Shown here: piece after piece, positions 1-62,204 of the stretch | Layout of the letters: each line of letters starts with the position of its first letter | Numbering within the stretch: position 1 is the first letter of the stretch | Assembly (NCBI GenBank): GCA_947478865.1 | Contig: CANJXF010000022.1 | Location: 1 to 62,204, forward strand | Length of the DNA: 62,204 bases | Direction of reading: 5' to 3' | Source: Verrucomicrobiales bacterium | GTDB taxonomy: Bacteria; Verrucomicrobiota; Verrucomicrobiia; Limisphaerales; CANJXF01 | Notes under the pieces: model-generated | Seen by the model: the letters and a program-made list of their open reading frames with translations, nothing else | Told to the model about the DNA's origin: nothing | Databases searched by the model: none | Program-made: the position numbers and the translations under genes

Positions 1-104
1 GCACCCAAATCTTTGATTACATCGAGAGCTTTTACAACCGTCAGCGCACCCATAGCGCCCTGGATTTTCAATCGCCAGTTGACTTCGAACTCCTAAACAA
101 CTAA
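1..104 (+). CDS. IS3-family transposase OrfB, C-terminal fragment
   Basis: Frame 3 reads through to a TAA at 102-104 and gives the last 33 residues of an IS3-type integrase-core transposase. The stretch [14 protein letters not shown] followed by SPVDFE is the signature end of the IS3 OrfB catalytic domain (rve family, DDE transposase). The catalytic acidic residues lie upstream of the window and cannot be checked. The fragment is cut by the window edge, not by mutation. Confidence 0.85.
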
Positions 105-124
105 CCAAATGACCCAACTTTTTT

Positions 125-148
125 GTCCGCCGTTTCAGAGCAAGCCCA
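125..148 (-). repeat. IS terminal inverted repeat, right (IRR)
   Basis: Read outward to inward on the minus strand, these 24 bases align with 62061-62084 at 17 of 24 positions, including TTGCT, GAA and CGGAC blocks. A further TTGGGT block follows in both with a one-base offset. The similarity pairs this end with the left end at the other edge of the window. Confidence 0.65.
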
Positions 149-342
149 TCCCGAGCACCAAGCCAAAAGGGATGAGCATGAGAAGGGAGGCGATCTCTTT
201 GTATTCCAGTCCGCTCATATTCTCAATTTACCCTCACTGTTTGCAGGTTCAACGGGAAAACTTTTTCTTCGCACATTTTTTTTCTTTGCACGCATATTTC
301 CCGACTTGCGCCGAACGGTGGAACAACGTTTCATTTCGGGAA

Positions 343-3300
343 GTGAACACACATTTTTTGAAATTCCTCGGCGCGGTTGCAATCTCGTTTCTGGCCATCA
401 CGAAGGCCGGCGCGGTTCTCCCTTTTGAAATTATGGACGGCGATCGCGTCGTTCTTTTGGGGGACACTTTGATCGAGCGCGAGCAGGATTACAGCTACCT
501 CGAAACCCGCCTTTACACGCGGTTTAACGACCGGAAATTCATCGTGCGCAATCTCGGTTGGAGCGCTGACACGCCGACGGGCGAGGCGCGCGCGAGCTTT
601 GATTTCGGGCAAACGGAAAAAGTTTTTGAACGTTTGAAAGGACAGATTGCTTCGGTCAAACCGACGGTCGTAATTCTCGGATACGGCATGGCAAGCTCCT
701 TTGCGGGCGATGAAGGGCTCGCCCGGTTCAAGTTCGATTTGATAAAATTAATCGACACGATTCAGGGGATTTCCGAGGGAAGAAAAGTCCGTTTCATCCT
801 TCTGAGCCCTCTGCGACACGAGAAGCTTCCGGGGCATTTGCCCGACCCTGCAACGCACAACGATCAACTCGCCCTCTACAGCACCGCGATCGCCAAGATT
901 GCGGCTGAGCGCGGATTCCCGTTCATCTCGTTGTATGACTGGCAGCCAAAAGGACGCGAGCCGATCACCGACAACGGCATTCATCCGAACGCCCATGGCT
1001 ACAGTCTGCTGGCGGAAGCGATCGAGAAAAACCTGGGTTGGAAGCCGCTGAAAATAAATGCCCGCGATACCGAGGAGCTGCGGCAGGCAATCATCGAAAA
1101 GAACAAACTGTTTTTCAACCGCTGGCGCCCGCAAAACGAAACCTACCTGTTTGGCTTCCGGAAACATGAACAAGGGCAGAACGCCAAGGAAATTCCAATG
1201 TTCGACCCGCTGGTCCAGGCGCAGGAGGAAAAAATTTACGCCTTGCGCAATTCTCCTGTAAAACACAGTGCCAAAGCAAAGGGCGACATATCGCCATCCG
1301 CAATCCATGCGACACCGAGCGCGCCGCTGCCGGAATTTCAAGTTGCTCCCGGTTTTGAAGTGAAACTCTTCGCGGAAAATCCCTTTCTCGCAAAACCAAT
1401 TCAAATGAATTTTGATCCGCAGGGCCGCCTCTGGATCGCCAGTTCCGCAGTCTATCCGCAAATCGAGCCGGGCCAAAAGGCGGACGACAAAATCATCGTC
1501 GTCGAAGATACCAATGGTGACGGCGTTGCCGACAAGTCGAGCATCTTCGCGGAAGGCTTGTTGATTCCGACCGGCGTTGCTCCCGGTGACGGAGGAGTTT
1601 ACGTGGCGCAAGGAACACAGTTGCTTCATTTCAAAGACACGAATGGTGACGGGAAAGCAGATAAAAAACGGGTCGTTCTGTCCGGTTTCAGCACTGAAGA
1701 CACGCATCACATTCTGCACACCTTGCGTTGGGGTCAGGATGGGGAGCTCTACATGAACCAATCCATTTACATCCACAGCCACATCGAAACACCGCACGGC
1801 GTCGTCAACTTGAACAGCGGTGGTGTTTTCCATCTGCGCCCGCCGACGATGGAGATGGATATTTTGCTTCGCGGCTTTTGCAATCCATGGGGCCATCATT
1901 TCGATGCATTCGGACAATCTTTTGTCACCGATGGAGCAGGGGGGCAGGGCATCAATTACGGAATGCCGGGCGCAACTTTTTTTACCTACGCCATCATGCG
2001 CCGCGAGTTGAAGAGCGTGAGCCCGGGAAATTATCCGAAGCTTTGCGGGCTGGAGATCGTGGGGAGCAAACAGTTTCCGGATGACTGGCAAGGCAACTTG
2101 ATCACGGCAGATTTTCGCGCGCATCGAGTCGTTCGTTTCGCGATCGAGGAACAAGGCGCGGGATATGTGACTAAAGAAATGCCCGATGTATTGCGCACCA
2201 CGAATGTCACGTTCCGCCCGATCGACGCGAAATTTGGACCCGATGGCGCGCTCTACATTGCCGACTGGTCCAATCCGATTATTCAACACGGGGAAGTCGA
2301 TTTCCGCGATCCACGGCGCGATCATGAACATGGCCGCATTTGGCGTGTGACGGCTAAGAACAGTCCTCTGGTTTCCAAGCCGAAACTGGTCGGCGCAAAA
2401 AACAGCGACCTGTTCAATGAATTGCTGTCACCCAACAATTTCAACCGCGAACAAGCGCGTCGCGTGCTGACGGAACGCGGGCAAAAGATTCAATCCGACC
2501 TCGCTAAATGGACAAAAGCGCAGATAACCGAAAAAGGTTTACTTGAAGCGCTCTGGATGTATCAGGCAATCGACGTGGTCGAGGCCAACCTGTTGGAACG
2601 CGCGCTCAACGCCAACGATGGACGGATCCGGGCCGCGGCGGTGCGGGTTTTGGGCTCGTGGCATAAGCGCTTGCCGTCCGCGCTAAACTTAATGGCGGAA
2701 GCTTCAGCCGACCTTCATCCGCGCGTTCGCGTGGAAGCGGTGCGCGCCTTGTCGAAAATCCCGAGCTTAGCCTCTGCGGACCTTGTCTTGAAAGTGCTCG
2801 ATCGCCCGATGGATTCCTTTTTGGATTACGCGGTCTGGCTGAGCATCAACGATCTTGCGCAGCCGTGGGTTGAGGGAATTAAGAGCGGCGATTGGAAACC
2901 GGCTGGACGCGAGAAGCATATGGAGTTCGGCTTGTCCGCGATCGAACCATCGTTGGCCAGCGCCGTCTTGGGCGAGCTCATCAAGACCAAACCCATTGCT
3001 CGCGATGGCAGTGGTCCGTGGATCGAATTGATTGGCCGCGCTGGTGCTGCTGGCGAATTGCAGATTCTTTTGGAGCAGATTTTGGCCAAAGGTTTTGACG
3101 AAGCGGCGACGGTCCGAGCATTGGCTGCGCTGAACGATGCAGCGCGCCTGCGCACCGTCACGCCATCCGAGAAATCGGAAGAACTGGGCAAACTTTTCAA
3201 TCATCCGAGCGAAAAGATTCGTGTCGAAGCGGTTCGGCTCGCGGGCGTTTGGAAAAGCGCCAGGGGCCTGACATCTCAACTACTCGAAATCGCAGGGGCG

Positions 3301-4617
3301 GCGAATACTTCCTCCGCATTGCGCGAAGCCGCCTTCAATTCCTTGCGCGAACGTGGCGGTGCGATTGTGATCACCGGTTTGTTGCCGCTTGCTGGCAAAG
3401 ACCATGAAATTTCCACGCGGCGCGGCGCGGTTCAGTCATTGGCTGCGCTTGATTTGAAACAGGCAGCTCCGCTCGTGCTTTCCGTTCTCCCGGATGTCTC
3501 CAGCGAAGACGAATCGCTTGCTTTCTGGCGTTCATTTTTGAGCAACAAAGGCGCAACGGATGCCTTGACCCGCGTCCTGCCTGCGACTGGACTTTCCCCA
3601 AAGGTCGCGAAGTCGGGATTGCGTGCCGCCCGCGAAAGTGGTCGTAGTGAACCGGCGTTTATTCTGGCGCTGAGTCGCGCCGCCAGCCTGGAAGATGCCG
3701 AGCAAATGTTGACAGATGCGGAGATCAAAACGTTGGCCGGAACCGTGTCGAGCAAAGGTGATCCTGCTCGTGGCGAGAAGCTATTCCGCCGCCAGGAACT
3801 GGGTTGCGTGAGTTGCCATTCGATCGGAGGAGCCGGCGGGAAAGTCGGTCCCGATATGACGTCGATCGGTGCCAGTGCGCAAGTTGATTACCTGATCGAG
3901 TCGGTTCTGTATCCAAGCAAAAAAATCAAAGAAGGCTATCACGCCATCATGATCGAAACGAAAGATGACCAGGAACTCTCCGGCATTTTGGTTCGTGAAA
4001 ATAATGAGGAACTCGTTTTGCGCGATGTCGTGAACAAAGAATTCTCTGTGGCGAAAAACAATGTGAAAACCCGCAAAATGGGCGGATCGCTCATGCCGTC
4101 CGGGCTCGTTGACGCATTGAGCAGCTCGGAACAGATCGATTTGTACCGGTTCCTTTCTGAACTCGGCAAACCAGGTATTTACGATGCCTCCAAAGGCAAC
4201 GTGGCCCGCTCCTGGAAACTTTTGCCGGGTCGACACGACTTCGAGCAGTTCGGGGAACAGAAGGTGATTTCACAAGGCATCGCCCGAAAAGATTGGATTC
4301 CATTCTACAGCATGGTGGATGGCCGGTTGGGACGAGAGGAGCTGAAGGCTGCGCTCAACGTCAATCAATACGTTGGCCTGGTCGGGCTCTTTGCCGGCAC
4401 GGAGTTTCAAGTTGGAAACGCAGGCATCGTGCATTTCAAACTTTCGGAAGCGAGCGCTGCAGTCGCGTGGATCGATGGAAAACAAATGAACGTCTCAACC
4501 TTGATGACGGCCGAATTGCCTCCGGGAAAACACACGATCGTTTTTAAACTAGACCACAAAAACCTTCCGGAGTTTCTTCGGTTGGAATCTCCTGACGCGA
4601 CGTTTTTAGCGAACTGA
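343..4617 (+). CDS. PVC-type secreted SGNH-like / dehydrogenase / HEAT / c-haem protein
   Basis: A very large exported multidomain protein of about 1425 residues. The reading frame is open back into the IS end, but the GTG at 343 is preferred because it gives a signal peptide (hydrophobic FLKFLGAVAISFLAI, ending KAGA). A TTG at 358 is an alternative. Domains in order: an SGNH-hydrolase-like domain with GDT where the catalytic GDS would be and a late DNGIHPN motif; the PVC membrane-bound-dehydrogenase beta-propeller type (PGFEVKLFAENP onward, with DTNGDG loops resembling calcium sites); HEAT-like helical repeats; and the PVC haem-binding domain with CVSCH at 3805-3819. A C-terminal extension of about 110 residues follows. 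The likely role is periplasmic redox oxidation of a sugar or glycan, inferred from the family only. It is convergent with a second protein of the same general type. Confidence 0.85.
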   Translation: MNTHFLKFLGAVAISFLAITKAGAVLPFEIMDGDRVVLLGDTLIEREQDYSYLETRLYTRFNDRKFIVRNLGWSADTPTGEARASFDFGQTEKVFERLKGQIASVKPTVVILGYGMASSFAGDEGLARFKFDLIKLIDTIQGISEGRKVRFILLSPLRHEKLPGHLPDPATHNDQLALYSTAIAKIAAERGFPFISLYDWQPKGREPITDNGIHPNAHGYSLLAEAIEKNLGWKPLKINARDTEELRQAIIEKNKLFFNRWRPQNETYLFGFRKHEQGQNAKEIPMFDPLVQAQEEKIYALRNSPVKHSAKAKGDISPSAIHATPSAPLPEFQVAPGFEVKLFAENPFLAKPIQMNFDPQGRLWIASSAVYPQIEPGQKADDKIIVVEDTNGDGVADKSSIFAEGLLIPTGVAPGDGGVYVAQGTQLLHFKDTNGDGKADKKRVVLSGFSTEDTHHILHTLRWGQDGELYMNQSIYIHSHIETPHGVVNLNSGGVFHLRPPTMEMDILLRGFCNPWGHHFDAFGQSFVTDGAGGQGINYGMPGATFFTYAIMRRELKSVSPGNYPKLCGLEIVGSKQFPDDWQGNLITADFRAHRVVRFAIEEQGAGYVTKEMPDVLRTTNVTFRPIDAKFGPDGALYIADWSNPIIQHGEVDFRDPRRDHEHGRIWRVTAKNSPLVSKPKLVGAKNSDLFNELLSPNNFNREQARRVLTERGQKIQSDLAKWTKAQITEKGLLEALWMYQAIDVVEANLLERALNANDGRIRAAAVRVLGSWHKRLPSALNLMAEASADLHPRVRVEAVRALSKIPSLASADLVLKVLDRPMDSFLDYAVWLSINDLAQPWVEGIKSGDWKPAGREKHMEFGLSAIEPSLASAVLGELIKTKPIARDGSGPWIELIGRAGAAGELQILLEQILAKGFDEAATVRALAALNDAARLRTVTPSEKSEELGKLFNHPSEKIRVEAVRLAGVWKSARGLTSQLLEIAGAANTSSALREAAFNSLRERGGAIVITGLLPLAGKDHEISTRRGAVQSLAALDLKQAAPLVLSVLPDVSSEDESLAFWRSFLSNKGATDALTRVLPATGLSPKVAKSGLRAARESGRSEPAFILALSRAASLEDAEQMLTDAEIKTLAGTVSSKGDPARGEKLFRRQELGCVSCHSIGGAGGKVGPDMTSIGASAQVDYLIESVLYPSKKIKEGYHAIMIETKDDQELSGILVRENNEELVLRDVVNKEFSVAKNNVKTRKMGGSLMPSGLVDALSSSEQIDLYRFLSELGKPGIYDASKGNVARSWKLLPGRHDFEQFGEQKVISQGIARKDWIPFYSMVDGRLGREELKAALNVNQYVGLVGLFAGTEFQVGNAGIVHFKLSEASAAVAWIDGKQMNVSTLMTAELPPGKHTIVFKLDHKNLPEFLRLESPDATFLAN

Positions 4618-4642
4618 CGCGCTGCTGAAATCCGAAACAAGC

Positions 4643-4664
4643 TTCCCGCACCTGAGGTCGGGAA
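4643..4664. terminator. stem-loop between convergent genes
   Basis: TTCCCG and CGGGAA form a perfect six-pair stem, extended inside by ACC/GGT with one bulged C and a TGA loop. It lies in the 61-base gap between two convergent stop codons and could act as a bidirectional terminator. No T-run follows on either side, so the function is uncertain. Confidence 0.4.
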
Positions 4665-4678
4665 TGCCGGAAGCATGC

Positions 4679-7600
4679 TCATTTCAAGCTGGCCAAGAAC
4701 TCGATCAGATCGCGCAAATCGGATTTTGTGAGCACGTTCGCCATGCCTTCGGGCATTGGCGATAGCCCGCGTTCGCGATTTTCGATGTCTCCTTTCTTTA
4801 TTTTCACGATTCCATCCTCGGGTGAATTCAGAACCAATTCATCCTTGTCCTCGCTTTTCACGAGGCCGGCGACCGCTGATTGGTTTTTCAAGCGCACGAC
4901 AATGTTTTCAAAACCTGCGGCGATTTGGCGATTCGGCAGTGCCACGGATTCGAGCAAATAGTCGCGCGCCCGTTTCGCGGCGATGCCGTTTAAATCCGGC
5001 CCAACATTTCCACCTTGGCCATTAATCGCGTGGCAACGAAGGCAGGCTACATCTTCGCGCTCGTAGAAGATCTTTTTGCCCCGCTCGGCATTACCACCGA
5101 CGAGCGCAACTCGAAGCTCCGCCAACAAATCATCTTTGGCATGTCCGGCACTGAATTCGTCAATTTTCCTCGCGACGCGCTGATCGGATCGGTTCTTCGC
5201 CGCGTCCAGCACGTCCAATTCAAGTTCGGGCGCGATTTTACCGGCCAACAACAGATTCAGTTGGCGGAGCAAAACCTCGGTGCCAGCAGCGTTGGTCAAC
5301 TTGCCGAGCGCGGCGAAAGCAGTTTGTCTGATACGCAGATCGGTTTCTGTCGCGAGTAATTTCTCCAGCAACAAGGGCGTTTGTTCAGCCGCAACTACAG
5401 CCACCAGCTTAATTCCTTCGCGGCGCAACTCGCTGTTGCTGTCAGCCAGCGCAAGTTCGACGGCTTTAAGAAGAGCATCGGACTTGGAGTCGGTCAGGGC
5501 TTGGAGAATTTCAGCCCGCAGCGCAGATGAATGTGACGATTGGAAAAGCGGGAACAGGGATGGCTCATTGAGCTTCAACTTCCGCGAGCAGGTTACGGCA
5601 GCCAGCAAAACTTCCTCCGAATTGTTTTGGAAAAGTTCGCTTGAAACAGAGTGAAACGCATTTTGAGCCACGGCAATTTCTCGTTTCCCAAGCGGACGCC
5701 AAAGGCCCATCACGCGGTCGAGAGGGTTCGGGTTTTCCCAGTTGGAAAGTGCGTCCAACGCTTCGGCACGCATGGCATCAGGCGAACTCGCTCGCGCAGA
5801 AAAACGCGCCAGGCTCATGGCGTTCTCAGCCTGGCCAAGGCGAAAATTTGCGTTAATCGCCCTGCACAAAACCTGCCGCACTTCGTTCGATTTGAAATTG
5901 GAAAAATCACGATCAATCGTGGCGGCAAGCTGCCGAAACGCCCTGATAATCGGCGCGTCGTTGATGGCGCGCGCAGCTTCGGTAACTAATTTCGGCTCGG
6001 GGTCGCTCAGGAATTGTGCGATCTCGGGAAGCGCCTTGCGGCGCATGACCAGCAAAGCGGCCCGTCGGACCGAAGTATTTGCGTTCGTGGCCGCGGATTG
6101 GATTGCGTTGAGATCGCCGATCGTTTCCAGCGCGAAAATTCCAGCATGGACGATGAAGGGATCCTGATCGGCGTTTTCTTTAAGCAGCTCGAGCAGCGCA
6201 GGGATGGCGTCGCGGTTCTTCAATTTTCCAAGTGCCGCAGCGGCAAAAAATCGGACGCGGGAATTCGTGTTGAGCAGCAGCGGCGTGATGGTTTCCGCCA
6301 CGGACGGAGAATTACCACTTCCCAGAGCAATGGTTGCTTGCGCAATGATTTCGGCCTCTTTGTCTTTCAAAAGCGGCCGCAGGTTTTGGAGGAACTGCGG
6401 ATATTTATGCCCAATTTGAGCGATCGCCCAGATGGCGTGAACCCGGGCAACGGTCGGGTGATTTCCTGTCGCAATTTTGCCGATGGCGTTGACGACCGTT
6501 TCCGCGCGCGCGGGCAGGCTGTTGGTTTCAATGGCCGCTAATGCACGGTTCACCAATTCAAATTGCGCCTCCTGTCGCACCCGTTGGTTGGCGTGTTTCA
6601 GAAGTTGAGTCAACTCGCCGATGGAACGTTCTTCCATTTCTTGCGCAATAAGTTTTTTACCTTCGGCCAGCGCCGGGTTTTCCTTTTGCGCTGGATCGAA
6701 AACTCGATAAATCCGGCCGCTCTCGGGCATGTTGTAACTGGTTCCCCAATCGCAGACATAAGCGGCACCGTCGGGACCGAATTCGACGTCGGTTGGCCCC
6801 AGATTCCAAAGAAATTTTTCCTTGTCGATAACCTCGAATCCCGCGCCTTTCGGTTTCAAAGAAAAGGACCAGACGCCTTGGGGGAAATCGCACGCGAAAA
6901 AATGGTTCTGATATTTTTCCGGCAAACCGGTGCCAGGATAGAACGCCAGCCCCGCTGGGCCTTGCGAGACTTCGCCCGCGTAAGGGAGTGTGCCGTCGAT
7001 GCCGCCGCGCCAATTTTTCTCCTGCACCCACGGGCCAAAGCCTTGCATGAATTGATAGCTTGCGCGCCAGCCGTAGTCGCCACCCTCCACCACGTAAATC
7101 ATGCGAGACGGATCTGCGCCTGCCGTATCGTTGTCGTCGGTGAAAAGATTTCCATATTGATCAAACGCAAGCTCCTGGGGATTGCGCAAACCGATGGCAA
7201 AAACTTCAAGATCCGAGCCGTCGGGATTGCACCGCAACACGCCACCAGTGTCCGGATAATCTAAAATCTTACCTTCCCTCGTGCGGACTGAAAATCCACG
7301 GTCGCCGCTGCTGAAATAAATTTTACCGTCAGGCCCCATGGCTAATCCGTGCAGATCATGCCCGCTGACGCCGATGTGAACACCGAAGCCAGTGGCAATG
7401 TTTTCGATTTTAAATCCAGGGTTCGGGATTCGTGGATTTGCGCTGCCATTCGTTCGAGCAAATGCGCTTGGCTTGCGCAAGTCATCGCTTGAAATTTTCC
7501 AAAGGTCAGGGACCGACGTGAACCAAATATCTCCTTTGCGGGCGAGAATGCCTGCGGCGACTCCGGAAACAGTTTCATTAAAGCCGTTGGCGAGAACGGA

Positions 7601-7999
7601 GGAAGTTTCCGCGCGCCCATCGCCGTCGCGATCTTCGACCAGGCGAACCAATTCCGAATCTTTGGTCAGCAGATTTAAATTGGTGGCGAATTGTTTTCTG
7701 AGAAACGCAGCACGGTCTTCAACTTTTCGAAAAGACAAATCGGACATCAGCCAGTTTGTTTCCTTTGTTACGTCGAAAATGGAGTCTTTCCAGCGATGGC
7801 TTTCGGCGATGAAGAACCGCCCGCGTTCATCGATGCTGAAGGCGACCGGATTCTGCAGCAGCGGTTCGGCGGCGAATAGTTCGACTTTAAGGCCGGGAGC
7901 CGCTTGAAGTTTCTTCACGCTCAACTCTGCCTCGTTTGCCGGGCCATGCTGGCCCGCAAGATTGGGCGCTGCGCCACACAGAATAAGCAACGCCGCCAT
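4679..7999 (-). CDS. PVC-type dehydrogenase / HEAT / c-haem protein
   Basis: A secreted protein of about 1106 residues from the same broad family as the gene that faces it. The ATG at 7999 is chosen because it starts directly before a hydrophobic signal segment (MAALLILCGAAPNLAG). The frame is open back to 8107. An N-terminal propeller of the PVC membrane-bound-dehydrogenase type (LKVELFAAEPLLQNP, ERGRFFIAE, DRDGDGRAE) is followed by many HEAT-like repeats. The C-terminal PVC haem-binding domain carries CLRCH. It lacks the SGNH-like domain of its neighbour. The likely role is a periplasmic c-haem oxidoreductase of unknown substrate. Confidence 0.85.
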   Translation of the reverse strand: MAALLILCGAAPNLAGQHGPANEAELSVKKLQAAPGLKVELFAAEPLLQNPVAFSIDERGRFFIAESHRWKDSIFDVTKETNWLMSDLSFRKVEDRAAFLRKQFATNLNLLTKDSELVRLVEDRDGDGRAETSSVLANGFNETVSGVAAGILARKGDIWFTSVPDLWKISSDDLRKPSAFARTNGSANPRIPNPGFKIENIATGFGVHIGVSGHDLHGLAMGPDGKIYFSSGDRGFSVRTREGKILDYPDTGGVLRCNPDGSDLEVFAIGLRNPQELAFDQYGNLFTDDNDTAGADPSRMIYVVEGGDYGWRASYQFMQGFGPWVQEKNWRGGIDGTLPYAGEVSQGPAGLAFYPGTGLPEKYQNHFFACDFPQGVWSFSLKPKGAGFEVIDKEKFLWNLGPTDVEFGPDGAAYVCDWGTSYNMPESGRIYRVFDPAQKENPALAEGKKLIAQEMEERSIGELTQLLKHANQRVRQEAQFELVNRALAAIETNSLPARAETVVNAIGKIATGNHPTVARVHAIWAIAQIGHKYPQFLQNLRPLLKDKEAEIIAQATIALGSGNSPSVAETITPLLLNTNSRVRFFAAAALGKLKNRDAIPALLELLKENADQDPFIVHAGIFALETIGDLNAIQSAATNANTSVRRAALLVMRRKALPEIAQFLSDPEPKLVTEAARAINDAPIIRAFRQLAATIDRDFSNFKSNEVRQVLCRAINANFRLGQAENAMSLARFSARASSPDAMRAEALDALSNWENPNPLDRVMGLWRPLGKREIAVAQNAFHSVSSELFQNNSEEVLLAAVTCSRKLKLNEPSLFPLFQSSHSSALRAEILQALTDSKSDALLKAVELALADSNSELRREGIKLVAVVAAEQTPLLLEKLLATETDLRIRQTAFAALGKLTNAAGTEVLLRQLNLLLAGKIAPELELDVLDAAKNRSDQRVARKIDEFSAGHAKDDLLAELRVALVGGNAERGKKIFYEREDVACLRCHAINGQGGNVGPDLNGIAAKRARDYLLESVALPNRQIAAGFENIVVRLKNQSAVAGLVKSEDKDELVLNSPEDGIVKIKKGDIENRERGLSPMPEGMANVLTKSDLRDLIEFLASLK

Positions 8000-8200
8000 G
8001 GCGCGAAGCGTTGGCGTCGCTCTGAAATATCTTAAACAAATAGATTCCGTCGAAGAACTTGAACAACACATTCGCGCAAAGTGTAGAGAAAAGCGGCAAC
8101 GCATCAAGCGGTCAGCGGCACGCTTGTGATCAAGAAAAAATCGGAAGAAATTTTATACAAATTTCCGCCAACGGGTGTCTATCCAGTGATTGCAGGTGTG

Positions 8201-8740
8201 ATGAACGAATCTTCCAATTGGTGTGAGGCGCTGTATCAGACGCAAGCAGCCCCCTTGATTTTGTATGGTCGCGCGCTTGGGCTCTCCCATAGCGAAGCGG
8301 AGGACGTGGTGCAGGAAACGTTTGTCGCGCTGCTCAACTTGCCAAAGGCTCCTGAGGATCCGGCGCGCTATTGCATACGCAGTTTTCGGAATCGCGCATT
8401 GAATTATCGGCGAAGCCTTTGGCGCCGGTTGACTCGCGAAATGGAATCACATCGCTGGTTCGATCCGCAGTCCGCCGAAAGCGCGGGCGAAGAAAGCGCG
8501 ATGCGTTGCCTGGCCAATTTGCCGACGGAGCAACGTGAAGTGATCGTCCTGAAGATCTGGCACGGTTATACGTTTGAGAACATCGGTGAACTGTTGGAAT
8601 TATCGCCGAATACCGTCGCCGGACGCTATCGCTATGGGTTGCAGAAGCTCAGAGTTTGTTTGAAAGGAAAATGTAATGAATCAACCGAATCAATTGGAGC
8701 ACCTGTTTCATTCCTGGAAGCTGCGTCGCCCAGCGGATAG
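8201..8740 (+). CDS. ECF-type RNA polymerase sigma factor
   Basis: A short sigma-70-family factor. Region 2 is visible around EAEDVVQETFVALLN, and region 4 is a helix-turn-helix spanning LPTEQREVIVLKI to ELSPNTVAGRYRYGL. The ATG at 8201 gives 179 residues, normal for an ECF factor. A GTG at 8126 in the same frame would add 25 residues. Its last 65 bases overlap the start of the next gene, a one-TM protein, the usual arrangement for a sigma factor and its regulator. It is divergent from the dehydrogenase-like gene, with only about 200 bases between the preferred starts, so both promoters must lie there. Confidence 0.85.
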   Translation: MNESSNWCEALYQTQAAPLILYGRALGLSHSEAEDVVQETFVALLNLPKAPEDPARYCIRSFRNRALNYRRSLWRRLTREMESHRWFDPQSAESAGEESAMRCLANLPTEQREVIVLKIWHGYTFENIGELLELSPNTVAGRYRYGLQKLRVCLKGKCNESTESIGAPVSFLEAASPSG

Positions 8741-9113
8741 AATAGCCGAGAATCTGTTTCCGCCGGCGACCCGATTAAAATCTGGCCAGGACTCCGCTCC
8801 AAGCTGGAATTGGATGGCACCGCTGGCCATTTGCGCGGTCGCCCTTTGGATCAATTTAAGCAGTCGCCTGCATGTGCCATCGCATTTGGGCGAGCGGGAT
8901 ACGAACGCGTTTTTTGCGAGTATTACAATGAACAACTTGTCTTCGTTCGACAGTGGGGGGTGGCGGAAATCCGCATTTGCGTTGAGCAAAGTGGATGTGA
9001 ACCTTGAACAGAACATCTGGCGCGAAGCCACTTTTGAATCGACAAACCTTGGTCAAACCCATTCAAGTATGGGCTCTTTGCCCTTGGGAAAGACGAATAG
9101 TTTAATGCGCTAA
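8676..9113 (+). CDS. small one-TM protein overlapping the ECF sigma gene; possible anti-sigma factor
   Basis: A 145-residue protein I do not recognise by family. It begins inside the sigma gene in another frame, preceded by a purine-rich GAAAGGAAAATGT ribosome site, which implies translational coupling. One membrane segment is clear at about residues 46-62 (WMAPLAICAVALWINL). The 45 residues before it would be cytoplasmic and the rest outside. The position, size and topology fit an anti-sigma factor, but no zinc-binding HxxxCxxC motif is seen, so that role is inference. Confidence 0.65.
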   Translation: MNQPNQLEHLFHSWKLRRPADRIAENLFPPATRLKSGQDSAPSWNWMAPLAICAVALWINLSSRLHVPSHLGERDTNAFFASITMNNLSSFDSGGWRKSAFALSKVDVNLEQNIWREATFESTNLGQTHSSMGSLPLGKTNSLMR

Positions 9114-9114
9114 C

Positions 9115-12100
9115 ATGAATCCAGAATCTACGAATCCATCAGAACCGGTGTCCGGCAAGAAAAACGTGCCCAAGAACGCGGCGCCTTCGGCCAAAGCTGC
9201 GGCGACCCAATCAGTGCCCACTCCGCCGCTGTTCCGGCGCATCGATTGGATGACTTTCGCCATCACCACGCTGGCTGTTTTCATCGGCTATTTCCTGACA
9301 CTTGCGCCCGATTTGACGCTGGAAGACTCCGGAGAACTCGCGGTCGGTTCATTTTACGCTGGCGTGCCGCATCCTCCGGGTTACCCGGTTTGGACGATTT
9401 ATTCATGGCTGTTCACGGTGCTCGTTCCAGTATCAAACATCGCCTATCGGGTGGCCCTCTCGTCAGCTTTCGCCGGCGCCATCTCCTGCGGTTTGATTGC
9501 GCTCATGGTGTCGCGCGGTAGCAGCATGATTCTGGAAAGCATCAGCCAGCTGAAAGGCCTCGCGCGCAACAAGGAGAATTGGCTCTGTTTGATTTGCGGA
9601 CTGGTGGCCGGTCTGGCCTTCGGTTTCAACGGTTATTTTTGGAGTCAGGCGATTATCGTCGAAGTTTATACATTCGGTGTTTTGTCCTTTGCAGCGGTCT
9701 TGTGCCTCCTGCTGCGCTGGATGTACGCACCGCATCAGCGGCGCTATCTTTACTGGGCATTTTTCCTTTTCGGCATCAGCTTTACCAATCATCAAACTCT
9801 CATCGTGGCAGCAATGGGGATTGAAATCGCGATCATGCTGGCCGAGCCAAAATTGGGGCGTGACCTTTTCCTCGGGAATACAATCGTGTTTTTCATTGGA
9901 CTTTGGGCGTCCGCGACGCATCGCATCACCTCGTTTGACAGCCCCGATCCCACCAAAGTTAATCCGCTTTTTACAATCTACATTTTAATCGGAATCGGAT
10001 CGATCATCGGCTGTTTGTGGCTGACCATTAAGACGCGCAAACTTTTAACCGAATGGAAACCGGTCCTTATCCTGACGGTGCTCTGGGTGCTGGGTTCAGC
10101 GTTCTACTTCTACATGCCGCTGGCTTCAATGAGCAATCCGCCGATGAACTGGGGCTACCCGCGCACAGCGGAGGGGTTTGTTCACGCATTCACCCGTGGC
10201 CAATATGAAAAGACCCATCCGACGGACAGCTTGAGTCGCCTTGCGGATCAAGTTGTGATGTATGCCGAAAGCGCAGGCGAGGAATTCAACGCGGTTTATC
10301 TCCTCGTCGCTTTTGTGCCGTTTTTCTTTTTGCGACGAATGCAATCGCGAGAACGAGCGTGGATTATTGGCCTGGCGGCCATTTGGTTTTTCCTCGCGAT
10401 GTTGCTGATGATTTTGCTCAATCCCTCGACCGACAAGCAAAGCCGCGAATTGACGAAAGTCTTCTTTACCGCTTCGTACATGATGGTCGCAATGAGCCTC
10501 GGTTATGGCTTGGCCATCATCGGCGCCTTGCTCAGCACGGATTATGAGAAATATCGAAAATGGGCTTTAGGCGGAGCAGCGGCGTTTTCAGCCATTGCGC
10601 TGATTATTTTTGCGCAATCGTTGGAGAAAAGTCACAACAAACTCGACATGTTTCCGGGCGGGTTTCTTCTCGGCCTGACATTGGCAATTCTGCTTTTAAC
10701 CGTCGTGTCAATCAAGCGATTTCGGCTCGGAGTGGCACTGGCTTTATTCGCGATCATGCCCACGCACCTCATCGTTTCGCATTGGGCCGAAAACGAACAG
10801 CGCGACCACCGGTTTGGATTTTGGTTTGGTCACGATATGTTCACTCCGCCTTTCAATATTTATCCCGAGATGGCGCGCAACACGGTTCTGTTCGGCGGAA
10901 CCGATCCGGGCCGTTTCGCCCCGACTTACATGATTTTCTGCGAAAGCTTTATTCCGCCGGAAAAGAAATTTGACCCAAAATTCGATCGTCGTGATGTCTA
11001 TATCATCACACAAAATGCTTTAGCCGATGGAACTTACCTGAGCTACATCCGTGCCCACTACAACCGTAGCACGCAGGAGGATCCGCCATTTTTCCAGAAC
11101 TTTTTTCACACGAAAAGTTTGGCTTGGCTCGACAAGATTTTTACTGGCCTTGGCGCGAAGATTGAAGCGCGTCGTCGTGCCGAAGGCGTGTATCCGCCCA
11201 AGGAAATCAAAACGCCATCGCCGGATGATTCTCAGCGCGCCTTCAACGAATATCTCGAAGATGCCCAGCGCCGTTATCGCTTGAACCAGATGAAGCTAGG
11301 CGAAGATTTTCGTATTGATAACGGCAAAGTCCAGGTTTCTGGCCAGGTCGCCGTGATGAGTATCAACGGCATTCTGACGAAAATGATTTTTGACGCCAAC
11401 CCAGATCACGAATTCTATGTGGAAGAAAGTTTTCCACTCGACTGGATGTATCCTTACCTGACGCCGTCCGGGATTATCATGAAAATAAACCGGCAGCCGT
11501 TGGCTGAGCTTTCACAGGATGTCCTGAACAAAGATCACGAGTTCTGGAGCAAGTATTCAGATCGCCTGGTTGGCAATTGGATCACTTACGACACCACGGT
11601 CAAAGAGATTTGTGAGTTCGCTGAGCGCACCTATTTGCGCCACGACTACAAAGGTTTCATTGGGGATCGCAAATTCGTCCGTGATGACAATGCGCAAAAG
11701 GCATTTTCCAAGTTGCGCAGTTCCATTGGAGGGATTTATGCCTGGCGCGTGGCGAATTCGAAGTCGCAGCCCGAGCAGCAGCGCATGATTAAGGAGGCTG
11801 ATTTCACCTTCAAACAAGCGTTCGCTTATTGCCCGTTTAGTCCGGAAGCCGTTTATCGTTACGTCAATTTGCTGCTCAGCATGCAGCGGATCGATGACGC
11901 TATTCTGATTGTTCAAACCTGCAAGAAGCTCGATCCCTACAATCCGCAAATTGATAATTTGCTTGCTCAAGTTGAGGCGATGAAGAAACAAGCCAGCGGT
12001 CAAACGACGCCTCCGGCTGGTCGCAGTGCTGAAGCCCAGGCGGCTTTCAACGAGGCGATGCGCCTGGCGCAGAACAAACAAACCAACGAAGCGGCCAAGA

Positions 12101-12444
12101 TCCTGGATCAGATTTTGTTGGATCCTAAAGCGGATTCCGGTGTTTTCATGCAAGTGGCTCAGGGGTTTGTTCAACTGGGGATGTATGCCCGCGCAGAAGG
12201 TGTCGTGCAGAAACTTTCTTCGATGACGCCGGACAATCCTGAATCCTGGTATAATTTGGGTGGGTTACAGGCGGCGCAGGGGAAGATTTCAGCGACGCAA
12301 GCCTTGCAAAAGGCATTCGATTTGAGCGCGCTTCGCTTGAAAAAGGATCCGAAAGCGGTGGATTTAAAAGCTCACGCAAAGAGTGATCCGAATCTCTCTC
12401 TCATTCGTGAGACGCCGGAATTCAAAAAGTTGATCAGCAACTAG
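9115..12444 (+). CDS. DUF2723 polytopic membrane protein with TPR-like tail, probable GT-C glycosyltransferase
   Basis: 1109 residues. A Pro/Ala-rich cytoplasmic start is followed by many membrane helices, then a large soluble part. The DUF2723 signature is clear: LEDSGELAVG at about 70-78 and HPPGYP at 86-91, with Asp71 in the position of the GT-C catalytic acidic residue. The last 200 residues are helical with TPR character (NEAAKILDQIL, DNPESWYNLGGLQA). DUF2723 includes the eukaryotic O-mannosyltransferase TMEM260, so transfer of a lipid-linked sugar to protein is a reasonable inference. It starts one base after the upstream stop and probably shares that transcript. The acceptor is unknown. 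Confidence 0.8.
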   Translation: MNPESTNPSEPVSGKKNVPKNAAPSAKAAATQSVPTPPLFRRIDWMTFAITTLAVFIGYFLTLAPDLTLEDSGELAVGSFYAGVPHPPGYPVWTIYSWLFTVLVPVSNIAYRVALSSAFAGAISCGLIALMVSRGSSMILESISQLKGLARNKENWLCLICGLVAGLAFGFNGYFWSQAIIVEVYTFGVLSFAAVLCLLLRWMYAPHQRRYLYWAFFLFGISFTNHQTLIVAAMGIEIAIMLAEPKLGRDLFLGNTIVFFIGLWASATHRITSFDSPDPTKVNPLFTIYILIGIGSIIGCLWLTIKTRKLLTEWKPVLILTVLWVLGSAFYFYMPLASMSNPPMNWGYPRTAEGFVHAFTRGQYEKTHPTDSLSRLADQVVMYAESAGEEFNAVYLLVAFVPFFFLRRMQSRERAWIIGLAAIWFFLAMLLMILLNPSTDKQSRELTKVFFTASYMMVAMSLGYGLAIIGALLSTDYEKYRKWALGGAAAFSAIALIIFAQSLEKSHNKLDMFPGGFLLGLTLAILLLTVVSIKRFRLGVALALFAIMPTHLIVSHWAENEQRDHRFGFWFGHDMFTPPFNIYPEMARNTVLFGGTDPGRFAPTYMIFCESFIPPEKKFDPKFDRRDVYIITQNALADGTYLSYIRAHYNRSTQEDPPFFQNFFHTKSLAWLDKIFTGLGAKIEARRRAEGVYPPKEIKTPSPDDSQRAFNEYLEDAQRRYRLNQMKLGEDFRIDNGKVQVSGQVAVMSINGILTKMIFDANPDHEFYVEESFPLDWMYPYLTPSGIIMKINRQPLAELSQDVLNKDHEFWSKYSDRLVGNWITYDTTVKEICEFAERTYLRHDYKGFIGDRKFVRDDNAQKAFSKLRSSIGGIYAWRVANSKSQPEQQRMIKEADFTFKQAFAYCPFSPEAVYRYVNLLLSMQRIDDAILIVQTCKKLDPYNPQIDNLLAQVEAMKKQASGQTTPPAGRSAEAQAAFNEAMRLAQNKQTNEAAKILDQILLDPKADSGVFMQVAQGFVQLGMYARAEGVVQKLSSMTPDNPESWYNLGGLQAAQGKISATQALQKAFDLSALRLKKDPKAVDLKAHAKSDPNLSLIRETPEFKKLISN

Positions 12445-12474
12445 GAAGCGGTTATTCGCAAGCGACGCGCTGGA

Positions 12475-13227
12475 CTAATCATCATTGCCGCTCAGTTCGT
12501 AATTCAGAACCGAGAGACAATATATCGCAGCCGTTTCGCAGCGTAATACGAGCTGGCCGAGGCTGATAGGAAGTGTTCCTGCTGATTTGATTTGTTCCAT
12601 TTCTGCCGGGGAAAAATCTCCTTCCGGCCCGATCCAGATGCATACCGATTCCGGCTTGTGCCGTTTTTCTGTGGCGAAGGCGCTAAAATATTTTCGCGGG
12701 TGTTGGCTGTCTTCTTGCAAGGACGCGACCAGCGGCAGATCGAATTTTTCTCCCCGCGCCAGAAATTCTCTTGGCGTGATGGGTTCATCCACTTGAGGAA
12801 GCCAGACTTGGCCGCATTGCTTGATCGCTTCGATCGTGGTGAGCCGCCACTTGTCCAGTTTGTCGGTTGAGCTTTCTCGGTCGAGATGAGTTGTGACGCG
12901 TTCAGAGAGAAGGGGAACAATTCGCGCCACCCCCAACTCGGTCGCCTTCTGGATGATCGACTCCATGAGCTTCCCTTTCGGAATCGCCTGGAGCAGGGTG
13001 ATACGATATGGGAGCGGTGGAATGAACCTTTTTTGCACCACTTCGAGCAAGACTGACTTCTTCGAAACATTCCGAACGTCGCAAATAAATTCGTGCCCGG
13101 CTCCATCGAGAACTGACACGCGTTCGCCGACTCGAACTCGCAACACTTGCGCGGCGTGGTGCGCCTCCCGATCCAGCAGGGTCAACGTGGCCCGGGCGTC
13201 GTGAGTTGGTAGATAAAAACGGTGCAT
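12475..13227 (-). CDS. rsmE: 16S rRNA (uracil1498-N3)-methyltransferase
   Basis: A SPOUT-fold methyltransferase that modifies U1498 of 16S rRNA using S-adenosylmethionine. The start at 13227 gives the family's usual opening MHRFYLP; an ATG at 13257 would add ten residues. The N-terminal PUA-like part (HHAAQVLRVRVGERVSVLDG) is followed by the cofactor-binding knot with GPEGDFSPAEM and LGQLVLRCETAA, both diagnostic. It is the last gene of a grpE-dnaJ-rsmE operon; dnaJ followed by rsmE is a common arrangement in many bacteria. Confidence 0.95.
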   Translation of the reverse strand: MHRFYLPTHDARATLTLLDREAHHAAQVLRVRVGERVSVLDGAGHEFICDVRNVSKKSVLLEVVQKRFIPPLPYRITLLQAIPKGKLMESIIQKATELGVARIVPLLSERVTTHLDRESSTDKLDKWRLTTIEAIKQCGQVWLPQVDEPITPREFLARGEKFDLPLVASLQEDSQHPRKYFSAFATEKRHKPESVCIWIGPEGDFSPAEMEQIKSAGTLPISLGQLVLRCETAAIYCLSVLNYELSGNDD

Positions 13228-13266
13228 CAGTTGAGTTTTTAAACCGCTGCCCGCCATGCGTTTATT

Positions 13267-14403
13267 CTAGCGAAATAAATTCTTCGCCTTTTCGAAAAAG
13301 CCTTTGCTGATCGGATTGACGTTGGCGTCACACAGTTCGGAAAATTCCTGGATCTTCGCCCGCTGCGCACTGTTCAAATGCGTTGGCACTTCCACGGTCA
13401 CTCGGACATGGATGTCGCCCACACCGTAACCCTGCACGTTTTTGATCCCTTTGCCTTTGAGCCTGAACAATGTGCCCGGCTGTGTGCCTGGCGGAATCTT
13501 AATGTGGGCGTTTCCCGTCAGCGTTGGAACTTCAACCTCTGCGCCCAATGCGGCTTGGACAAAACTGATCGGCACTTCGCAAATCAAGTCGTCGCCTTCG
13601 CGTTCGAAAATCTCATGCGCTTTCACATGCAGCACGACATACAAATCTCCCGTCGGTCCGCCGCGTGTTCCTGCTTCTCCGTTGCCAGATGAGCGCAAAC
13701 GCGAGCCGGTATCCACGCCGGGTGGAATTTTTAACTTAATTTTCGAAGTCCGTTCGTGCCGTCCGCTGCCGTGACAAACCTTGCATGGTTTATCGATGAT
13801 TTTGCCGCGCCCTTCGCATCGTGGACAGGTTTGCGCGATGCTGAAAATGCCGCGTGAACTGATCACCTGGCCGCGTCCACCGCAGGTTGTGCATGCCTTG
13901 GTCGTGGAACCTTTTTCGGCGCCGGTGCTTTGACACGCTTCGCAGGCATCGGGTTTGGTGACGGAAATTTCTTTTTCGCAACCGAGCGCTGCCTCCACGA
14001 AGCTGATTTCCATGTCGTAACGCAAATCGGCGCCGCGCTGTGGTCCGTTGGGATCACGACGTTCGCCGCCGAATAGATTTTCAAAGATACTTCCACCGCC
14101 ACCCCCTCCGAAAACTTCGCGGAAAATATCGGCTGGATCATGGAATCCTCCTCCGCCACTGCTCCCACGCCTCCGTGGATCGAAGGCCGCGTGTCCATAT
14201 TGATCGTAGGCAGCGCGCGTCTGCGGATCGCTCAAGGCTTCGTATGCTTCGCCTAACGTTTTGAACTGATCTTCGGCGGTTTTGTCTCCTGGATTCTTGT
14301 CCGGATGGAATTTGACCGCCATTTTGCGGTAAGCCTTTTTGATTTCTTCAGCGCTGGCGCTGCGGTCCACGCCGAGCACCTCGTAGTAATCGCGTTTCGC
14401 CAT
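13267..14403 (-). CDS. dnaJ: chaperone protein DnaJ
   Basis: The Hsp70 co-chaperone that delivers clients to DnaK and stimulates its ATPase. It is full length at 378 residues. It has a J domain with HPD ([11 protein letters not shown]), a Gly/Phe-rich linker, and four zinc motifs. Three fit CxxCxGxG, and the first, CEACQSTG, has Ser in place of the first Gly. The two C-terminal substrate-binding domains follow. It starts two bases after the grpE stop, so translation is probably coupled. No dnaK lies in the window. Confidence 0.97.
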
Positions 14404-14405
14404 AT

Positions 14406-14978
14406 TTATTCGGTAGCAGGTCTTTTCGCGACGATGACCGTGGCTGGACGAATAAGCCGGTCTCTCAATTTATAACCTTTGCGAAGCTGCTGGATGACCT
14501 GTCCCTCTGGAACAGTGGAGGTTTCCTGCTGCGAAACTGCTTCATGGAAATTGGGGTCAAACGGCTGGTTCGCCGCATCCACTTCTTCCAGGCCCGAATC
14601 GGCCAAAGCGGATTTCAACTGCGTGCAAATCATGTTTACGCCCGTTTGCAACGACTCTGCGGATGCGCCCGGACCGGATGCAGCCGCCAGCGCTGCTTCA
14701 AAATTGTCGATCACCGGAATCAACTTTTGCAGCAGCGATTCGTTGGCATACTTGGTTGCGTCCTGCTTCTCGCGCAGGGCCCGTTTCTTGTAATTTTCGA
14801 AATCAGCCGTTTGCCGGAGCAATCGATCCCAGGATTCATCAGCCTTTTCGGCACGCTGCAAAAGTTCAGCCACCTGTTCAGATGTCAACTGTGCCTCGAC
14901 CACCGCGGCATCTTTGGGATTTGCCCCATTGTTTTCGGCGATGTCGCTATTAATTTGTTTCCCGGTTTCGTTCTTCAT
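14406..14978 (-). CDS. grpE: nucleotide exchange factor GrpE
   Basis: The exchange factor for DnaK. An N-terminal coiled coil is followed by the family core [31 protein letters not shown] and the C-terminal beta domain ending [14 protein letters not shown]. The frame is open to 15080, but the ATG at 14978 (MKNETGKQ) is preferred. It has a TAGGA-type ribosome site, and the extra 34 residues would be an unlikely hydrophobic stretch. The upstream 140 bases, shared with the divergent helicase gene, show no CIRCE element, so HrcA control is not supported here. Confidence 0.95.
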
Positions 14979-15119
14979 GGTTCCTAAAAAAGAGGTGAAA
15001 AGATATACAAGCGTTTTATACAGGGCAACTATGGATAAAGTTACACGGAAAAGAGAGAACACAAAAATTTTGTCATTCACCGCGCCACCCGCGAAGCTGT
15101 GCGTTCAGATGAAGCGTAA

Positions 15120-18100
15120 ATGAGCCAGATAGACTTAAACGAAAAATTCCTAGCGCAAATCGCTGGTTGGGAGGCGATGAAACAAGCTCGCGCCTGCCTG
15201 GAAAATGGCTCCGTGCTTAGTTCAAACTGGACCCCTCCAATGCTGCGCGGCGTGGTCCAGGAAGGTTCGGTTTCATATCGCGCCGGATTGGTTATTAAGA
15301 GCACGGTGGATATCGAAAACGTTTGTCACTGCCGGGCCGCGCGCGAATGGGGAACGATTTGCGTGCATTCCGTTGCGGTTGGATTGCATCACCTCAGACG
15401 CGGGCAATCTGAAAAAGCCGCTCCGACCCCAGCGGCGTTATTGCCTGGAAGCGCGAAGCCTGGAGCCAGTCCCGTTCAACGTCCGACCCGCCGCCTCCAG
15501 CGCGCTGCGACCGGAGAGACCGGCGAGGAGACCGAGCTGTTTATCATTTTTCCGCCGAATCTCTCCGCCGCAATCGACAAAGGGAAAATCATGCTCTGTT
15601 TCGAGGCGACCTGGCGAAACGGTCGCACGCCGCTCAGCTCACTTCCACTCACGCAACCCTTTCTCTTTTCCGATCTGGATGCCGCGCTGCTCGACCAGAT
15701 CGAGAAGCTTTCGCCCGGCGAAATTCCGGCGATGCTCATGCTGAGCAACGAAGCCTTGGTCGATCTTCTGCCCGCGCTGGCCGGGCATCCTCGCCTTTCC
15801 ATCGGAAAATCGCAGCCGCTGTCGGTCCTTCGTGAACCATTGCGGCTGCCTCTTCGTATCACGTTGGAAACCTCCGGAGAAATTTCTCTCGCACTCAAAT
15901 CAAAGAGCGATCTCTCAAAAATCCTCTCCGGCGCGAGCGCCTGGCTGTTTTGCGAAAACAGGTTTCAGCCGCTCGGCTTGCCGAAACCTTACCTCGACTT
16001 GCTTCGTGGACCGGTGCGGCTTCCGCGGTTGGCTGTTCCACAATTTCTCAGTCAGGACTGGGCCATCCTCCAAAAAACTTGCGAGGTCGAAGCCAATTTT
16101 ACGCTCGAAGATTTTTCGCTGGCACCGCAAGAGCCGAAGTTCCTGCTCAATCTCGCGGGCGGACTGGCGCAGTTGCACGCGCAGGTTCAATGCGCCTACG
16201 GCACTCGCATCATGACGCTCGGCGTTACTTCGAATTCAGAGACGCTTTGGTTGCCCGATCCAGATGTCCCAACGCGCTATTCCACACGCGATCTTGCCTC
16301 TGAACAGAAGGCGCTCGGACGATTGCTCAGCTCTGGCTTTACCGGTCCGGATGCGCAAGGTCGCTATCAACTCGTTGGCCAGAATCAGGTTCTCAACTTT
16401 TTCGCGCGCGAATATCCGCGTTTGCAGAAGGAATGGTCGGTCACGCTGGAAGAACGCTTGCAATTCAGCACCGCAAAAAACCTCGAATGGATCGAGCCTG
16501 AGTTCCAAGTCACCACTTCAGGTGTGCAATGGTTTGACCTGAATGTTTCCTTTGCCTCGAACAGCGGAGAGCGATTTCCGGCCACGGAAATTCAGCGTCT
16601 CGTTTTGTCCGGGCAAAGTCACACCCGCTTGCGAAATGGAAAAATCGCTGTCATCGATACCGGTGCCGTGGAGGAATTGCAGGAGGTGTTGCTCGACGCG
16701 GCGCCGCAACAGCACGCCCAAGGTTATCGGCTCAATAATGCCCAGGCCGGTTTTGTCGAAGCCACTTTGCGCGAGAAAAACGGCTGGCAAATCCAGGCGC
16801 CCGCCGATTGGGCAAATCGCGCCAAGCAACAAAGTGGCGCCGCGAAAATCGAATGCCCGCCGCTGGGCGATCTGGAACCTGTCTTGCGCCCGTATCAAAA
16901 GAGCGGCGTCGCGTGGATGCATTTTTTGCGCGCCAATAGTTTTGGTGGGATTCTCGCCGACGAAATGGGCCTCGGAAAAACGTTGCAGGCGCTCGCCTTT
17001 CTCCAATCTGTGCCTGAACGCTCGGGTCCGGCGCTGATTATTTGTCCAACAAGCTTGGTCTTCAACTGGGTGAACGAGGTGAAGAAATTCACTCCGCACT
17101 TGAATGTCGTCGCGTTGAACGGGCCGGATCGACACGCGCATTTTGGTGCAATTTCGGAGGCGGATCTCGTGGTCACGAGCTACGCGCTGGTGCGTCGCGA
17201 TGCCGAGCGGTATCGCGATTTTGAATTCGACACAGTCATTCTCGATGAGGCTCAGCACATCAAAAACCGGCAGACCCAAAACGCGCAAGCGGTGAAAGCG
17301 ATTCGCGCACGTCACCGACTCGTCCTCACTGGAACGCCGTTGGAAAACTCCGTGCTCGATCTCTGGTCCATCTTCGATTTTTTAATGCCGGGTTACCTCG
17401 GTTCGGCGAAAGATTTCCGGGAACGTTACGAAATCCCCATTACGCGTGAAAAAAATGTCGAGGTTCAGGCTCGGCTCGCGCGCCGCTTAAAACCGTTTCT
17501 CCTTCGCCGCTTGAAACGCGACGTGGCCAAAGATCTTCCGGATAAACTGGAACAAATTTCCTTCTGCGATTTAACCGAGGAACAGTCGGCGGTTTACGCG
17601 CAAATTCTTGAAGCGACGCGGCGCGAAGTGGTCAATGCCGTGGATGCCCAGGGTTTGCAGAAAAGCCGCATGGTCATTCTCACCGCGCTGTTGCGGCTTC
17701 GCCAGATTTCCTGCGACCTGCGCCTGCTGAAACTGGAGGGCGACGAACCGCAAGCGCAGAAACTGAAGGACGAGGATTCCGGCAAAATGGAGGCGTTCGG
17801 TGAGTTGCTTGAGGAAGTTTTGGACGGCGGTCATCGCGTGCTCGTCTTCAGCCAATTCGTTGGAATGCTGACCCTTTTGAAGGAAAAACTGTCCGGCGAA
17901 GGAATTGATTTTTGTTATCTCGACGGCTCGACCAAGGATCGCGGTGAAGTTGTCTCGCGCTTCCAATCCAACGAGCGCATTCCGGTATTTCTCATCAGCC
18001 TCAAAGCGGGCGGCGTGGGTTTAAACCTCACCGGCGCTGATACCGTGATTCATTTCGATCCATGGTGGAATCCTGCTGTGGAGGATCAAGCGACCGATCG

Positions 18101-18284
18101 CGCCCATCGCATTGGCCAGACGCGTGTCGTGACCAGTTATAAATTGATCGCGCGCGGCACGGTGGAGGAAAAAATTCTGACACTGCAAACCCGCAAACGT
18201 GACGTCATCAAGGCCACGCTCGCCGGCGAGGAACAATTAGCCGAGGCGCTGAGCTGGGAAGAAATTCAAGAGCTGCTGGCGTAA
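15120..18284 (+). CDS. SWIM-finger SNF2-family DEAD/DEAH helicase
   Basis: A 1054-residue Swi2/Snf2 ATPase. An N-terminal SWIM zinc finger is visible with Cys69, Cys71, Cys81 and His83 (CHCRAAREWGTICVH). A long middle region follows. The SNF2 core has Walker A DEMGLGKT near residue 614, the Walker B box DEAQHIKN, LVLTGTPLENS, VFSQFVG and the motif VI sequence ATDRAHRIGQ. Such proteins translocate on double-stranded DNA and remodel protein-DNA complexes; the specific target in bacteria is usually unknown. It is divergent from grpE and nearly abuts the next convergent gene (three bases between stops). Confidence 0.92.
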   Translation: MSQIDLNEKFLAQIAGWEAMKQARACLENGSVLSSNWTPPMLRGVVQEGSVSYRAGLVIKSTVDIENVCHCRAAREWGTICVHSVAVGLHHLRRGQSEKAAPTPAALLPGSAKPGASPVQRPTRRLQRAATGETGEETELFIIFPPNLSAAIDKGKIMLCFEATWRNGRTPLSSLPLTQPFLFSDLDAALLDQIEKLSPGEIPAMLMLSNEALVDLLPALAGHPRLSIGKSQPLSVLREPLRLPLRITLETSGEISLALKSKSDLSKILSGASAWLFCENRFQPLGLPKPYLDLLRGPVRLPRLAVPQFLSQDWAILQKTCEVEANFTLEDFSLAPQEPKFLLNLAGGLAQLHAQVQCAYGTRIMTLGVTSNSETLWLPDPDVPTRYSTRDLASEQKALGRLLSSGFTGPDAQGRYQLVGQNQVLNFFAREYPRLQKEWSVTLEERLQFSTAKNLEWIEPEFQVTTSGVQWFDLNVSFASNSGERFPATEIQRLVLSGQSHTRLRNGKIAVIDTGAVEELQEVLLDAAPQQHAQGYRLNNAQAGFVEATLREKNGWQIQAPADWANRAKQQSGAAKIECPPLGDLEPVLRPYQKSGVAWMHFLRANSFGGILADEMGLGKTLQALAFLQSVPERSGPALIICPTSLVFNWVNEVKKFTPHLNVVALNGPDRHAHFGAISEADLVVTSYALVRRDAERYRDFEFDTVILDEAQHIKNRQTQNAQAVKAIRARHRLVLTGTPLENSVLDLWSIFDFLMPGYLGSAKDFRERYEIPITREKNVEVQARLARRLKPFLLRRLKRDVAKDLPDKLEQISFCDLTEEQSAVYAQILEATRREVVNAVDAQGLQKSRMVILTALLRLRQISCDLRLLKLEGDEPQAQKLKDEDSGKMEAFGELLEEVLDGGHRVLVFSQFVGMLTLLKEKLSGEGIDFCYLDGSTKDRGEVVSRFQSNERIPVFLISLKAGGVGLNLTGADTVIHFDPWWNPAVEDQATDRAHRIGQTRVVTSYKLIARGTVEEKILTLQTRKRDVIKATLAGEEQLAEALSWEEIQELLA

Positions 18285-18287
18285 AGG

Positions 18288-18980
18288 CTATTTGAAAACG
18301 TTGATCTGGTTCGGCTCGCCGAAAGCTCCTTTTTCACCGAACGCAACGAAGCGAACTTTCAAATCGTGCAGGCCATCCATGCGAATGGTTCCTCCGTTTT
18401 GCCCACTCAAAATGGACACTCCTGCAATCGGCGAGTCGCCTCGTGCTTTAGGATGAATTGTGCCGATGAGCCGCCCGCCATCCATGTGGCGCAATCCGTT
18501 GGAGATGCGAAACAAAACCCAATTCCATTTATGATTCTTCGCCGACGCAGGGAAACTGCCGCCATCCACCGCGATGGGTTCGGGTAGCGTGCCTGTCAGG
18601 AAATTGAAATAGCGCGGCTGGCCTTTTTCATCCACCAGCGATTCATCGCCGTAAACCTGCATGAGAATATCCACCTCATGCTGGCTGGCCCAGGTCTGGA
18701 ATTGTGAATCGGCATTGTTGAATTTCACGCCCATGACACGCACCCCGGTGTGGCCGCCAATCGTGACCGGTTCGGTCACGTGATCAACGCCCGTCAGGGT
18801 GGTCAGCGACGCTACCCAATTTGAATTCGCCGGCGCAAATTTGTGATCGATGCTGACGAAATGAACTCGCTTCGCGGGATTAATCGTATCCGGCAATTTT
18901 TCAGGACTGTGCGGTCCGGATTTTGCGGAGAGGTCAATGGCGGCAAACGCGATTAGGAATAAGGCTGTAACAAGTTTCAT
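18288..18980 (-). CDS. secreted protein of unknown function
   Basis: 230 residues with a clear signal peptide (MKLVTALFLIAFAAIDLSAKS). The rest is rich in beta-type sequence (VDHVTEPVTIGGHTGVRV, IRMDGLHDLKVRFV). It contains no catalytic motif that I recognise. It starts three bases after the stop of the upstream WalJ-like gene, so the two are probably co-transcribed. A periplasmic location is predicted; no function is proposed. Confidence 0.7.
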   Translation of the reverse strand: MKLVTALFLIAFAAIDLSAKSGPHSPEKLPDTINPAKRVHFVSIDHKFAPANSNWVASLTTLTGVDHVTEPVTIGGHTGVRVMGVKFNNADSQFQTWASQHEVDILMQVYGDESLVDEKGQPRYFNFLTGTLPEPIAVDGGSFPASAKNHKWNWVLFRISNGLRHMDGGRLIGTIHPKARGDSPIAGVSILSGQNGGTIRMDGLHDLKVRFVAFGEKGAFGEPNQINVFK

Positions 18981-18983
18981 GGT

Positions 18984-19892
18984 TTAGAAAAGGGTTTGTT
19001 GACCGAGAACGGCCGGTGTTGCCACGCTCGGAGCAGGGGGAATGTTGGTTGCGGTCTGTCCAAACGTTTCGCTCAACACGTCGGGAATCGGGCCTGGCCG
19101 CGGCAGGGTTGAAAGGTGAAAGGTGGAGCAGGGGCTGTCTTGTGACGTGACTTCCACGCCGATATGCGTTGCTCCGATTTTTTGCATGCGGCCCGCGACG
19201 GCGCGGTGGGCGAGTTCGGGCTTGTTGCAATCGCGACTCAGGTGCCCAAGATAAATATGGCGCAAATCCGGCGACGCAATTTGCTCTGCCACATCTGCGC
19301 CCGCTTCATTGGAAAGGTGGCCATGCCGGCTGAGGATGCGCTGCTTCAAACTCCACGGGCGCTTCGGGTCGTCCTGCAACATCTGCACGTCATGGTTCGT
19401 TTCCAAAACGAGAACGTTCGAGGAGCGAACGCGTTCAATGATTAATTTGGTCGCGTGACCGAGGTCGGTGAGAAAACCTATTCGTCCTGCCGGTGTGCGC
19501 AGGAGAAATCCGACCGGATCAATCGCGTCGTGCGGAATGGAAAACGTATCGACCTGAACATCGCCAATCTCGAACGAATGGCCGGTCTCAAAAATTTGTC
19601 CGTTAATTTTAATGCGTAGTTGCGATTCGATGGCCTCGCGCGTCTGGCGATTGCAATAAATTGGCAGGTTCAGTCGTGATGCAAGCCCGACGAGCCCTGA
19701 GATGTGGTCCGAATGTTCGTGCGTGATCAGCACCCCGGACAAACCTTCCGGCGCGCGGGAAAGAGCGGCGAGTTTGTTGCGGATTTGGCGACCGCTGAAG
19801 CCGGCATCGATGAGCAGGCGGACTTCGGCGGTTTCCAAGTAGGCGCAGTTCCCGCCGGAACCGCTGCCAAGAATCGTGAATTGAACGGACAC
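18984..19892 (-). CDS. WalJ/YycJ-type metallo-beta-lactamase-fold nuclease with C-terminal clamp-binding-like motif
   Basis: An MBL-fold hydrolase of about 302 residues. The GTG at 19892 is chosen because it puts the family opening (VQFTILGSGSGGNCAYLE) at the terminus; the frame is open to 19928. The metal site THEHSDH supplies His58, His60, Asp62 and His63, with GFLTDLGH and GHLSRDCN further on. This matches the WalJ/YycJ group, which in Gram-positive bacteria and Deinococcus is linked to 5'-3' DNA exonuclease activity in mismatch repair. After a Pro-rich tail the protein ends exactly with QQTLF, a match to the QxxLF sliding-clamp-binding pentamer. A general hydrolase role cannot be excluded. 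Confidence 0.85.
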   Translation of the reverse strand: MSVQFTILGSGSGGNCAYLETAEVRLLIDAGFSGRQIRNKLAALSRAPEGLSGVLITHEHSDHISGLVGLASRLNLPIYCNRQTREAIESQLRIKINGQIFETGHSFEIGDVQVDTFSIPHDAIDPVGFLLRTPAGRIGFLTDLGHATKLIIERVRSSNVLVLETNHDVQMLQDDPKRPWSLKQRILSRHGHLSNEAGADVAEQIASPDLRHIYLGHLSRDCNKPELAHRAVAGRMQKIGATHIGVEVTSQDSPCSTFHLSTLPRPGPIPDVLSETFGQTATNIPPAPSVATPAVLGQQTLF

Positions 19893-19987
19893 GCGCGCGA
19901 GAATAATTTTTCCACGGCAGCAAGCCAACGTTTTTCGCGCGCGAGGGCGGAAGTTTAGTTTAAGTCTGGATGAGGCGGAGTTGAAAG

Positions 19988-20077
19988 TGGCGGAAGGAGA
20001 GGGATTCGAACCCCCGGAGACGCAAGCGCCTCGGCAGTTTAGTAAACTGCAGCTTTAAACCACTCAGCCATCCTTCC
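19988..20077 (-). tRNA. tRNA-Ser, anticodon ACU as read
   Basis: A complete class II tRNA with encoded CCA. The acceptor stem is GGAAGGA / TCCTTCC, the discriminator is G (typical of Ser), and CCA is the complement of 19988-19990. The anticodon arm is GCAGT-TTACTAA-ACTGC, so positions 34-36 read ACT, which pairs with the Ser codon AGU. A long variable arm (GAGGCGCTTGCGTCTC) and a T arm with TTCGAAT support Ser. The usual bacterial anticodon for this codon box is GCU, so A34 is unusual. Confidence 0.92.
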
Positions 20078-20091
20078 GTTTTCGCGGCGCT

Positions 20092-20121
20092 AAAAATCGC
20101 TGTTGTCGTCGTTGAAGTCAA
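20092..20121 (-). promoter_or_regulatory. possible promoter of the tRNA-Ser gene
   Basis: On the minus strand a TTGACT box (complement of 20116-20121) lies 18 bases before ATTTTT (complement of 20092-20097). A GC-rich stretch then leads to the tRNA 5' end. The -35 is good and the -10 is poor. The GC-rich discriminator is typical of stable-RNA promoters. Confidence 0.3.
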
Positions 20122-20146
20122 AACGATTTCCACTTACGATCGGTTC

Positions 20147-20890
20147 ATGCCAAAAAATATTTTTGTCTGGCGGCGTCTTGCGTGCATTGGTTTGTTGCTC
20201 GCGAATTTGCTTTGCTTGGCCGAGGAGAAGGCGACAAATGCGCAACCATTCGCCTACGAAACTCGCGCTGACCACGATCGCGACGGCATCGGAAAATTTT
20301 TCATGGGGCGCGAAATTGCTCACGTCATGGGGCATCAAGGTGCCGATTGGCTGGAACGTCCGGAGCGCGAGGCCGAAGAGAACACGAATCTGATGGTGGA
20401 CTCGTTGGGAATCAAACCAGGCGAAGTCATTGCTGATATTGGCGCCGGCACTGGTTACATTTCACGCAAACTTTCGAAAAAAACGGGCGACAAAGGGATT
20501 GTTTACGCCGTCGAAATTCAGCAGGAAATGCTCGATATTTTGACCAACAAAGCGGTGCAGGCCGGGTTTCATAACATCAAGCCGGTTCTCGGAACCGTGA
20601 CTGATACAAAACTTTCCGCTGCGTCGGTTGATACAATTGTCCTGGTCGATGTTTATCACGAGTTTGATTTTCCGTTCGAGATGACTCAGGCCATGTCTAA
20701 AGCGCTCAAGCCGGGCGGACGAATCGTGTTTGTCGAGTATCGCGGCGAGGATCCCAAAGTTCCGATCAAGCCGGTGCACAAAATGACGGTTGCCCAGCTT
20801 CGTAAAGAAATGGCGCTGCATCCATTGCAGTGGAAAGAAACAATCGAAGTGCTGCCGAGACAACACATCGTGATCTTCGAACGGAAGTAG
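20147..20890 (+). CDS. exported class I SAM-dependent methyltransferase-like protein
   Basis: 247 residues. The N-terminus looks like a signal peptide (VWRRLACIGLLLANLLCLAEE). It is followed by a Rossmann methyltransferase fold: the SAM-binding motif I VIADIGAGTGYIS, an acidic motif II VYAVEIQQEM, TIVLVDVYHEF and LKPGGRIVFVEYR. An apparently exported SAM-dependent enzyme is odd, because SAM is cytoplasmic. Either the N-terminus acts as a membrane anchor with the domain inside, or the protein works on another ligand. The substrate is unknown. Confidence 0.8.
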   Translation: MPKNIFVWRRLACIGLLLANLLCLAEEKATNAQPFAYETRADHDRDGIGKFFMGREIAHVMGHQGADWLERPEREAEENTNLMVDSLGIKPGEVIADIGAGTGYISRKLSKKTGDKGIVYAVEIQQEMLDILTNKAVQAGFHNIKPVLGTVTDTKLSAASVDTIVLVDVYHEFDFPFEMTQAMSKALKPGGRIVFVEYRGEDPKVPIKPVHKMTVAQLRKEMALHPLQWKETIEVLPRQHIVIFERK

Positions 20891-20978
20891 CGAATTCGCG
20901 GGGCATTCGTGCCAGGTGAGGAATTGTACCGCGAGAAATCTCATTGAAAACCGCGACAGGTCCGTTCAAATTCTCTCC

Positions 20979-21527
20979 ATGCAATCTGTTTTTACAGGAC
21001 CGGTTTACGTGGTGCGCGATAACATCGACACCGACCAAATTATCTCCGCTCAATACCTGAATCTCGTTCCGACTATTGCCGAAGAATACGAAAAACTCGG
21101 CAGTTTCGCGCTCGCTGGATTGCCGGAATCGCTCTATCCCATTCGCTACGTCAAAGAAGGTCAACTCGACAGCGATTATCCGATCGTCGTCGGGGGGCGC
21201 AATTTTGGCTGTGGAAGTTCGCGTGAGCACGCGCCGATCGCGCTCGGCTCCGCCAAGTCCAGAATCATTCTCGCGGAAAGTTTTGCGCGCATTTTCTTTC
21301 GGAACTGTGTTGCGACCGGCGAACTTTATCCCTGCGAATGCGCTGACCGTTTGTGCGACATTTTGAAAACCGGCTACGTGGTGACGGTGGATTTGAACAA
21401 TGCGACCGTCACCGTGCCAGCGACTGGAAAAGTTTATTCGTTCAAGCCGCTGGGTGATGTTCGTCCCGTCGTGGATGCGGGAGGTTTGTTTAATTACGCG
21501 CGGCAAACCGGGATGATGCCAGCGTAA
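20979..21527 (+). CDS. leuD: 3-isopropylmalate dehydratase small subunit
   Basis: The swivelling small subunit of the aconitase-like isomerase of leucine biosynthesis; it pairs with LeuC. Diagnostic motifs are NIDTDQIISAQYL and the GRNFGCGSSREHAPIAL loop. The ATG at 20979 (MQSVFTGPVYVV) is preferred to the upstream end of the frame at 20916. It is complete at 182 residues. No leuC or other leu gene is nearby, so the large subunit must be encoded elsewhere. A homologous dehydratase role cannot be excluded. Confidence 0.88.
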   Translation: MQSVFTGPVYVVRDNIDTDQIISAQYLNLVPTIAEEYEKLGSFALAGLPESLYPIRYVKEGQLDSDYPIVVGGRNFGCGSSREHAPIALGSAKSRIILAESFARIFFRNCVATGELYPCECADRLCDILKTGYVVTVDLNNATVTVPATGKVYSFKPLGDVRPVVDAGGLFNYARQTGMMPA

Positions 21528-21563
21528 AAGATCGCGGCGCGTGTTGCGCTTTGGGATGACTTT

Positions 21564-22037
21564 GTGAGCGCAAATTCTTCAATTCAGGAAGCAATCATCA
21601 AAGTCGATGTTCAAACGCTTGAGAGATCGCTCCATGGTTCCGTAACCGGTGTCGTGCGAATTTGGATCGCAGGAGTATTATTTCCTGAAAAACAGTGGAG
21701 TGACTTCCCTATTATTATTTTGAGTTGGTGGCTGAAACCGGTGCCACAGATACAGCTCGGCGCGGCTCGTGATTGGGAGTGGTTATTCATGGATGGACCT
21801 TATTCAATTCAATTAAGGCAACATCGAGGAGACGATTGGATTCTTGAGGCTTTGCAAGCCGAATGTGTTGTTCTTACTGCGAAGGTATCTTGCCGTGCTG
21901 TGATTCGCAGTTTGCTTGATGCAGCGGCACTGGTTTTGCGAGATTGTAATGACCGTGGATGGCAGGGAGGGGAAATCAGTGAACTGGATTTGGCAGTGCA
22001 ACGAACGATTCGGCACAAAAATGTTTCGGACTGCTAA
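21564..22037 (+). CDS. hypothetical protein
   Basis: 157 residues from a GTG start, with no recognised family. Tryptophan-rich segments (FPIIILSWWLKPVPQI, ARDWEWLFMDG) suggest a compact alpha/beta immunity-like or small regulatory fold, but this is only an impression. It follows leuD on the same strand by 36 bases. Its stop codon overlaps by four bases the end of the convergent DUF309 gene. Confidence 0.55.
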   Translation: MSANSSIQEAIIKVDVQTLERSLHGSVTGVVRIWIAGVLFPEKQWSDFPIIILSWWLKPVPQIQLGAARDWEWLFMDGPYSIQLRQHRGDDWILEALQAECVVLTAKVSCRAVIRSLLDAAALVLRDCNDRGWQGGEISELDLAVQRTIRHKNVSDC

Positions 22038-22459
22038 AGAAACTTGGCCGGGCCAATTTGCGGAGCATTCGACCTAGTGAGCGGATTTTTCTCGTAGTCG
22101 CCCGTTTCCAACTTCGCGAGCCATTCGTGAATCAGCAGTAAAATAGTCCCCAGGTCCAGTTGCTCGTGTGTCGCTGGATATTTTCCCAGATTGGTTCGTG
22201 CCAATTTGAAAAGCGCCGCGGACGGACGCAGTCGGCTTTTTTGCAGGTGTACAAAAGCACCGGCGAGTTGAATCAAACCTTTGTAGAAATCCCCACCGGC
22301 CTCTTTGCGGATGGGCAACCAGAGTTCTTCCAAAACGTCATGCGATTCATAGAAAAGCCCCGCATTGAACAGCTCGAAAAAGCAGAGGTAATGCGGGTCC
22401 AGATTTTTCCCGCGATGCCGCTTGATCAATGCTGAGATTTTTGCGCTCTTTTTACTCAC
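22034..22459 (-). CDS. DUF309 domain protein
   Basis: 141 residues from GTG at 22459. The family core is clear: FELFNAGLFYESHDVLEELW followed by GLIQLAGAFVHLQ, an all-helical domain with conserved acidic and His residues. The biochemical function of DUF309 is unknown. It overlaps the end of the convergent upstream gene by four bases and is divergent from parB, with 173 bases between. Confidence 0.85.
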   Translation of the reverse strand: MSKKSAKISALIKRHRGKNLDPHYLCFFELFNAGLFYESHDVLEELWLPIRKEAGGDFYKGLIQLAGAFVHLQKSRLRPSAALFKLARTNLGKYPATHEQLDLGTILLLIHEWLAKLETGDYEKNPLTRSNAPQIGPAKFL

Positions 22460-22632
22460 CCGATGACATTAGAGCAAAGGCGAGATGTCGCAAAGATGCA
22501 AAGCTGATGGATTTTAAAAACCAAACAATTCTCCCTTTTTCCTGCGAATTCGAATCGTTGCGCCTCTCCCGATAATCATCCGCCCCACACTTTTTACTTT
22601 TTCCACGCGCTCTTTGCCTTCATCTTGAACGA

Positions 22633-23538
22633 ATGGCAAAACCAGCATTAGGTCGGGGTCTTGGCGCGCTGCTTGGCGGAAATCCGTCCGGCACTCAAAA
22701 CGCATTTGCCGCGCCCGCTGCTCCGGTGGCGGTTGATTCGCGTGAGCGCGTGCTGCGGGTGGCCATCAAACAGGTTCAGCCCTGTTCCTTTCAGCCTCGC
22801 AAAGATTTTTCCGAAGATTCACTCCGCGAATTGGCCGATTCCATCAAGGAACAGGGAATCATCCAGCCGCTGATCGTTCGCAAGAAGGGCAACGAATTTG
22901 AACTCATCGCCGGCGAACGGCGTTGGCGCGCGGCGCAAATTGCCGGCCTGGCCGAGATTCCAATCATCGTGCGGGAAGCCGACGATCGATCAGTTCTCGA
23001 ACTCGCGCTGATCGAAAATCTCCAGCGCGAGAATCTGAACCCGATTGAAGAAGCGCTCGGATACTCGCAATTGATCGGGCAGTTCCAGCTCAAGCAAGAA
23101 GAGGCGGCGGTCAAAGTGGGCAAGAGTCGCACCGTGGTGGCGAACGCATTGCGCCTCCTGAAGCTCGCGCCAGAGCTCCAAAACTTTCTTCGGGACGGGC
23201 GTCTCTCTGTCGGTCACGCGAAAGTCATTCTCGGACTTCTCACCGTTACGGACCAAAAGCTCGCGGCGGAATGCATTCTGAAAAAATCGCTCAATGTCCG
23301 GCAAACGGAAGAGCTGGTAGCACAGATGCAAAAGGGCAACAGCCCAGCCCCGGCGACCTTCAGCAAGCCGCCGATTCGCGACGCGCACATTGCCGATTTG
23401 GAAAACAAAATGCGCGAGCGCTTTGGAACGAAAGTGCAATTGCGTTATCGCCAGGGAAAAGGGTCGCTCGACATTCGTTTTTTCAACGATGAGGATCTGG
23501 AGCGGGTCTTAAAAATTATCGGTGTCTCAGTGGATTAG
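22633..23538 (+). CDS. parB: chromosome-partitioning protein ParB
   Basis: 301 residues of the ParB/Spo0J family, a CTP-dependent clamp that loads at parS and works with ParA in chromosome segregation. The family opening KPALGRGLGALLGG is present. The CTPase/ParB-N core follows with PRKDFSEDSLRELADSIKEQG and GERRWRAAQIAG, then the parS-binding helix-turn-helix region (EEAAVKVGKSRTVVANALRLL) and a C-terminal dimerisation domain. The normal partner parA is not next to it, and no palindromic parS-like TGTTTCACGTGAAACA was noticed in the flanks. Confidence 0.93.
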   Translation: MAKPALGRGLGALLGGNPSGTQNAFAAPAAPVAVDSRERVLRVAIKQVQPCSFQPRKDFSEDSLRELADSIKEQGIIQPLIVRKKGNEFELIAGERRWRAAQIAGLAEIPIIVREADDRSVLELALIENLQRENLNPIEEALGYSQLIGQFQLKQEEAAVKVGKSRTVVANALRLLKLAPELQNFLRDGRLSVGHAKVILGLLTVTDQKLAAECILKKSLNVRQTEELVAQMQKGNSPAPATFSKPPIRDAHIADLENKMRERFGTKVQLRYRQGKGSLDIRFFNDEDLERVLKIIGVSVD

Positions 23539-23551
23539 GTCTCTTCTCAAT

Positions 23552-24679
23552 ATGAATTCTCCTGAATTGCGCCAAGAGTGCGCTGCAAAATTATTGGCTG
23601 CGGAAAGCAGCGCGACAAAGCTGTCTGCGTTTTTGGGCATCGATGGTTTCGTTGACGAAATTATTCATGTCGTCGGCCGCCGTGACGACGCGGATCATTA
23701 CGAGCGCATTCCCCTGATGAGCCAATTTGCGGAACGAATTGCGGCCGCGGCAGGCAAGAGCACGAACATCGAATTGGCAACTCAGCAAATTAAGTTGGGC
23801 GGCAACGGGCCGATCATGGCCAACGCCATGGCGAGTTTAGGTGTGAAAGTGACTTATCTCGGGTCGCTCGGTTATCCAACGATGCATCCGATTTTTGATG
23901 AATTTGCAACGCGGGTCGAAGCCCACACGATTGGCGAAGCCGGCCACACAGACGCGCTGGAATTCGACGATGCCAAATTGATGCTCGGAAAAATGGCCCA
24001 ACTCAAGGAAGTCACCTGGAGCAATATTCAGGCGCGCTTTGGCCGGGAAAGATTCGCCAGCAAATTTGCCGGGTCGGATCTCGTTGGGTTTGTCAACTGG
24101 ACCATGATTCCTTACATGAGCGATCTTTGGGAATCATTGCTCACAGAACTTTGTCCCGGTTTTAGCGGACCGCGGCGCAAAATCTTTTTTGATTTAGCTG
24201 ACCCGCAAAAAAGAACCCCTGCCGATATCCTGCGCGCGTTGGAATTAATCAAACGGTTTCAAAAACATTTTGACGTGATTCTTGGCTTGAACGAGAAGGA
24301 GGGTTTTGAAATTGCCAGCGTGATGGGCTTGCCAACAGAAGCAACTTCTCCAAACGAACTGCTTGGTCTTGCCTGTCAGATCAACCGAGGCTTGCAGTTG
24401 GATACGCTGGTCATTCATCCCGTCAGCTATGCGGTTGCTGTGAGCAGTGGCGACGCGGAAATCATTGCCGGTCCATTCGTCGGAAAACCGCTCATCACCA
24501 CTGGGGCGGGCGACCATTTCAACTCCGGGTTTTGTCTTGGAAAACTCTTTGGATTCAACAATGCGATGAGCGTTTTGACCGGTGTGACAACCAGCGGTTT
24601 TTACGTTCGCACCGCTCAGAGTCCGACGATTCGCCAATTGGCGGAGATGATGCAAAATTGGCCCAGTAAAGAAAACTAG
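23552..24679 (+). CDS. PfkB-family carbohydrate kinase
   Basis: A ribokinase-like sugar kinase of 375 residues from ATG 23552, just after the parB stop. The N-terminal glycine-rich element (KLGGNGPIMANAMASLG) and the PfkB signature TTGAGDHFNSGFCLG, with the catalytic Asp in GAGD, are intact. The substrate could be a ribose-, fructose- or nucleoside-type sugar; the sequence does not decide. The frame is open upstream into parB, but the ATG fits the family start better. Confidence 0.85.
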   Translation: MNSPELRQECAAKLLAAESSATKLSAFLGIDGFVDEIIHVVGRRDDADHYERIPLMSQFAERIAAAAGKSTNIELATQQIKLGGNGPIMANAMASLGVKVTYLGSLGYPTMHPIFDEFATRVEAHTIGEAGHTDALEFDDAKLMLGKMAQLKEVTWSNIQARFGRERFASKFAGSDLVGFVNWTMIPYMSDLWESLLTELCPGFSGPRRKIFFDLADPQKRTPADILRALELIKRFQKHFDVILGLNEKEGFEIASVMGLPTEATSPNELLGLACQINRGLQLDTLVIHPVSYAVAVSSGDAEIIAGPFVGKPLITTGAGDHFNSGFCLGKLFGFNNAMSVLTGVTTSGFYVRTAQSPTIRQLAEMMQNWPSKEN

Positions 24680-24727
24680 AATGGCGGGTTCAACCTGAAG
24701 TTGGGGAAACAGTAATTCAAAACTACA

Positions 24728-25300
24728 ATGATTTTACCTGTTGTTAAATATGGCAATCCGGCGCTGCGCAAAAAAGGGGCGCGCATCGAGATGGTTACTC
24801 CGGAAGTTCAAAAGCTGGTCGACGACATGTTCGAGACGATGTACTCGGCGCGAGGAATTGGTCTGGCTGCCCAACAAATCGGGCAAGCGCTGCAACTTGC
24901 GATAATCGATGTGCGAGGCATTACCGACCGACCGTCTCGATTAGAACTCAACCACGCCAGCGCCGACGTGGATGCATTTATGCCGTTGGTTTTAATCAAT
25001 CCAGAGATCAAGCCTTTGACGGAACCGGTGGCCGGACCCGAAGGCTGTTTAAGTTTTCCAGAAATGTATGCGGACATTTCGCGCCCGGAATCGGTCGAAG
25101 TCCGAGCCTTGGACAGGCGGGGGGAACCGTTTCATTTTTCTTGCGGCGGTCTTTTGGCTCGCGCCGTCCAGCACGAGGCCGATCATTTGAACGGCGTGCT
25201 CTTCATTGACCGCATGAGCAAAGCGGACAAGGAAGATTTAAAACCCGAACTCGAAGAGCTACAGGCTGAAACCAAAGCGGCTTTAAAGAAACAACGGTAA
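24728..25300 (+). CDS. def: peptide deformylase
   Basis: Removes the formyl group from nascent proteins. All three family motifs are intact: GIGLAAQQIG, EGCLSFP with metal ligand Cys107, and HEADHLNG with His149, Glu150 and His153. At 190 residues it is slightly longer than usual because of an insert around residues 63-80 (RGITDRPSRLELNHA). It lies 48 bases after the kinase gene and is convergent with rpoN with six bases between. Confidence 0.95.
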   Translation: MILPVVKYGNPALRKKGARIEMVTPEVQKLVDDMFETMYSARGIGLAAQQIGQALQLAIIDVRGITDRPSRLELNHASADVDAFMPLVLINPEIKPLTEPVAGPEGCLSFPEMYADISRPESVEVRALDRRGEPFHFSCGGLLARAVQHEADHLNGVLFIDRMSKADKEDLKPELEELQAETKAALKKQR

Positions 25301-25306
25301 CGGATC

Positions 25307-26848
25307 TCAGTAAACGCGGCGCAGATTGGATGGAAGGATGTTTAGTTCGGCCCGATATTTCGCCACGGTTCGGCGAGCAATAACAATCCCTTTTTCGCCG
25401 AGCATTCTGACAATTTCCTGATCGGACAACGGCTTGGCCGGATCTTCCTGACGGAACATGTCGGCAATCATATCTTTCACACTCGTGTTGGACACACCAA
25501 GGCCGTCGGAAGTTTGAATTCCCGAAGTGAAAAAATATTTCATTTCGAAAATTCCCTGTGGCGTTTCCATGTATTTGGCCGAAACTGCGCGGCTCACCGT
25601 GGTTTCATGCACGCCAACGACGGCGGCGATTTGGGCCATTGTCATCGGTTTCAGACCGGAAACGCCTTTTTCCATGAAATCGCGCTGGCGCAGGACAATC
25701 TCCTTCGCAATGTTCAGAATCGTTTGCTGACGCTGATGCAAACTCTTGATCAAAAATTTTCCAGCGCGAATTTTTTCCCGGATGTAATCGCGAACTTCTG
25801 CCGAGCTGTCGGCCTGCGCCATCAAATCTTTGTAAGTGTTGCTGATCCGTAAATGAGGGACATGCTCGTTGTTTGTGGTGACGGAATAATCATCGCCCAT
25901 TTTTTGCACGAAAACTTCGGGTAAAATATAACGATCATCGTCCGGCATAAGGTCCCGGCCCGGTCTAGGTTCGAGATGGGCAATGTTGGCGGCAATTTCC
26001 TGCGCATCTTCCACGGTGATATCGAGAGCGCGCGCGATTTCTGGAAAGCGGCGCTTCCCGAGTAAATCCATGTGGCTGGCGATGACCTTGTATTCCAAGG
26101 TGCCCTTGCGATTCGAGCGCTCGAGCTGAAGCAAAAGGCATTCGCGCAAATCACGAGCGCCAACTCCGGGGGGATGAAAGGTCTGAATGATCCCTAGGAC
26201 TTCCGAGAGCTTCTCGATCGGAACATTTGTGGAAAAAGAAAGTGCTTCCAGGATTTGTTGCGGGGTCAAGGCAGGCTTGGAACTCGGACTCGGATTTAGA
26301 TATCCGTAGTCGTCGATGTTGCCGATGATCATTTCGGCGACGCCCCATTGCTCCCGGGTAATATCCGAAACCCGCATCTGTTCAAGCAACGTTTCCTGCA
26401 GGGAAGTTGCTGCAACGAGAGAGTCAAACATGAATTGCCTCTTCTCTTCAGCCTCGGGATTGGAACGGGATGGCAGATTCGTTTGAGAAAAATGATCGCG
26501 CCATTCCTGGTCGAGCTGCGTGAGTTTTTCGAATTCAGCCTGAAAATCATCCACCGGGTCGTTGCTTGGCTTCTCCGTTGCGGGATCGTAATTTACGTCA
26601 GCTGGCGGCTCCGTGGGATCGGTGCGGTCAATGGCTGCCGCGCCTTCTTCCTGAACTCGCTCCGCCTGCTCGACTTCTGCCGCGGCGACTTCTTCGAGCA
26701 CTGGATTCTGCTGCATTTCCTGTTCGACGAGGGCCTTCAGCTCGAGAGAGGGCGCTTGCAGTAAAGCGAGCGATTGTTGCAGTTGCGGTGCCAGGACCTG
26801 CGACAGCGACATTCTCTGCGATAAATGTAAACCTTGCGACATTGGCAC
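25307..26848 (-). CDS. rpoN: RNA polymerase sigma-54 factor
   Basis: Sigma-54, which recognises -24/-12 promoters and needs AAA+ activators. It is full length at 513 residues. Region I is Gln/Leu-rich (QLQQSLALLQAP...LKALVEQEMQQNPVLEE), followed by an acidic region II, the core-binding domain, the helix-turn-helix and the RpoN box ARRTVAKYRAELNI near the C-terminus, ending NLRRVY. No sigma-54 activator gene is seen in the window, and no clear -24/-12 promoter was recognised. Confidence 0.95.
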   Translation of the reverse strand: MPMSQGLHLSQRMSLSQVLAPQLQQSLALLQAPSLELKALVEQEMQQNPVLEEVAAAEVEQAERVQEEGAAAIDRTDPTEPPADVNYDPATEKPSNDPVDDFQAEFEKLTQLDQEWRDHFSQTNLPSRSNPEAEEKRQFMFDSLVAATSLQETLLEQMRVSDITREQWGVAEMIIGNIDDYGYLNPSPSSKPALTPQQILEALSFSTNVPIEKLSEVLGIIQTFHPPGVGARDLRECLLLQLERSNRKGTLEYKVIASHMDLLGKRRFPEIARALDITVEDAQEIAANIAHLEPRPGRDLMPDDDRYILPEVFVQKMGDDYSVTTNNEHVPHLRISNTYKDLMAQADSSAEVRDYIREKIRAGKFLIKSLHQRQQTILNIAKEIVLRQRDFMEKGVSGLKPMTMAQIAAVVGVHETTVSRAVSAKYMETPQGIFEMKYFFTSGIQTSDGLGVSNTSVKDMIADMFRQEDPAKPLSDQEIVRMLGEKGIVIARRTVAKYRAELNILPSNLRRVY

Positions 26849-26956
26849 AAATTGTAATTGCTCTTATCGATAGCTCAAGTGCGAAGTCCTTGTTAATTGC
26901 ATTTGTTTCGCCACTCGCCGATGCGTTTCGGATTAGAGCAGGGGTTCGCGAGAAGC

Positions 26957-29071
26957 TCAGTTCGTTGCGTTTTTTCGTGGGCCCACGCCGCGCAAATCGA
27001 ACGACTCAAACCCAAGGCTCCGCGCTGGAGAATCCGGCGCGAGTCCGAAATTCGCCAGGTTGGTCGTGGCGAACCTCGGATTCGCAATCAGAGAATGCTC
27101 GTCGTGTCCGCCTGCGCGCCATTTTTCCCAACCTCCAGGAACGTTGATGGGCGGCGGGTTGGTTCGGAGGTCGAAATAGACATTGTAATCCTGGTTGAAT
27201 TTGCCCCCCTTCCAATCGCCATCGAGCAGTTTGCCCTGGTCAAAATAAACAATGTTTCGCTCGAACGTAAATGACGTGTGTTCCTCGGCACGCGTGCGTT
27301 GCAATTGATGATCGCGCGCGAAGGCAAACACGTTGTTGCGGACAACATTTTCCTTTCCGTAATGCTGATGAAATCCACCGTGCGTCGTGCGGAAGGCCAC
27401 GTTGTTCTCGGCCACAATTCCGGTGCTGCCTTCGTCGAAATAGATGGCCCATCCTCCGTAACGCAGACCGAAAATGTCGTGCCACAGGTTGTTGCGAATC
27501 AGGGTTCCCGGTTGGCCGCCCAGAGTGTAAATACCTCCCATGTCACTGAGGATCGGTCCATCGCCGTTCGCTTTTTGCCCGATGTGGTGGACATGATTGA
27601 ACTCAACAACGTTGTTCGAGGCCGCTGAGGATTTGTAACCCCAGGTCCAGCCGATGGAGATTCCTGTGTAGAAAAAATCGTGAATGGAATTGTGCGCGAG
27701 GCGATTTGCAAACGATTGGCCGATCCAGATTCCTTCTGCGCTATGAAATAATTTTCCGCCGTCGTGAATGGGACAGTCCGCGACCGTGTTATGATGGGTT
27801 TGTTCGAGTGGGTTGGCGCGAATCGCGGTCTCGCCAATTTTGATTCCGCCGCCACCGAGGTCGGAAAACTCGCAGCTAGCAACCAGATTGCTTTGGCTGC
27901 CGCGTCCAAGGTGCAACGCATAGCTGCCCAGGTTAGAAAAACGGCAGCGTTCGAAGGAGGAATAGCGAAGTCCTTCCGCATTAACTGCGCCCGGGACGCC
28001 AATTGCCGCTTGAGAAAATCCCAAAATCTCGGGCTCCGGCTTGGTCGATTTCGGGAAAAACCATTCGTTGTGTGAAAAGGTCAGGTCGCGAAAATGGACA
28101 TATTCAACGACGTTGCTCGATTCGGGTTTGCCTTCCACCCGCAAAATCTCGCTCAACTTCGGCGCGATTACTTCAAACCTGCCGATGGATTCGCCCGGCA
28201 ACGGAAGGTAAGAGACGATGCCGCGTTCGCGATCGAGGAACCATTCACCCGGTTGATCCAGCACTTCGAAAACGCCTTCCACGTAATAAAGATCGCCCGC
28301 CGACAATTGGAAAACGCTGCGCTTGCTTGAGCTGAGGACCCGTTGTTGTTCGTCGATATTGGTGATCGGCAGGCGTGATTCCACCCAGCGCGTCATTACC
28401 ACCGCTTCGCCTTGAGCGGCGGATTTCCATTCGCGCAAATCATTGGTCTGAAAAGAAAATCGCATCTGTCCCTTGGTCCAATTCGTTGTGACGTCAGGTA
28501 AACCAGCGATCTTGAAGTAGCCGTTGTTGGGATGACGCGCGCGCTGGCGGCTCTTGCCATTGACCCAAAGTTCCCGGAAAAACCAACCGGTTTCGCGCGC
28601 CTCCGGCACTTCGGCCTGCCAAAGCTCCTTTCCATCCACGGTCACTTTCTTCCACCCGGAAATCAGTTTTCCGGCGCTCACAACGGGTCGCTCGCCAGGA
28701 AAAGCCGCAATGCTCAATGAGGCTGTTTCTGTTCCCGATAATCTTGAAGTGATGACCAGCGGCTCGGTTAGGAAATGTGTTCCGCCACGGATGAAAATTG
28801 AGACGGGTTGATTCCAGCTCCCGCCTTGCTCTTGCTTGAGCGCACCTGCTGCGCGCAATGCGCGCGGGATACTTTGGAACGGTCCGTCGGTCCGACTCCC
28901 GTTTGCGGCATCAAGGCTCCCGGTCCAGGAATCATTACCGTTGGTCGCGACGAAGTAGGTGCCAGTTCGCGGCCGAGGAATTTCGGCGGCCGCCTGCGTG
29001 TTATCGAGTTGAGCGAAGGCGGAAACTAAACTGAAAATTGCGAGGGGCCCTATCGAATGCATCGTTCTCAT
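26957..29071 (-). CDS. secreted right-handed beta-helix protein, probable polysaccharide-active
   Basis: About 704 residues from ATG 29071, which gives a signal peptide (MRTMHSIGPLAIFSLVSAFA). The frame is open to 29179. After TYFVATNGNDSWTG, an opening typical of secreted beta-helix proteins, there is a beta-sandwich-like region. Then come many short Asn-rich turns (FANRLAHNSIHDF, NNVVEFNHVHHIG, VAENNVAFRTTHGG, VRNNVFAFARD), the repeat of a pectate-lyase-type parallel beta-helix. It probably binds or cleaves a plant or algal glycan; enzyme class and substrate cannot be set. It is divergent from a PSCyt1 gene. Confidence 0.85.
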   Translation of the reverse strand: MRTMHSIGPLAIFSLVSAFAQLDNTQAAAEIPRPRTGTYFVATNGNDSWTGSLDAANGSRTDGPFQSIPRALRAAGALKQEQGGSWNQPVSIFIRGGTHFLTEPLVITSRLSGTETASLSIAAFPGERPVVSAGKLISGWKKVTVDGKELWQAEVPEARETGWFFRELWVNGKSRQRARHPNNGYFKIAGLPDVTTNWTKGQMRFSFQTNDLREWKSAAQGEAVVMTRWVESRLPITNIDEQQRVLSSSKRSVFQLSAGDLYYVEGVFEVLDQPGEWFLDRERGIVSYLPLPGESIGRFEVIAPKLSEILRVEGKPESSNVVEYVHFRDLTFSHNEWFFPKSTKPEPEILGFSQAAIGVPGAVNAEGLRYSSFERCRFSNLGSYALHLGRGSQSNLVASCEFSDLGGGGIKIGETAIRANPLEQTHHNTVADCPIHDGGKLFHSAEGIWIGQSFANRLAHNSIHDFFYTGISIGWTWGYKSSAASNNVVEFNHVHHIGQKANGDGPILSDMGGIYTLGGQPGTLIRNNLWHDIFGLRYGGWAIYFDEGSTGIVAENNVAFRTTHGGFHQHYGKENVVRNNVFAFARDHQLQRTRAEEHTSFTFERNIVYFDQGKLLDGDWKGGKFNQDYNVYFDLRTNPPPINVPGGWEKWRAGGHDEHSLIANPRFATTNLANFGLAPDSPARSLGFESFDLRGVGPRKNATN

Positions 29072-29228
29072 GGAGGGAAGTTGGCACAGGTCGGCCGTGA
29101 ACCTCCAGCTTCGAAAAACAAAACGATTGCGTGTCGTTCTCCTCATTTGCCAGTTCCAATTCCGAAGCACGAACAGCAAAACCTCGCATTGCAGAAACTC
29201 GCGGTTCGAATACTTTCAAACGGTTCAC

Positions 29229-32200
29229 ATGAGAAGACTGTTCAGCAAATGCATTTGGTTTTTGGCGATTGGCTGCTCTGCGGTTGCTGCTGAAATTCCG
29301 GCCGAACAGTTTGAATTCTTTGAGGCCCGGATCCGCCCGGTATTAGTCGAGCGATGCTACAAGTGTCACAGTGCCGACGCTGAAAAAATCAAAGGTGGAT
29401 TGTTGCTCGATAGCAAAGAGGGAATGCTCAAAGGGGGCGAATCCGGAAAGCCGATTCTCGTCCCGCGCGATGCGGAAAGCAGCTTGTTGATTGAAGCTAT
29501 TCGCTATCAGAACGAAGACCTGCAAATGCCGCCAAAGAAAGCGGGCGGGAAATTAAGCGAGACCCAAATCGCCGATTTTGTTTCCTGGATAAAGACGGGC
29601 GCGCCTGATCCGAGGGTTCAAATCACAAAGACCAATATCAGTCTCGGTGCAGCCAGAACGCACTGGGCATTTCAACCCGTTACAAACCCGCCTGTACCAC
29701 TCGTAAAAAACAAACAATGGGTTCGCTCTCCGATCGATGAGTTTATCCTGGCCAAGCTCGAATCGAAGGACTTGCAGCCTTCGCCACAAGCAGACAAACG
29801 CACGCTGATTCGACGGGTCACGTTTGATCTGACCGGCTTGCCGCCGACCTTCGAAGAGGTCGAATTGTTTATCAAAGACAAGTCGACCAATGCGTTTGAG
29901 AAAGTTGTGGACCGCTTGCTGTCCTCTCCGCGCTACGGAGAACGTTGGGGTCGACACTGGCTTGATGTGGCGCGTTACGCTGATACGAAGGGCTACGTTT
30001 ACGGCAACCGCGAAGAGACGAAGTTCGTCCAATCCTATGCTTACCGCGATTGGGTGGTTCGTTCGTTAAATGAGGACCTGCCCTACGATCAGTTTCTGCG
30101 ACTGCAAATCGCCGCCGATCAGATCGAAGGGGCGGATCGCGAATCGCTGGCCGCAATGGGTTTTCTCACGCTGGGTCGCCGGTTTCTCGGGGTGGTCCAC
30201 GACATTATCGACGATCGAATTGATGTCGTGATGCGTGGCACCCAGGCGTTAACCGTCGGTTGCGCCCGTTGTCACGATCATAAATTCGATCCGATTCCCA
30301 CCAGGGATTATTATTCGCTTTACGGCGTTTTCGCCGGTGGAACAGAGCGAACAGTCCCGCTCGCCTCAACCGGGCAATCGGCCAAGGCATTTCTGGATTT
30401 CGAAAAGGAAATGAAAAAGCGCCAGGAGAAATTTCAAATCGCCTTCGACGCGAAACGAGAGGAGCAGAACAAACGGTTGCGGGCGCAAGCAACGGAATAT
30501 CTGGTTGCCGTTCTTAACATTCAGAAATTACCCACGGAAGAATTTTATTCGTTTGTTCAGGCAGATGAAATGAACCCGGTAGTGGCGCGACAATGGCAAT
30601 CGTATTTGCTGAGAACCAAAAATTTTTTCCATCCCGTCTGGTCGCCGTGGCATGCCTATTCCGCTTTGACGCTGAATGAATTCGCAGCAAAGTCCGGCGC
30701 AATTATTTCGTCTCTCACCAAGGCCACGCAAAAACTGAATCCGCTTGTGGTAAAGGCGTTCCAGGAGAATCCGCCCGTCTCGATGATAGCTGCCGCGGAA
30801 ACCTACGGAAAACTCCTGACGAGCCTGGATAAAAAGTGGAGCGATGCCGCCGGCAAAAAAACAGCGTTCAGCGCAGACGAGGAAGAGTTGCGCCAGATTT
30901 TGTATGCGAGCGATTCACCTGCTGCGGTTCCCGCCGGATCGATCGTGGATATGGAATGGTTTTTTGATGAGCCGACCCGCGTGCAACTCTCCTCGCTCTG
31001 CGCGCAAATGGATCAGTGGATCAATCAATCCAGCGGAGCGCCGCCGCATGCCGTGATTTTGGAAGACCGTCCGGTGCAGAAGAATCCGTATGTGTTCAAG
31101 CGCGGAAATCCGGCAAGCAAAGGTGACGAAGTGCCGCGCCAATTCGTCCAGGTAATCGCCGGAGAAAAGCGTAAACCCTTTGAGCGAGGGAGCGGGCGTA
31201 TGGAGTTGGCCGAGGCGATTGCCAGCAAAGAGAATCCGCTCACCGCTCGAGTGATGGTGAATCGCATTTGGGCTCATCACTTCGGCGCAGGAATTGTTCG
31301 CACTCCAAGCGATTTTGGGATGCGCGCCGATGCGCCCAGTCATCCCGAACTGCTCGATTGGTTGGCGTGGAATTTTATGGAGAACGGATGGTCGATGAAG
31401 AAATTGCATCGCCTCATTTTGCTTTCGACAGTTTATCAGCAATCGAGTGATTCGGAAGGATTAGCGGCTGCAGAAACCGTGGATCCAGAAAACAAATTGC
31501 TCTCTCGCATGAACCGGCAGCGCTTGGATTTTGAGGAGCTGCGCGATTCGTTGTTGTCTGCATCCGGGCTTCTGGACTTAAAGCTAGGGGGTAAAGCCGA
31601 AGAACTCTTCAAACCGCCCTTTAGCAAACGGCGTTCGATTTACGGGTTCATTGACCGACAGTTTTTGCCAAGTGCATTTCGCATTTTTGATGTTGCGAAC
31701 CCCGACATGCACACGCCGCAGCGCTCGGAAACAACCGTTCCACAGCAGGCGTTATTTTTCATGAATGGACCTTTTGTGGTTGATCAGGCGAAAGCATTTG
31801 CGGCGCGAATGGATTCGCAAAAAACCAATTCGCCGGAGAGAAGAATCGGAGAATTCTATCACATTGCGTTTCAGCGCGAGCCGACTGGACCGCAAACCCG
31901 GGCTGCGCTTGAGTTCCTTCGCGCGTCTGAGGAGGAATTGAGGCTGGAAGAAAAGCCAAAGCCAACGGATTGGAGATATGGTTTTGGCGAATTTGATGAA
32001 GTCGCGAAATCGCTGAAGCAATTCGAAGCGTTGCCGCATTTCATGGGCGACGCGTGGCAAGGCGGGAGCAAATGGCCGGATGAAAAGTTAGGCTGGGCGC
32101 AACTGACCGCGACCGGCGGCCATGCGGGAAATGATTTGCAACATGCCGTAGTGCGGCGTTGGGTGTCGCAGATTGACGGAGTGATTTCCGTTGCCAGCAC

Positions 32201-32564
32201 CATTCGACATGAGCGCTCGTTGGGCGATGGAATTCGCGCTTACCTCGTTTCGAGTCGCAATGGTTTGCTTGGAAAATGGGTTCTGCACAATCAGAGTGCC
32301 GACGCAAGAGCCGAGCGCGTTGAGGTAAAAAAAGGCGACACGCTTGATTTTATCGTCTCGATCCATGCAAGTTTGAATAACAATGATTTCATTTGGACGC
32401 CCGTGATTCGAATGGCTGGTTCTGGCGCCGCGGGCGATGCAAGAGAGTGGAGTGCGGCAAAGGAATTTGGCGGTCCTGCGACAACGCAAGAGAAGCCTCT
32501 CACTGCCTGGGAGAAATATGCGCAAGTGCTGCTGCTCTCGAACGAGTTTTTGTTTGTGGATTAA
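29229..32564 (+). CDS. PSCyt1-DUF1549-DUF1553 protein
   Basis: A secreted protein of about 1111 residues characteristic of Planctomycetes and Verrucomicrobia. ATG 29229 gives a signal peptide (LFSKCIWFLAIGCSAVAAE); the frame is open back to 29070. The PSCyt1 domain has the haem motif CYKCH. DUF1549 follows with SPIDEFILAKLE, GERWGRHWLDVARYAD and a second CxxCH in GCARCHDHKFDPI. DUF1553 comes next with NRIWAHHFGAGIV and QQSSDSEG. A C-terminal extension of about 170 residues resembles a carbohydrate-binding or sandwich domain. The function is unknown. It is followed 34 bases later by its usual partner, DUF1501. Confidence 0.9.
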   Translation: MRRLFSKCIWFLAIGCSAVAAEIPAEQFEFFEARIRPVLVERCYKCHSADAEKIKGGLLLDSKEGMLKGGESGKPILVPRDAESSLLIEAIRYQNEDLQMPPKKAGGKLSETQIADFVSWIKTGAPDPRVQITKTNISLGAARTHWAFQPVTNPPVPLVKNKQWVRSPIDEFILAKLESKDLQPSPQADKRTLIRRVTFDLTGLPPTFEEVELFIKDKSTNAFEKVVDRLLSSPRYGERWGRHWLDVARYADTKGYVYGNREETKFVQSYAYRDWVVRSLNEDLPYDQFLRLQIAADQIEGADRESLAAMGFLTLGRRFLGVVHDIIDDRIDVVMRGTQALTVGCARCHDHKFDPIPTRDYYSLYGVFAGGTERTVPLASTGQSAKAFLDFEKEMKKRQEKFQIAFDAKREEQNKRLRAQATEYLVAVLNIQKLPTEEFYSFVQADEMNPVVARQWQSYLLRTKNFFHPVWSPWHAYSALTLNEFAAKSGAIISSLTKATQKLNPLVVKAFQENPPVSMIAAAETYGKLLTSLDKKWSDAAGKKTAFSADEEELRQILYASDSPAAVPAGSIVDMEWFFDEPTRVQLSSLCAQMDQWINQSSGAPPHAVILEDRPVQKNPYVFKRGNPASKGDEVPRQFVQVIAGEKRKPFERGSGRMELAEAIASKENPLTARVMVNRIWAHHFGAGIVRTPSDFGMRADAPSHPELLDWLAWNFMENGWSMKKLHRLILLSTVYQQSSDSEGLAAAETVDPENKLLSRMNRQRLDFEELRDSLLSASGLLDLKLGGKAEELFKPPFSKRRSIYGFIDRQFLPSAFRIFDVANPDMHTPQRSETTVPQQALFFMNGPFVVDQAKAFAARMDSQKTNSPERRIGEFYHIAFQREPTGPQTRAALEFLRASEEELRLEEKPKPTDWRYGFGEFDEVAKSLKQFEALPHFMGDAWQGGSKWPDEKLGWAQLTATGGHAGNDLQHAVVRRWVSQIDGVISVASTIRHERSLGDGIRAYLVSSRNGLLGKWVLHNQSADARAERVEVKKGDTLDFIVSIHASLNNNDFIWTPVIRMAGSGAAGDAREWSAAKEFGGPATTQEKPLTAWEKYAQVLLLSNEFLFVD

Positions 32565-32598
32565 CCGATGATGGAAACACAAATTTATTTCTGAATTT

Positions 32599-34041
32599 AT
32601 GAGTTTTCAATCGCCATCTGATCATGGTTCCTTCACGCGCCGGGATTTCTTGCGCAAGTGCGGAATGGGCATGGGCGCAGTGAGTTTGGCGGCACTCTTC
32701 GGAGAGGCGGGAATACTTTCGCCATTGGCGCACGCTGCGGAAAACTTGAATCCACTCTCTCCCAAGCCGTCGCATTTCCCGGGTCGGGCCAAACGCGTGG
32801 TTCACATTTTTCTCAACGGCGGTCCGTCCCACGTGGACACCTTCGATCCCAAACCTGCTCTGGCAAAATACGTGGGAAAATCGTTGCCCGGCGAATACAT
32901 CAAAACGGAACGCAAAACAGGCTCGGCCTTTCCTTCGCCGTTCAAATTCAAGAAGTGCGGGCAAAGCGGAATTGAGGTGAGCGATCTCTTTCCGAAAATC
33001 GGAGAGCTGATTGATGAGTTCGCGGTCATTCGCTCGATGAAAGCCGAAGTGCCCAATCACGAGCCGTCGTTGATGCTCATGAACTGCGGCGATTCCGTGC
33101 AAAGTCGACCTAGCATGGGATCGTGGGTGACTTACGGGTTGGGTTCCGAAAACTTGAATCTGCCGGGCTTCATTGTGATGTGTCCCGGCGGCTATCCGGT
33201 GAAGGAAACGGACAATTGGCAAAATGGATTTTTGCCAGGCATGTATCAGGGCACCTACATCGATTCGCAATACACAAAAATCGAGAAGCTCATCGAAAAT
33301 ATTCGGAACAACTACACCTCCTTGAAGTCGCAACGCGATCAGCTCGATTTGCTGCAACAAATTAATCTGGAACACCAGCAAACGAGGCAGCGCGATTCCC
33401 GGCTGGAAGCGCGAATTCAATCATTTGAGCTGGCTTATCGCATGCAGATGGAAGCGGCGGATGCGTTTGACGTCACCGGCGAACCGCAGATGATCCGCGA
33501 GATGTATGGCGATGGAGTGCATGGTCGGCAAACCCTGATTGCGCGCCGTTTGCTCGAGCGCGGCGTGCGTTTCATTCAGCTTTGGCATGGCGCGGGACAG
33601 CCTTGGGACAATCACGAGAAAATTGAAGAAGGGCATCGCAAGCTGGCGAAGGAGATCGATCAACCCGTGGCGGCCTTGATCAATGATTTGAAACAGCGCG
33701 GGATGCTCGATGACACTTTGATTATTTTTTGCGGAGAATTCGGTCGCACGCCGACAGTGGAGTTAAGCGGCAAAGGCGAAGCGATCCTTGGCCGCGATCA
33801 TAATCCGTTCGGTTTTACTGCGCTGCTCGCCGGCGGCGGGGTGCGGGGCGGAACGGTCTACGGGGCCACGGATGAATTCGGTTTTAAGGCGGTGGAAAAT
33901 CCCGTTCACGTTCACGATCTTCACGCGACGGTTCTTCATCTGTTGGGATTTGATCACGAGAAATTTACGCATCGTTATGCTGGACGCGATTTTCGTCTCA
34001 CCGATGTCTACGGTCGCGTGATCAAGGAAGTTGTGGCGTAA
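32599..34041 (+). CDS. DUF1501 Tat-exported protein
   Basis: 480 residues of the DUF1501 family, related to alkaline-phosphatase/sulfatase folds. A twin-arginine signal is visible (FTRRDFLRK followed by a hydrophobic segment ending AHAAE). Core motifs are IFLNGGPSHVDTFDPKP, FCGEFGRTP, LGRDHNPFGF and VHDLHATVLHLLG, whose Asp and His residues look like metal ligands. It forms a two-gene unit with the preceding PSCyt1 protein, the arrangement seen widely in PVC bacteria. The reaction is not established. Confidence 0.9.
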   Translation: MSFQSPSDHGSFTRRDFLRKCGMGMGAVSLAALFGEAGILSPLAHAAENLNPLSPKPSHFPGRAKRVVHIFLNGGPSHVDTFDPKPALAKYVGKSLPGEYIKTERKTGSAFPSPFKFKKCGQSGIEVSDLFPKIGELIDEFAVIRSMKAEVPNHEPSLMLMNCGDSVQSRPSMGSWVTYGLGSENLNLPGFIVMCPGGYPVKETDNWQNGFLPGMYQGTYIDSQYTKIEKLIENIRNNYTSLKSQRDQLDLLQQINLEHQQTRQRDSRLEARIQSFELAYRMQMEAADAFDVTGEPQMIREMYGDGVHGRQTLIARRLLERGVRFIQLWHGAGQPWDNHEKIEEGHRKLAKEIDQPVAALINDLKQRGMLDDTLIIFCGEFGRTPTVELSGKGEAILGRDHNPFGFTALLAGGGVRGGTVYGATDEFGFKAVENPVHVHDLHATVLHLLGFDHEKFTHRYAGRDFRLTDVYGRVIKEVVA

Positions 34042-34042
34042 C

Positions 34043-35251
34043 TCACGCGGCAATTGCTGATTCCTTTTTCGCGTCCGCTGGCTTGGATCCTCTTCCGTGG
34101 TAGGCGACCAGAAAATAAACCAACACCAGCGCGGCGGTCACAGCCAAACCACTCCAGAATAGTGGCCACTGGGTTTTAGAACCCTGTGTGCAGGCGGTGA
34201 ACCAAAAACCAGTGCCGATATAGCCGAGCAGGTTGCCCACGCCGCCGTTCATCAGGGAAAGCAAGGCTTGGGCTCGGGTGCGCCACGCGTTGTCCACCCG
34301 CTGATCGAAATAGATTTGCGCCGTGATCAACACCATCGTGTAGGAACATCCATGGAGTAGAATTCCAAACAGCAACCCTGCCTTGGTATCGACGGCGCTG
34401 AAGGCGAATCGCGCCACGCCAAACGTTAGTCCGCAGGCAAAAATCCATTTCAACCGCACTTTGAGCAATGCTGCGAGGCTGAACATGGCGATGATCTCCG
34501 TGACTTGTCCGAGCGTCATCCAGGCGCTGGTGCGTTGCAGTCCGAGTTCGCGCAGGTGTGGCGGCGCGTAGGGATAAAACGCGGCCAACGGAATACTGAA
34601 GAGCGCCGTCGTAATGAACACGACGCGGTGATCGCGGTTTTTTAGCAGCGTCAACGCATCCAGCCCGAGGCGCTCGTGCCAGGTGAGATTCACCGCGGAT
34701 TTTGGCACATCCACTGTCGGCAGGAAGAAGGTAAATCCGCAAACGACGAGCCACATCACGGAGCCTCCGTAACACGACATCGTCGACGCGTCCGCATTCA
34801 AAAAGCTAACCGCCCAACAACCGGCCATCCAACCGAGCGTGGCCATTGCGCGGATCGGCCCGAACTCTTTACCGGCATCGGAAAGTCGCGCCAAAACGAT
34901 CGATGAGGAAATGCTCCAGGTGGGCGCAGAGCAGAGCGCATGGATTTGAATCAGCGCGAGGACGATCCAGGGACTTGCGCCAAACTGCATCGAGGTGCTG
35001 GCCAGCGCCATGGCGATCGCTGTGGCCAGGGAGAGACCGCGCAAAACTTTCACGGGCGACGCGTGGCGATCGGCCATCGCGCCGAATATTAACGGCGACA
35101 CAAACGCCGCGATTGCCGAGGCCGCGAAGGCGTAGGGGCGAATCTCATGCAGTCCGTGTGAATCGAGCACGTTGCTGAGAGGGACAAACCACATGCCGAG
35201 CGCCGCGCCTTGCAAAAAGAAAAGCGCGACGAGTTCCACATATTCAAGCAT
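34043..35251 (-). CDS. MFS transporter of the nucleoside:H+ symporter type
   Basis: About 402 residues with twelve hydrophobic helices. The start at 35251 (MLEYVELVALFFLQGAALGMW) is preferred; the frame is open to 35275. The opening resembles the NupG/XapB nucleoside symporter branch (LQGAALGMWFVPLSNVL), and the motif A-like loop GAMADRHASP is present. It is divergent from a BtpA-family gene and convergent with the DUF1501 gene, with one base between stops. Nucleoside uptake is an inference. Confidence 0.8.
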   Translation of the reverse strand: MLEYVELVALFFLQGAALGMWFVPLSNVLDSHGLHEIRPYAFAASAIAAFVSPLIFGAMADRHASPVKVLRGLSLATAIAMALASTSMQFGASPWIVLALIQIHALCSAPTWSISSSIVLARLSDAGKEFGPIRAMATLGWMAGCWAVSFLNADASTMSCYGGSVMWLVVCGFTFFLPTVDVPKSAVNLTWHERLGLDALTLLKNRDHRVVFITTALFSIPLAAFYPYAPPHLRELGLQRTSAWMTLGQVTEIIAMFSLAALLKVRLKWIFACGLTFGVARFAFSAVDTKAGLLFGILLHGCSYTMVLITAQIYFDQRVDNAWRTRAQALLSLMNGGVGNLLGYIGTGFWFTACTQGSKTQWPLFWSGLAVTAALVLVYFLVAYHGRGSKPADAKKESAIAA

Positions 35252-35353
35252 GCGAATAGACCTCAGCACGCGCACAGAGAATACCCCCGCGGGAAAAATT
35301 CAAGTTCCAAGGTCTGAGCTTGGTTTTGCACCTTGCGAAGTTAAGGTGCCGGG

Positions 35354-36163
35354 ATGGACAAAACGAAGTTGCTTTTCAAATCAGCCAAACCGGTGATCGC
35401 CATGATCCACGTCGGCGCTCTGCCCGGAACCTCCGCGAGTTTGCTCACTCTTAAACAAATCGAAGCGCAAGCAGTGCGCGAAGCGAAGACTTTTCGCGAC
35501 GCTGGAGTCCATGGGTTAATGATTGAAAACATGCACGACACGCCCTATTTGCGCGGCGGGGTTGGGCCGGAAATTGTTGCCGCGATGACGATCGTGGCGC
35601 GGGCGGTAAAAGAGGCGAGTCAACTGCCCTGCGGAATTCAAATTCTTGCGGCGGCTAATATCGAAGCGATGGCTGTGGCGCACACGGTCGGTTTGGATTT
35701 TATCCGCGCGGAAGGTTTTGCCTTTGCGCACGTCGCCGATGAAGGGTTTATTCAATCTTCAGCGGCGGAATTGTTGCGATACCGTCGACACATCGGAGCG
35801 GAGCGAGTTCAGGTTTGGGCGGACGTGAAAAAGAAACACAGCGCGCACGCCATCACCTCAGACGTGGGCATCGGTGAAACGGCGCACGCCGTGGAATTCA
35901 TGCGAGGCGACGGCATCATCGTGACTGGCACCGTGACGGGCGACGCTCCCAAACCCTCGGATGTTTTCGAAGTGAAAAGTAGAACGAGTTTACCAGTCTA
36001 TCTTGGCTCAGGAGTGACCGCGTCGAATCTGGGTGAGTTCTTCGACTCCGCGAACGGTTTCATCGTCGGCTCAGAATTCAAAGTGGACGGGCATTGGGCC
36101 GGCGAGGTGGATGCAAAACGGGTGAAGCGTTTTATGAAAGCGCATTGGCAACACTCGTCATGA
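35354..36163 (+). CDS. BtpA/SgcQ-family protein
   Basis: 269 residues forming a TIM-barrel-like protein of the BtpA family: PVIAMIHVGALPGT at the start, DAGVHGLMIENMHDTPY, ADVKKKHSAHAI, VTGTVTGDAP, and the phosphate-loop-like GSGVTASNLGEFF near the end. Cyanobacterial BtpA affects photosystem I stability; other members occur in sugar or nucleoside gene clusters. Its divergent partner is a nucleoside-type transporter, so a role in nucleoside or sugar-phosphate metabolism is plausible. The reaction is unknown. Confidence 0.85.
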   Translation: MDKTKLLFKSAKPVIAMIHVGALPGTSASLLTLKQIEAQAVREAKTFRDAGVHGLMIENMHDTPYLRGGVGPEIVAAMTIVARAVKEASQLPCGIQILAAANIEAMAVAHTVGLDFIRAEGFAFAHVADEGFIQSSAAELLRYRRHIGAERVQVWADVKKKHSAHAITSDVGIGETAHAVEFMRGDGIIVTGTVTGDAPKPSDVFEVKSRTSLPVYLGSGVTASNLGEFFDSANGFIVGSEFKVDGHWAGEVDAKRVKRFMKAHWQHSS

Positions 36164-36273
36164 AGGGAAATTAACTTGAATCGAGCGAGCCACCAAACCC
36201 AGTGCGCCTCGTCGGTGAAAATAAATGAAAACAATTTGTCCAGTTTCGTGCTGCGCGGACATCTTATCAGTAG

Positions 36274-39072
36274 ATGACTGAACTGGACGATCATGAATTG
36301 CTCGCGCAATTCGCCCGCACCCAATCCGAAGCGGCGTTCGCTGCCCTCGTCGAGCGGCATGTGAATCTCGTCTATTCCGCCGCGTTGCGCTTCACCGGTA
36401 ATCCCCATCACGCTGAGGAAATTACTCAGGCCGTCTTCATCATTCTGGCGCGCAAAGCGGGGAGTTTGCGGCGTGGCACGGTGTTGTCCGGGTGGCTTTA
36501 TCAAACCGCGCGGCTGACGGCGGCCAATTTTGTGAAAGGGGAAATCCGCCGGCGCAACCGCGAACAGGAGTTCTATATGCAATCCACTTTGACCGAACCA
36601 GAAACGGCGGCGTGGGAACGAGTCGAACCATTGCTCGACGAAGCAATGGGTCGGCTGGGCGAAACCGACCGCAACGCCGTCGTGTTGCGCTTCTTCGAAA
36701 ACAAAACCACCCAAGAAGTCGCCACTACCTTGAAGATGAATGAAGCAGCGGCGCATAAGCGAGTCAGTCGCGCGCTGAACAAGTTGCATAAGTTTTTCAC
36801 CAAACGCGGCGTGACGCTGACAACGGTGGCGATTGCCGGGGCGATGGCGGCAAACTCAGTGCAGGCCGCGCCGGCAGGCTTGGCGACAACGGTAGTGACG
36901 ACGGCGGCAAAAGGAGCAATGGCAACAGTTGGTGTTGGGATTGGAACAAAAATTATCTCAACATTTAGCAAAACGTTATTGTTTTCTTGGTTTGTGCCTC
37001 TGCTTTCTCTGATTGGAACACTGCCAAGTTTGGCTTTTGTGTCCATTGTTGGGAGGATGGAACGAAAGAATTTCCGTGACCCGCAAGGATTCCGTCTGCA
37101 ATTGCATCGTCTATCTTTCAGAAGCTACATATGGGGTTTTCCGCTGGTAGTGGTGATCGTTGCCATCGTCAATCACTCAGCTCTGGCGGCTTGGGGAATC
37201 AGCGGCCAGCAACTTGCCCTCGTTTGCTTTTTATTGATAATTACGCTGATTTCGGCGCGTTCGTTGACGATTTGTCGCAACCAGTTTCAAGTCGGAATGT
37301 TTGCCTACTGCGTGATTATTTTGGTTGGTATTTCAGCTCGGGCGCTGGGGTGGATTCCTCAAAGCTTGGCGCAACTTCCTCTTCTGGCAGCCACATTGGT
37401 TTTCTTCCTGATCTTCAAACAACGTCCGACCCGGATGGACTACAGTTTAATTCTGCGTGCAGCGCAGAAAATGTTGAAGTTTTCCGTCAAAGCGGATGAC
37501 GCGGCCCAAGGAAATCGATTTGACAGACGGCAATTGCTGGCTTTTGCGCGGTTCCTTGGCTCGCGCTTCCTTGTGTGCAACTTTCGCTGGGGAAAAAATG
37601 GATTGGTGCTGCGGTTGCCACCGGTCAGAAATAGATTCCTGACAACCATGGCCAGTGGGTTCATGCCACCGATCAGCCAGAAGTGCTCGCAAATTTTATT
37701 AGGTTGGAATGGAACGGTCATAGCGCTCTGCGGCAAATCAGATTTGTTGGATTTGTCGGCGCTGAAAACCACCGGCATGACCGATCCGCGAGAACTTGAA
37801 TCGTTCGTCGCCGAAATTGTCTCGCAGGCGTGGCAGCAATTCCGCAACGGAAATCTCTCGGCGGCGGAATTTACTTTGGGAGAGGCGCCAGACTCGGAAG
37901 TGTTTGTTGTGCCGCCAGGCCGAGCCAAATCAACGCGTTGGTGGCGGATTTTTATCGGTGCCAACGTGATATTGATGATGGCTGGAATTATTCTGCAATT
38001 CTGGCGACTGCCCGCGTGGATAAATGGATTGAGACCTGTATCGGTTACAGAAGCGGAAGTCCGCGGGTTTTTGAACGACGCTACGCCGAACCCGGATCCA
38101 AAAAAATACAAGTTCAACAGTGCTGGTCTCGCGCTATTCAATTGCCTGGTTCTCCCGCCGACAAATCTATTCTCCGCGGGCGGCTTCCGGGCGATGGAGG
38201 ATCAGATTGCGCACGGTTCTGGGTCTGATTCGTTGAAACAAAACGACTGGCGAACTAACTGGGTATTTGATTCGCCATTGGTGCGCCGTGCTCTGTTCGG
38301 CGGTTGGGTCACTTGGAACGATCTGGGAATTCAGCGACCGGATTTAGCGGTATTTCTCCACACCAATCACTTTCAGATTAATTCGCCGGAAAAATGGGAT
38401 TATTTTCTGGCGCGCGGTGCTGCTTGGTCTTGGGTGAAGCAGGAAGGGTTTGATGTGATGCGGATACAGTTTGAAGGGGTGGGGCGGCTTTGGCTTTTGC
38501 GCGACGTCAACTGCCTCGACCTGACCGACCCCGAGAAACTCATTCAACAAATCTCTTCCGTGCAAACTCTATCCGGCACGCCGCCCGGCCAACCGCCGAT
38601 CCATGACTGGCGAGACGTGCGCGGTCTGTTTTTCACGTCCTGCTGGCCCGCTTTGCAAGACACCTATTTCTCTCTGGCCGCGTTGGAAATTCTTGGCGGA
38701 TTGGACAGAATTAACCGCGAGGCCTGCATCGAAGGGATTCTGAACAGACATCGAGGCAGAGGTTATTTCACATCACCCGATTCCGGCGGATTCAACGAAT
38801 ACCACATTGACGGCAGCGCACGCGACACCATTGCTGCCTTTGAATCTCTGCGCATACTCGGCGCGTTGGACCGTGTGAAGGATTTGGAAAAATGGGAGTT
38901 CCGTGTGTCGTCAAGAAATTCATCCAAACCCGCTGCAAACGGCGTCCGAAATCTTACTTGGAACGAAGTTGAGGCATGGGCCTGCCAGCAGCGCCTGAAA
39001 ACAATCATCAAGGAACGAACAGGAAATCCCCAAAAGCCATTTGGTTCTCTATTGGATACGCACGGCCTATAA
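36274..39072 (+). CDS. ECF-like sigma factor fused to a polytopic membrane region and a prenyltransferase/cyclase-like domain
   Basis: 932 residues in one uninterrupted frame. Residues 10-85 are sigma region 2 (DHELLAQFARTQSEAAF, HHAEEITQAVFIILARKA), and 112-172 are region 4 (TTQEVATTLKMNEAAAHKRV). A hydrophobic segment at 182-199 ends VQAAP, like a signal-peptidase site. More membrane segments follow at about 231-259, 285-303, 313-330, 341-358, 366-384 and 557-577. Residues 775-875 contain two alpha-helical repeats (TYFSLAALEILGGLDRINRE, DTIAAFESLRILGALDRV) resembling prenyltransferase/squalene-oxidase repeats, with GRGYF between them. It may be a membrane-held sigma factor that senses a ligand or is released by proteolysis. 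Sigma factors with membrane tails are known in this lineage; this C-terminal pairing is unfamiliar to me. Confidence 0.85.
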   Translation: MTELDDHELLAQFARTQSEAAFAALVERHVNLVYSAALRFTGNPHHAEEITQAVFIILARKAGSLRRGTVLSGWLYQTARLTAANFVKGEIRRRNREQEFYMQSTLTEPETAAWERVEPLLDEAMGRLGETDRNAVVLRFFENKTTQEVATTLKMNEAAAHKRVSRALNKLHKFFTKRGVTLTTVAIAGAMAANSVQAAPAGLATTVVTTAAKGAMATVGVGIGTKIISTFSKTLLFSWFVPLLSLIGTLPSLAFVSIVGRMERKNFRDPQGFRLQLHRLSFRSYIWGFPLVVVIVAIVNHSALAAWGISGQQLALVCFLLIITLISARSLTICRNQFQVGMFAYCVIILVGISARALGWIPQSLAQLPLLAATLVFFLIFKQRPTRMDYSLILRAAQKMLKFSVKADDAAQGNRFDRRQLLAFARFLGSRFLVCNFRWGKNGLVLRLPPVRNRFLTTMASGFMPPISQKCSQILLGWNGTVIALCGKSDLLDLSALKTTGMTDPRELESFVAEIVSQAWQQFRNGNLSAAEFTLGEAPDSEVFVVPPGRAKSTRWWRIFIGANVILMMAGIILQFWRLPAWINGLRPVSVTEAEVRGFLNDATPNPDPKKYKFNSAGLALFNCLVLPPTNLFSAGGFRAMEDQIAHGSGSDSLKQNDWRTNWVFDSPLVRRALFGGWVTWNDLGIQRPDLAVFLHTNHFQINSPEKWDYFLARGAAWSWVKQEGFDVMRIQFEGVGRLWLLRDVNCLDLTDPEKLIQQISSVQTLSGTPPGQPPIHDWRDVRGLFFTSCWPALQDTYFSLAALEILGGLDRINREACIEGILNRHRGRGYFTSPDSGGFNEYHIDGSARDTIAAFESLRILGALDRVKDLEKWEFRVSSRNSSKPAANGVRNLTWNEVEAWACQQRLKTIIKERTGNPQKPFGSLLDTHGL

Positions 39073-39091
39073 AAGTTCCCGGCCGCCAGCT

Positions 39092-39119
39092 GATCTGAGA
39101 CCCGTCAAAATCTCAGATC
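39092..39119. terminator. nine-pair stem-loop between convergent genes, covering the hrpB stop
   Basis: GATCTGAGA at 39092-39100 and TCTCAGATC at 39111-39119 are perfect inverted repeats around a ten-base loop. It lies at the meeting point of the sigma fusion and hrpB and includes the hrpB stop codon (39113-39115). It is a likely bidirectional transcript end, although no T-run is present. Confidence 0.5.
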
Positions 39120-41716
39120 CACAACACGGCGGGAAACTTTTTTTGAAGGGTTGATTTCAATTTTGGATAACTATTCGTTCGAAATGCGGGCCAGTTAAAG
39201 GTTGCCTCCAAACGTTTTCCATCAGGAGTGCAAAGCCAGATTTTCACGGGCAATTTTCCATCGCAGATGTGCGGATGCTCTTTTGCGGCAAAACATTCGT
39301 GCAGCTTGATCTGTAGCTCGGGAGAGCTGGGTTCGCCATCCTCGTCGCGGGTTTGTTCGGGGTAGAGCAGCTTTAATTTTTTGTCGCTGGGCCAGGCGAC
39401 CGAAAGAGGAGCAAACGCGTCCAGCCATTCCAGCTGCTCGGGGGCGAGCGCGGCAACGAAGGCTTCTTTCAGCGGTTTCGCTTGAGCTTCTTTGACCAGC
39501 GTCATTCCTTCGAACGCTTTCGCCAACGTGGCGACGAGCCTGGTTTCATCGAATGCGGGAAAATCGAGTTCAGGCGAAACGGCGGCCATCAAATTAACCC
39601 GCGCGATGAACTGCTTCACCTCGTGATTGAACAACGGCAGTTCAAAATACTCCTTGCGATACGCCTCGGCCAGGCAGCGGCCGGACGCAGCGGATTCGAC
39701 CTCGCGCTGGTGTTCGTGGTGCAGGACGAGTTCGTGGAAACGAATCACCTTCACAGCGGCGACCCGTTTGTGTGTGCGATCAAAAAGATGTTCGATCCGC
39801 GTCGTGATTTGCTCGGGAAACATTTCTTCGAGCCATTCGCGTTTCACGGCGGTCGCGAGGCCGAGCAGTGTCATATTTTCCGAGCCGCGTCCCGGCACTT
39901 CGCGAATGCTGGCGGCGACAAACAACTTTGAATTCTGCACAACGCTTTCGCGCATCAGCGTGCCCGTGCGGCCTTCGAGCAAATCGCAATCGAGCGTCCC
40001 CTGATCGCGTCGCTGGCAAAGCTGATCGACGAATCCGGCCAGAAGGCAGCGGAGCAGGGGTTCGTCGGAAGATGAGGGCTGCGGATGAGGGACTGAGGCT
40101 GATGTGGGGCTCGCGGCGGCGTTCTGGTTGTCCGCTTTCCAGAGGTGCTCTGCAACGCGGGCGATTTGATCGAAGGTTTGCTCAACCTGTTTTGCGGCCT
40201 GCGCATTGATTCCGTAACGCCGGCAGGTTTCAATGCTGAAATGATTCTGCTGCGCGAACTGGTAGGCGCGGATCAGCGTAAAGAAATCCGAATCCTGGCT
40301 GGCTTCAAAAAGTTCGCGCGCTTCGGAAATGTGTTTCTCATCGCGCCGAACGCGCTGGAGTAGATCGCGTCCACTCACTAGCGCGGCGCACAGGGCGGCG
40401 GCACGAACACAGTTGCGCTTGGATGCCTCCACCAACATTCGCGAGTAGCGTGGATGGATCGGGAGGCGAAGCATTTTGCTGCCGATGGCGGTCAGTTGTT
40501 CGGTCCGCAAATCGATGGCGCCGAGCGTGTGCAAAAGTTTTTCCGCGCGCTCCACCGCTTGAAGATCGGGTTTGTCGAGCCAATCGAATTGCGCGGCGCG
40601 TTTGATTCCCAGCGAATGCAGCAGCAGGACCACTTCCGCCAGATCGCTGCGCTGGATTTCCGGCGTGTTGCGCTCGGGTCGATTCAATTGGCCGCTCTCC
40701 GTCCAAAGTCGATGACAGGTTCCCGGCGCGGTTCGGCCAGCCCGACCTTTGCGTTGATCGGCCGAAGCGCGGCTGATTTCTTCGAGGAACAACGTGCCGA
40801 TACCGCGTTCGGAATCGTAACGGGCGACGCGTGCTTGCCCGCTGTCCACGACATGGCGGATGCCATCGATCGTCACGCTGGTTTCGGCGACGTTGGTTGC
40901 GATGACAATTTTGCGAAGCGGATTGGGGTCGAACGCCCGGTCTTGCTCTTCAGGTTGGAGTTCGCCGTGCAACGGGATCAGGGCCACTCGCTCACTCAGT
41001 TTCGCCGCGCGGAGTGCGTTCATGGTTGCGTTGATTTCGCCCATGCCCGGCATGAAAACCAGGATGTCGCCCGGGTCGGCGGAATTTACGATGCGCTCGA
41101 CGGCTTCGGCAGCCTGCTCGGTGAAAGGCTGTTCGTCCTGTGAATCGAGGTAATTGACCTGCACCGGAAAACTTTGTCCTTCAGAGATCAGAATCGGACA
41201 ACCGCCTAGATATTTCGCGACCGGCTCCGCATCGAGCGTTGCGGACATAACGACCATTTTTAAATTGGGCCGGCGGGTTTGCTGGATCTGCTTCACGAGT
41301 GCAAGCGAGACGTCGCTGAGCAAATTGCGTTCGTGAAATTCGTCGAATAGAACCGCTCCAACCTCCGCAAGCGAAGAATCATCCTGCAACCAGCGCAGCA
41401 AAATTCCCTCAGTCACGAAACAAATGCGAGTGCCGAGGCTCGTTTGGTCGTCAAAACGAATTTGGTAACCGACCTCGGCGCCGAGTCTGCCGTTGCGCTC
41501 CCACGCGACGCGCGCGGCAACTGTTCGCGCGGCAACCCGGCGCGGTTGCAGAACGACAATTTTCTTTTGCCCTGCGAGCCCGGCGTCGAGCAGCATTTGC
41601 GGCACTTGCGTCGTTTTGCCGGAGCCGGTTGGAGCCACGAGCACCAGACGGTTGCCCGAGTTCAATTCGCCGAGAATCGCCGAATGAATCTGCCAAATGG
41701 GAAGTGCTTTTTGCAC
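39113..41716 (-). CDS. hrpB: ATP-dependent helicase HrpB
   Basis: An 867-residue DEAH-box helicase. Walker A is GSGKTTQ (31-37), followed by motif Ia LQPRRVAARTVA, DEFHERN in the motif II position, SATLD, and QRKGRAGRTAPG as motif VI. HA2/ratchet regions and the HrpB-specific C-terminal domain follow, ending FPAVLWI. Length and order match HrpB, a DExH ATPase whose cellular role in most bacteria is unclear (RNA-related or surface-associated in different species). It begins the minus-strand side of a convergent pair. Confidence 0.93.
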   Translation of the reverse strand: MQKALPIWQIHSAILGELNSGNRLVLVAPTGSGKTTQVPQMLLDAGLAGQKKIVVLQPRRVAARTVAARVAWERNGRLGAEVGYQIRFDDQTSLGTRICFVTEGILLRWLQDDSSLAEVGAVLFDEFHERNLLSDVSLALVKQIQQTRRPNLKMVVMSATLDAEPVAKYLGGCPILISEGQSFPVQVNYLDSQDEQPFTEQAAEAVERIVNSADPGDILVFMPGMGEINATMNALRAAKLSERVALIPLHGELQPEEQDRAFDPNPLRKIVIATNVAETSVTIDGIRHVVDSGQARVARYDSERGIGTLFLEEISRASADQRKGRAGRTAPGTCHRLWTESGQLNRPERNTPEIQRSDLAEVVLLLHSLGIKRAAQFDWLDKPDLQAVERAEKLLHTLGAIDLRTEQLTAIGSKMLRLPIHPRYSRMLVEASKRNCVRAAALCAALVSGRDLLQRVRRDEKHISEARELFEASQDSDFFTLIRAYQFAQQNHFSIETCRRYGINAQAAKQVEQTFDQIARVAEHLWKADNQNAAASPTSASVPHPQPSSSDEPLLRCLLAGFVDQLCQRRDQGTLDCDLLEGRTGTLMRESVVQNSKLFVAASIREVPGRGSENMTLLGLATAVKREWLEEMFPEQITTRIEHLFDRTHKRVAAVKVIRFHELVLHHEHQREVESAASGRCLAEAYRKEYFELPLFNHEVKQFIARVNLMAAVSPELDFPAFDETRLVATLAKAFEGMTLVKEAQAKPLKEAFVAALAPEQLEWLDAFAPLSVAWPSDKKLKLLYPEQTRDEDGEPSSPELQIKLHECFAAKEHPHICDGKLPVKIWLCTPDGKRLEATFNWPAFRTNSYPKLKSTLQKKFPAVLWI

Positions 41717-41733
41717 CGAGGAAGCCGAAGTGC

Positions 41734-42027
41734 CTAGAACTTAACGTTGCGATAGATCAGCACGGCGACGGAGAGAATCAGCATCAGGCCGGCGGGCATA
41801 AACTTTTTGGTCTTCGCCAGACGAATCCCAAAAATGACGATGAGCAGGCCGATGAGGATTTCGGGAAAGTACTTCACGTCAATCTTTCCGAGGTTATAGA
41901 GAGCCAGCAGCAAGGCGAAGATCGACGACATGATCAGCGAAACTTTGCTCTTCGCTTTGATAAAGCCCATGAGCCCGCCGACAAGTAACAATCCGATGTA
42001 AATCCAGAGTACGTTTGTTTGATTCAT
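41734..42027 (-). CDS. TMEM14-family small membrane protein
   Basis: 97 residues, almost entirely membrane helices (about 8-25, 30-46, 53-70, 77-93). The pattern GGLMGFIKAKSKVSLIMS matches the TMEM14/UPF0136 family, whose eukaryotic members include mitochondrial proteins such as TMEM14C. The bacterial function is unknown. It lies 17 bases upstream of hrpB on the same strand and may be co-transcribed with it. Confidence 0.75.
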   Translation of the reverse strand: MNQTNVLWIYIGLLLVGGLMGFIKAKSKVSLIMSSIFALLLALYNLGKIDVKYFPEILIGLLIVIFGIRLAKTKKFMPAGLMLILSVAVLIYRNVKF

Positions 42028-42103
42028 AATTTTTAAGTGCGCCGACAGTTAGCCACAAGACTCGCAAAATGCACAAAGGAATATTGGGCGATGATCATTT
42101 CGA

Positions 42104-43627
42104 TCAAGGTGCGGCGACCGCGCGAAAGAACCGTCGTGGGGAATTGGTGGACGCAGGGTCTGTAAAATCAAATGTTCCATCGGCTGCCGTTGTGTTGGTG
42201 TAGACCGGCAACCAACTGATCAGATTGGTCGTGGAGTCGATCACGCAGAGCCGATTCGGTCCGCCTGAAAGACGCAATTGGAACGGCTGGCTCGCTGCGG
42301 TGGGAAGCACGGCCAAAGTAATGGGCGGACTGAGTGCGTTACGCAAATTCAAGCGGCCGCCCGTCACGCATTTGCCGGCGAAATCAGGGACGTGATCAGC
42401 CCCATTCATCAGGCGGCTGATGATTTGCTGGTGCGTTTCCAATGGATACCTGGCGAGGAGCAACGCGAGTGCTCCGGAGACGTAGGGTGCAGAATAGGAG
42501 GTTCCGGAGAAAATGCTGGTGTAGAAGTTGTCACTTGGACTCCAAGTCGTTTGAATCTGCTCGCCCGGCGCGAAAATATCCACATTCGTTGCGCCAAAAT
42601 TCGATAAACTCCAGACCGTATCCAATCGCGTGCTCGCGCCCACGGAGACGATGTTATCGATCTCATAACAAGCGGGATAGCGCGGGCTGGTGTCGATGTT
42701 GGCGCCATTGTTCCCGGCGGAGGCGACGAAAATAATCCCGGCGTCGCGCAAGGCAAGAATCGCGTTGGAAACAGCGAGTGAAAAGGTTGGGCTGTCGAGG
42801 CTGGCATTGACGATCTTTGCGCCGTTGGTACGAGCGTATTCCATGCAGGCAATCAGAGTGGAGTTACTTCCAGAGCCAGAACTGTCGAGGCATTTTCCCG
42901 CCATCATTTGCACGCGCCACGCCACGCCGGTGACGCCTTTCCCGTTGTTGCCAACCGCGCCCAGGACCCCGGAAACCAACGTGCCATGTCCGTTCTCGTC
43001 AGCCACATCGTTGGTCCCGGTGAATGCGTTGAAGCCGTGACCTCCGTCGTTGGGATTCACCCAGATATTTGCCGCCAGATCTTCATGAGTGAACCGCACA
43101 CCGGTATCGAGAACCGCCACAACAATATTGCTCGCAGAATTCAAGACATCCCATGCCTCGGGGGCATCGATATCGGCATCCGCTTTGCCGTTCTGCCCGG
43201 TGTTGTTCAATCCCCAGAGCGTGCCATCAACAAAGTAGGGATCGTTCGGCGTCAAGGCGGCGTGGATGGCGTAGTCCGGTTCAGCAAATTCAACCAAACC
43301 ACTTTTTTCGTAAGCCGCTGCTATGCGCTCCGCCGTTTCACCCTCCGGCACGCGCACCACTTGCAAGCCGCGGATGCCTTCAAATGTTCTCACCACCTCC
43401 GCTTTATGCTCCGCATGGAATAATAGGAGCGTTTTGGCATTGGTATCCTTTCTGGGCATGACGAGGATTTGATCGTCATGAAATGCGTTGGATGCAGGCT
43501 TCGCATTTGAATCCAGCCGTGAGGTTTGTAAAAGAAGGAATGCCACTAGAAACACCGCGGCCCAAGAGGTGGTCGGTTTTCGAATCTTTTTTTGCCGGCT
43601 GGGATTGCTTTTGGTTTCCAAGGTCAT
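42104..43627 (-). CDS. secreted S8-family subtilisin-like serine peptidase
   Basis: 507 residues. A signal segment (WAAVFLVAFLLLQ) is followed by an inhibitor-type propeptide (residues about 52-118, ILVMPRKDTN...EPDYAI). The catalytic domain has Asp174 (VAVLDTGV), His214 (NGHGTLVSG), an oxyanion Asn in SAGNNG and Ser377 (SGTSYSAP), all intact. The last 75 residues (LRLSGGPNRLC...FDFTDPASTNSPRRFFRAV) resemble the short C-terminal module on many secreted Verrucomicrobial proteins. It is predicted to act outside the cytoplasm, possibly at the surface. Confidence 0.92.
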   Translation of the reverse strand: MTLETKSNPSRQKKIRKPTTSWAAVFLVAFLLLQTSRLDSNAKPASNAFHDDQILVMPRKDTNAKTLLLFHAEHKAEVVRTFEGIRGLQVVRVPEGETAERIAAAYEKSGLVEFAEPDYAIHAALTPNDPYFVDGTLWGLNNTGQNGKADADIDAPEAWDVLNSASNIVVAVLDTGVRFTHEDLAANIWVNPNDGGHGFNAFTGTNDVADENGHGTLVSGVLGAVGNNGKGVTGVAWRVQMMAGKCLDSSGSGSNSTLIACMEYARTNGAKIVNASLDSPTFSLAVSNAILALRDAGIIFVASAGNNGANIDTSPRYPACYEIDNIVSVGASTRLDTVWSLSNFGATNVDIFAPGEQIQTTWSPSDNFYTSIFSGTSYSAPYVSGALALLLARYPLETHQQIISRLMNGADHVPDFAGKCVTGGRLNLRNALSPPITLAVLPTAASQPFQLRLSGGPNRLCVIDSTTNLISWLPVYTNTTAADGTFDFTDPASTNSPRRFFRAVAAP

Positions 43628-43645
43628 GCGAACAGAGGCTGGTAA

Positions 43646-43834
43646 TCAACTTCCTCGTAACTCCAAACTCAAAACTTCTCCTGGCTCGCATTCCGCGAAG
43701 ACCTCAAATGGCCGACAGCAGACTTCGCAGTCAGTCGTGAATTGCTGTGATTCAATGCTGGTGTCGATGACCAGTTCGAAACTCTGGCCGCAGAAGGGGC
43801 ATTGGACATTTTCCGATACTTGCATCGGCTCCAA
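43646..43834 (-). CDS. CPXCG-motif cysteine-rich protein
   Basis: 62 residues with two zinc-ribbon-like knuckles, QCPFCGQSFE and DCEVCCRPFEV, matching the small CPXCG family. An ATG three codons in (43825) is an alternative start. It lies 18 bases upstream of the subtilase gene on the same strand. The function is unknown; zinc binding is likely. Confidence 0.8.
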   Translation of the reverse strand: MEPMQVSENVQCPFCGQSFELVIDTSIESQQFTTDCEVCCRPFEVFAECEPGEVLSLELRGS

Positions 43835-43928
43835 TTAAACCCGCCGCGTTAGGGCGTGGCAAGGGTGTTGCCAGTGAAATCCCTTGAACCACCGCCTTGC
43901 AAAGATTACATATTGAAATCTCTTTTTC

Positions 43929-46394
43929 ATGAATTGGCTCGTCCGTATTTTGTCTCTGATGGCATTGACCGTTCCTGCTCTTTCAGCGGAGCAGGTGAAT
44001 TATCTCAAGGAAATCAAACCGCTTCTTTCCGGGGCTTGCTACCAATGCCACAGCGAAACGCAACAGAAAGGCGGTTTGCGTTTAGACACCGGCGCAAACG
44101 CACGCAAAGGCGGAGAGAAGGGGGCGGTCATTGTTCCCGGAAGAAGTGACGAGAGCCTTTTGATCAAGGCAGTGATGGGCGTTGCAAAAGATTTGCCCCG
44201 CATGCCTTACAAGAAATCTCCGCTCGATGACGAGAAGGTCGCACTGCTTAAAAAGTGGATTGATGAAGGCGCGAAGTCTCCCGCCAACGAGAAAGCGGAA
44301 TCTGTTTTGCATTGGGCTTTCGTCCCATCGCCAGCCGTGGTTCCGGTTCCCTCAGTTAAGCAAACCAAGTGGCCGCGCAACGACATTGATCACTTCATTC
44401 TCGCTCGGTTGGAAAAACAGCACATCAAACCTTCGCCCGAAGCGGATCGCGTCACGCTGATTCGCCGTGTCAGCCTGGATCTCACCGGTCTTCCTCCGAG
44501 CATCGCGGAGGTGGATGAGTTTCTGAAAGACAAGCGCGCCGACGCTTACGACAGGTTGGTGGAACGGTTGCTTGGTTCCAAACATTACGGCGAACGTTGG
44601 GGGCGGCATTGGCTCGACGCCGCGCGTTACGCGGATTCCAACGGCTACAGCATTGATGCGCCGCGGCAGATTTGGAAATATCGCGATTGGGTCATTCACG
44701 CCTTCAACCGCGACATGCCCTTTGACGAATTCACGATCGATCAATTGGCGGGCGATTTGCGACCCAACGCAACCCTTGAACAAAAGGTTGCCACCGGTTT
44801 CCATCGCAACACGCAGATCAATCAGGAAGGCGGAATCGACAAGGAACAGTTTCGCGTCGAATCGATTGTCGATCGCGTCAACACCACGGCGGGAACCTGG
44901 CTGGGTCTGACGATGGGATGCGCGCAATGTCACGATCACAAATTCGATCCGATCGCGCAGAAGGAGTATTATCAACTCTTCGCGTTTCTCAATAACCAGG
45001 AGGAGCCGGACCTGGAAATCCCCAGTGCACCCGATCTTCAACGTCAGGAAACCTTGCGCAAAGAATTCACGAGCGCGGAAAACGAGCTTAAGGCTTATGT
45101 CGATTCCGCTGCTGGCGATGTCTCAATGTGGCAAAAATCGCTTTCTCCCGAGCAGGTCGCGAAATTGAAGCCCGAGATCAAAACCGTTTTGGAAACGCCT
45201 TTCGACAAGCGGACGCTGAAGCAAAAGCTGGTGCTGGTGGATCAAATCCGCAAGGGCAACGAGGATTACAAAAGGAAGAAGTCTCAATTTACGAAATTCG
45301 AGAAAACGAAACTCGATCTGACGACTACCATGGTTTTGCAAGAACGAAGCGAGCCGAGGCAATCGTATCTATTCATCAAGGGCGATTTCACGCGCCACGG
45401 CGACATCGTCACTCCCGGCGTGCCGAAAATTCTGCCGCCATTGCCCGCTGAAACGAAAAACCCAAACCGTCTCGACCTGGCGAAGTGGCTGGTTGATCCA
45501 AAGAATCCGTTGCCCGCGCGCGTCACGATGAACCGCATCTGGATGCAGTATTTCGCCAAAGGAATCGTAGAGACGGAAAATGATTTTGGCACGCAAGGCT
45601 CCGGTCCGTCGCATCCTGAATTGCTCGATTGGCTCGCGAATGAATTCCTCAGACAGAAGTGGAGCCAGAAGGCGATGCACCGGCTTATTGTGACTTCCGC
45701 AACCTACCGCCAGTCGTCACGCGCTCGTCCGGATTTGAACATCCTCGATCCCTACAACAAATTGCTCGCGCGACAAAATCGCTTTCGTCTCGATGCTGAA
45801 GTGGTGCGCGATGTCGAACTCACCGTGAGCGGTTTACTCAACGACGAAGTTGGCGGCCCAAGTGTTTTCCCGCCCATTCCCGATGGCGTAATGACTCTCG
45901 GCCAAAGCAAACGCGAATGGAAAACCAGCGAAGGGCCCGCTCGCTATCGTCGCGGCATGTACACCTTTTTCTATCGCGCCACGCCTCCGCCCGGCTTGAT
46001 GGTTTTTGATGCGCCAGAAACCACCAGCACTTGCACCCGCCGCCTTCGCTCCAACACGCCGTTGCAATCGCTCACGCTCCTGAACGACGCTGGGTTCATG
46101 GAGTTTGCGCAAAGCCTCGCTCTTCGGGTGTTGAAGGAGGTTCCGGAGAATGACAACGCCCGCATCGATCACGCCTTTCGACTTTGCCTCTCGCGTGAAC
46201 CGAAGCGCGATGAGCAACAGCGATTAAGGGAACTGCTCGATTCGCAGTTGAAGAGCTACGATTCGCAGCCGGAGGAAGCGAAAGCGTTGTCGCCGAAAAA
46301 TCTCCCCGCCCACGCAAACGTAAAGCAACTGGCCGCGTGGACCACGGTTTCGCGCGTCTTGCTGAACCTCGACGAAACCATCACGCGGGAATAG
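43929..46394 (+). CDS. PSCyt1-DUF1549-DUF1553 protein
   Basis: 821 residues, the compact form of this PVC family. Signal peptide NWLVRILSLMALTVPALSAE. The PSCyt1 haem motif is CYQCH. DUF1549 has GERWGRHWLDAARYADSNGY and a second CxxCH in GCAQCHDHKFDPI. A charged helical linker at about 375-465 is followed by DUF1553 with NRIWMQYFAKGIVETENDFG, ATYRQSSRARPD and RRLRSNTPLQSL. It lacks the C-terminal extension of the paralogue at 29229. It is followed 14 bases later by DUF1501. Confidence 0.92.
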   Translation: MNWLVRILSLMALTVPALSAEQVNYLKEIKPLLSGACYQCHSETQQKGGLRLDTGANARKGGEKGAVIVPGRSDESLLIKAVMGVAKDLPRMPYKKSPLDDEKVALLKKWIDEGAKSPANEKAESVLHWAFVPSPAVVPVPSVKQTKWPRNDIDHFILARLEKQHIKPSPEADRVTLIRRVSLDLTGLPPSIAEVDEFLKDKRADAYDRLVERLLGSKHYGERWGRHWLDAARYADSNGYSIDAPRQIWKYRDWVIHAFNRDMPFDEFTIDQLAGDLRPNATLEQKVATGFHRNTQINQEGGIDKEQFRVESIVDRVNTTAGTWLGLTMGCAQCHDHKFDPIAQKEYYQLFAFLNNQEEPDLEIPSAPDLQRQETLRKEFTSAENELKAYVDSAAGDVSMWQKSLSPEQVAKLKPEIKTVLETPFDKRTLKQKLVLVDQIRKGNEDYKRKKSQFTKFEKTKLDLTTTMVLQERSEPRQSYLFIKGDFTRHGDIVTPGVPKILPPLPAETKNPNRLDLAKWLVDPKNPLPARVTMNRIWMQYFAKGIVETENDFGTQGSGPSHPELLDWLANEFLRQKWSQKAMHRLIVTSATYRQSSRARPDLNILDPYNKLLARQNRFRLDAEVVRDVELTVSGLLNDEVGGPSVFPPIPDGVMTLGQSKREWKTSEGPARYRRGMYTFFYRATPPPGLMVFDAPETTSTCTRRLRSNTPLQSLTLLNDAGFMEFAQSLALRVLKEVPENDNARIDHAFRLCLSREPKRDEQQRLRELLDSQLKSYDSQPEEAKALSPKNLPAHANVKQLAAWTTVSRVLLNLDETITRE

Positions 46395-46408
46395 ATCGGC
46401 TGAAAACT

Positions 46409-47878
46409 ATGTTAAGTGCGCCCAACGATTTTCAGTCAGACAAACTTCGCGAGTCCACGCGTCGCCAATTCTTCGGCCGATGCGTCATGGGCCTAGGCTC
46501 CATCGCGCTCGCCTCCTTGCTGAGCGAGCAAAAGCTTTTCGCCGCTGAGCCAGTCAAGCTGGTCAATCCGCTGGATCCGCGTCCTGGCCATTTTCCCGCC
46601 AAAGTCAAAAACATCATCTACCTTTTCATGGCCGGAGGCCCGAGCCAGCTTGAGTTGTTCGATTACAAACCGAAGCTGGTCGAGCTCAACGGCAAACCGA
46701 TTCCCGATTCCTATCTCAAGGGAAAACGATTCGCGTTCATGGATACTTTTGCCAAGGACCCGCCCAAGCTTCTTGGCACGCGCCGCAAATTCGCGCAGCA
46801 CGGCAACAGTGGCGCATGGGTTTCAGAATTGTTCCCGCACACCGCCGGCATCGTGGATGACATCTCCCTCGTTCATTCGTGCGCGACGGATGTTTTCAAT
46901 CATGCACCCGCCAAGTTGTTCATGAACACCGGTTCCTCGCAGTTCGGCCGGCCGAGCATGGGCGCATGGGTGACTTATGGAATCGGGAGTGAATCGAAAG
47001 ACTTACCCGGCTTCGTCGTCTTGCAATCCGGCCCGCGTGGTCCGCGCGGCGGTGCGGTGAATTGGGCGAGCGGATTTTTACCGACGACCTATCAAGGCGT
47101 CCCGTTGCGTGGACAAGGCGAGCCGATTTTAAATTTGAGCAGCCCGCAAGGGGTGAGCGCCAATCGTCAACGCCAGACTATCGATGCCATTCGCGATTTG
47201 AATTTGAAACGGTTGGTGGAAACCGGCGATGAAGAAATTCGCACCCGCATTTCGGCCTACGAAATGGCCTATCGCATGCAAAGCAGCGCGCCGGAGTTGA
47301 TCGATCTTTCCAGCGAAACGCAGGCGACAAAAGATTTATACGGCATCACGGAAGGCGAACCCTCCTTCGCGCGAAATTGCCTGCTCGCTCGCCGCCTGGT
47401 GGAACGCGGGTCGCGCTTTGTGCAACTTTATCACACCAATTGGGATAGCCACGGCGGCCCGGGCGAAGACCTCGAAAAATCTTTCGAGAAAGTCACTCGC
47501 GAAGTGGACCAACCGTGCGCCGCGCTCATCAAGGATCTCAAACAACGCGGCATGCTCGATGACACGCTGGTCATCTGGGGTGGCGAATTCGGCCGCACGC
47601 CGATGGGTGAGAATCGCGATTCCACCGGTCGCAATCATCACATTGATTCATTCACGATGTGGTTCGCCGGCGCGGGTGTGAAAGCCGGGCAAGTCCTCGG
47701 CCAGACGGACGAGCTTGGCTTCAGCCCTGTCGAAGATCGTTGCCACGTCCACGATATCCACGCGACCATCCTGCACTTGCTCGGGCTCGAACACACCAGG
47801 CTGACCTTCCGCTTCCAAGGTCGCGACTTCCGCCTGACCGATGTCCATGGAGAATTGATCCACAAGCTCATGGCGTAA
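46409..47878 (+). CDS. DUF1501 Tat-exported protein
   Basis: 489 residues from ATG 46409; the frame is open 72 bases upstream into the previous gene. A twin-arginine signal is visible (STRRQFFGR, then a hydrophobic stretch ending KLFAAE). Family motifs are YLFMAGGPSQLELFDYKP, WGGEFGRTPMGE, GRNHHIDSFT and VHDIHATILHLLGL. The potential metal-binding Asp and His residues are retained. It is the second DUF1501 of the window and pairs with the upstream PSCyt1 protein. The function is unknown. Confidence 0.9.
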   Translation: MLSAPNDFQSDKLRESTRRQFFGRCVMGLGSIALASLLSEQKLFAAEPVKLVNPLDPRPGHFPAKVKNIIYLFMAGGPSQLELFDYKPKLVELNGKPIPDSYLKGKRFAFMDTFAKDPPKLLGTRRKFAQHGNSGAWVSELFPHTAGIVDDISLVHSCATDVFNHAPAKLFMNTGSSQFGRPSMGAWVTYGIGSESKDLPGFVVLQSGPRGPRGGAVNWASGFLPTTYQGVPLRGQGEPILNLSSPQGVSANRQRQTIDAIRDLNLKRLVETGDEEIRTRISAYEMAYRMQSSAPELIDLSSETQATKDLYGITEGEPSFARNCLLARRLVERGSRFVQLYHTNWDSHGGPGEDLEKSFEKVTREVDQPCAALIKDLKQRGMLDDTLVIWGGEFGRTPMGENRDSTGRNHHIDSFTMWFAGAGVKAGQVLGQTDELGFSPVEDRCHVHDIHATILHLLGLEHTRLTFRFQGRDFRLTDVHGELIHKLMA

Positions 47879-47999
47879 TTGGGTGCCGGCCTGTCTGATC
47901 GTTGGTTACGTGGTTGCAATTCGGCCATCACGGGCGAGATTGCCAAGTGTTTTTGCGGTATTCCCCAATGATGGGTGAAAGGAATCTACGGATTGAAAA

Positions 48000-50324
48000 G
48001 TGAAGGAAGTTGAACAAGCAATTACCAGGGAAGGCGGGGCTGAAGAGGCGTTGCGCGAGTGCATCGCCATTCTCGAATTCACTCTGGACGCAGCCCAGGT
48101 CGGCGATTGGAATCTGGATTTGATCCACGACACGGCGCAGCGTTCGCTGCGGCATGATCAGGTCTTTGGTTACAAGGAGCCGGTGCCGGAATGGGGCTTC
48201 CGGAAATTCATCGAGCACGTGCATCCTGATGATCGCGCCGAAATTGAACGGACATTTCGCGAGGCGGTGGAGCAGCAGAAACCATGGCGTTTCGAATGCC
48301 GCGTGATCTGGCCCGATGGCAGCACCCATTGGATCGCCGCGCATGGTCGGATCTACCGGACAGCCGATGGAAAACCGACGCGCATGTTGGGTATTGTCCT
48401 GAACATTACCGGCCGGAAACAGGCGGAGGAATCGATCCGCGAAAGCGACGAGCGAATTCGTCTGGCGACCGAAGCGACCGGGGTGGGGATCTGGGAATGG
48501 AATGTCATCACCGATAAAATTCGCTGGGACGCACAGATGTTCCGGATTTATGGACTTGCTCCGACGAAAGACGGTTTTGTGTCCTACGCCGTCTGGAGGG
48601 ATGCTGTGGTGCCGGAGGATTTGCGCCAACAAGAGGAGATATTGCGAGACACGATTCGCCGTTGCGGCCACGGCACCCGCCAATTCCATATCCGCAGGTA
48701 TGACGACAAGCAGATTCGCCACATCCAATCCGTGGAGACGGTGCGCACCAACGCACAGGGTCAGGCGGAATGGGTGGTGGGGACGAACCTTGATACGACT
48801 GAGCGCAAGCGGGCGGAGGATGCCTTGCGGGAGAGCGAAGGCCGGCTGCGGTTGTTCATCGAGCATGCGCCTGCCGCCATTGCGATGTTCGACCGGGACA
48901 TGCGTTACCTTGCCGCGAGTCGGCGCTGGAAGGAGGATTATCGTGTGGAGGGAGATATTCTTGGACGTTCCCACTACGATGTCTTTCCTGATGTTCCGGA
49001 ACGATGGAAGGAAATCCATCGGCGCGGCCTGGCCGGAGAAATTTTGAGCGCCGACCAGGACCTCTTCGAGCGGAATGACGGAAAGATTCATTGGATTAAG
49101 TGGGAAGTGCGCCCCTGGTACATGGGTAACAGAGAAGTGGGTGGGATATTGATCGCCGCGGAAGAAGTGACCGCGCGCGTGCAGGCGCAGCAGGCGTTGA
49201 GAGAAAGCGAAGAGCGCCTGAGCGCGTTGGCGGAGAACATTCCGCAACTGGCGTGGATGGCCGACGAGAACGGTTGGCTTTTCTGGTACAACAAGCGGTG
49301 GTACGATTACACGGGAATGACCTTCGAAGAGATGCAGGGCTGGGGTTGGGAAAAGGTGCATCATCCCGACCACTTGCAGCGCGTTATCGCGAGCTGGAAG
49401 CCGGCGCTGGCCGAGGGCAAGCCGTGGGAAGACACCTTTCCGTTGCGTGGCAAAGACGGAAAATACCGGTGGTTCCTCTCTCGCGCTTTTCCGATTCGCG
49501 ACACGAATGGAAAAATCTCGCGTTGGTTCGGCACCAATACGGACATTACGGAATTGCGCGAAACGCAGGAGGAATTGAAGGAGGCGCAGAAAAATCTGCA
49601 ACTGCACGCGTCCAGACTGGAGGCGACTGTTGCCGAGCGCACGGCCAAGTTGCAGGAAATCATCGGCGAACTGGAGGCGTTTTCCTACAGCCTCTCGCAT
49701 GACATGCGCGCGCCGCTGCGGGCGATTCAAGGCTTCACGCAAATTGCGCTGGAGGAATGCGGCGAGAAGGCGAAGCCGTTTCTCAGCAAGGTGGTCAGCT
49801 CCGCACGGCGCCTCGACCGCATGATTCAAGCCGTCCTTTCCTACACCCGCACGTCCCGACAGGAGATTCGGATTGAGCCTGTGGACGTGGACCGGCTGTT
49901 GCACGAAATCATTTTGGAACGCCCGGAGTTGCAGCCCCCTAATGCCGAGGTGAGGGTGGAAAGGTCGCTGCTGCCGATGCAGGGGCACGAGGGATCGTTG
50001 ACCCAGTGCCTGACAAACCTTCTCGGAAACGCGGTGAAATTTGTCCCTCGCGGAGTCACGCCGCGCGTGCGCATTTTTAGCGAGGTGACCGGCAACGCCG
50101 TGCGGCTGTGGATCGAGGACAACGGCATCGGAATCGAACCGGAGGCGCAGCGCCGACTCTTCGAGATGTTCTACCGGGTGAACAGTGAAAATGAATATGA
50201 AGGCACCGGCATCGGGCTGGCAATCGTGCGCAAAGCCATCGAGCGAATGGGAGGTCAGGTGGGGGTGGAATCCCAACCCGGTCGCGGCAGCCGCTTCTGG
50301 GTGCAGTTGCCGAAAGTGGAATAG
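48000..50324 (+). CDS. soluble multi-PAS sensor histidine kinase
   Basis: 774 residues from a GTG start, with no signal or membrane segment. Four PAS/PAC units lie at about 20-145, 150-270, 275-400 and 405-525, each ending in a TGRKQAEES-type linker. A coiled coil follows, then HisKA with the phospho-His in SYSLSHDMRAPLRA, and HATPase_c with LTNLLGNAVKF, EDNGIGIE and GTGIGLAIVRKAIE. The H-box type resembles phytochrome-like kinases. No response regulator is adjacent, so it is an orphan. It lies directly upstream of the VWA/ABC operon, but a link is not shown. Confidence 0.92.
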   Translation: MKEVEQAITREGGAEEALRECIAILEFTLDAAQVGDWNLDLIHDTAQRSLRHDQVFGYKEPVPEWGFRKFIEHVHPDDRAEIERTFREAVEQQKPWRFECRVIWPDGSTHWIAAHGRIYRTADGKPTRMLGIVLNITGRKQAEESIRESDERIRLATEATGVGIWEWNVITDKIRWDAQMFRIYGLAPTKDGFVSYAVWRDAVVPEDLRQQEEILRDTIRRCGHGTRQFHIRRYDDKQIRHIQSVETVRTNAQGQAEWVVGTNLDTTERKRAEDALRESEGRLRLFIEHAPAAIAMFDRDMRYLAASRRWKEDYRVEGDILGRSHYDVFPDVPERWKEIHRRGLAGEILSADQDLFERNDGKIHWIKWEVRPWYMGNREVGGILIAAEEVTARVQAQQALRESEERLSALAENIPQLAWMADENGWLFWYNKRWYDYTGMTFEEMQGWGWEKVHHPDHLQRVIASWKPALAEGKPWEDTFPLRGKDGKYRWFLSRAFPIRDTNGKISRWFGTNTDITELRETQEELKEAQKNLQLHASRLEATVAERTAKLQEIIGELEAFSYSLSHDMRAPLRAIQGFTQIALEECGEKAKPFLSKVVSSARRLDRMIQAVLSYTRTSRQEIRIEPVDVDRLLHEIILERPELQPPNAEVRVERSLLPMQGHEGSLTQCLTNLLGNAVKFVPRGVTPRVRIFSEVTGNAVRLWIEDNGIGIEPEAQRRLFEMFYRVNSENEYEGTGIGLAIVRKAIERMGGQVGVESQPGRGSRFWVQLPKVE

Positions 50325-50337
50325 CTGAAATGCATCT

Positions 50338-50368
50338 GGGGCAATCCAATGCGTCCAAGATTCGCCCC
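50338..50368 (+). terminator. possible stem-loop after the histidine kinase
   Basis: GGGGC (50338-50342) pairs with GCCCC (50364-50368), with ATC/GAT pairing possible inside. It sits 14 bases after the kinase stop and before the next operon. It is imperfect, and only a weak pyrimidine run (CTCCTTTCT) follows. Confidence 0.3.
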
Positions 50369-50469
50369 GTCCTCCTTTCTCGACTGAACCATGAGGCCAT
50401 CAAAAGTTGCAGCCACTATTTTTGTCGATCTGCCCACGGGGATTGTTTAGCTTCGCCCATCTAATCGTT

Positions 50470-52305
50470 TTGAATTTTCTCGCCCCAACGGCTTTTTGGT
50501 TTGCGGCCACGGTTCCGATCGTGGTGCTCTTTTATTTGCTCAAGCGCAAACGGGTGGTGAAGCTCGTTTCCAGCACGTTGCTCTGGCAAAAATTTCTCGC
50601 TGAGACACAGGCCAACGCACCGTTTCAAAAGCTGCGGCACAACTGGCTTCTTCTGTTGCAACTGCTGCTGTTGATCCTCGCGATCTTTGCGCTGAGCCGT
50701 CCTTATTTTTCCGGCAATTCCAAAAGCGCTGCGCTGCGCGTGGTGATTCTCGATGCGTCCGCTTCCATGCAAAGCACGGACGATGCTCCGTCGCGTTTTG
50801 AGAAAGCGCGCGCCGAAGCGCTCAAGTGGGTGGACGGGTTGCGCGATCAGGATCAGATGCTCGTGCTTCAGGCCGCGGCGAACACCGAAGTCAAACAATC
50901 CGCCACGAGCAATAAAACCGCCTTGCGCCGCGCGCTGGAATCCTGCGCTGTGACCGATTCGCCGACGCACATCAAGGAAGCGCTCAAGCTCGCCGAGACG
51001 TTGACGCGCGATCAAACCGAGGCGGAAATTCATCTCTTCAGCGACGGTGCGGTGGGTGATCTCACGGAATTTGAAAACAAAGGTTTGCGCCTCGTTTATC
51101 ATCGCGTCGGCGAGCGGGCCAACAACCTGGGAATCACTGCGCTGGATGTCCGGTCGAATCCCGAGGATCCGAAACAACGGGCGGTCTACACCAGCGTGCA
51201 AAATTTTTCCACTAATTCACACGAAGCGGAGCTGGAGTTGCGTTTTGAAAATGAAATCCAGGAAGTGCGTCCGCTGAAATTGGAACCCGGGGATACGTCG
51301 CCGCAGGTTTTCCTGGCGACGCAGGCGAAGGACGGCGTCTTCTCGGTGAACCTGAAAGTGAAGGATGATTTGGCGGCCGATAATCAGGCTTCGATGTTCA
51401 GCCAATTGCCGCAACCGGTCAAAATTCTGCTTGTGAGCCGCGGAAATCGTTTTCTTGAAAAAGCCCTCCGCGCCGCCGTCAACGTTGAGCTTTCCTCGGT
51501 CCAGGAATTGAACGATTCGGCGGATGGATTCGACCTCGTGGTGCTCGACGACATTTTACCCGTCGTCTGGCCGAAAGGAAATGTGCTCGCTGTTCACGTT
51601 GCCAACACAAATTGGTTTGATGGCGTTTCCAAAGCAGAGAACCCCGCGATTGTTGATTGGAAGAATACGCATCCGCTCTTGCGCTACGTGAATTTTGACA
51701 ACGTGCAAATCAGCGAAACACTCGCCGTGAAGACTCCGACCTGGGCGCTCTCGCTGGTGGAAGCGCAACAGACTCCGCTCGTTCTGGCGGGGGAATTGGC
51801 GCGGCAGAAAATTGTCTGGATCGGTTTCGACACGCTGCAAAGCACCTGGCCGTTGCGCATTTCATTTCCGATTTTTATCGCAAACGCCGTGGAGTATTTG
51901 AATCCAGCATCAGCGAAAAACAGCCAACTCTTTGTCCATGCGGGCGAGCCGTTTCGCTTTGCTTTGGTGCAAAGCGCCAAGAATGCCGAGCTCACGTTGC
52001 CTGATGGCAAAAAGCGGATGCTGGAAATCGATTCCACCGCTCGCGAAATTGTTTTCGGCGAGACAGCAAAGCAGGGGACCTATCGATTGCGCGTAGGAAC
52101 GAATGATACTGCGTTTTGCGTAAATCTTCTCGATGCCGCTGAAAGCAACACCAAGCCGAAAACGGAGTTGCAGTTCGGAAGATATTCCAAGGTTGAAGCG
52201 ACGAAATTAAAACGCGCCAACATGGAATTGTGGCGTTGGATTGCGGGAGCAGCGCTGGCGGTCCTGATGTTCGAGTGGTGGTATTACCATCGGAGGACGG
52301 CGTGA
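50470..52305 (+). CDS. BatA/VWA-domain membrane protein
   Basis: About 611 residues. The TTG at 50470 is chosen because it gives the family opening NFLAPTAFWF; the frame is open to 50407. Topology: a helix at about 8-24, a loop with LLKRKRVVKLVSSTLLWQ, and a second helix LLLLQLLLLILAIFALSRPYF (BatA N-terminal domain). A von Willebrand A domain follows with an intact DxSxS metal site (LDASASM) and FSDGAVGD. A long periplasmic part and a last helix near the C-terminus complete it. BatA-type proteins usually work with a MoxR ATPase and a DUF58 protein, neither of which is nearby. Its stop overlaps the next start. Confidence 0.85.
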   Translation: MNFLAPTAFWFAATVPIVVLFYLLKRKRVVKLVSSTLLWQKFLAETQANAPFQKLRHNWLLLLQLLLLILAIFALSRPYFSGNSKSAALRVVILDASASMQSTDDAPSRFEKARAEALKWVDGLRDQDQMLVLQAAANTEVKQSATSNKTALRRALESCAVTDSPTHIKEALKLAETLTRDQTEAEIHLFSDGAVGDLTEFENKGLRLVYHRVGERANNLGITALDVRSNPEDPKQRAVYTSVQNFSTNSHEAELELRFENEIQEVRPLKLEPGDTSPQVFLATQAKDGVFSVNLKVKDDLAADNQASMFSQLPQPVKILLVSRGNRFLEKALRAAVNVELSSVQELNDSADGFDLVVLDDILPVVWPKGNVLAVHVANTNWFDGVSKAENPAIVDWKNTHPLLRYVNFDNVQISETLAVKTPTWALSLVEAQQTPLVLAGELARQKIVWIGFDTLQSTWPLRISFPIFIANAVEYLNPASAKNSQLFVHAGEPFRFALVQSAKNAELTLPDGKKRMLEIDSTAREIVFGETAKQGTYRLRVGTNDTAFCVNLLDAAESNTKPKTELQFGRYSKVEATKLKRANMELWRWIAGAALAVLMFEWWYYHRRTA

Positions 52306-53264
52306 CGGCAAAATTATCCTCGTCCAGTAGTGTCCGCCTTCTGCTGTGGACTGTCGTTGCTTTTGCAATTGTTATTCTGTTTCTCCTTTTTTCCGTTCCA
52401 TCACACCCAAAGCGGGTGGTAATTGTTTACACCTCCCAGGATCAGATTTACGCCGAGCCGATTTTCGCGGAATTTACCAAACAAACTGGAATCAAAGTTC
52501 GCGCCGCCTATGACAGCGAAGCGGTGAAAACGGTCGGATTGGTTAACCGCCTGATCGCCGAGAAAAATCATCCGCAATGCGACCTGTTCTGGAACAATGA
52601 AGAATTGCGCACACGGCAATTGGAGAAGCAAGGCCTGCTGCGCCAGACGAATTCCTGGGAATCATTCGGTTTTCGCAAACGCCAACTCGTGATCAACACG
52701 AATCAGCTCAAGAACCCAAACTGCCCTCGCACCTTGCTTGCGCTCACCAACGAAGTTTGCCGAGGCAAGGTCGCGCTGGCGTATCCGCTGTTCGGAACCA
52801 CGGCGACACATTTTCTCGGGCTGCGTGAGACTTTGGGTGAAACGAATTGGCAATCGTGGTGCCGTGCTCTCGCTGCCAACAAACCTTTGCTCGTTGATGG
52901 TAATTCCGTCGTTGTAAAACTCGTGGGCAGCGGCGATGCGTGGGTGGGATTAACCGATTCCGATGACGTGCGCGCCGGGAAACGCGAAGGTTTGCCGATC
53001 GAAGGAATTGATTTACGGGAATTTGATTTTTTCATTCGCAACACTGTGTCCGTGATTCGCAACGCGCCGCATCCCGAAGCCGCACAGAAGCTTTTTGAAT
53101 TCTTGCAGAGTGGCGCAATCAACGAAAAATTGTGTTCCGCCGGTGCGGTGGAAGGATTCGCGGCGCGTGGCGTCTCAATTACGCCGCCGACCATTGATTG
53201 GGAGCGACTTGTGCGTGATCAGGAAGCGGGCATGACGCAGTTGAAACAAATTTTTCTGCGATGA
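52302..53264 (+). CDS. ABC importer solute-binding protein, iron(III)/thiamine type, membrane-anchored
   Basis: 320 residues from GTG 52302, which overlaps the upstream TGA and has a strong GGAGG ribosome site six bases before it. The N-terminal hydrophobic segment (LLLWTVVAFAIVILFLLF) looks like an uncleaved anchor or signal. The rest is a periplasmic binding protein of the Fe3+/spermidine/thiamine class: VVIVYTSQDQIYAEPIFAEFTKQTGIKV, QCDLFWNNEELRTRQLEKQGLL, GSGDAWVGLTDSDD. Its stop overlaps the start of the permease gene (ATGA), so the two proteins are almost certainly partners. The ligand is not evident. Confidence 0.88.
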   Translation: MTAKLSSSSSVRLLLWTVVAFAIVILFLLFSVPSHPKRVVIVYTSQDQIYAEPIFAEFTKQTGIKVRAAYDSEAVKTVGLVNRLIAEKNHPQCDLFWNNEELRTRQLEKQGLLRQTNSWESFGFRKRQLVINTNQLKNPNCPRTLLALTNEVCRGKVALAYPLFGTTATHFLGLRETLGETNWQSWCRALAANKPLLVDGNSVVVKLVGSGDAWVGLTDSDDVRAGKREGLPIEGIDLREFDFFIRNTVSVIRNAPHPEAAQKLFEFLQSGAINEKLCSAGAVEGFAARGVSITPPTIDWERLVRDQEAGMTQLKQIFLR

Positions 53265-55690
53265 ACTGGACTCTCCTTCAAAACAGTTTGCTGGTGAGCG
53301 GATTTACGGCGTTGTTTTCAATCGTAATGGGATTGTTCGCGGCGCTTTGTTTTGCCGGGATAAACGCGCGGTGGAGAAAGTTTCTTTTTGCCCTCGCGAT
53401 TATCTCAGTGGCTCTTCCGCCTTTCTTGGTTACGAATTGCTGGCTGCACTACCTCGGTTTGACTGGGGCCTGGCGTCCATGGTTGCCGTTGAATATTTTT
53501 TCACTCGGCGGAACGATCTGGATTTTGACGCTGATGCATTGGCCCATCACAACGTTTTTGGTGATAGCTGCATGGCGCCGCTTGGAGCAGTCGCAGATCG
53601 ATGTCGATCCGTTGCTGACGGGGAGTTCATTGCTGAGATGGTTGCTGCTGCCACTGGCCGGAAGTTCCTTGGCGCAAGCGGCGGTAATTACATTCGTTTT
53701 GGCGCTCAACAATTTTGCGGTGCCCGCAATTTTGCAGGTGAAGGTTTTTCCAGCGGAGCTCTGGGTCAATTTCAACACGACCTTCGATTACAAATTCGTG
53801 ATCGCGTTGAGTTGGCCGATGATCATCATTCCGGCTTTGTTGCTGATTGCGCTTCGTGGCCTGTCGATTGGCTCGTTTGAAAAACGCCGCGAAATTTCCG
53901 CCGGTCTGTTCCGGCGACAATTGGGCCGGTCCTGGTTCGGCGTTTCCGCTACATTTTGCTGCGCGGCAATTTTCTTTTCCGCGATCCTGCCGCTTTCGCA
54001 ATTAATGCTGCGCCAGGCAACGTGGAGCCACTTGTTTCCAGCGTTTACCGCAGGAAAGCCGGCTCTGCTTCATTCCATTTTGTTCGCAACGCTGGCGGCG
54101 ACTGCGATTGCCGGGGTTTCAATTCTTTCCGCCCGCTTCCCCCTGCGAATCGTCTGGTTACCATTTTTAGTTCCGGGTGTGCTGCTCGGGATTTCTTTCA
54201 TCTGGCTGTTGAACCGACCTCCGTTGATCGCTTTCTATCAGAGCATTGGCGTAGTAGTTCTCGCATTTGCCATCCGGTATCTCGCGCCGGGTTGGAATGT
54301 CATCGCACACTCCTTTCGAACGATGGACCGGAGTTTATCCGACGCGGCAATTCTGGAAGGGGCGAATCACCGGCAACTGTTTTGGCAGGTTCATTTGCCG
54401 CAAATTTTTCCGCAGCTCTGCGTGGCTTGGTACGTGAGTTATTTGTTCTGCCTTTGGGACGTGGAAACGCTGGTATTGATCGTGCCGCCCGGCAGCGAAA
54501 CGCTTTCGCTGCGCATCTTCAACCTGCTTCACTACGGCCACAATGCCCAAGTTGACGCGCTCTGCATTCTTTTGCTTGGAGTAGCCGTGCTGCCCCTGAT
54601 TGTTTCGGCGTTGTTTAAGCCTGGAAGGTTTCCTGTGTCGATCTTGCGAACTCTGCCCGCGCTGATCCTGCCGACTTTGTTTATGGTTGGTTGTTCCGAT
54701 TCGTCGGCAAGGAGCGGTGCAAATCATGTTCCTATCCGGAGCCAGATATTTTCGCACGTGGAAATAATTGGGTTGCGCGGGACCGGATCTGGGCAATTCA
54801 ACAAACCGCGTTCTCTCGCGCTGGATAAAAACGACAATCTGTTTGTCGTGGACATGACGGGGCGTGTGCAAAAATTTTCATCCAGCGGAGCGTTTCTCGC
54901 GAGCTGGCAGATGCCGCAGACCGACTTGGGGAAACCAAAGGGAATGTGTCGCGATGCGGATAAAAATATCGTCGTTTTGGAGCCTCACTACTCGCGGGTG
55001 AATCATTTCTCCCCTGAAGGAAGGCTGCTTTCGCAATGGGGAACTCATGGCACCAACTTGGGGCAGCTTGCTTTTCCTCGCGGAATTGCCGTGAATTCGC
55101 GCGGCGAAATGTTCGTGAGCGAATACGGATTAACCGAACGCGTGCAACGATTTTCTAACAAGGGCGAAAAGTTCTTAGACTCGTTTGGCAAACCGGGCGA
55201 CGGAGCAGGGGAATTCAATCGAGCGGAAGGGCTCGGAATTGATTCTCGGGATCAGGTTTTCGTCGCGGATTCGTGCAATCATCGCATTCAGGTTTTCGCA
55301 TCCGACGGGAAATTTATTACTAGTTTCGGCAAAGCTGGAACGGGAGTTGGCGAATTGAGTTACCCCTACGATGTGCGGGTTGATGGGGCGGGCTTACGGT
55401 TCATTTGCGAGTTTGGAAATAGTCGCATCCAGATCTTTGATGCGAAGAATCAGCCGCTGGAGATGCTCGGTGAAGCCGGTCCTGAGCCGGGACAATTTGC
55501 CAATCCCTGGAGCATCGATCTGGATTCGCGCGGGAATCTCTATGTGGCGGATGCGTCAAACCATCGAGTGCAGAAATTCATGCGGCGCGAGCCGCTGGCT
55601 CTTGCCCCTGGCGGGCTCGTCAGCGTTTCTAAATCCAAGGATAACCTTGCAATCGGTGCGCATCCGGCGGAAACAGATGTGACCCGATGA
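53261..55690 (+). CDS. ABC permease fused in frame to a six-bladed NHL-repeat lipoprotein
   Basis: 809 residues. Residues 1-455 are a double permease of the FbpB/ThiP type, with two EAA-like loops, the clearer being LSDAAILEGANHRQLFWQVHLP near 358. From about 459 the sequence resembles a lipoprotein start (hydrophobic stretch, then FMVGCSDSS). From about 485 to 780 there are six NHL repeats (FNKPRSLALDKNDNLFVVD, FPRGIAVNSRGEMFVSE, FANPWSIDLDSRGNLYVAD and three others), a beta-propeller. No stop separates the parts. The propeller would lie outside the cytoplasm beside the binding protein. Fusion of these two families is unfamiliar to me. Confidence 0.88.
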   Translation: MNWTLLQNSLLVSGFTALFSIVMGLFAALCFAGINARWRKFLFALAIISVALPPFLVTNCWLHYLGLTGAWRPWLPLNIFSLGGTIWILTLMHWPITTFLVIAAWRRLEQSQIDVDPLLTGSSLLRWLLLPLAGSSLAQAAVITFVLALNNFAVPAILQVKVFPAELWVNFNTTFDYKFVIALSWPMIIIPALLLIALRGLSIGSFEKRREISAGLFRRQLGRSWFGVSATFCCAAIFFSAILPLSQLMLRQATWSHLFPAFTAGKPALLHSILFATLAATAIAGVSILSARFPLRIVWLPFLVPGVLLGISFIWLLNRPPLIAFYQSIGVVVLAFAIRYLAPGWNVIAHSFRTMDRSLSDAAILEGANHRQLFWQVHLPQIFPQLCVAWYVSYLFCLWDVETLVLIVPPGSETLSLRIFNLLHYGHNAQVDALCILLLGVAVLPLIVSALFKPGRFPVSILRTLPALILPTLFMVGCSDSSARSGANHVPIRSQIFSHVEIIGLRGTGSGQFNKPRSLALDKNDNLFVVDMTGRVQKFSSSGAFLASWQMPQTDLGKPKGMCRDADKNIVVLEPHYSRVNHFSPEGRLLSQWGTHGTNLGQLAFPRGIAVNSRGEMFVSEYGLTERVQRFSNKGEKFLDSFGKPGDGAGEFNRAEGLGIDSRDQVFVADSCNHRIQVFASDGKFITSFGKAGTGVGELSYPYDVRVDGAGLRFICEFGNSRIQIFDAKNQPLEMLGEAGPEPGQFANPWSIDLDSRGNLYVADASNHRVQKFMRREPLALAPGGLVSVSKSKDNLAIGAHPAETDVTR
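54621..54637 (+). promoter_or_regulatory. possible internal ribosome site and GTG start for a free NHL lipoprotein
   Basis: GGAAGG at 54623-54628 lies six bases before an in-frame GTG at 54635 (codon 459). Translation from there would give a signal peptide ending in a lipobox-like FMVGC, followed by the NHL propeller. The site could yield a separate lipoprotein from the same frame as the fusion. Confidence 0.4.
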
Positions 55691-58560
55691 ACGTTCAATT
55701 CACCAATCCGCTCCTCCTGTTGCTGTTCGTTCCAGCAATGGCTTGGATCATTTGGCTGGCTTGGAAATCTGACGTGCACATCAGCGCTTGGCGCCGCTGG
55801 ACTGCTTTTGTTTTGCGAGCTTTGATCGCCTTTGCCATCCTCCTCGCGCTGGCTGGATTGCAATGGAAAAAGCCGCTCGAAGGAATGAATGTTTATTTCC
55901 TGCTCGACCGCTCGGACAGCATTCCATCCGCGCAACAGGAAGCGGCGCGCGATTTGGTGAACAAGCTTTCGGCCCAAAAAAAGAAGACCGACAAGGCAGG
56001 TATCTTGGTCTTCGGGACCGATGCGGGAATCGAATCAACCCCGAACGCCGCGATCAATTTGCAGAAAATTCAAGCGGTGGTTGGAACGGAACGCACGGAC
56101 ATAGCCGGAGCGATTCGTCTCGGCACCGCGGCGTTTCCGGAGACCGGACAAAAGCGGCTGGTACTGTTTTCCGACGGCAACGAAAACATTGGTGACGCTC
56201 AAAATGCATTACTCACCGCCAAGTCGTTGGGTGTGACGCTCGACGTTATCCCGCTCGGCGTTTCGCGCGCGAATGATGTGGCCGTGCAGAAACTTGGACT
56301 TCCGAGCAATGTGAAAAAAGGACAGGCGTTCGAAGTGAAAATCTTCGCGCAATCCGATCAGGCGCAAAGTGTCAACGTTCGCCTCTATCGCAACGAACAA
56401 CTTCTCGGTGAACAAAAGGTTGATCTCGCGGCAGGGAAAAATCTGTTCACGTTTCCACAGACGCTGAGCGAACCTGGTTTTTACAGTTACAACGTGCTGA
56501 TCGAGGCGCCCGGCGATTTGTTGCCGCAGAACAATCGCGCCAGCAGTTTTATCAATGTTCGGGGAAATCCTCGCGTTCTCGTGGTTTCCAGTGAGCCGAA
56601 ACAGGACGCGCAATTGGTGTCGGCGTTGCGGTCGTCAAAGCTCGAAGTGAACCCCACCGACATCAGCAAATTTCCGGCGACGCTCGCAGAAATTCAGAGT
56701 TACGACAGCATCTTTCTCAGCAACGTTTCGGCGGGTGATCTCAGTTCTGAAATGATGCATTTGCTCGAAAGCGCCGTGCGAGATTTTGGGGTTGGCTTGG
56801 TTTGTGTCGGCGGCGATCAAACTTACGCAGCCGGAAGCTATCGCGGGACTCCGCTCGAAGCGACGTTGCCGGTGGAAATGGAGCTGAACAGCAAAAAAGT
56901 TTTGCCGAGCGGCGCGCTGGTTTTGGTGGTTCACGCCACGGAATTTCCAAATGGCAACCAATGGGCGCGGGACATTGCGTTTGCCGCGCTGGACTCCCTT
57001 GGTCCGCAAGACGAAATGGGAATCGTCTTCTGGGATGGAGGTCAAAATAACAAGTGGCTTTTTCCCTTGGCAAAGGTGGGGGACAAGAAGGAAATGGGAC
57101 GGCAAATTACGGGCATGAATCCCGGCGATATGGGAGATTTTCAAGGGCCAATGGCAATGGCTCATGACGCGTTGAAAAAATCCACTGCGAATTTAAAACA
57201 CATGGTGGTGTTCAGTGATGGTGATCCCGCCGCGCCAAAACAACAACTTGTGCAGGAAATTGTCGGCGATAAAATCACGATCAGCACCGTGATGATTGGA
57301 GGGCACGTTTCGCCCGAGACGATGACCTGGATGGCGGACCAAGGACGCGGTCGGTTTTACGACGTCCGCTCTGCCGGAGAGCTGCCTCAGATTTTCATCA
57401 AGGAAGCGGCGGTGATTTTGAAGTCGGCTATTTTCGAAGATCCATTTAAACCGCAGCTCGCCAGTTCGAGTGAGTTGATCCGCGGCATCGGTTCGGCGGA
57501 ATATCCGCAACTTCGTGGCTATGTATGCACGACGCCGAAAGCGCGCGCGGAAATTCCTTTGGTTACCGACAAAGGCGATCCGCTGCTCGCTCACTGGCAA
57601 TACGGTTTGGGTCGAGCAGTGGCGTTCACGTCAGACGCGAAAGCGAAGTGGGCGACGGATTGGATCGGCTGGAATAAGTTTCAGCAGTTCTGGTCGCAAG
57701 TGGCGCAATGGAGTTTGCGCCGGATCGAGAACGCTGACTTCAACACCGAGGTTGGAGTTGAAAACGGCGAGGGGCAAATCAGCGTCGAGGCAATTGATGC
57801 GCAGGGGAATTTTCGCAATTTCCTGAATTTGCAAACGGTGGTGGTGAGTCCAAAAGGTGAAAAGCAAACGGTTCGTCTGGAACAAACGGGGCCTGGACAC
57901 TACGAGGCGAAATTTCCGACGAAAGAAGTCGGTGCTTATCTAATGAATCTGATGGATTTGAAAGATGGCCAATTGCGCGGTTCTCAGATTTTGGGGGCGA
58001 GCGTGAATTACTCGCCAGAGTTCAGCGCATCAGAACCGAATCTGAACCTGCTGCGCCGATTGGCTGAGAACGGCGGTGGAAAAGTTCTGGAACCGGAGAT
58101 CGACAATCCATTTTTACACACCCGCCTGAAGACATTTCAACCCCGTGATTTGTGGGAATGGCTTTTGAAGTTTGCGATCATTCTTTTTCCACTCGATGTG
58201 GCAGTTAGGAGAATTCAGTTGGATCGAGAGGAATGGTTGAAAGCGACCAAGATTTTACGTCGATGGATTTTCTTTTGGAAACCTGACACTCGACCCGTCA
58301 AAACCGATGAATCGTTGGCGGCGTTGCTGAATCGACGCGATGAAGTTCGTTCGCAAAAGCTCGAAACCCAGGACGTGGTATCCGGGGAACGTTTATTCAC
58401 GCCGAAGAATCCGGCCAAGGTAGAAACACCAATGGAATCTGAGCGCGGAGTTATTCCTGAGCCGAGTAAAGCGGCACAAGGTCTTGCTAATGCTGCGCCT
58501 GAAAATACAACGAGCCGCTTGCTTGAAGCAAAGCGGCGCGCGCGTAAGAATATGGAATAA
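55687..58560 (+). CDS. large VWA / glutamine-amidotransferase-like membrane protein
   Basis: 957 residues, starting inside the stop of the previous gene (ATGA). Two N-terminal helices (LLLLLFVPAMAWIIWLAW and VLRALIAFAILLALAG) are followed by a VWA domain with DxSxS (LLDRSDS) and FSDGNENIGD. Further on is a class I amidotransferase-like region (VGLVCVGGDQTYAAGSY) without an obvious catalytic triad. A second VWA-like segment (VVFSDGDPAAP), beta domains and one more helix near 830 follow. The tail is basic and probably cytoplasmic (LLEAKRRARKNME). This architecture is common in PVC bacteria beside BatA-type genes. It closes the four-gene operon. Confidence 0.85.
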   Translation: MNVQFTNPLLLLLFVPAMAWIIWLAWKSDVHISAWRRWTAFVLRALIAFAILLALAGLQWKKPLEGMNVYFLLDRSDSIPSAQQEAARDLVNKLSAQKKKTDKAGILVFGTDAGIESTPNAAINLQKIQAVVGTERTDIAGAIRLGTAAFPETGQKRLVLFSDGNENIGDAQNALLTAKSLGVTLDVIPLGVSRANDVAVQKLGLPSNVKKGQAFEVKIFAQSDQAQSVNVRLYRNEQLLGEQKVDLAAGKNLFTFPQTLSEPGFYSYNVLIEAPGDLLPQNNRASSFINVRGNPRVLVVSSEPKQDAQLVSALRSSKLEVNPTDISKFPATLAEIQSYDSIFLSNVSAGDLSSEMMHLLESAVRDFGVGLVCVGGDQTYAAGSYRGTPLEATLPVEMELNSKKVLPSGALVLVVHATEFPNGNQWARDIAFAALDSLGPQDEMGIVFWDGGQNNKWLFPLAKVGDKKEMGRQITGMNPGDMGDFQGPMAMAHDALKKSTANLKHMVVFSDGDPAAPKQQLVQEIVGDKITISTVMIGGHVSPETMTWMADQGRGRFYDVRSAGELPQIFIKEAAVILKSAIFEDPFKPQLASSSELIRGIGSAEYPQLRGYVCTTPKARAEIPLVTDKGDPLLAHWQYGLGRAVAFTSDAKAKWATDWIGWNKFQQFWSQVAQWSLRRIENADFNTEVGVENGEGQISVEAIDAQGNFRNFLNLQTVVVSPKGEKQTVRLEQTGPGHYEAKFPTKEVGAYLMNLMDLKDGQLRGSQILGASVNYSPEFSASEPNLNLLRRLAENGGGKVLEPEIDNPFLHTRLKTFQPRDLWEWLLKFAIILFPLDVAVRRIQLDREEWLKATKILRRWIFFWKPDTRPVKTDESLAALLNRRDEVRSQKLETQDVVSGERLFTPKNPAKVETPMESERGVIPEPSKAAQGLANAAPENTTSRLLEAKRRARKNME

Positions 58561-58563
58561 AAT

Positions 58564-59361
58564 TTACTGGTTGCGGACTTCGAGTTGATTGTCCACCCGG
58601 TTAACACCCTGCATGGCTTTAACTTTGCTTTCGATGGATTGCTTTTCGCTATCTGAATTCACCATGCCGCGCAGAATCACGGTGCCGTTGGCAGATGTTT
58701 CAATGCGAACGCGCTGGGCTGTTTGAGGATTATCGGCACGCAATTGGGTTTGGATGCGTTGGGTCAAATCGTTGCTGGCAACCCCCGGTGCCCCAAAAGC
58801 CGATTCCGAACCACTGCTGCCAAAACTGCTGCCTGGGCGGGCGGAAATCTCCGCTGCGGGATCGTAAACATTGACCGATCCTTTCTGCCAGCCGGTGTCA
58901 CTCCTCATCGGAGCGCTGCTTGAAGGAGTAGAAGGCCGTTGCTGTGGCTGTCGCTGGTTGTAATTCGGATCTCGGCTGGCTCCAGCAGGTTCATTCATCT
59001 GCTCGGCGGCGGAACGCTGAACTTCGCTCGGAAGCTGATCTTTGACGATTATGTCGTTTTTGAACCAATCCACACCTTTGACGTTACGGGTCAATTGGGA
59101 AGCACGCTCTTTCTGCGCTGGATGGTCAACGAGCCCCGTGAGATGAACGTTTCCACGCCACGTGGAGACCTCGATGTCAGTATCTTTGACTAATGAGTCG
59201 TCCCCTAGTGCGGATTTCACGCGCGATGTGGTGCTCTTGTCGTCGATGTAGTTTCCAGTGCTTCGACTGTAGCGCGTTCCAGGGCGCCCCATTGAGCAGC
59301 CCACAAGCGCCACGGCGGCGCTCAATAGAATTAGAGATGTTAAATAGTTTTTGTGTTTCAT
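58564..59361 (-). CDS. lipoprotein with two BON domains
   Basis: 265 residues. The N-terminus is a lipoprotein signal with lipobox ALVGC, so the mature protein begins at about Cys22. BON domains lie at about 44-108 (TTSRVKSALGDDSLVKDTDIEV...GNVHLTGLVD) and 200-264 (LTQRIQTQLRAD...GTVILRGMVNSD). They are joined by a long low-complexity linker rich in Gln, Pro and Ser. BON proteins such as OsmY bind lipid or membrane surfaces and are often stress-induced. It is convergent with the VWA gene, three bases apart. Confidence 0.9.
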   Translation of the reverse strand: MKHKNYLTSLILLSAAVALVGCSMGRPGTRYSRSTGNYIDDKSTTSRVKSALGDDSLVKDTDIEVSTWRGNVHLTGLVDHPAQKERASQLTRNVKGVDWFKNDIIVKDQLPSEVQRSAAEQMNEPAGASRDPNYNQRQPQQRPSTPSSSAPMRSDTGWQKGSVNVYDPAAEISARPGSSFGSSGSESAFGAPGVASNDLTQRIQTQLRADNPQTAQRVRIETSANGTVILRGMVNSDSEKQSIESKVKAMQGVNRVDNQLEVRNQ

Positions 59362-59588
59362 ATGCGATGTTTCCTTTGTTCCCTACAATGATTAAAGCAG
59401 ACACGCGCGGCAATGAGTGGCGCCCCCGTTTTCAGCGGGAGTAATTGGCCTAATTAAATTTTAGGAGAAAACCTGTTGACTGCCTTTGTTGCTGCCGATC
59501 CGTGATAGGTAAAACAAAAGCAAAAGCTTCCAGTTGGACCAAGGTCCAATGTGGCTTGCGGAGCGATGGATTCGTGAAAATTTTCCCG

Positions 59589-60089
59589 CTAACTTCCGAA
59601 CTGCAGGCGTGGGTCTGATTCCAGTAGTGATTTCAAATTGATCCAGGAAACATCGTTCATGGAATAAAATGCGTTCAGATAAACCGCCACTTCCTCCCGG
59701 GGATATTTGCCGAGCAACAGTTCGATAGCTTGATTGAGGTTGGCGTCCTCAACGGTGGCGGGCAATTCATCGACAATTCCGTCTTTGTGCGAGACTGCGA
59801 GCGCATCGAGAAAATCTGCCAGCATCGGCATGTGCTTCTTCATCAGCCAAACGCGAATCAAGTTGCTGGCGGCAGCGTCAAGGCGGGGTTTCGCGAGCAT
59901 CGCTACCATGTCCTTGTGTCGTTCAGTTCGTGGTTTGCGCTCAAAAAAAGCCGCACGCAGTTTCCGCGCTTCCGCGACTGCAGCAACCGTTGCGCGATAA
60001 CTGTCCTTCTCTGATTCGTAGGCGTGTTCCAGGATTTGCGAAGACAAATCCAGCGACATGAATCCAAACAACTCGTGGGCGGTTAACAT
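59589..60089 (-). CDS. hypothetical helical protein
   Basis: 166 residues, largely alpha-helical, with no signal peptide and no recognised domain. The opening (LTAHELFGFMSLDLSSQILEHAYESEKDSYRATVAAVAEARKL is its helical core) and regular Ala/Leu spacing suggest a small helical bundle. It sits between the BON lipoprotein and lpxI on the same strand, 30 bases downstream of lpxI, so it may share that transcript. Function not proposed. Confidence 0.65.
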   Translation of the reverse strand: MLTAHELFGFMSLDLSSQILEHAYESEKDSYRATVAAVAEARKLRAAFFERKPRTERHKDMVAMLAKPRLDAAASNLIRVWLMKKHMPMLADFLDALAVSHKDGIVDELPATVEDANLNQAIELLLGKYPREEVAVYLNAFYSMNDVSWINLKSLLESDPRLQFGS

Positions 60090-60119
60090 ATTTATAAATT
60101 AAAAGTCAAAATGAACGGT

Positions 60120-60950
60120 TTAAGAAATTTTTTCAGTCGTCGTGATGCTGATTTTATTTTTTCGAGCCAGTTCTTCTACTAAATCCCGTTCCAACAACAA
60201 GGTTTTTTCTGGCTCGAACGCCAGGACAGAAATCTTTGCGGCGCGACAAACCTCAATTGTTTTTGCTCCGATGGATGGAATATCGAAGCGCAAGTCGTGA
60301 TTCTTTTTGGCCACTTTCACCGCGATTGCCTCCCCGCTTTTTCCAGCAAGTTCACCTCCACGGCTCAGGCATCGATCGGTTCCTTCAAAACCTTCTACTG
60401 CGAGGACGGTTCCGTTTTTCACAACCACAGTCTGACCAATTTCAAGCCGGGAAATTTCTTTGGCAATCTTGTAACCAAAACTGATGTCGCTCCGCTGTTC
60501 TTCGGTCAACTTTGGGCCAATCAAGAAATTCCTGCCAGGCATCAACGGCTTCAGCCAGGGCGTCGCTTCGATTAATTCGACTCCATCCTTTTTCAATTCC
60601 TCGGCAATGGCCCCGAAAATCGTGTGGGCATTTTTCTCCTTTAGTTTCAAAAGCATCGCCACGGCGCGAAAATCAGGCCGGAGTTCAAAGAGATTTTTTG
60701 GCGCGATTTGACCCGCCATGACGCACTTGTCGATTTGCCGCTCGGTGAAAGCTGAAATCATTTTGGAAAGTTGCCCGATTTTCAGCCAGACAATTTCATC
60801 AACGAGATTTGAGAGATCGGGATCGGTTTCGTTTTCAAAGCCGACCGCAACGAGTTTCTTGATGCCGGCGGCGCGCGCGTGCCGGGCAAGTTCCAGCGGC
60901 AATGAGCGGTTCCCTGCAATAATTCCCAAACAGTTGAGCGACTCTGGCAT
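60120..60950 (-). CDS. lpxI: UDP-2,3-diacylglucosamine diphosphatase LpxI
   Basis: 276 residues, the usual LpxI (DUF1009) length. It hydrolyses UDP-2,3-diacylglucosamine to lipid X in lipid A synthesis and replaces LpxH in many bacteria. Motifs are LGIIAGNRSLPLELA at the start, MAGQIAPKNLF, and the C-terminal part EGFEGTDRCLSRGGELAG with KNHDLRFDIPSIGAKTIE. It implies an LPS-type outer membrane. The rest of the lpx pathway is not in the window. Confidence 0.93.
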   Translation of the reverse strand: MPESLNCLGIIAGNRSLPLELARHARAAGIKKLVAVGFENETDPDLSNLVDEIVWLKIGQLSKMISAFTERQIDKCVMAGQIAPKNLFELRPDFRAVAMLLKLKEKNAHTIFGAIAEELKKDGVELIEATPWLKPLMPGRNFLIGPKLTEEQRSDISFGYKIAKEISRLEIGQTVVVKNGTVLAVEGFEGTDRCLSRGGELAGKSGEAIAVKVAKKNHDLRFDIPSIGAKTIEVCRAAKISVLAFEPEKTLLLERDLVEELARKNKISITTTEKIS

Positions 60951-61088
60951 CGGAGCGAATTAGCCAGAAGGAATTCACAATGGCAATCCGTAACAGGCTT
61001 GCAGAAGTATGGAATGCGGAACAACAGGAAGCGATGCTGCCGGTTTCGTGCGCGGCCCAAGCCTCAAGTAATTTGAAGAAATTCAGGT

Positions 61089-62024
61089 CTATTTGTCTTC
61101 CGCGACAAAACCAGCAACGAGCGGTCGGTGGTCGGAGGCCACGCCCCAGTTAGGTGTGGTGGCGATGTAAGTTTCATTCGATAGCCACTCCCTTTTCATG
61201 CCGGGACTTAAAAGGATATAGTCAATTCGCGAATAGGTATCTTCCTTTCCGTAATAATGGGTCCAAGTGATATTCCGTGGCTCATACCGGGCGATTTGAT
61301 TGGGCCGGTCGTCTCCGTTGTGCTCCGCGGGCCGGGTGTCGAAGAGCCCGCTCTTGCCATGGCCCATGACGGCCTTCGTGGAAGGTGCGCCTTTGACGTC
61401 GTTTAAATCTCCAAGAACAATTAAGTTCGCGTTTGGATTTGCGGCTAGTCGCGCATTGATTTTTTCCCGCAGCAGAACGGCTTCTTGTTCGCGTAATTCA
61501 GCCTCGTCAGCTCCCGGCACAGGGCGCCGCGACTTCAAATGGGCTGTAATTAATGTGAACGAATATTTTGGGCTCACCTGAACGTCGACCTCTGCAAAAC
61601 CGCGGCTGACTCTAAAGCGTTTTCCTCCGAGCAAAAACCCATCATTAGTATGGGGTCTGCGCATGGTGAATGGAAATTTGCTCAATACTGCAACGTGGAT
61701 ATTCGTGTCAAATCCGGCAATATGCTCCCAGTGAGGTAGGTCCAATCCGCCAGACTTTAAGGAATCTCGTAGTTCCAAAAGCACGTTGCTGCTGCCCATT
61801 TCCTGAAACGCGATCACATCCGGTTTGATTGAGAGAATTGTATCGCGAATTTTTGCTTTGCTCTCCGATGATTTGGCTGGCCGGGTCCCGATAGCGACGT
61901 CCAAATAGTTTTCCACGTTAAACGTTGCGACATGAATCATTTCGACGGCGAACAAACTTTTGGCCGATGACCAAGCCAATGAAAATATAATTAATCCCAC
62001 GAAGGCTTTTCCCATTTGCTTCAT
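61089..62024 (-). CDS. secreted endonuclease/exonuclease/phosphatase-family protein
   Basis: 311 residues. A signal peptide (AFVGLIIFSLAWSSAKSLFA) is followed by the DNase I-like EEP fold with all key motifs: ATFNVENYL, IAFQEMGS, LITAHLKSRR, LIVLGDLNDV, SRIDYILLS and ASDHRPLVAG. The metal and catalytic residues (Asn, Glu, His, Asp, Asn, Asp-His) are retained, so it should be active. The substrate could be extracellular DNA, RNA or a phosphoester. The IS begins 36 bases upstream of its start codon and may have displaced or supplied its promoter. Confidence 0.9.
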   Translation of the reverse strand: MKQMGKAFVGLIIFSLAWSSAKSLFAVEMIHVATFNVENYLDVAIGTRPAKSSESKAKIRDTILSIKPDVIAFQEMGSSNVLLELRDSLKSGGLDLPHWEHIAGFDTNIHVAVLSKFPFTMRRPHTNDGFLLGGKRFRVSRGFAEVDVQVSPKYSFTLITAHLKSRRPVPGADEAELREQEAVLLREKINARLAANPNANLIVLGDLNDVKGAPSTKAVMGHGKSGLFDTRPAEHNGDDRPNQIARYEPRNITWTHYYGKEDTYSRIDYILLSPGMKREWLSNETYIATTPNWGVASDHRPLVAGFVAEDK

Positions 62025-62060
62025 GGAGCTTGATAGCGACTTGGCCCGGGGAAGTCAAAG

Positions 62061-62084
62061 TGAGGTTGCTTCGAATTGACGGAC
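62061..62084 (+). repeat. IS terminal inverted repeat, left (IRL)
   Basis: Twenty-four bases beginning TG. They align with the minus strand of 125-148 at 17 positions, with the blocks TTGCT, GAA and CGGAC conserved. TTGGGT follows about six bases further in. Confidence 0.65.
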
Positions 62085-62117
62085 GGAGGATTGGGTGAAC
62101 AATGAATCATTAAGCCC

Positions 62118-62204
62118 ATGACCCAAACATCTGTTAAGACCCGCCGTAAATTCGATGAAACGTTCAAACGTGAAGCCGTCCAGAACTGGCTTGCCAGCGG
62201 CAAA
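62118..62204 (+). CDS. IS3-family transposase OrfA, N-terminal fragment
   Basis: Twenty-nine residues are visible before the window ends, too short for ordinary gene calling. RRKFDETFKREAVQNWLASGK is the opening of the HTH_Tnp_1 helix-turn-helix domain that binds the IS ends. The ATG at 62118 is the natural start. The frame is open to the edge, so completeness cannot be judged. Confidence 0.8.
   Translation, partial: MTQTSVKTRRKFDETFKREAVQNWLASGK

Follow-up and report, generated by a model that had tools for sequence, protein, structure and literature searches.

The gene at positions 36274-39072 (+) of the window, by which we mean the whole 62,204-nt stretch of DNA analyzed here, is a single intact ORF of 932 aa without an internal stop. 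Comparison with its relatives suggests that the gene is a mosaic, in which an ECF sigma module of one type (type A) has been placed on a polytopic membrane tail older than its present sigma factor. At least two independent sigma exchanges are recognized in this tail family by conflicting phylogenetic trees. With a probability of roughly 0.6, we regard the product as a one-protein transmembrane signalling unit, combining a membrane-held ECF sigma factor, a polytopic tail and a putatively non-catalytic toroid for sensing or binding with autoregulation and cassette exchange. The features of the gene are as follows.

36237..36262 (+), ECF promoter of type A (TGTCCAGTTTCGTGCTGCGCGGACAT), predicted to serve autoregulation and located 11 nt upstream of the start codon
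36274..36801 (+), ECF sigma module of type A, residues 1-176, with region 2 at 25-88 and region 4 at 121-171
36811..36882 (+), residues 180-203, a segment of weak hydrophobicity with ANSVQAAPAGL at its end, a signature of sigma type A
36901..36993 (+), residues 210-240, where the sigma cassette gives way to the tail, a mosaic junction placed by the identity crossover
36973..37416 (+), polytopic membrane region of five hydrophobic segments, residues 234-381, from hydropathy, loop charges in 18 homologues and model helices
37423..37929 (+), conserved domain of unknown fold, residues 384-552, with residues invariant in 18 homologues; the positive-inside rule predicts a cytoplasmic location
37945..38004 (+), last membrane segment, residues 558-577 (KD 2.03; K+R in the flanks of 26 homologues add up to 85 N-terminally and 52 C-terminally)
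38005..39069 (+), alpha/alpha-toroid like that of protein prenyltransferase beta subunits, residues 578-932, predicted extracytoplasmic

Architecture of the protein

Along the ORF, the ECF sigma module (1-176) is followed by a linker with the VQAAP motif, five membrane segments, the 384-552 domain, a sixth segment and the toroid (578-932). Both sigma regions score above the curated Pfam cut-offs, region 2 (PF04542, residues 25-88) with an E-value of 1e-12 and 48.2 bits (cut-off 24) and region 4 (PF08281, residues 121-171) with 9e-9 and 35.3 bits (cut-off 25.7), and the module also matches TIGR02937 (E 2e-18, 66.4 bits, cut-off 42.9). By sequence the protein is an ECF sigma factor (sigma-70 group 4), and the complete module claimed in a preliminary description of this DNA is confirmed over residues 1-176; its Foldseek matches are SigW, AlgU and sigmaE. 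The same description had named degenerate sigma regions in conserved homologues as a ground for refutation, and among the type-A members scanned none was seen: all 35 match both regions. Binding of core polymerase and promoter-specific initiation are predicted, with indirect support from a promoter motif that follows the sigma type (see below).

Type-A sigmas with unrelated tails match the sigma module with identities of up to 77%. At E 1e-25, type-A sigmas occur in 106 of the 196 genomes of the order, often many per genome and in frames of about 240 to 1144 aa. Their common layout is a sigma module ending in ANSVQAAPxGL, about 39 residues, a membrane segment and then varied outer domains, namely DUF3738 (5 of the 35 members), HAF, HEAT repeats, a DUF5122 propeller, and secretin-like and BamE-like domains. 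The own genome holds four type-A paralogues (L002, L003, L004 and the short L005), and among these the same sigma type is fused to HEAT repeats (L004 1492-3321) and to HAF repeats (L002 22-2157 (-)). DUF3738/TIGR03435 was listed by eye as the outer domain of five membrane-tailed sigmas (L058, L063, L066, L074 and L081), with TIGR03435 confirmed for L058 and L066.

The VQAAP sequence (residues 196-200) had been taken for a processing site that would free the sigma factor. Its A199-P200 pair is invariant in 35 type-A members, and the motif is absent from divergent homologues that have the same tail and another sigma, so that it is better described as a signature of sigma type A. In addition, signal-peptidase cleavage at this point would leave the sigma factor joined to the hydrophobic segment, which weakens the processing interpretation. 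The segment 180-203 has a KD of about 1.2, below that of true membrane segments, and the charges flanking it in single-segment type-A paralogues (89 vs 59) suggest that VQAAP lies on the cytoplasmic side. The linker (residues 183-236) contains no Cys or His and has a pLDDT below 50 in the full-length model, the mean of which is 78.6.

Hydropathy reveals six clear membrane segments, with peaks near residues 250, 300, 325, 349, 372 and 568 (KD 1.85-2.3), and one weak stretch over residues 180-232 (KD 1.0-1.2), in agreement with the earlier count of about seven. Mean K+R numbers in 18 homologues are 7.1, 2.5 and 4.1 for the loops 258-284, 328-338 and 382-405, against 1.0 and 0.2 for the alternate loops. 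By the positive-inside rule, the sigma module, loops 258-284 and 328-338 and the 384-552 domain are predicted to be inside and the C-terminal domain outside; the charge flanks of the last segment agree weakly with the latter (85 vs 52). This topology is not fully consistent, since keeping the sigma module and loop 258-284 on one side needs an even number of crossings and only one clear segment lies between them. The number becomes even if the VQAAP segment crosses the membrane or if the first segment forms a re-entrant hairpin, and on which side of the membrane the toroid lies is uncertain. The 384-552 domain has no recurrent Pfam family and no convincing match among PDB sequences. Its top PDB matches, short stretches of designed or unrelated proteins, were rejected as fold candidates. 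A Pfam scan of the C-terminal extension found no anti-sigma or zinc-finger family, and the domain may have a diverged anti-sigma function.

For the C-terminal domain, the fold search proposed earlier did find an alpha/alpha-toroid. Modelled alone (AF2), the domain has a pLDDT of 81 and a pTM of 0.87, and its first 49 rows in VIA-align consist entirely of protein prenyltransferase beta subunits (Z from 13.5 to 11.0), headed by 6j74_B (Z 13.5, 270 residues aligned, rmsd 4.3 for the predicted model). Foldseek gives E 6e-5 to 6o60_B, with squalene-hopene and type II terpene cyclases lower in its list, and the nearest structural relatives are protein prenyltransferases. Helical or repeat models can reach Z of about 13 in this aligner through arrangement alone, and therefore the sequence evidence matters. 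A profile search matches GGTase-I beta among PDB sequences with E 9e-8, and Pfam Prenyltrans is found in 12 of 14 members (best E 4.5e-8); in the present protein alone it falls below the cut-off (residues 741-868, E 0.0013). Taken together, the predicted structure is an alpha/alpha-toroid of the protein prenyltransferase beta subunit kind. The two squalene-oxidase/prenyltransferase-like repeats of the preliminary description were thus a real resemblance, though an understated one, the whole domain of about 355 residues being a toroid.

The zinc ligands of protein prenyltransferases are an Asp-x-Cys pair and a distant His, and DxDD is the catalytic motif of squalene-hopene and type II terpene cyclases. 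In the toroid family, D-x-C is absent from 14 of 16 members and unconserved in the other two, DxDD occurs in none of the 16, and conservation of Cys and His is limited to C818 and H826, which are near each other in sequence. The lack of conserved D-x-C and DxDD motifs does not support a prenyl-transferring enzyme or an isoprenoid receptor, and the isoprenoid ligand suggested earlier is further disfavored by nearest folds that are protein prenyltransferases rather than terpene cyclases. We infer that the toroid is non-catalytic; it might still bind a lipid or have another activity.

A search with the tail alone gave matches in 22 of the 196 genomes of the same order, nearly all of them fused to an ECF sigma module. 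Complete members have frames of 912-990 aa, and recurrence of the full architecture at this length in many genomes, down to 22-30% identity, argues that it did not arise by chance. Further relatives are mainly from Verrucomicrobia, with one recorded as Sedimentisphaerales (Planctomycetota) and shorter ones in Omnitrophota and Sumerlaeota. The tail family is rare in the wider phylum (the own genome and 2 of 387), and no phage relative was found among PHROGs. The Omnitrophota/Sumerlaeota proteins (L053 and L054) end within a few residues of the last membrane segment, which defines the core unit as sigma module, membrane region, 384-552 domain and last segment. A different C-terminal domain, TPR-like by eye, is present in L022, L023, L026, L050 and L051 (in L050 without a Pfam match); both observations indicate that the toroid is not essential to the family. 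In L050, a 46-residue ORF directly downstream matches the toroid C-terminus (54% across 24 residues), a match that could reflect replacement of the toroid by the other domain. Short ORFs matching only the toroid C-terminus (EAWVCQQRL) were seen at L050 3378-3515, L030 and L032 and appear to be remnants. Another polytopic gene, L052 3891-4631 (the same as L024), retains little of the sigma module and lacks the first membrane segments, apparently through an in-frame deletion.

The source genome is a 4.4-Mb draft of 114 contigs. At the locus, the Pfam scan identified a BtpA-family gene upstream on the same strand and an HrpB-like helicase gene downstream on the opposite strand, and found no adjoining anti-sigma gene. 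No conserved operon partner or neighborhood common to most tail homologues was found; an adjacent methyltransferase gene is common only to L039, L050 and L051, and the latter two also have a cation-efflux gene. Gene pairs flank the sigma gene on both sides (window positions 29070-34041 and 43929-47878); 32599-34041 encodes a DUF1501 protein (Pfam), and the partners resemble planctomycete-type cytochrome (DUF1549/DUF1553) proteins by eye.

Mosaic gene and promoter classes

Identity of the present protein to L012, of which L036 is another copy in the set of homologues, amounts to 25% for the sigma module and to 61-65% for the membrane region, middle domain and toroid. Across the junction, the L036 protein becomes more similar, going from 13% to 43-87% identity, and identity to type-A sigmas is 53-63% over residues 181-210, about 30% over 211-240 and lower beyond. 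The sigma tree is divided into a type-B clade of 20 polytopic members and a type-A clade of 32 other sigmas together with those of the present gene, L040 and L026, both with support 100. The AU test on this tree rejects all polytopic sigmas as one clade (p 9e-7) and the present sigma, L040 and L026 as one clade (p 1e-5), and does not reject a clade of the present sigma and L040 (p 0.16). In the tail tree these three proteins are scattered, and their union in one clade is rejected with an AU p of 5e-52. The L040 gene was taken from a 3 kb contig that apparently wraps round its ends, its C-terminus being cut. Three separate exchanges, as suggested by the sigma tree, are not claimed because of the p of 0.16 for the pair, and we count at least two. 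Type A replacing type B is the probable direction, as type B is the more widespread partner of the tail.

The two sigma types are preceded by different conserved motifs. For type A, the de novo motif TTGTC...TTTT.......GCGG.CAT was found at 36 genes with 23.9 bits per sequence (8-9 for shuffles), and for type B the motif TGTAACCTTT..........G.TGTCTT at 22 genes with 28.5 bits (9-11 for shuffles); nearly all sites of both end 3-20 nt before the start codon. The two classes and the widths of the motifs were fixed after inspection of the sequences. On this basis, the A motif scores a median of 25.9 and at least 6.7 bits at A genes vs at most 3.7 bits at B genes, and the B motif a median of 29.6 and at least 19.9 bits at B genes vs at most 5.1 bits at A genes. 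In a leave-one-out calculation, the A scores are 20.1 bits for the present gene, 29.7 for L040 and 26.2 for L026, and the best type-B gene reaches 6.0; the B scores of the three are negative. Similarly, regular expressions written after inspection match 23 of 36 A genes and none of 22 B genes (A pattern), and 15 of 22 B genes and none of 36 A genes (B pattern). By this evidence the promoter goes with the sigma type and not with the tail. The present gene has the promoter of its present sigma type, and therefore both autoregulation and exchange of promoter and sigma module as one cassette are predicted.

Without mismatch, the A pattern occurs once in the 4.4-Mb genome, at this gene. Allowing up to three mismatches gives 64 matches, vs 43 for the reversed control; among those checked, only the ones at this gene, L002 and L004 lie at the right distance before the right kind of gene. 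In 15 relatives, 11 of the 18 matches with at most one mismatch lie 10-11 nt before a type-A sigma gene. Six of the eight exact type-B matches precede the polytopic sigma gene itself, and another precedes a stand-alone gene at L148, whose product is 31% identical to the L062 tail (E 1e-24). The latter (L148, about 1590-2650) encodes a single-segment protein homologous to the tails of the L062 and L065 sigma fusions. These results support autoregulation, and the own gene may be the main target.

Working model and alternative readings

In the model that we prefer, the polytopic tail would tether its own ECF sigma factor to the cytoplasmic side of the membrane, and the toroid would most likely act in sensing or binding on the extracytoplasmic side. 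When a signal reaches the toroid, the membrane region and the adjoining conserved cytoplasmic domain would be altered and the sigma module then freed, probably through proteolytic cleavage of the linker (residues 183-236) or otherwise through a conformational change. The freed sigma factor would guide RNA polymerase to the type-A promoter, and since this lies immediately upstream of its own start codon, activation would feed back on its own gene. The 5' cassette (promoter, sigma module and VQAAP linker) appears to have been exchanged onto an older tail, which in relatives has the other sigma type and promoter. A sigma factor with its own membrane receptor, the central idea of the preliminary description, is plausible: the fusion of sigma factor, membrane region and toroid is conserved as a family, and the parts of that idea that do not hold up are the isoprenoid ligand, release at VQAAP and the newness of the design.

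A more specific proposal, which we put forward only tentatively and at somewhat below even odds, is that promoter and sigma module travel as one cassette between membrane tails and that the main target is the own gene, forming a closed self-amplifying circuit; if true, a single step would suffice for evolution to connect a transmembrane receptor with a new transcriptional output. The target searches would also fit a closed self-regulating gene in which the tail is the output, the sigma factor controlling its own membrane or envelope protein and the C-terminal domain being an effector, not a sensor. This agrees with the A-pattern matches, which in the own genome are near background apart from this gene and two type-A paralogues among those checked and in 15 genomes mostly (11 of 18) precede type-A sigma genes, and with the tail homologue at L148 behind an exact type-B match. 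However, other targets may have weaker promoters that the strict pattern misses, and L148 is a single case with its promoter 63 nt from the start codon; we consider this reading unlikely.

The remaining explanations are less probable again. Were the tail a membrane enzyme (a prenyl- or other transferase) whose production the sigma factor regulates, its fold and profile similarity to protein prenyltransferase beta subunits would be accounted for, but the conserved zinc-site D-x-C and the DxDD motif are missing and C818 and H826 stand close together, making such an enzyme improbable. We give similarly little credence to an isoprenoid or similar lipid that binds the toroid or membrane region, with cleavage at VQAAP freeing the sigma factor. 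Known relatives of the toroid do house isoprenoids and VQA/AP resembles a signal-peptidase site, but VQAAP does not occur in divergent homologues sharing this tail, the hydrophobicity of the segment is weak, the charges in single-segment paralogues suggest a cytoplasmic position for it, and no ligand residues were recognized in the toroid. Finally, a chimeric assembly or a decayed gene might be suspected from a draft of 114 contigs and a sharp mosaic junction; an open frame over 932 codons, type-A sigmas on the same tail family in the independent genomes of L040 and L026, and a fitting promoter in place make an artefact very improbable. The signalling unit described above remains our preferred reading.

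Comparison with known systems

Control of most ECF sigma factors lies with a separate anti-sigma protein. The lineage studied here has a large set of sigma factors carrying their own membrane tail, mostly behind a promoter that matches the sigma type. Since a single gene reveals sigma specificity, promoter and outer domain together, sigma-promoter pairs should be predictable directly. The sigma exchange indicates that in nature the input half of such a receptor can be separated from its output half, and this could be of use for synthetic membrane-gated transcription switches.

With a sigma module and six clear membrane segments in a single ORF, the protein is a membrane-tethered ECF sigma factor. 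Such proteins have been described: a review covers ECF sigmas that carry C-terminal extensions, among them membrane-fused proteins for which activation by proteolysis is assumed or demonstrated (IutY, ECF48, ECF52 and ECF53; PMC8999054), and the 'new signalling design' of the preliminary description is in this respect not new. In IutY of Pseudomonas putida (ECF243), a sigma factor is fused to a membrane-bound anti-sigma factor and released by regulated proteolysis involving Prc and RseP (PMC8999054), and for SCO4117 of Streptomyces coelicolor (ECF52) autoregulation has been suggested (PMC5826349). In the model above, proteolysis would be the probable route of release for the present sigma factor as well. 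A literature search, to which the main ECF classification did not belong, found neither a prenyltransferase-like sigma tail nor these Verrucomicrobial families. What appears to be new is the mosaic gene with its sigma exchanges, and a separate conserved promoter for each sigma type about 10 bases before the start codon. The preliminary description had noticed neither the exchange nor the promoter.

Like IutY, the protein combines an N-terminal ECF sigma factor and a C-terminal membrane-bound regulatory part in one polypeptide. Unlike IutY, which acts in iron-starvation cell-surface signalling and contains an anti-sigma factor, it has a polytopic tail with a toroid and no recognized anti-sigma domain. 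It shares with ECF52, ECF48 and ECF53 a C-terminal extension with membrane helices, to which ECF52 adds an extracytoplasmic binding domain; these groups have a zinc-finger anti-sigma domain, and ECF52 is restricted to Actinobacteria, whereas in the present protein no zinc finger was found and a prenyltransferase-like toroid is predicted outside. Its type-A paralogues (L002, L003, L004 and L056-L084) have the sigma module, VQAAP linker and promoter motif in common with it and differ in having mostly a single membrane segment and another outer domain (DUF3738/TIGR03435, HAF, HEAT, DUF5122, secretin and others). Finally, the predicted model resembles the beta subunits of protein geranylgeranyl- and farnesyltransferases in forming an alpha/alpha-toroid over the whole domain; unlike those subunits, this toroid is without the conserved D-x-C and is fused to a membrane sigma factor in a bacterium.
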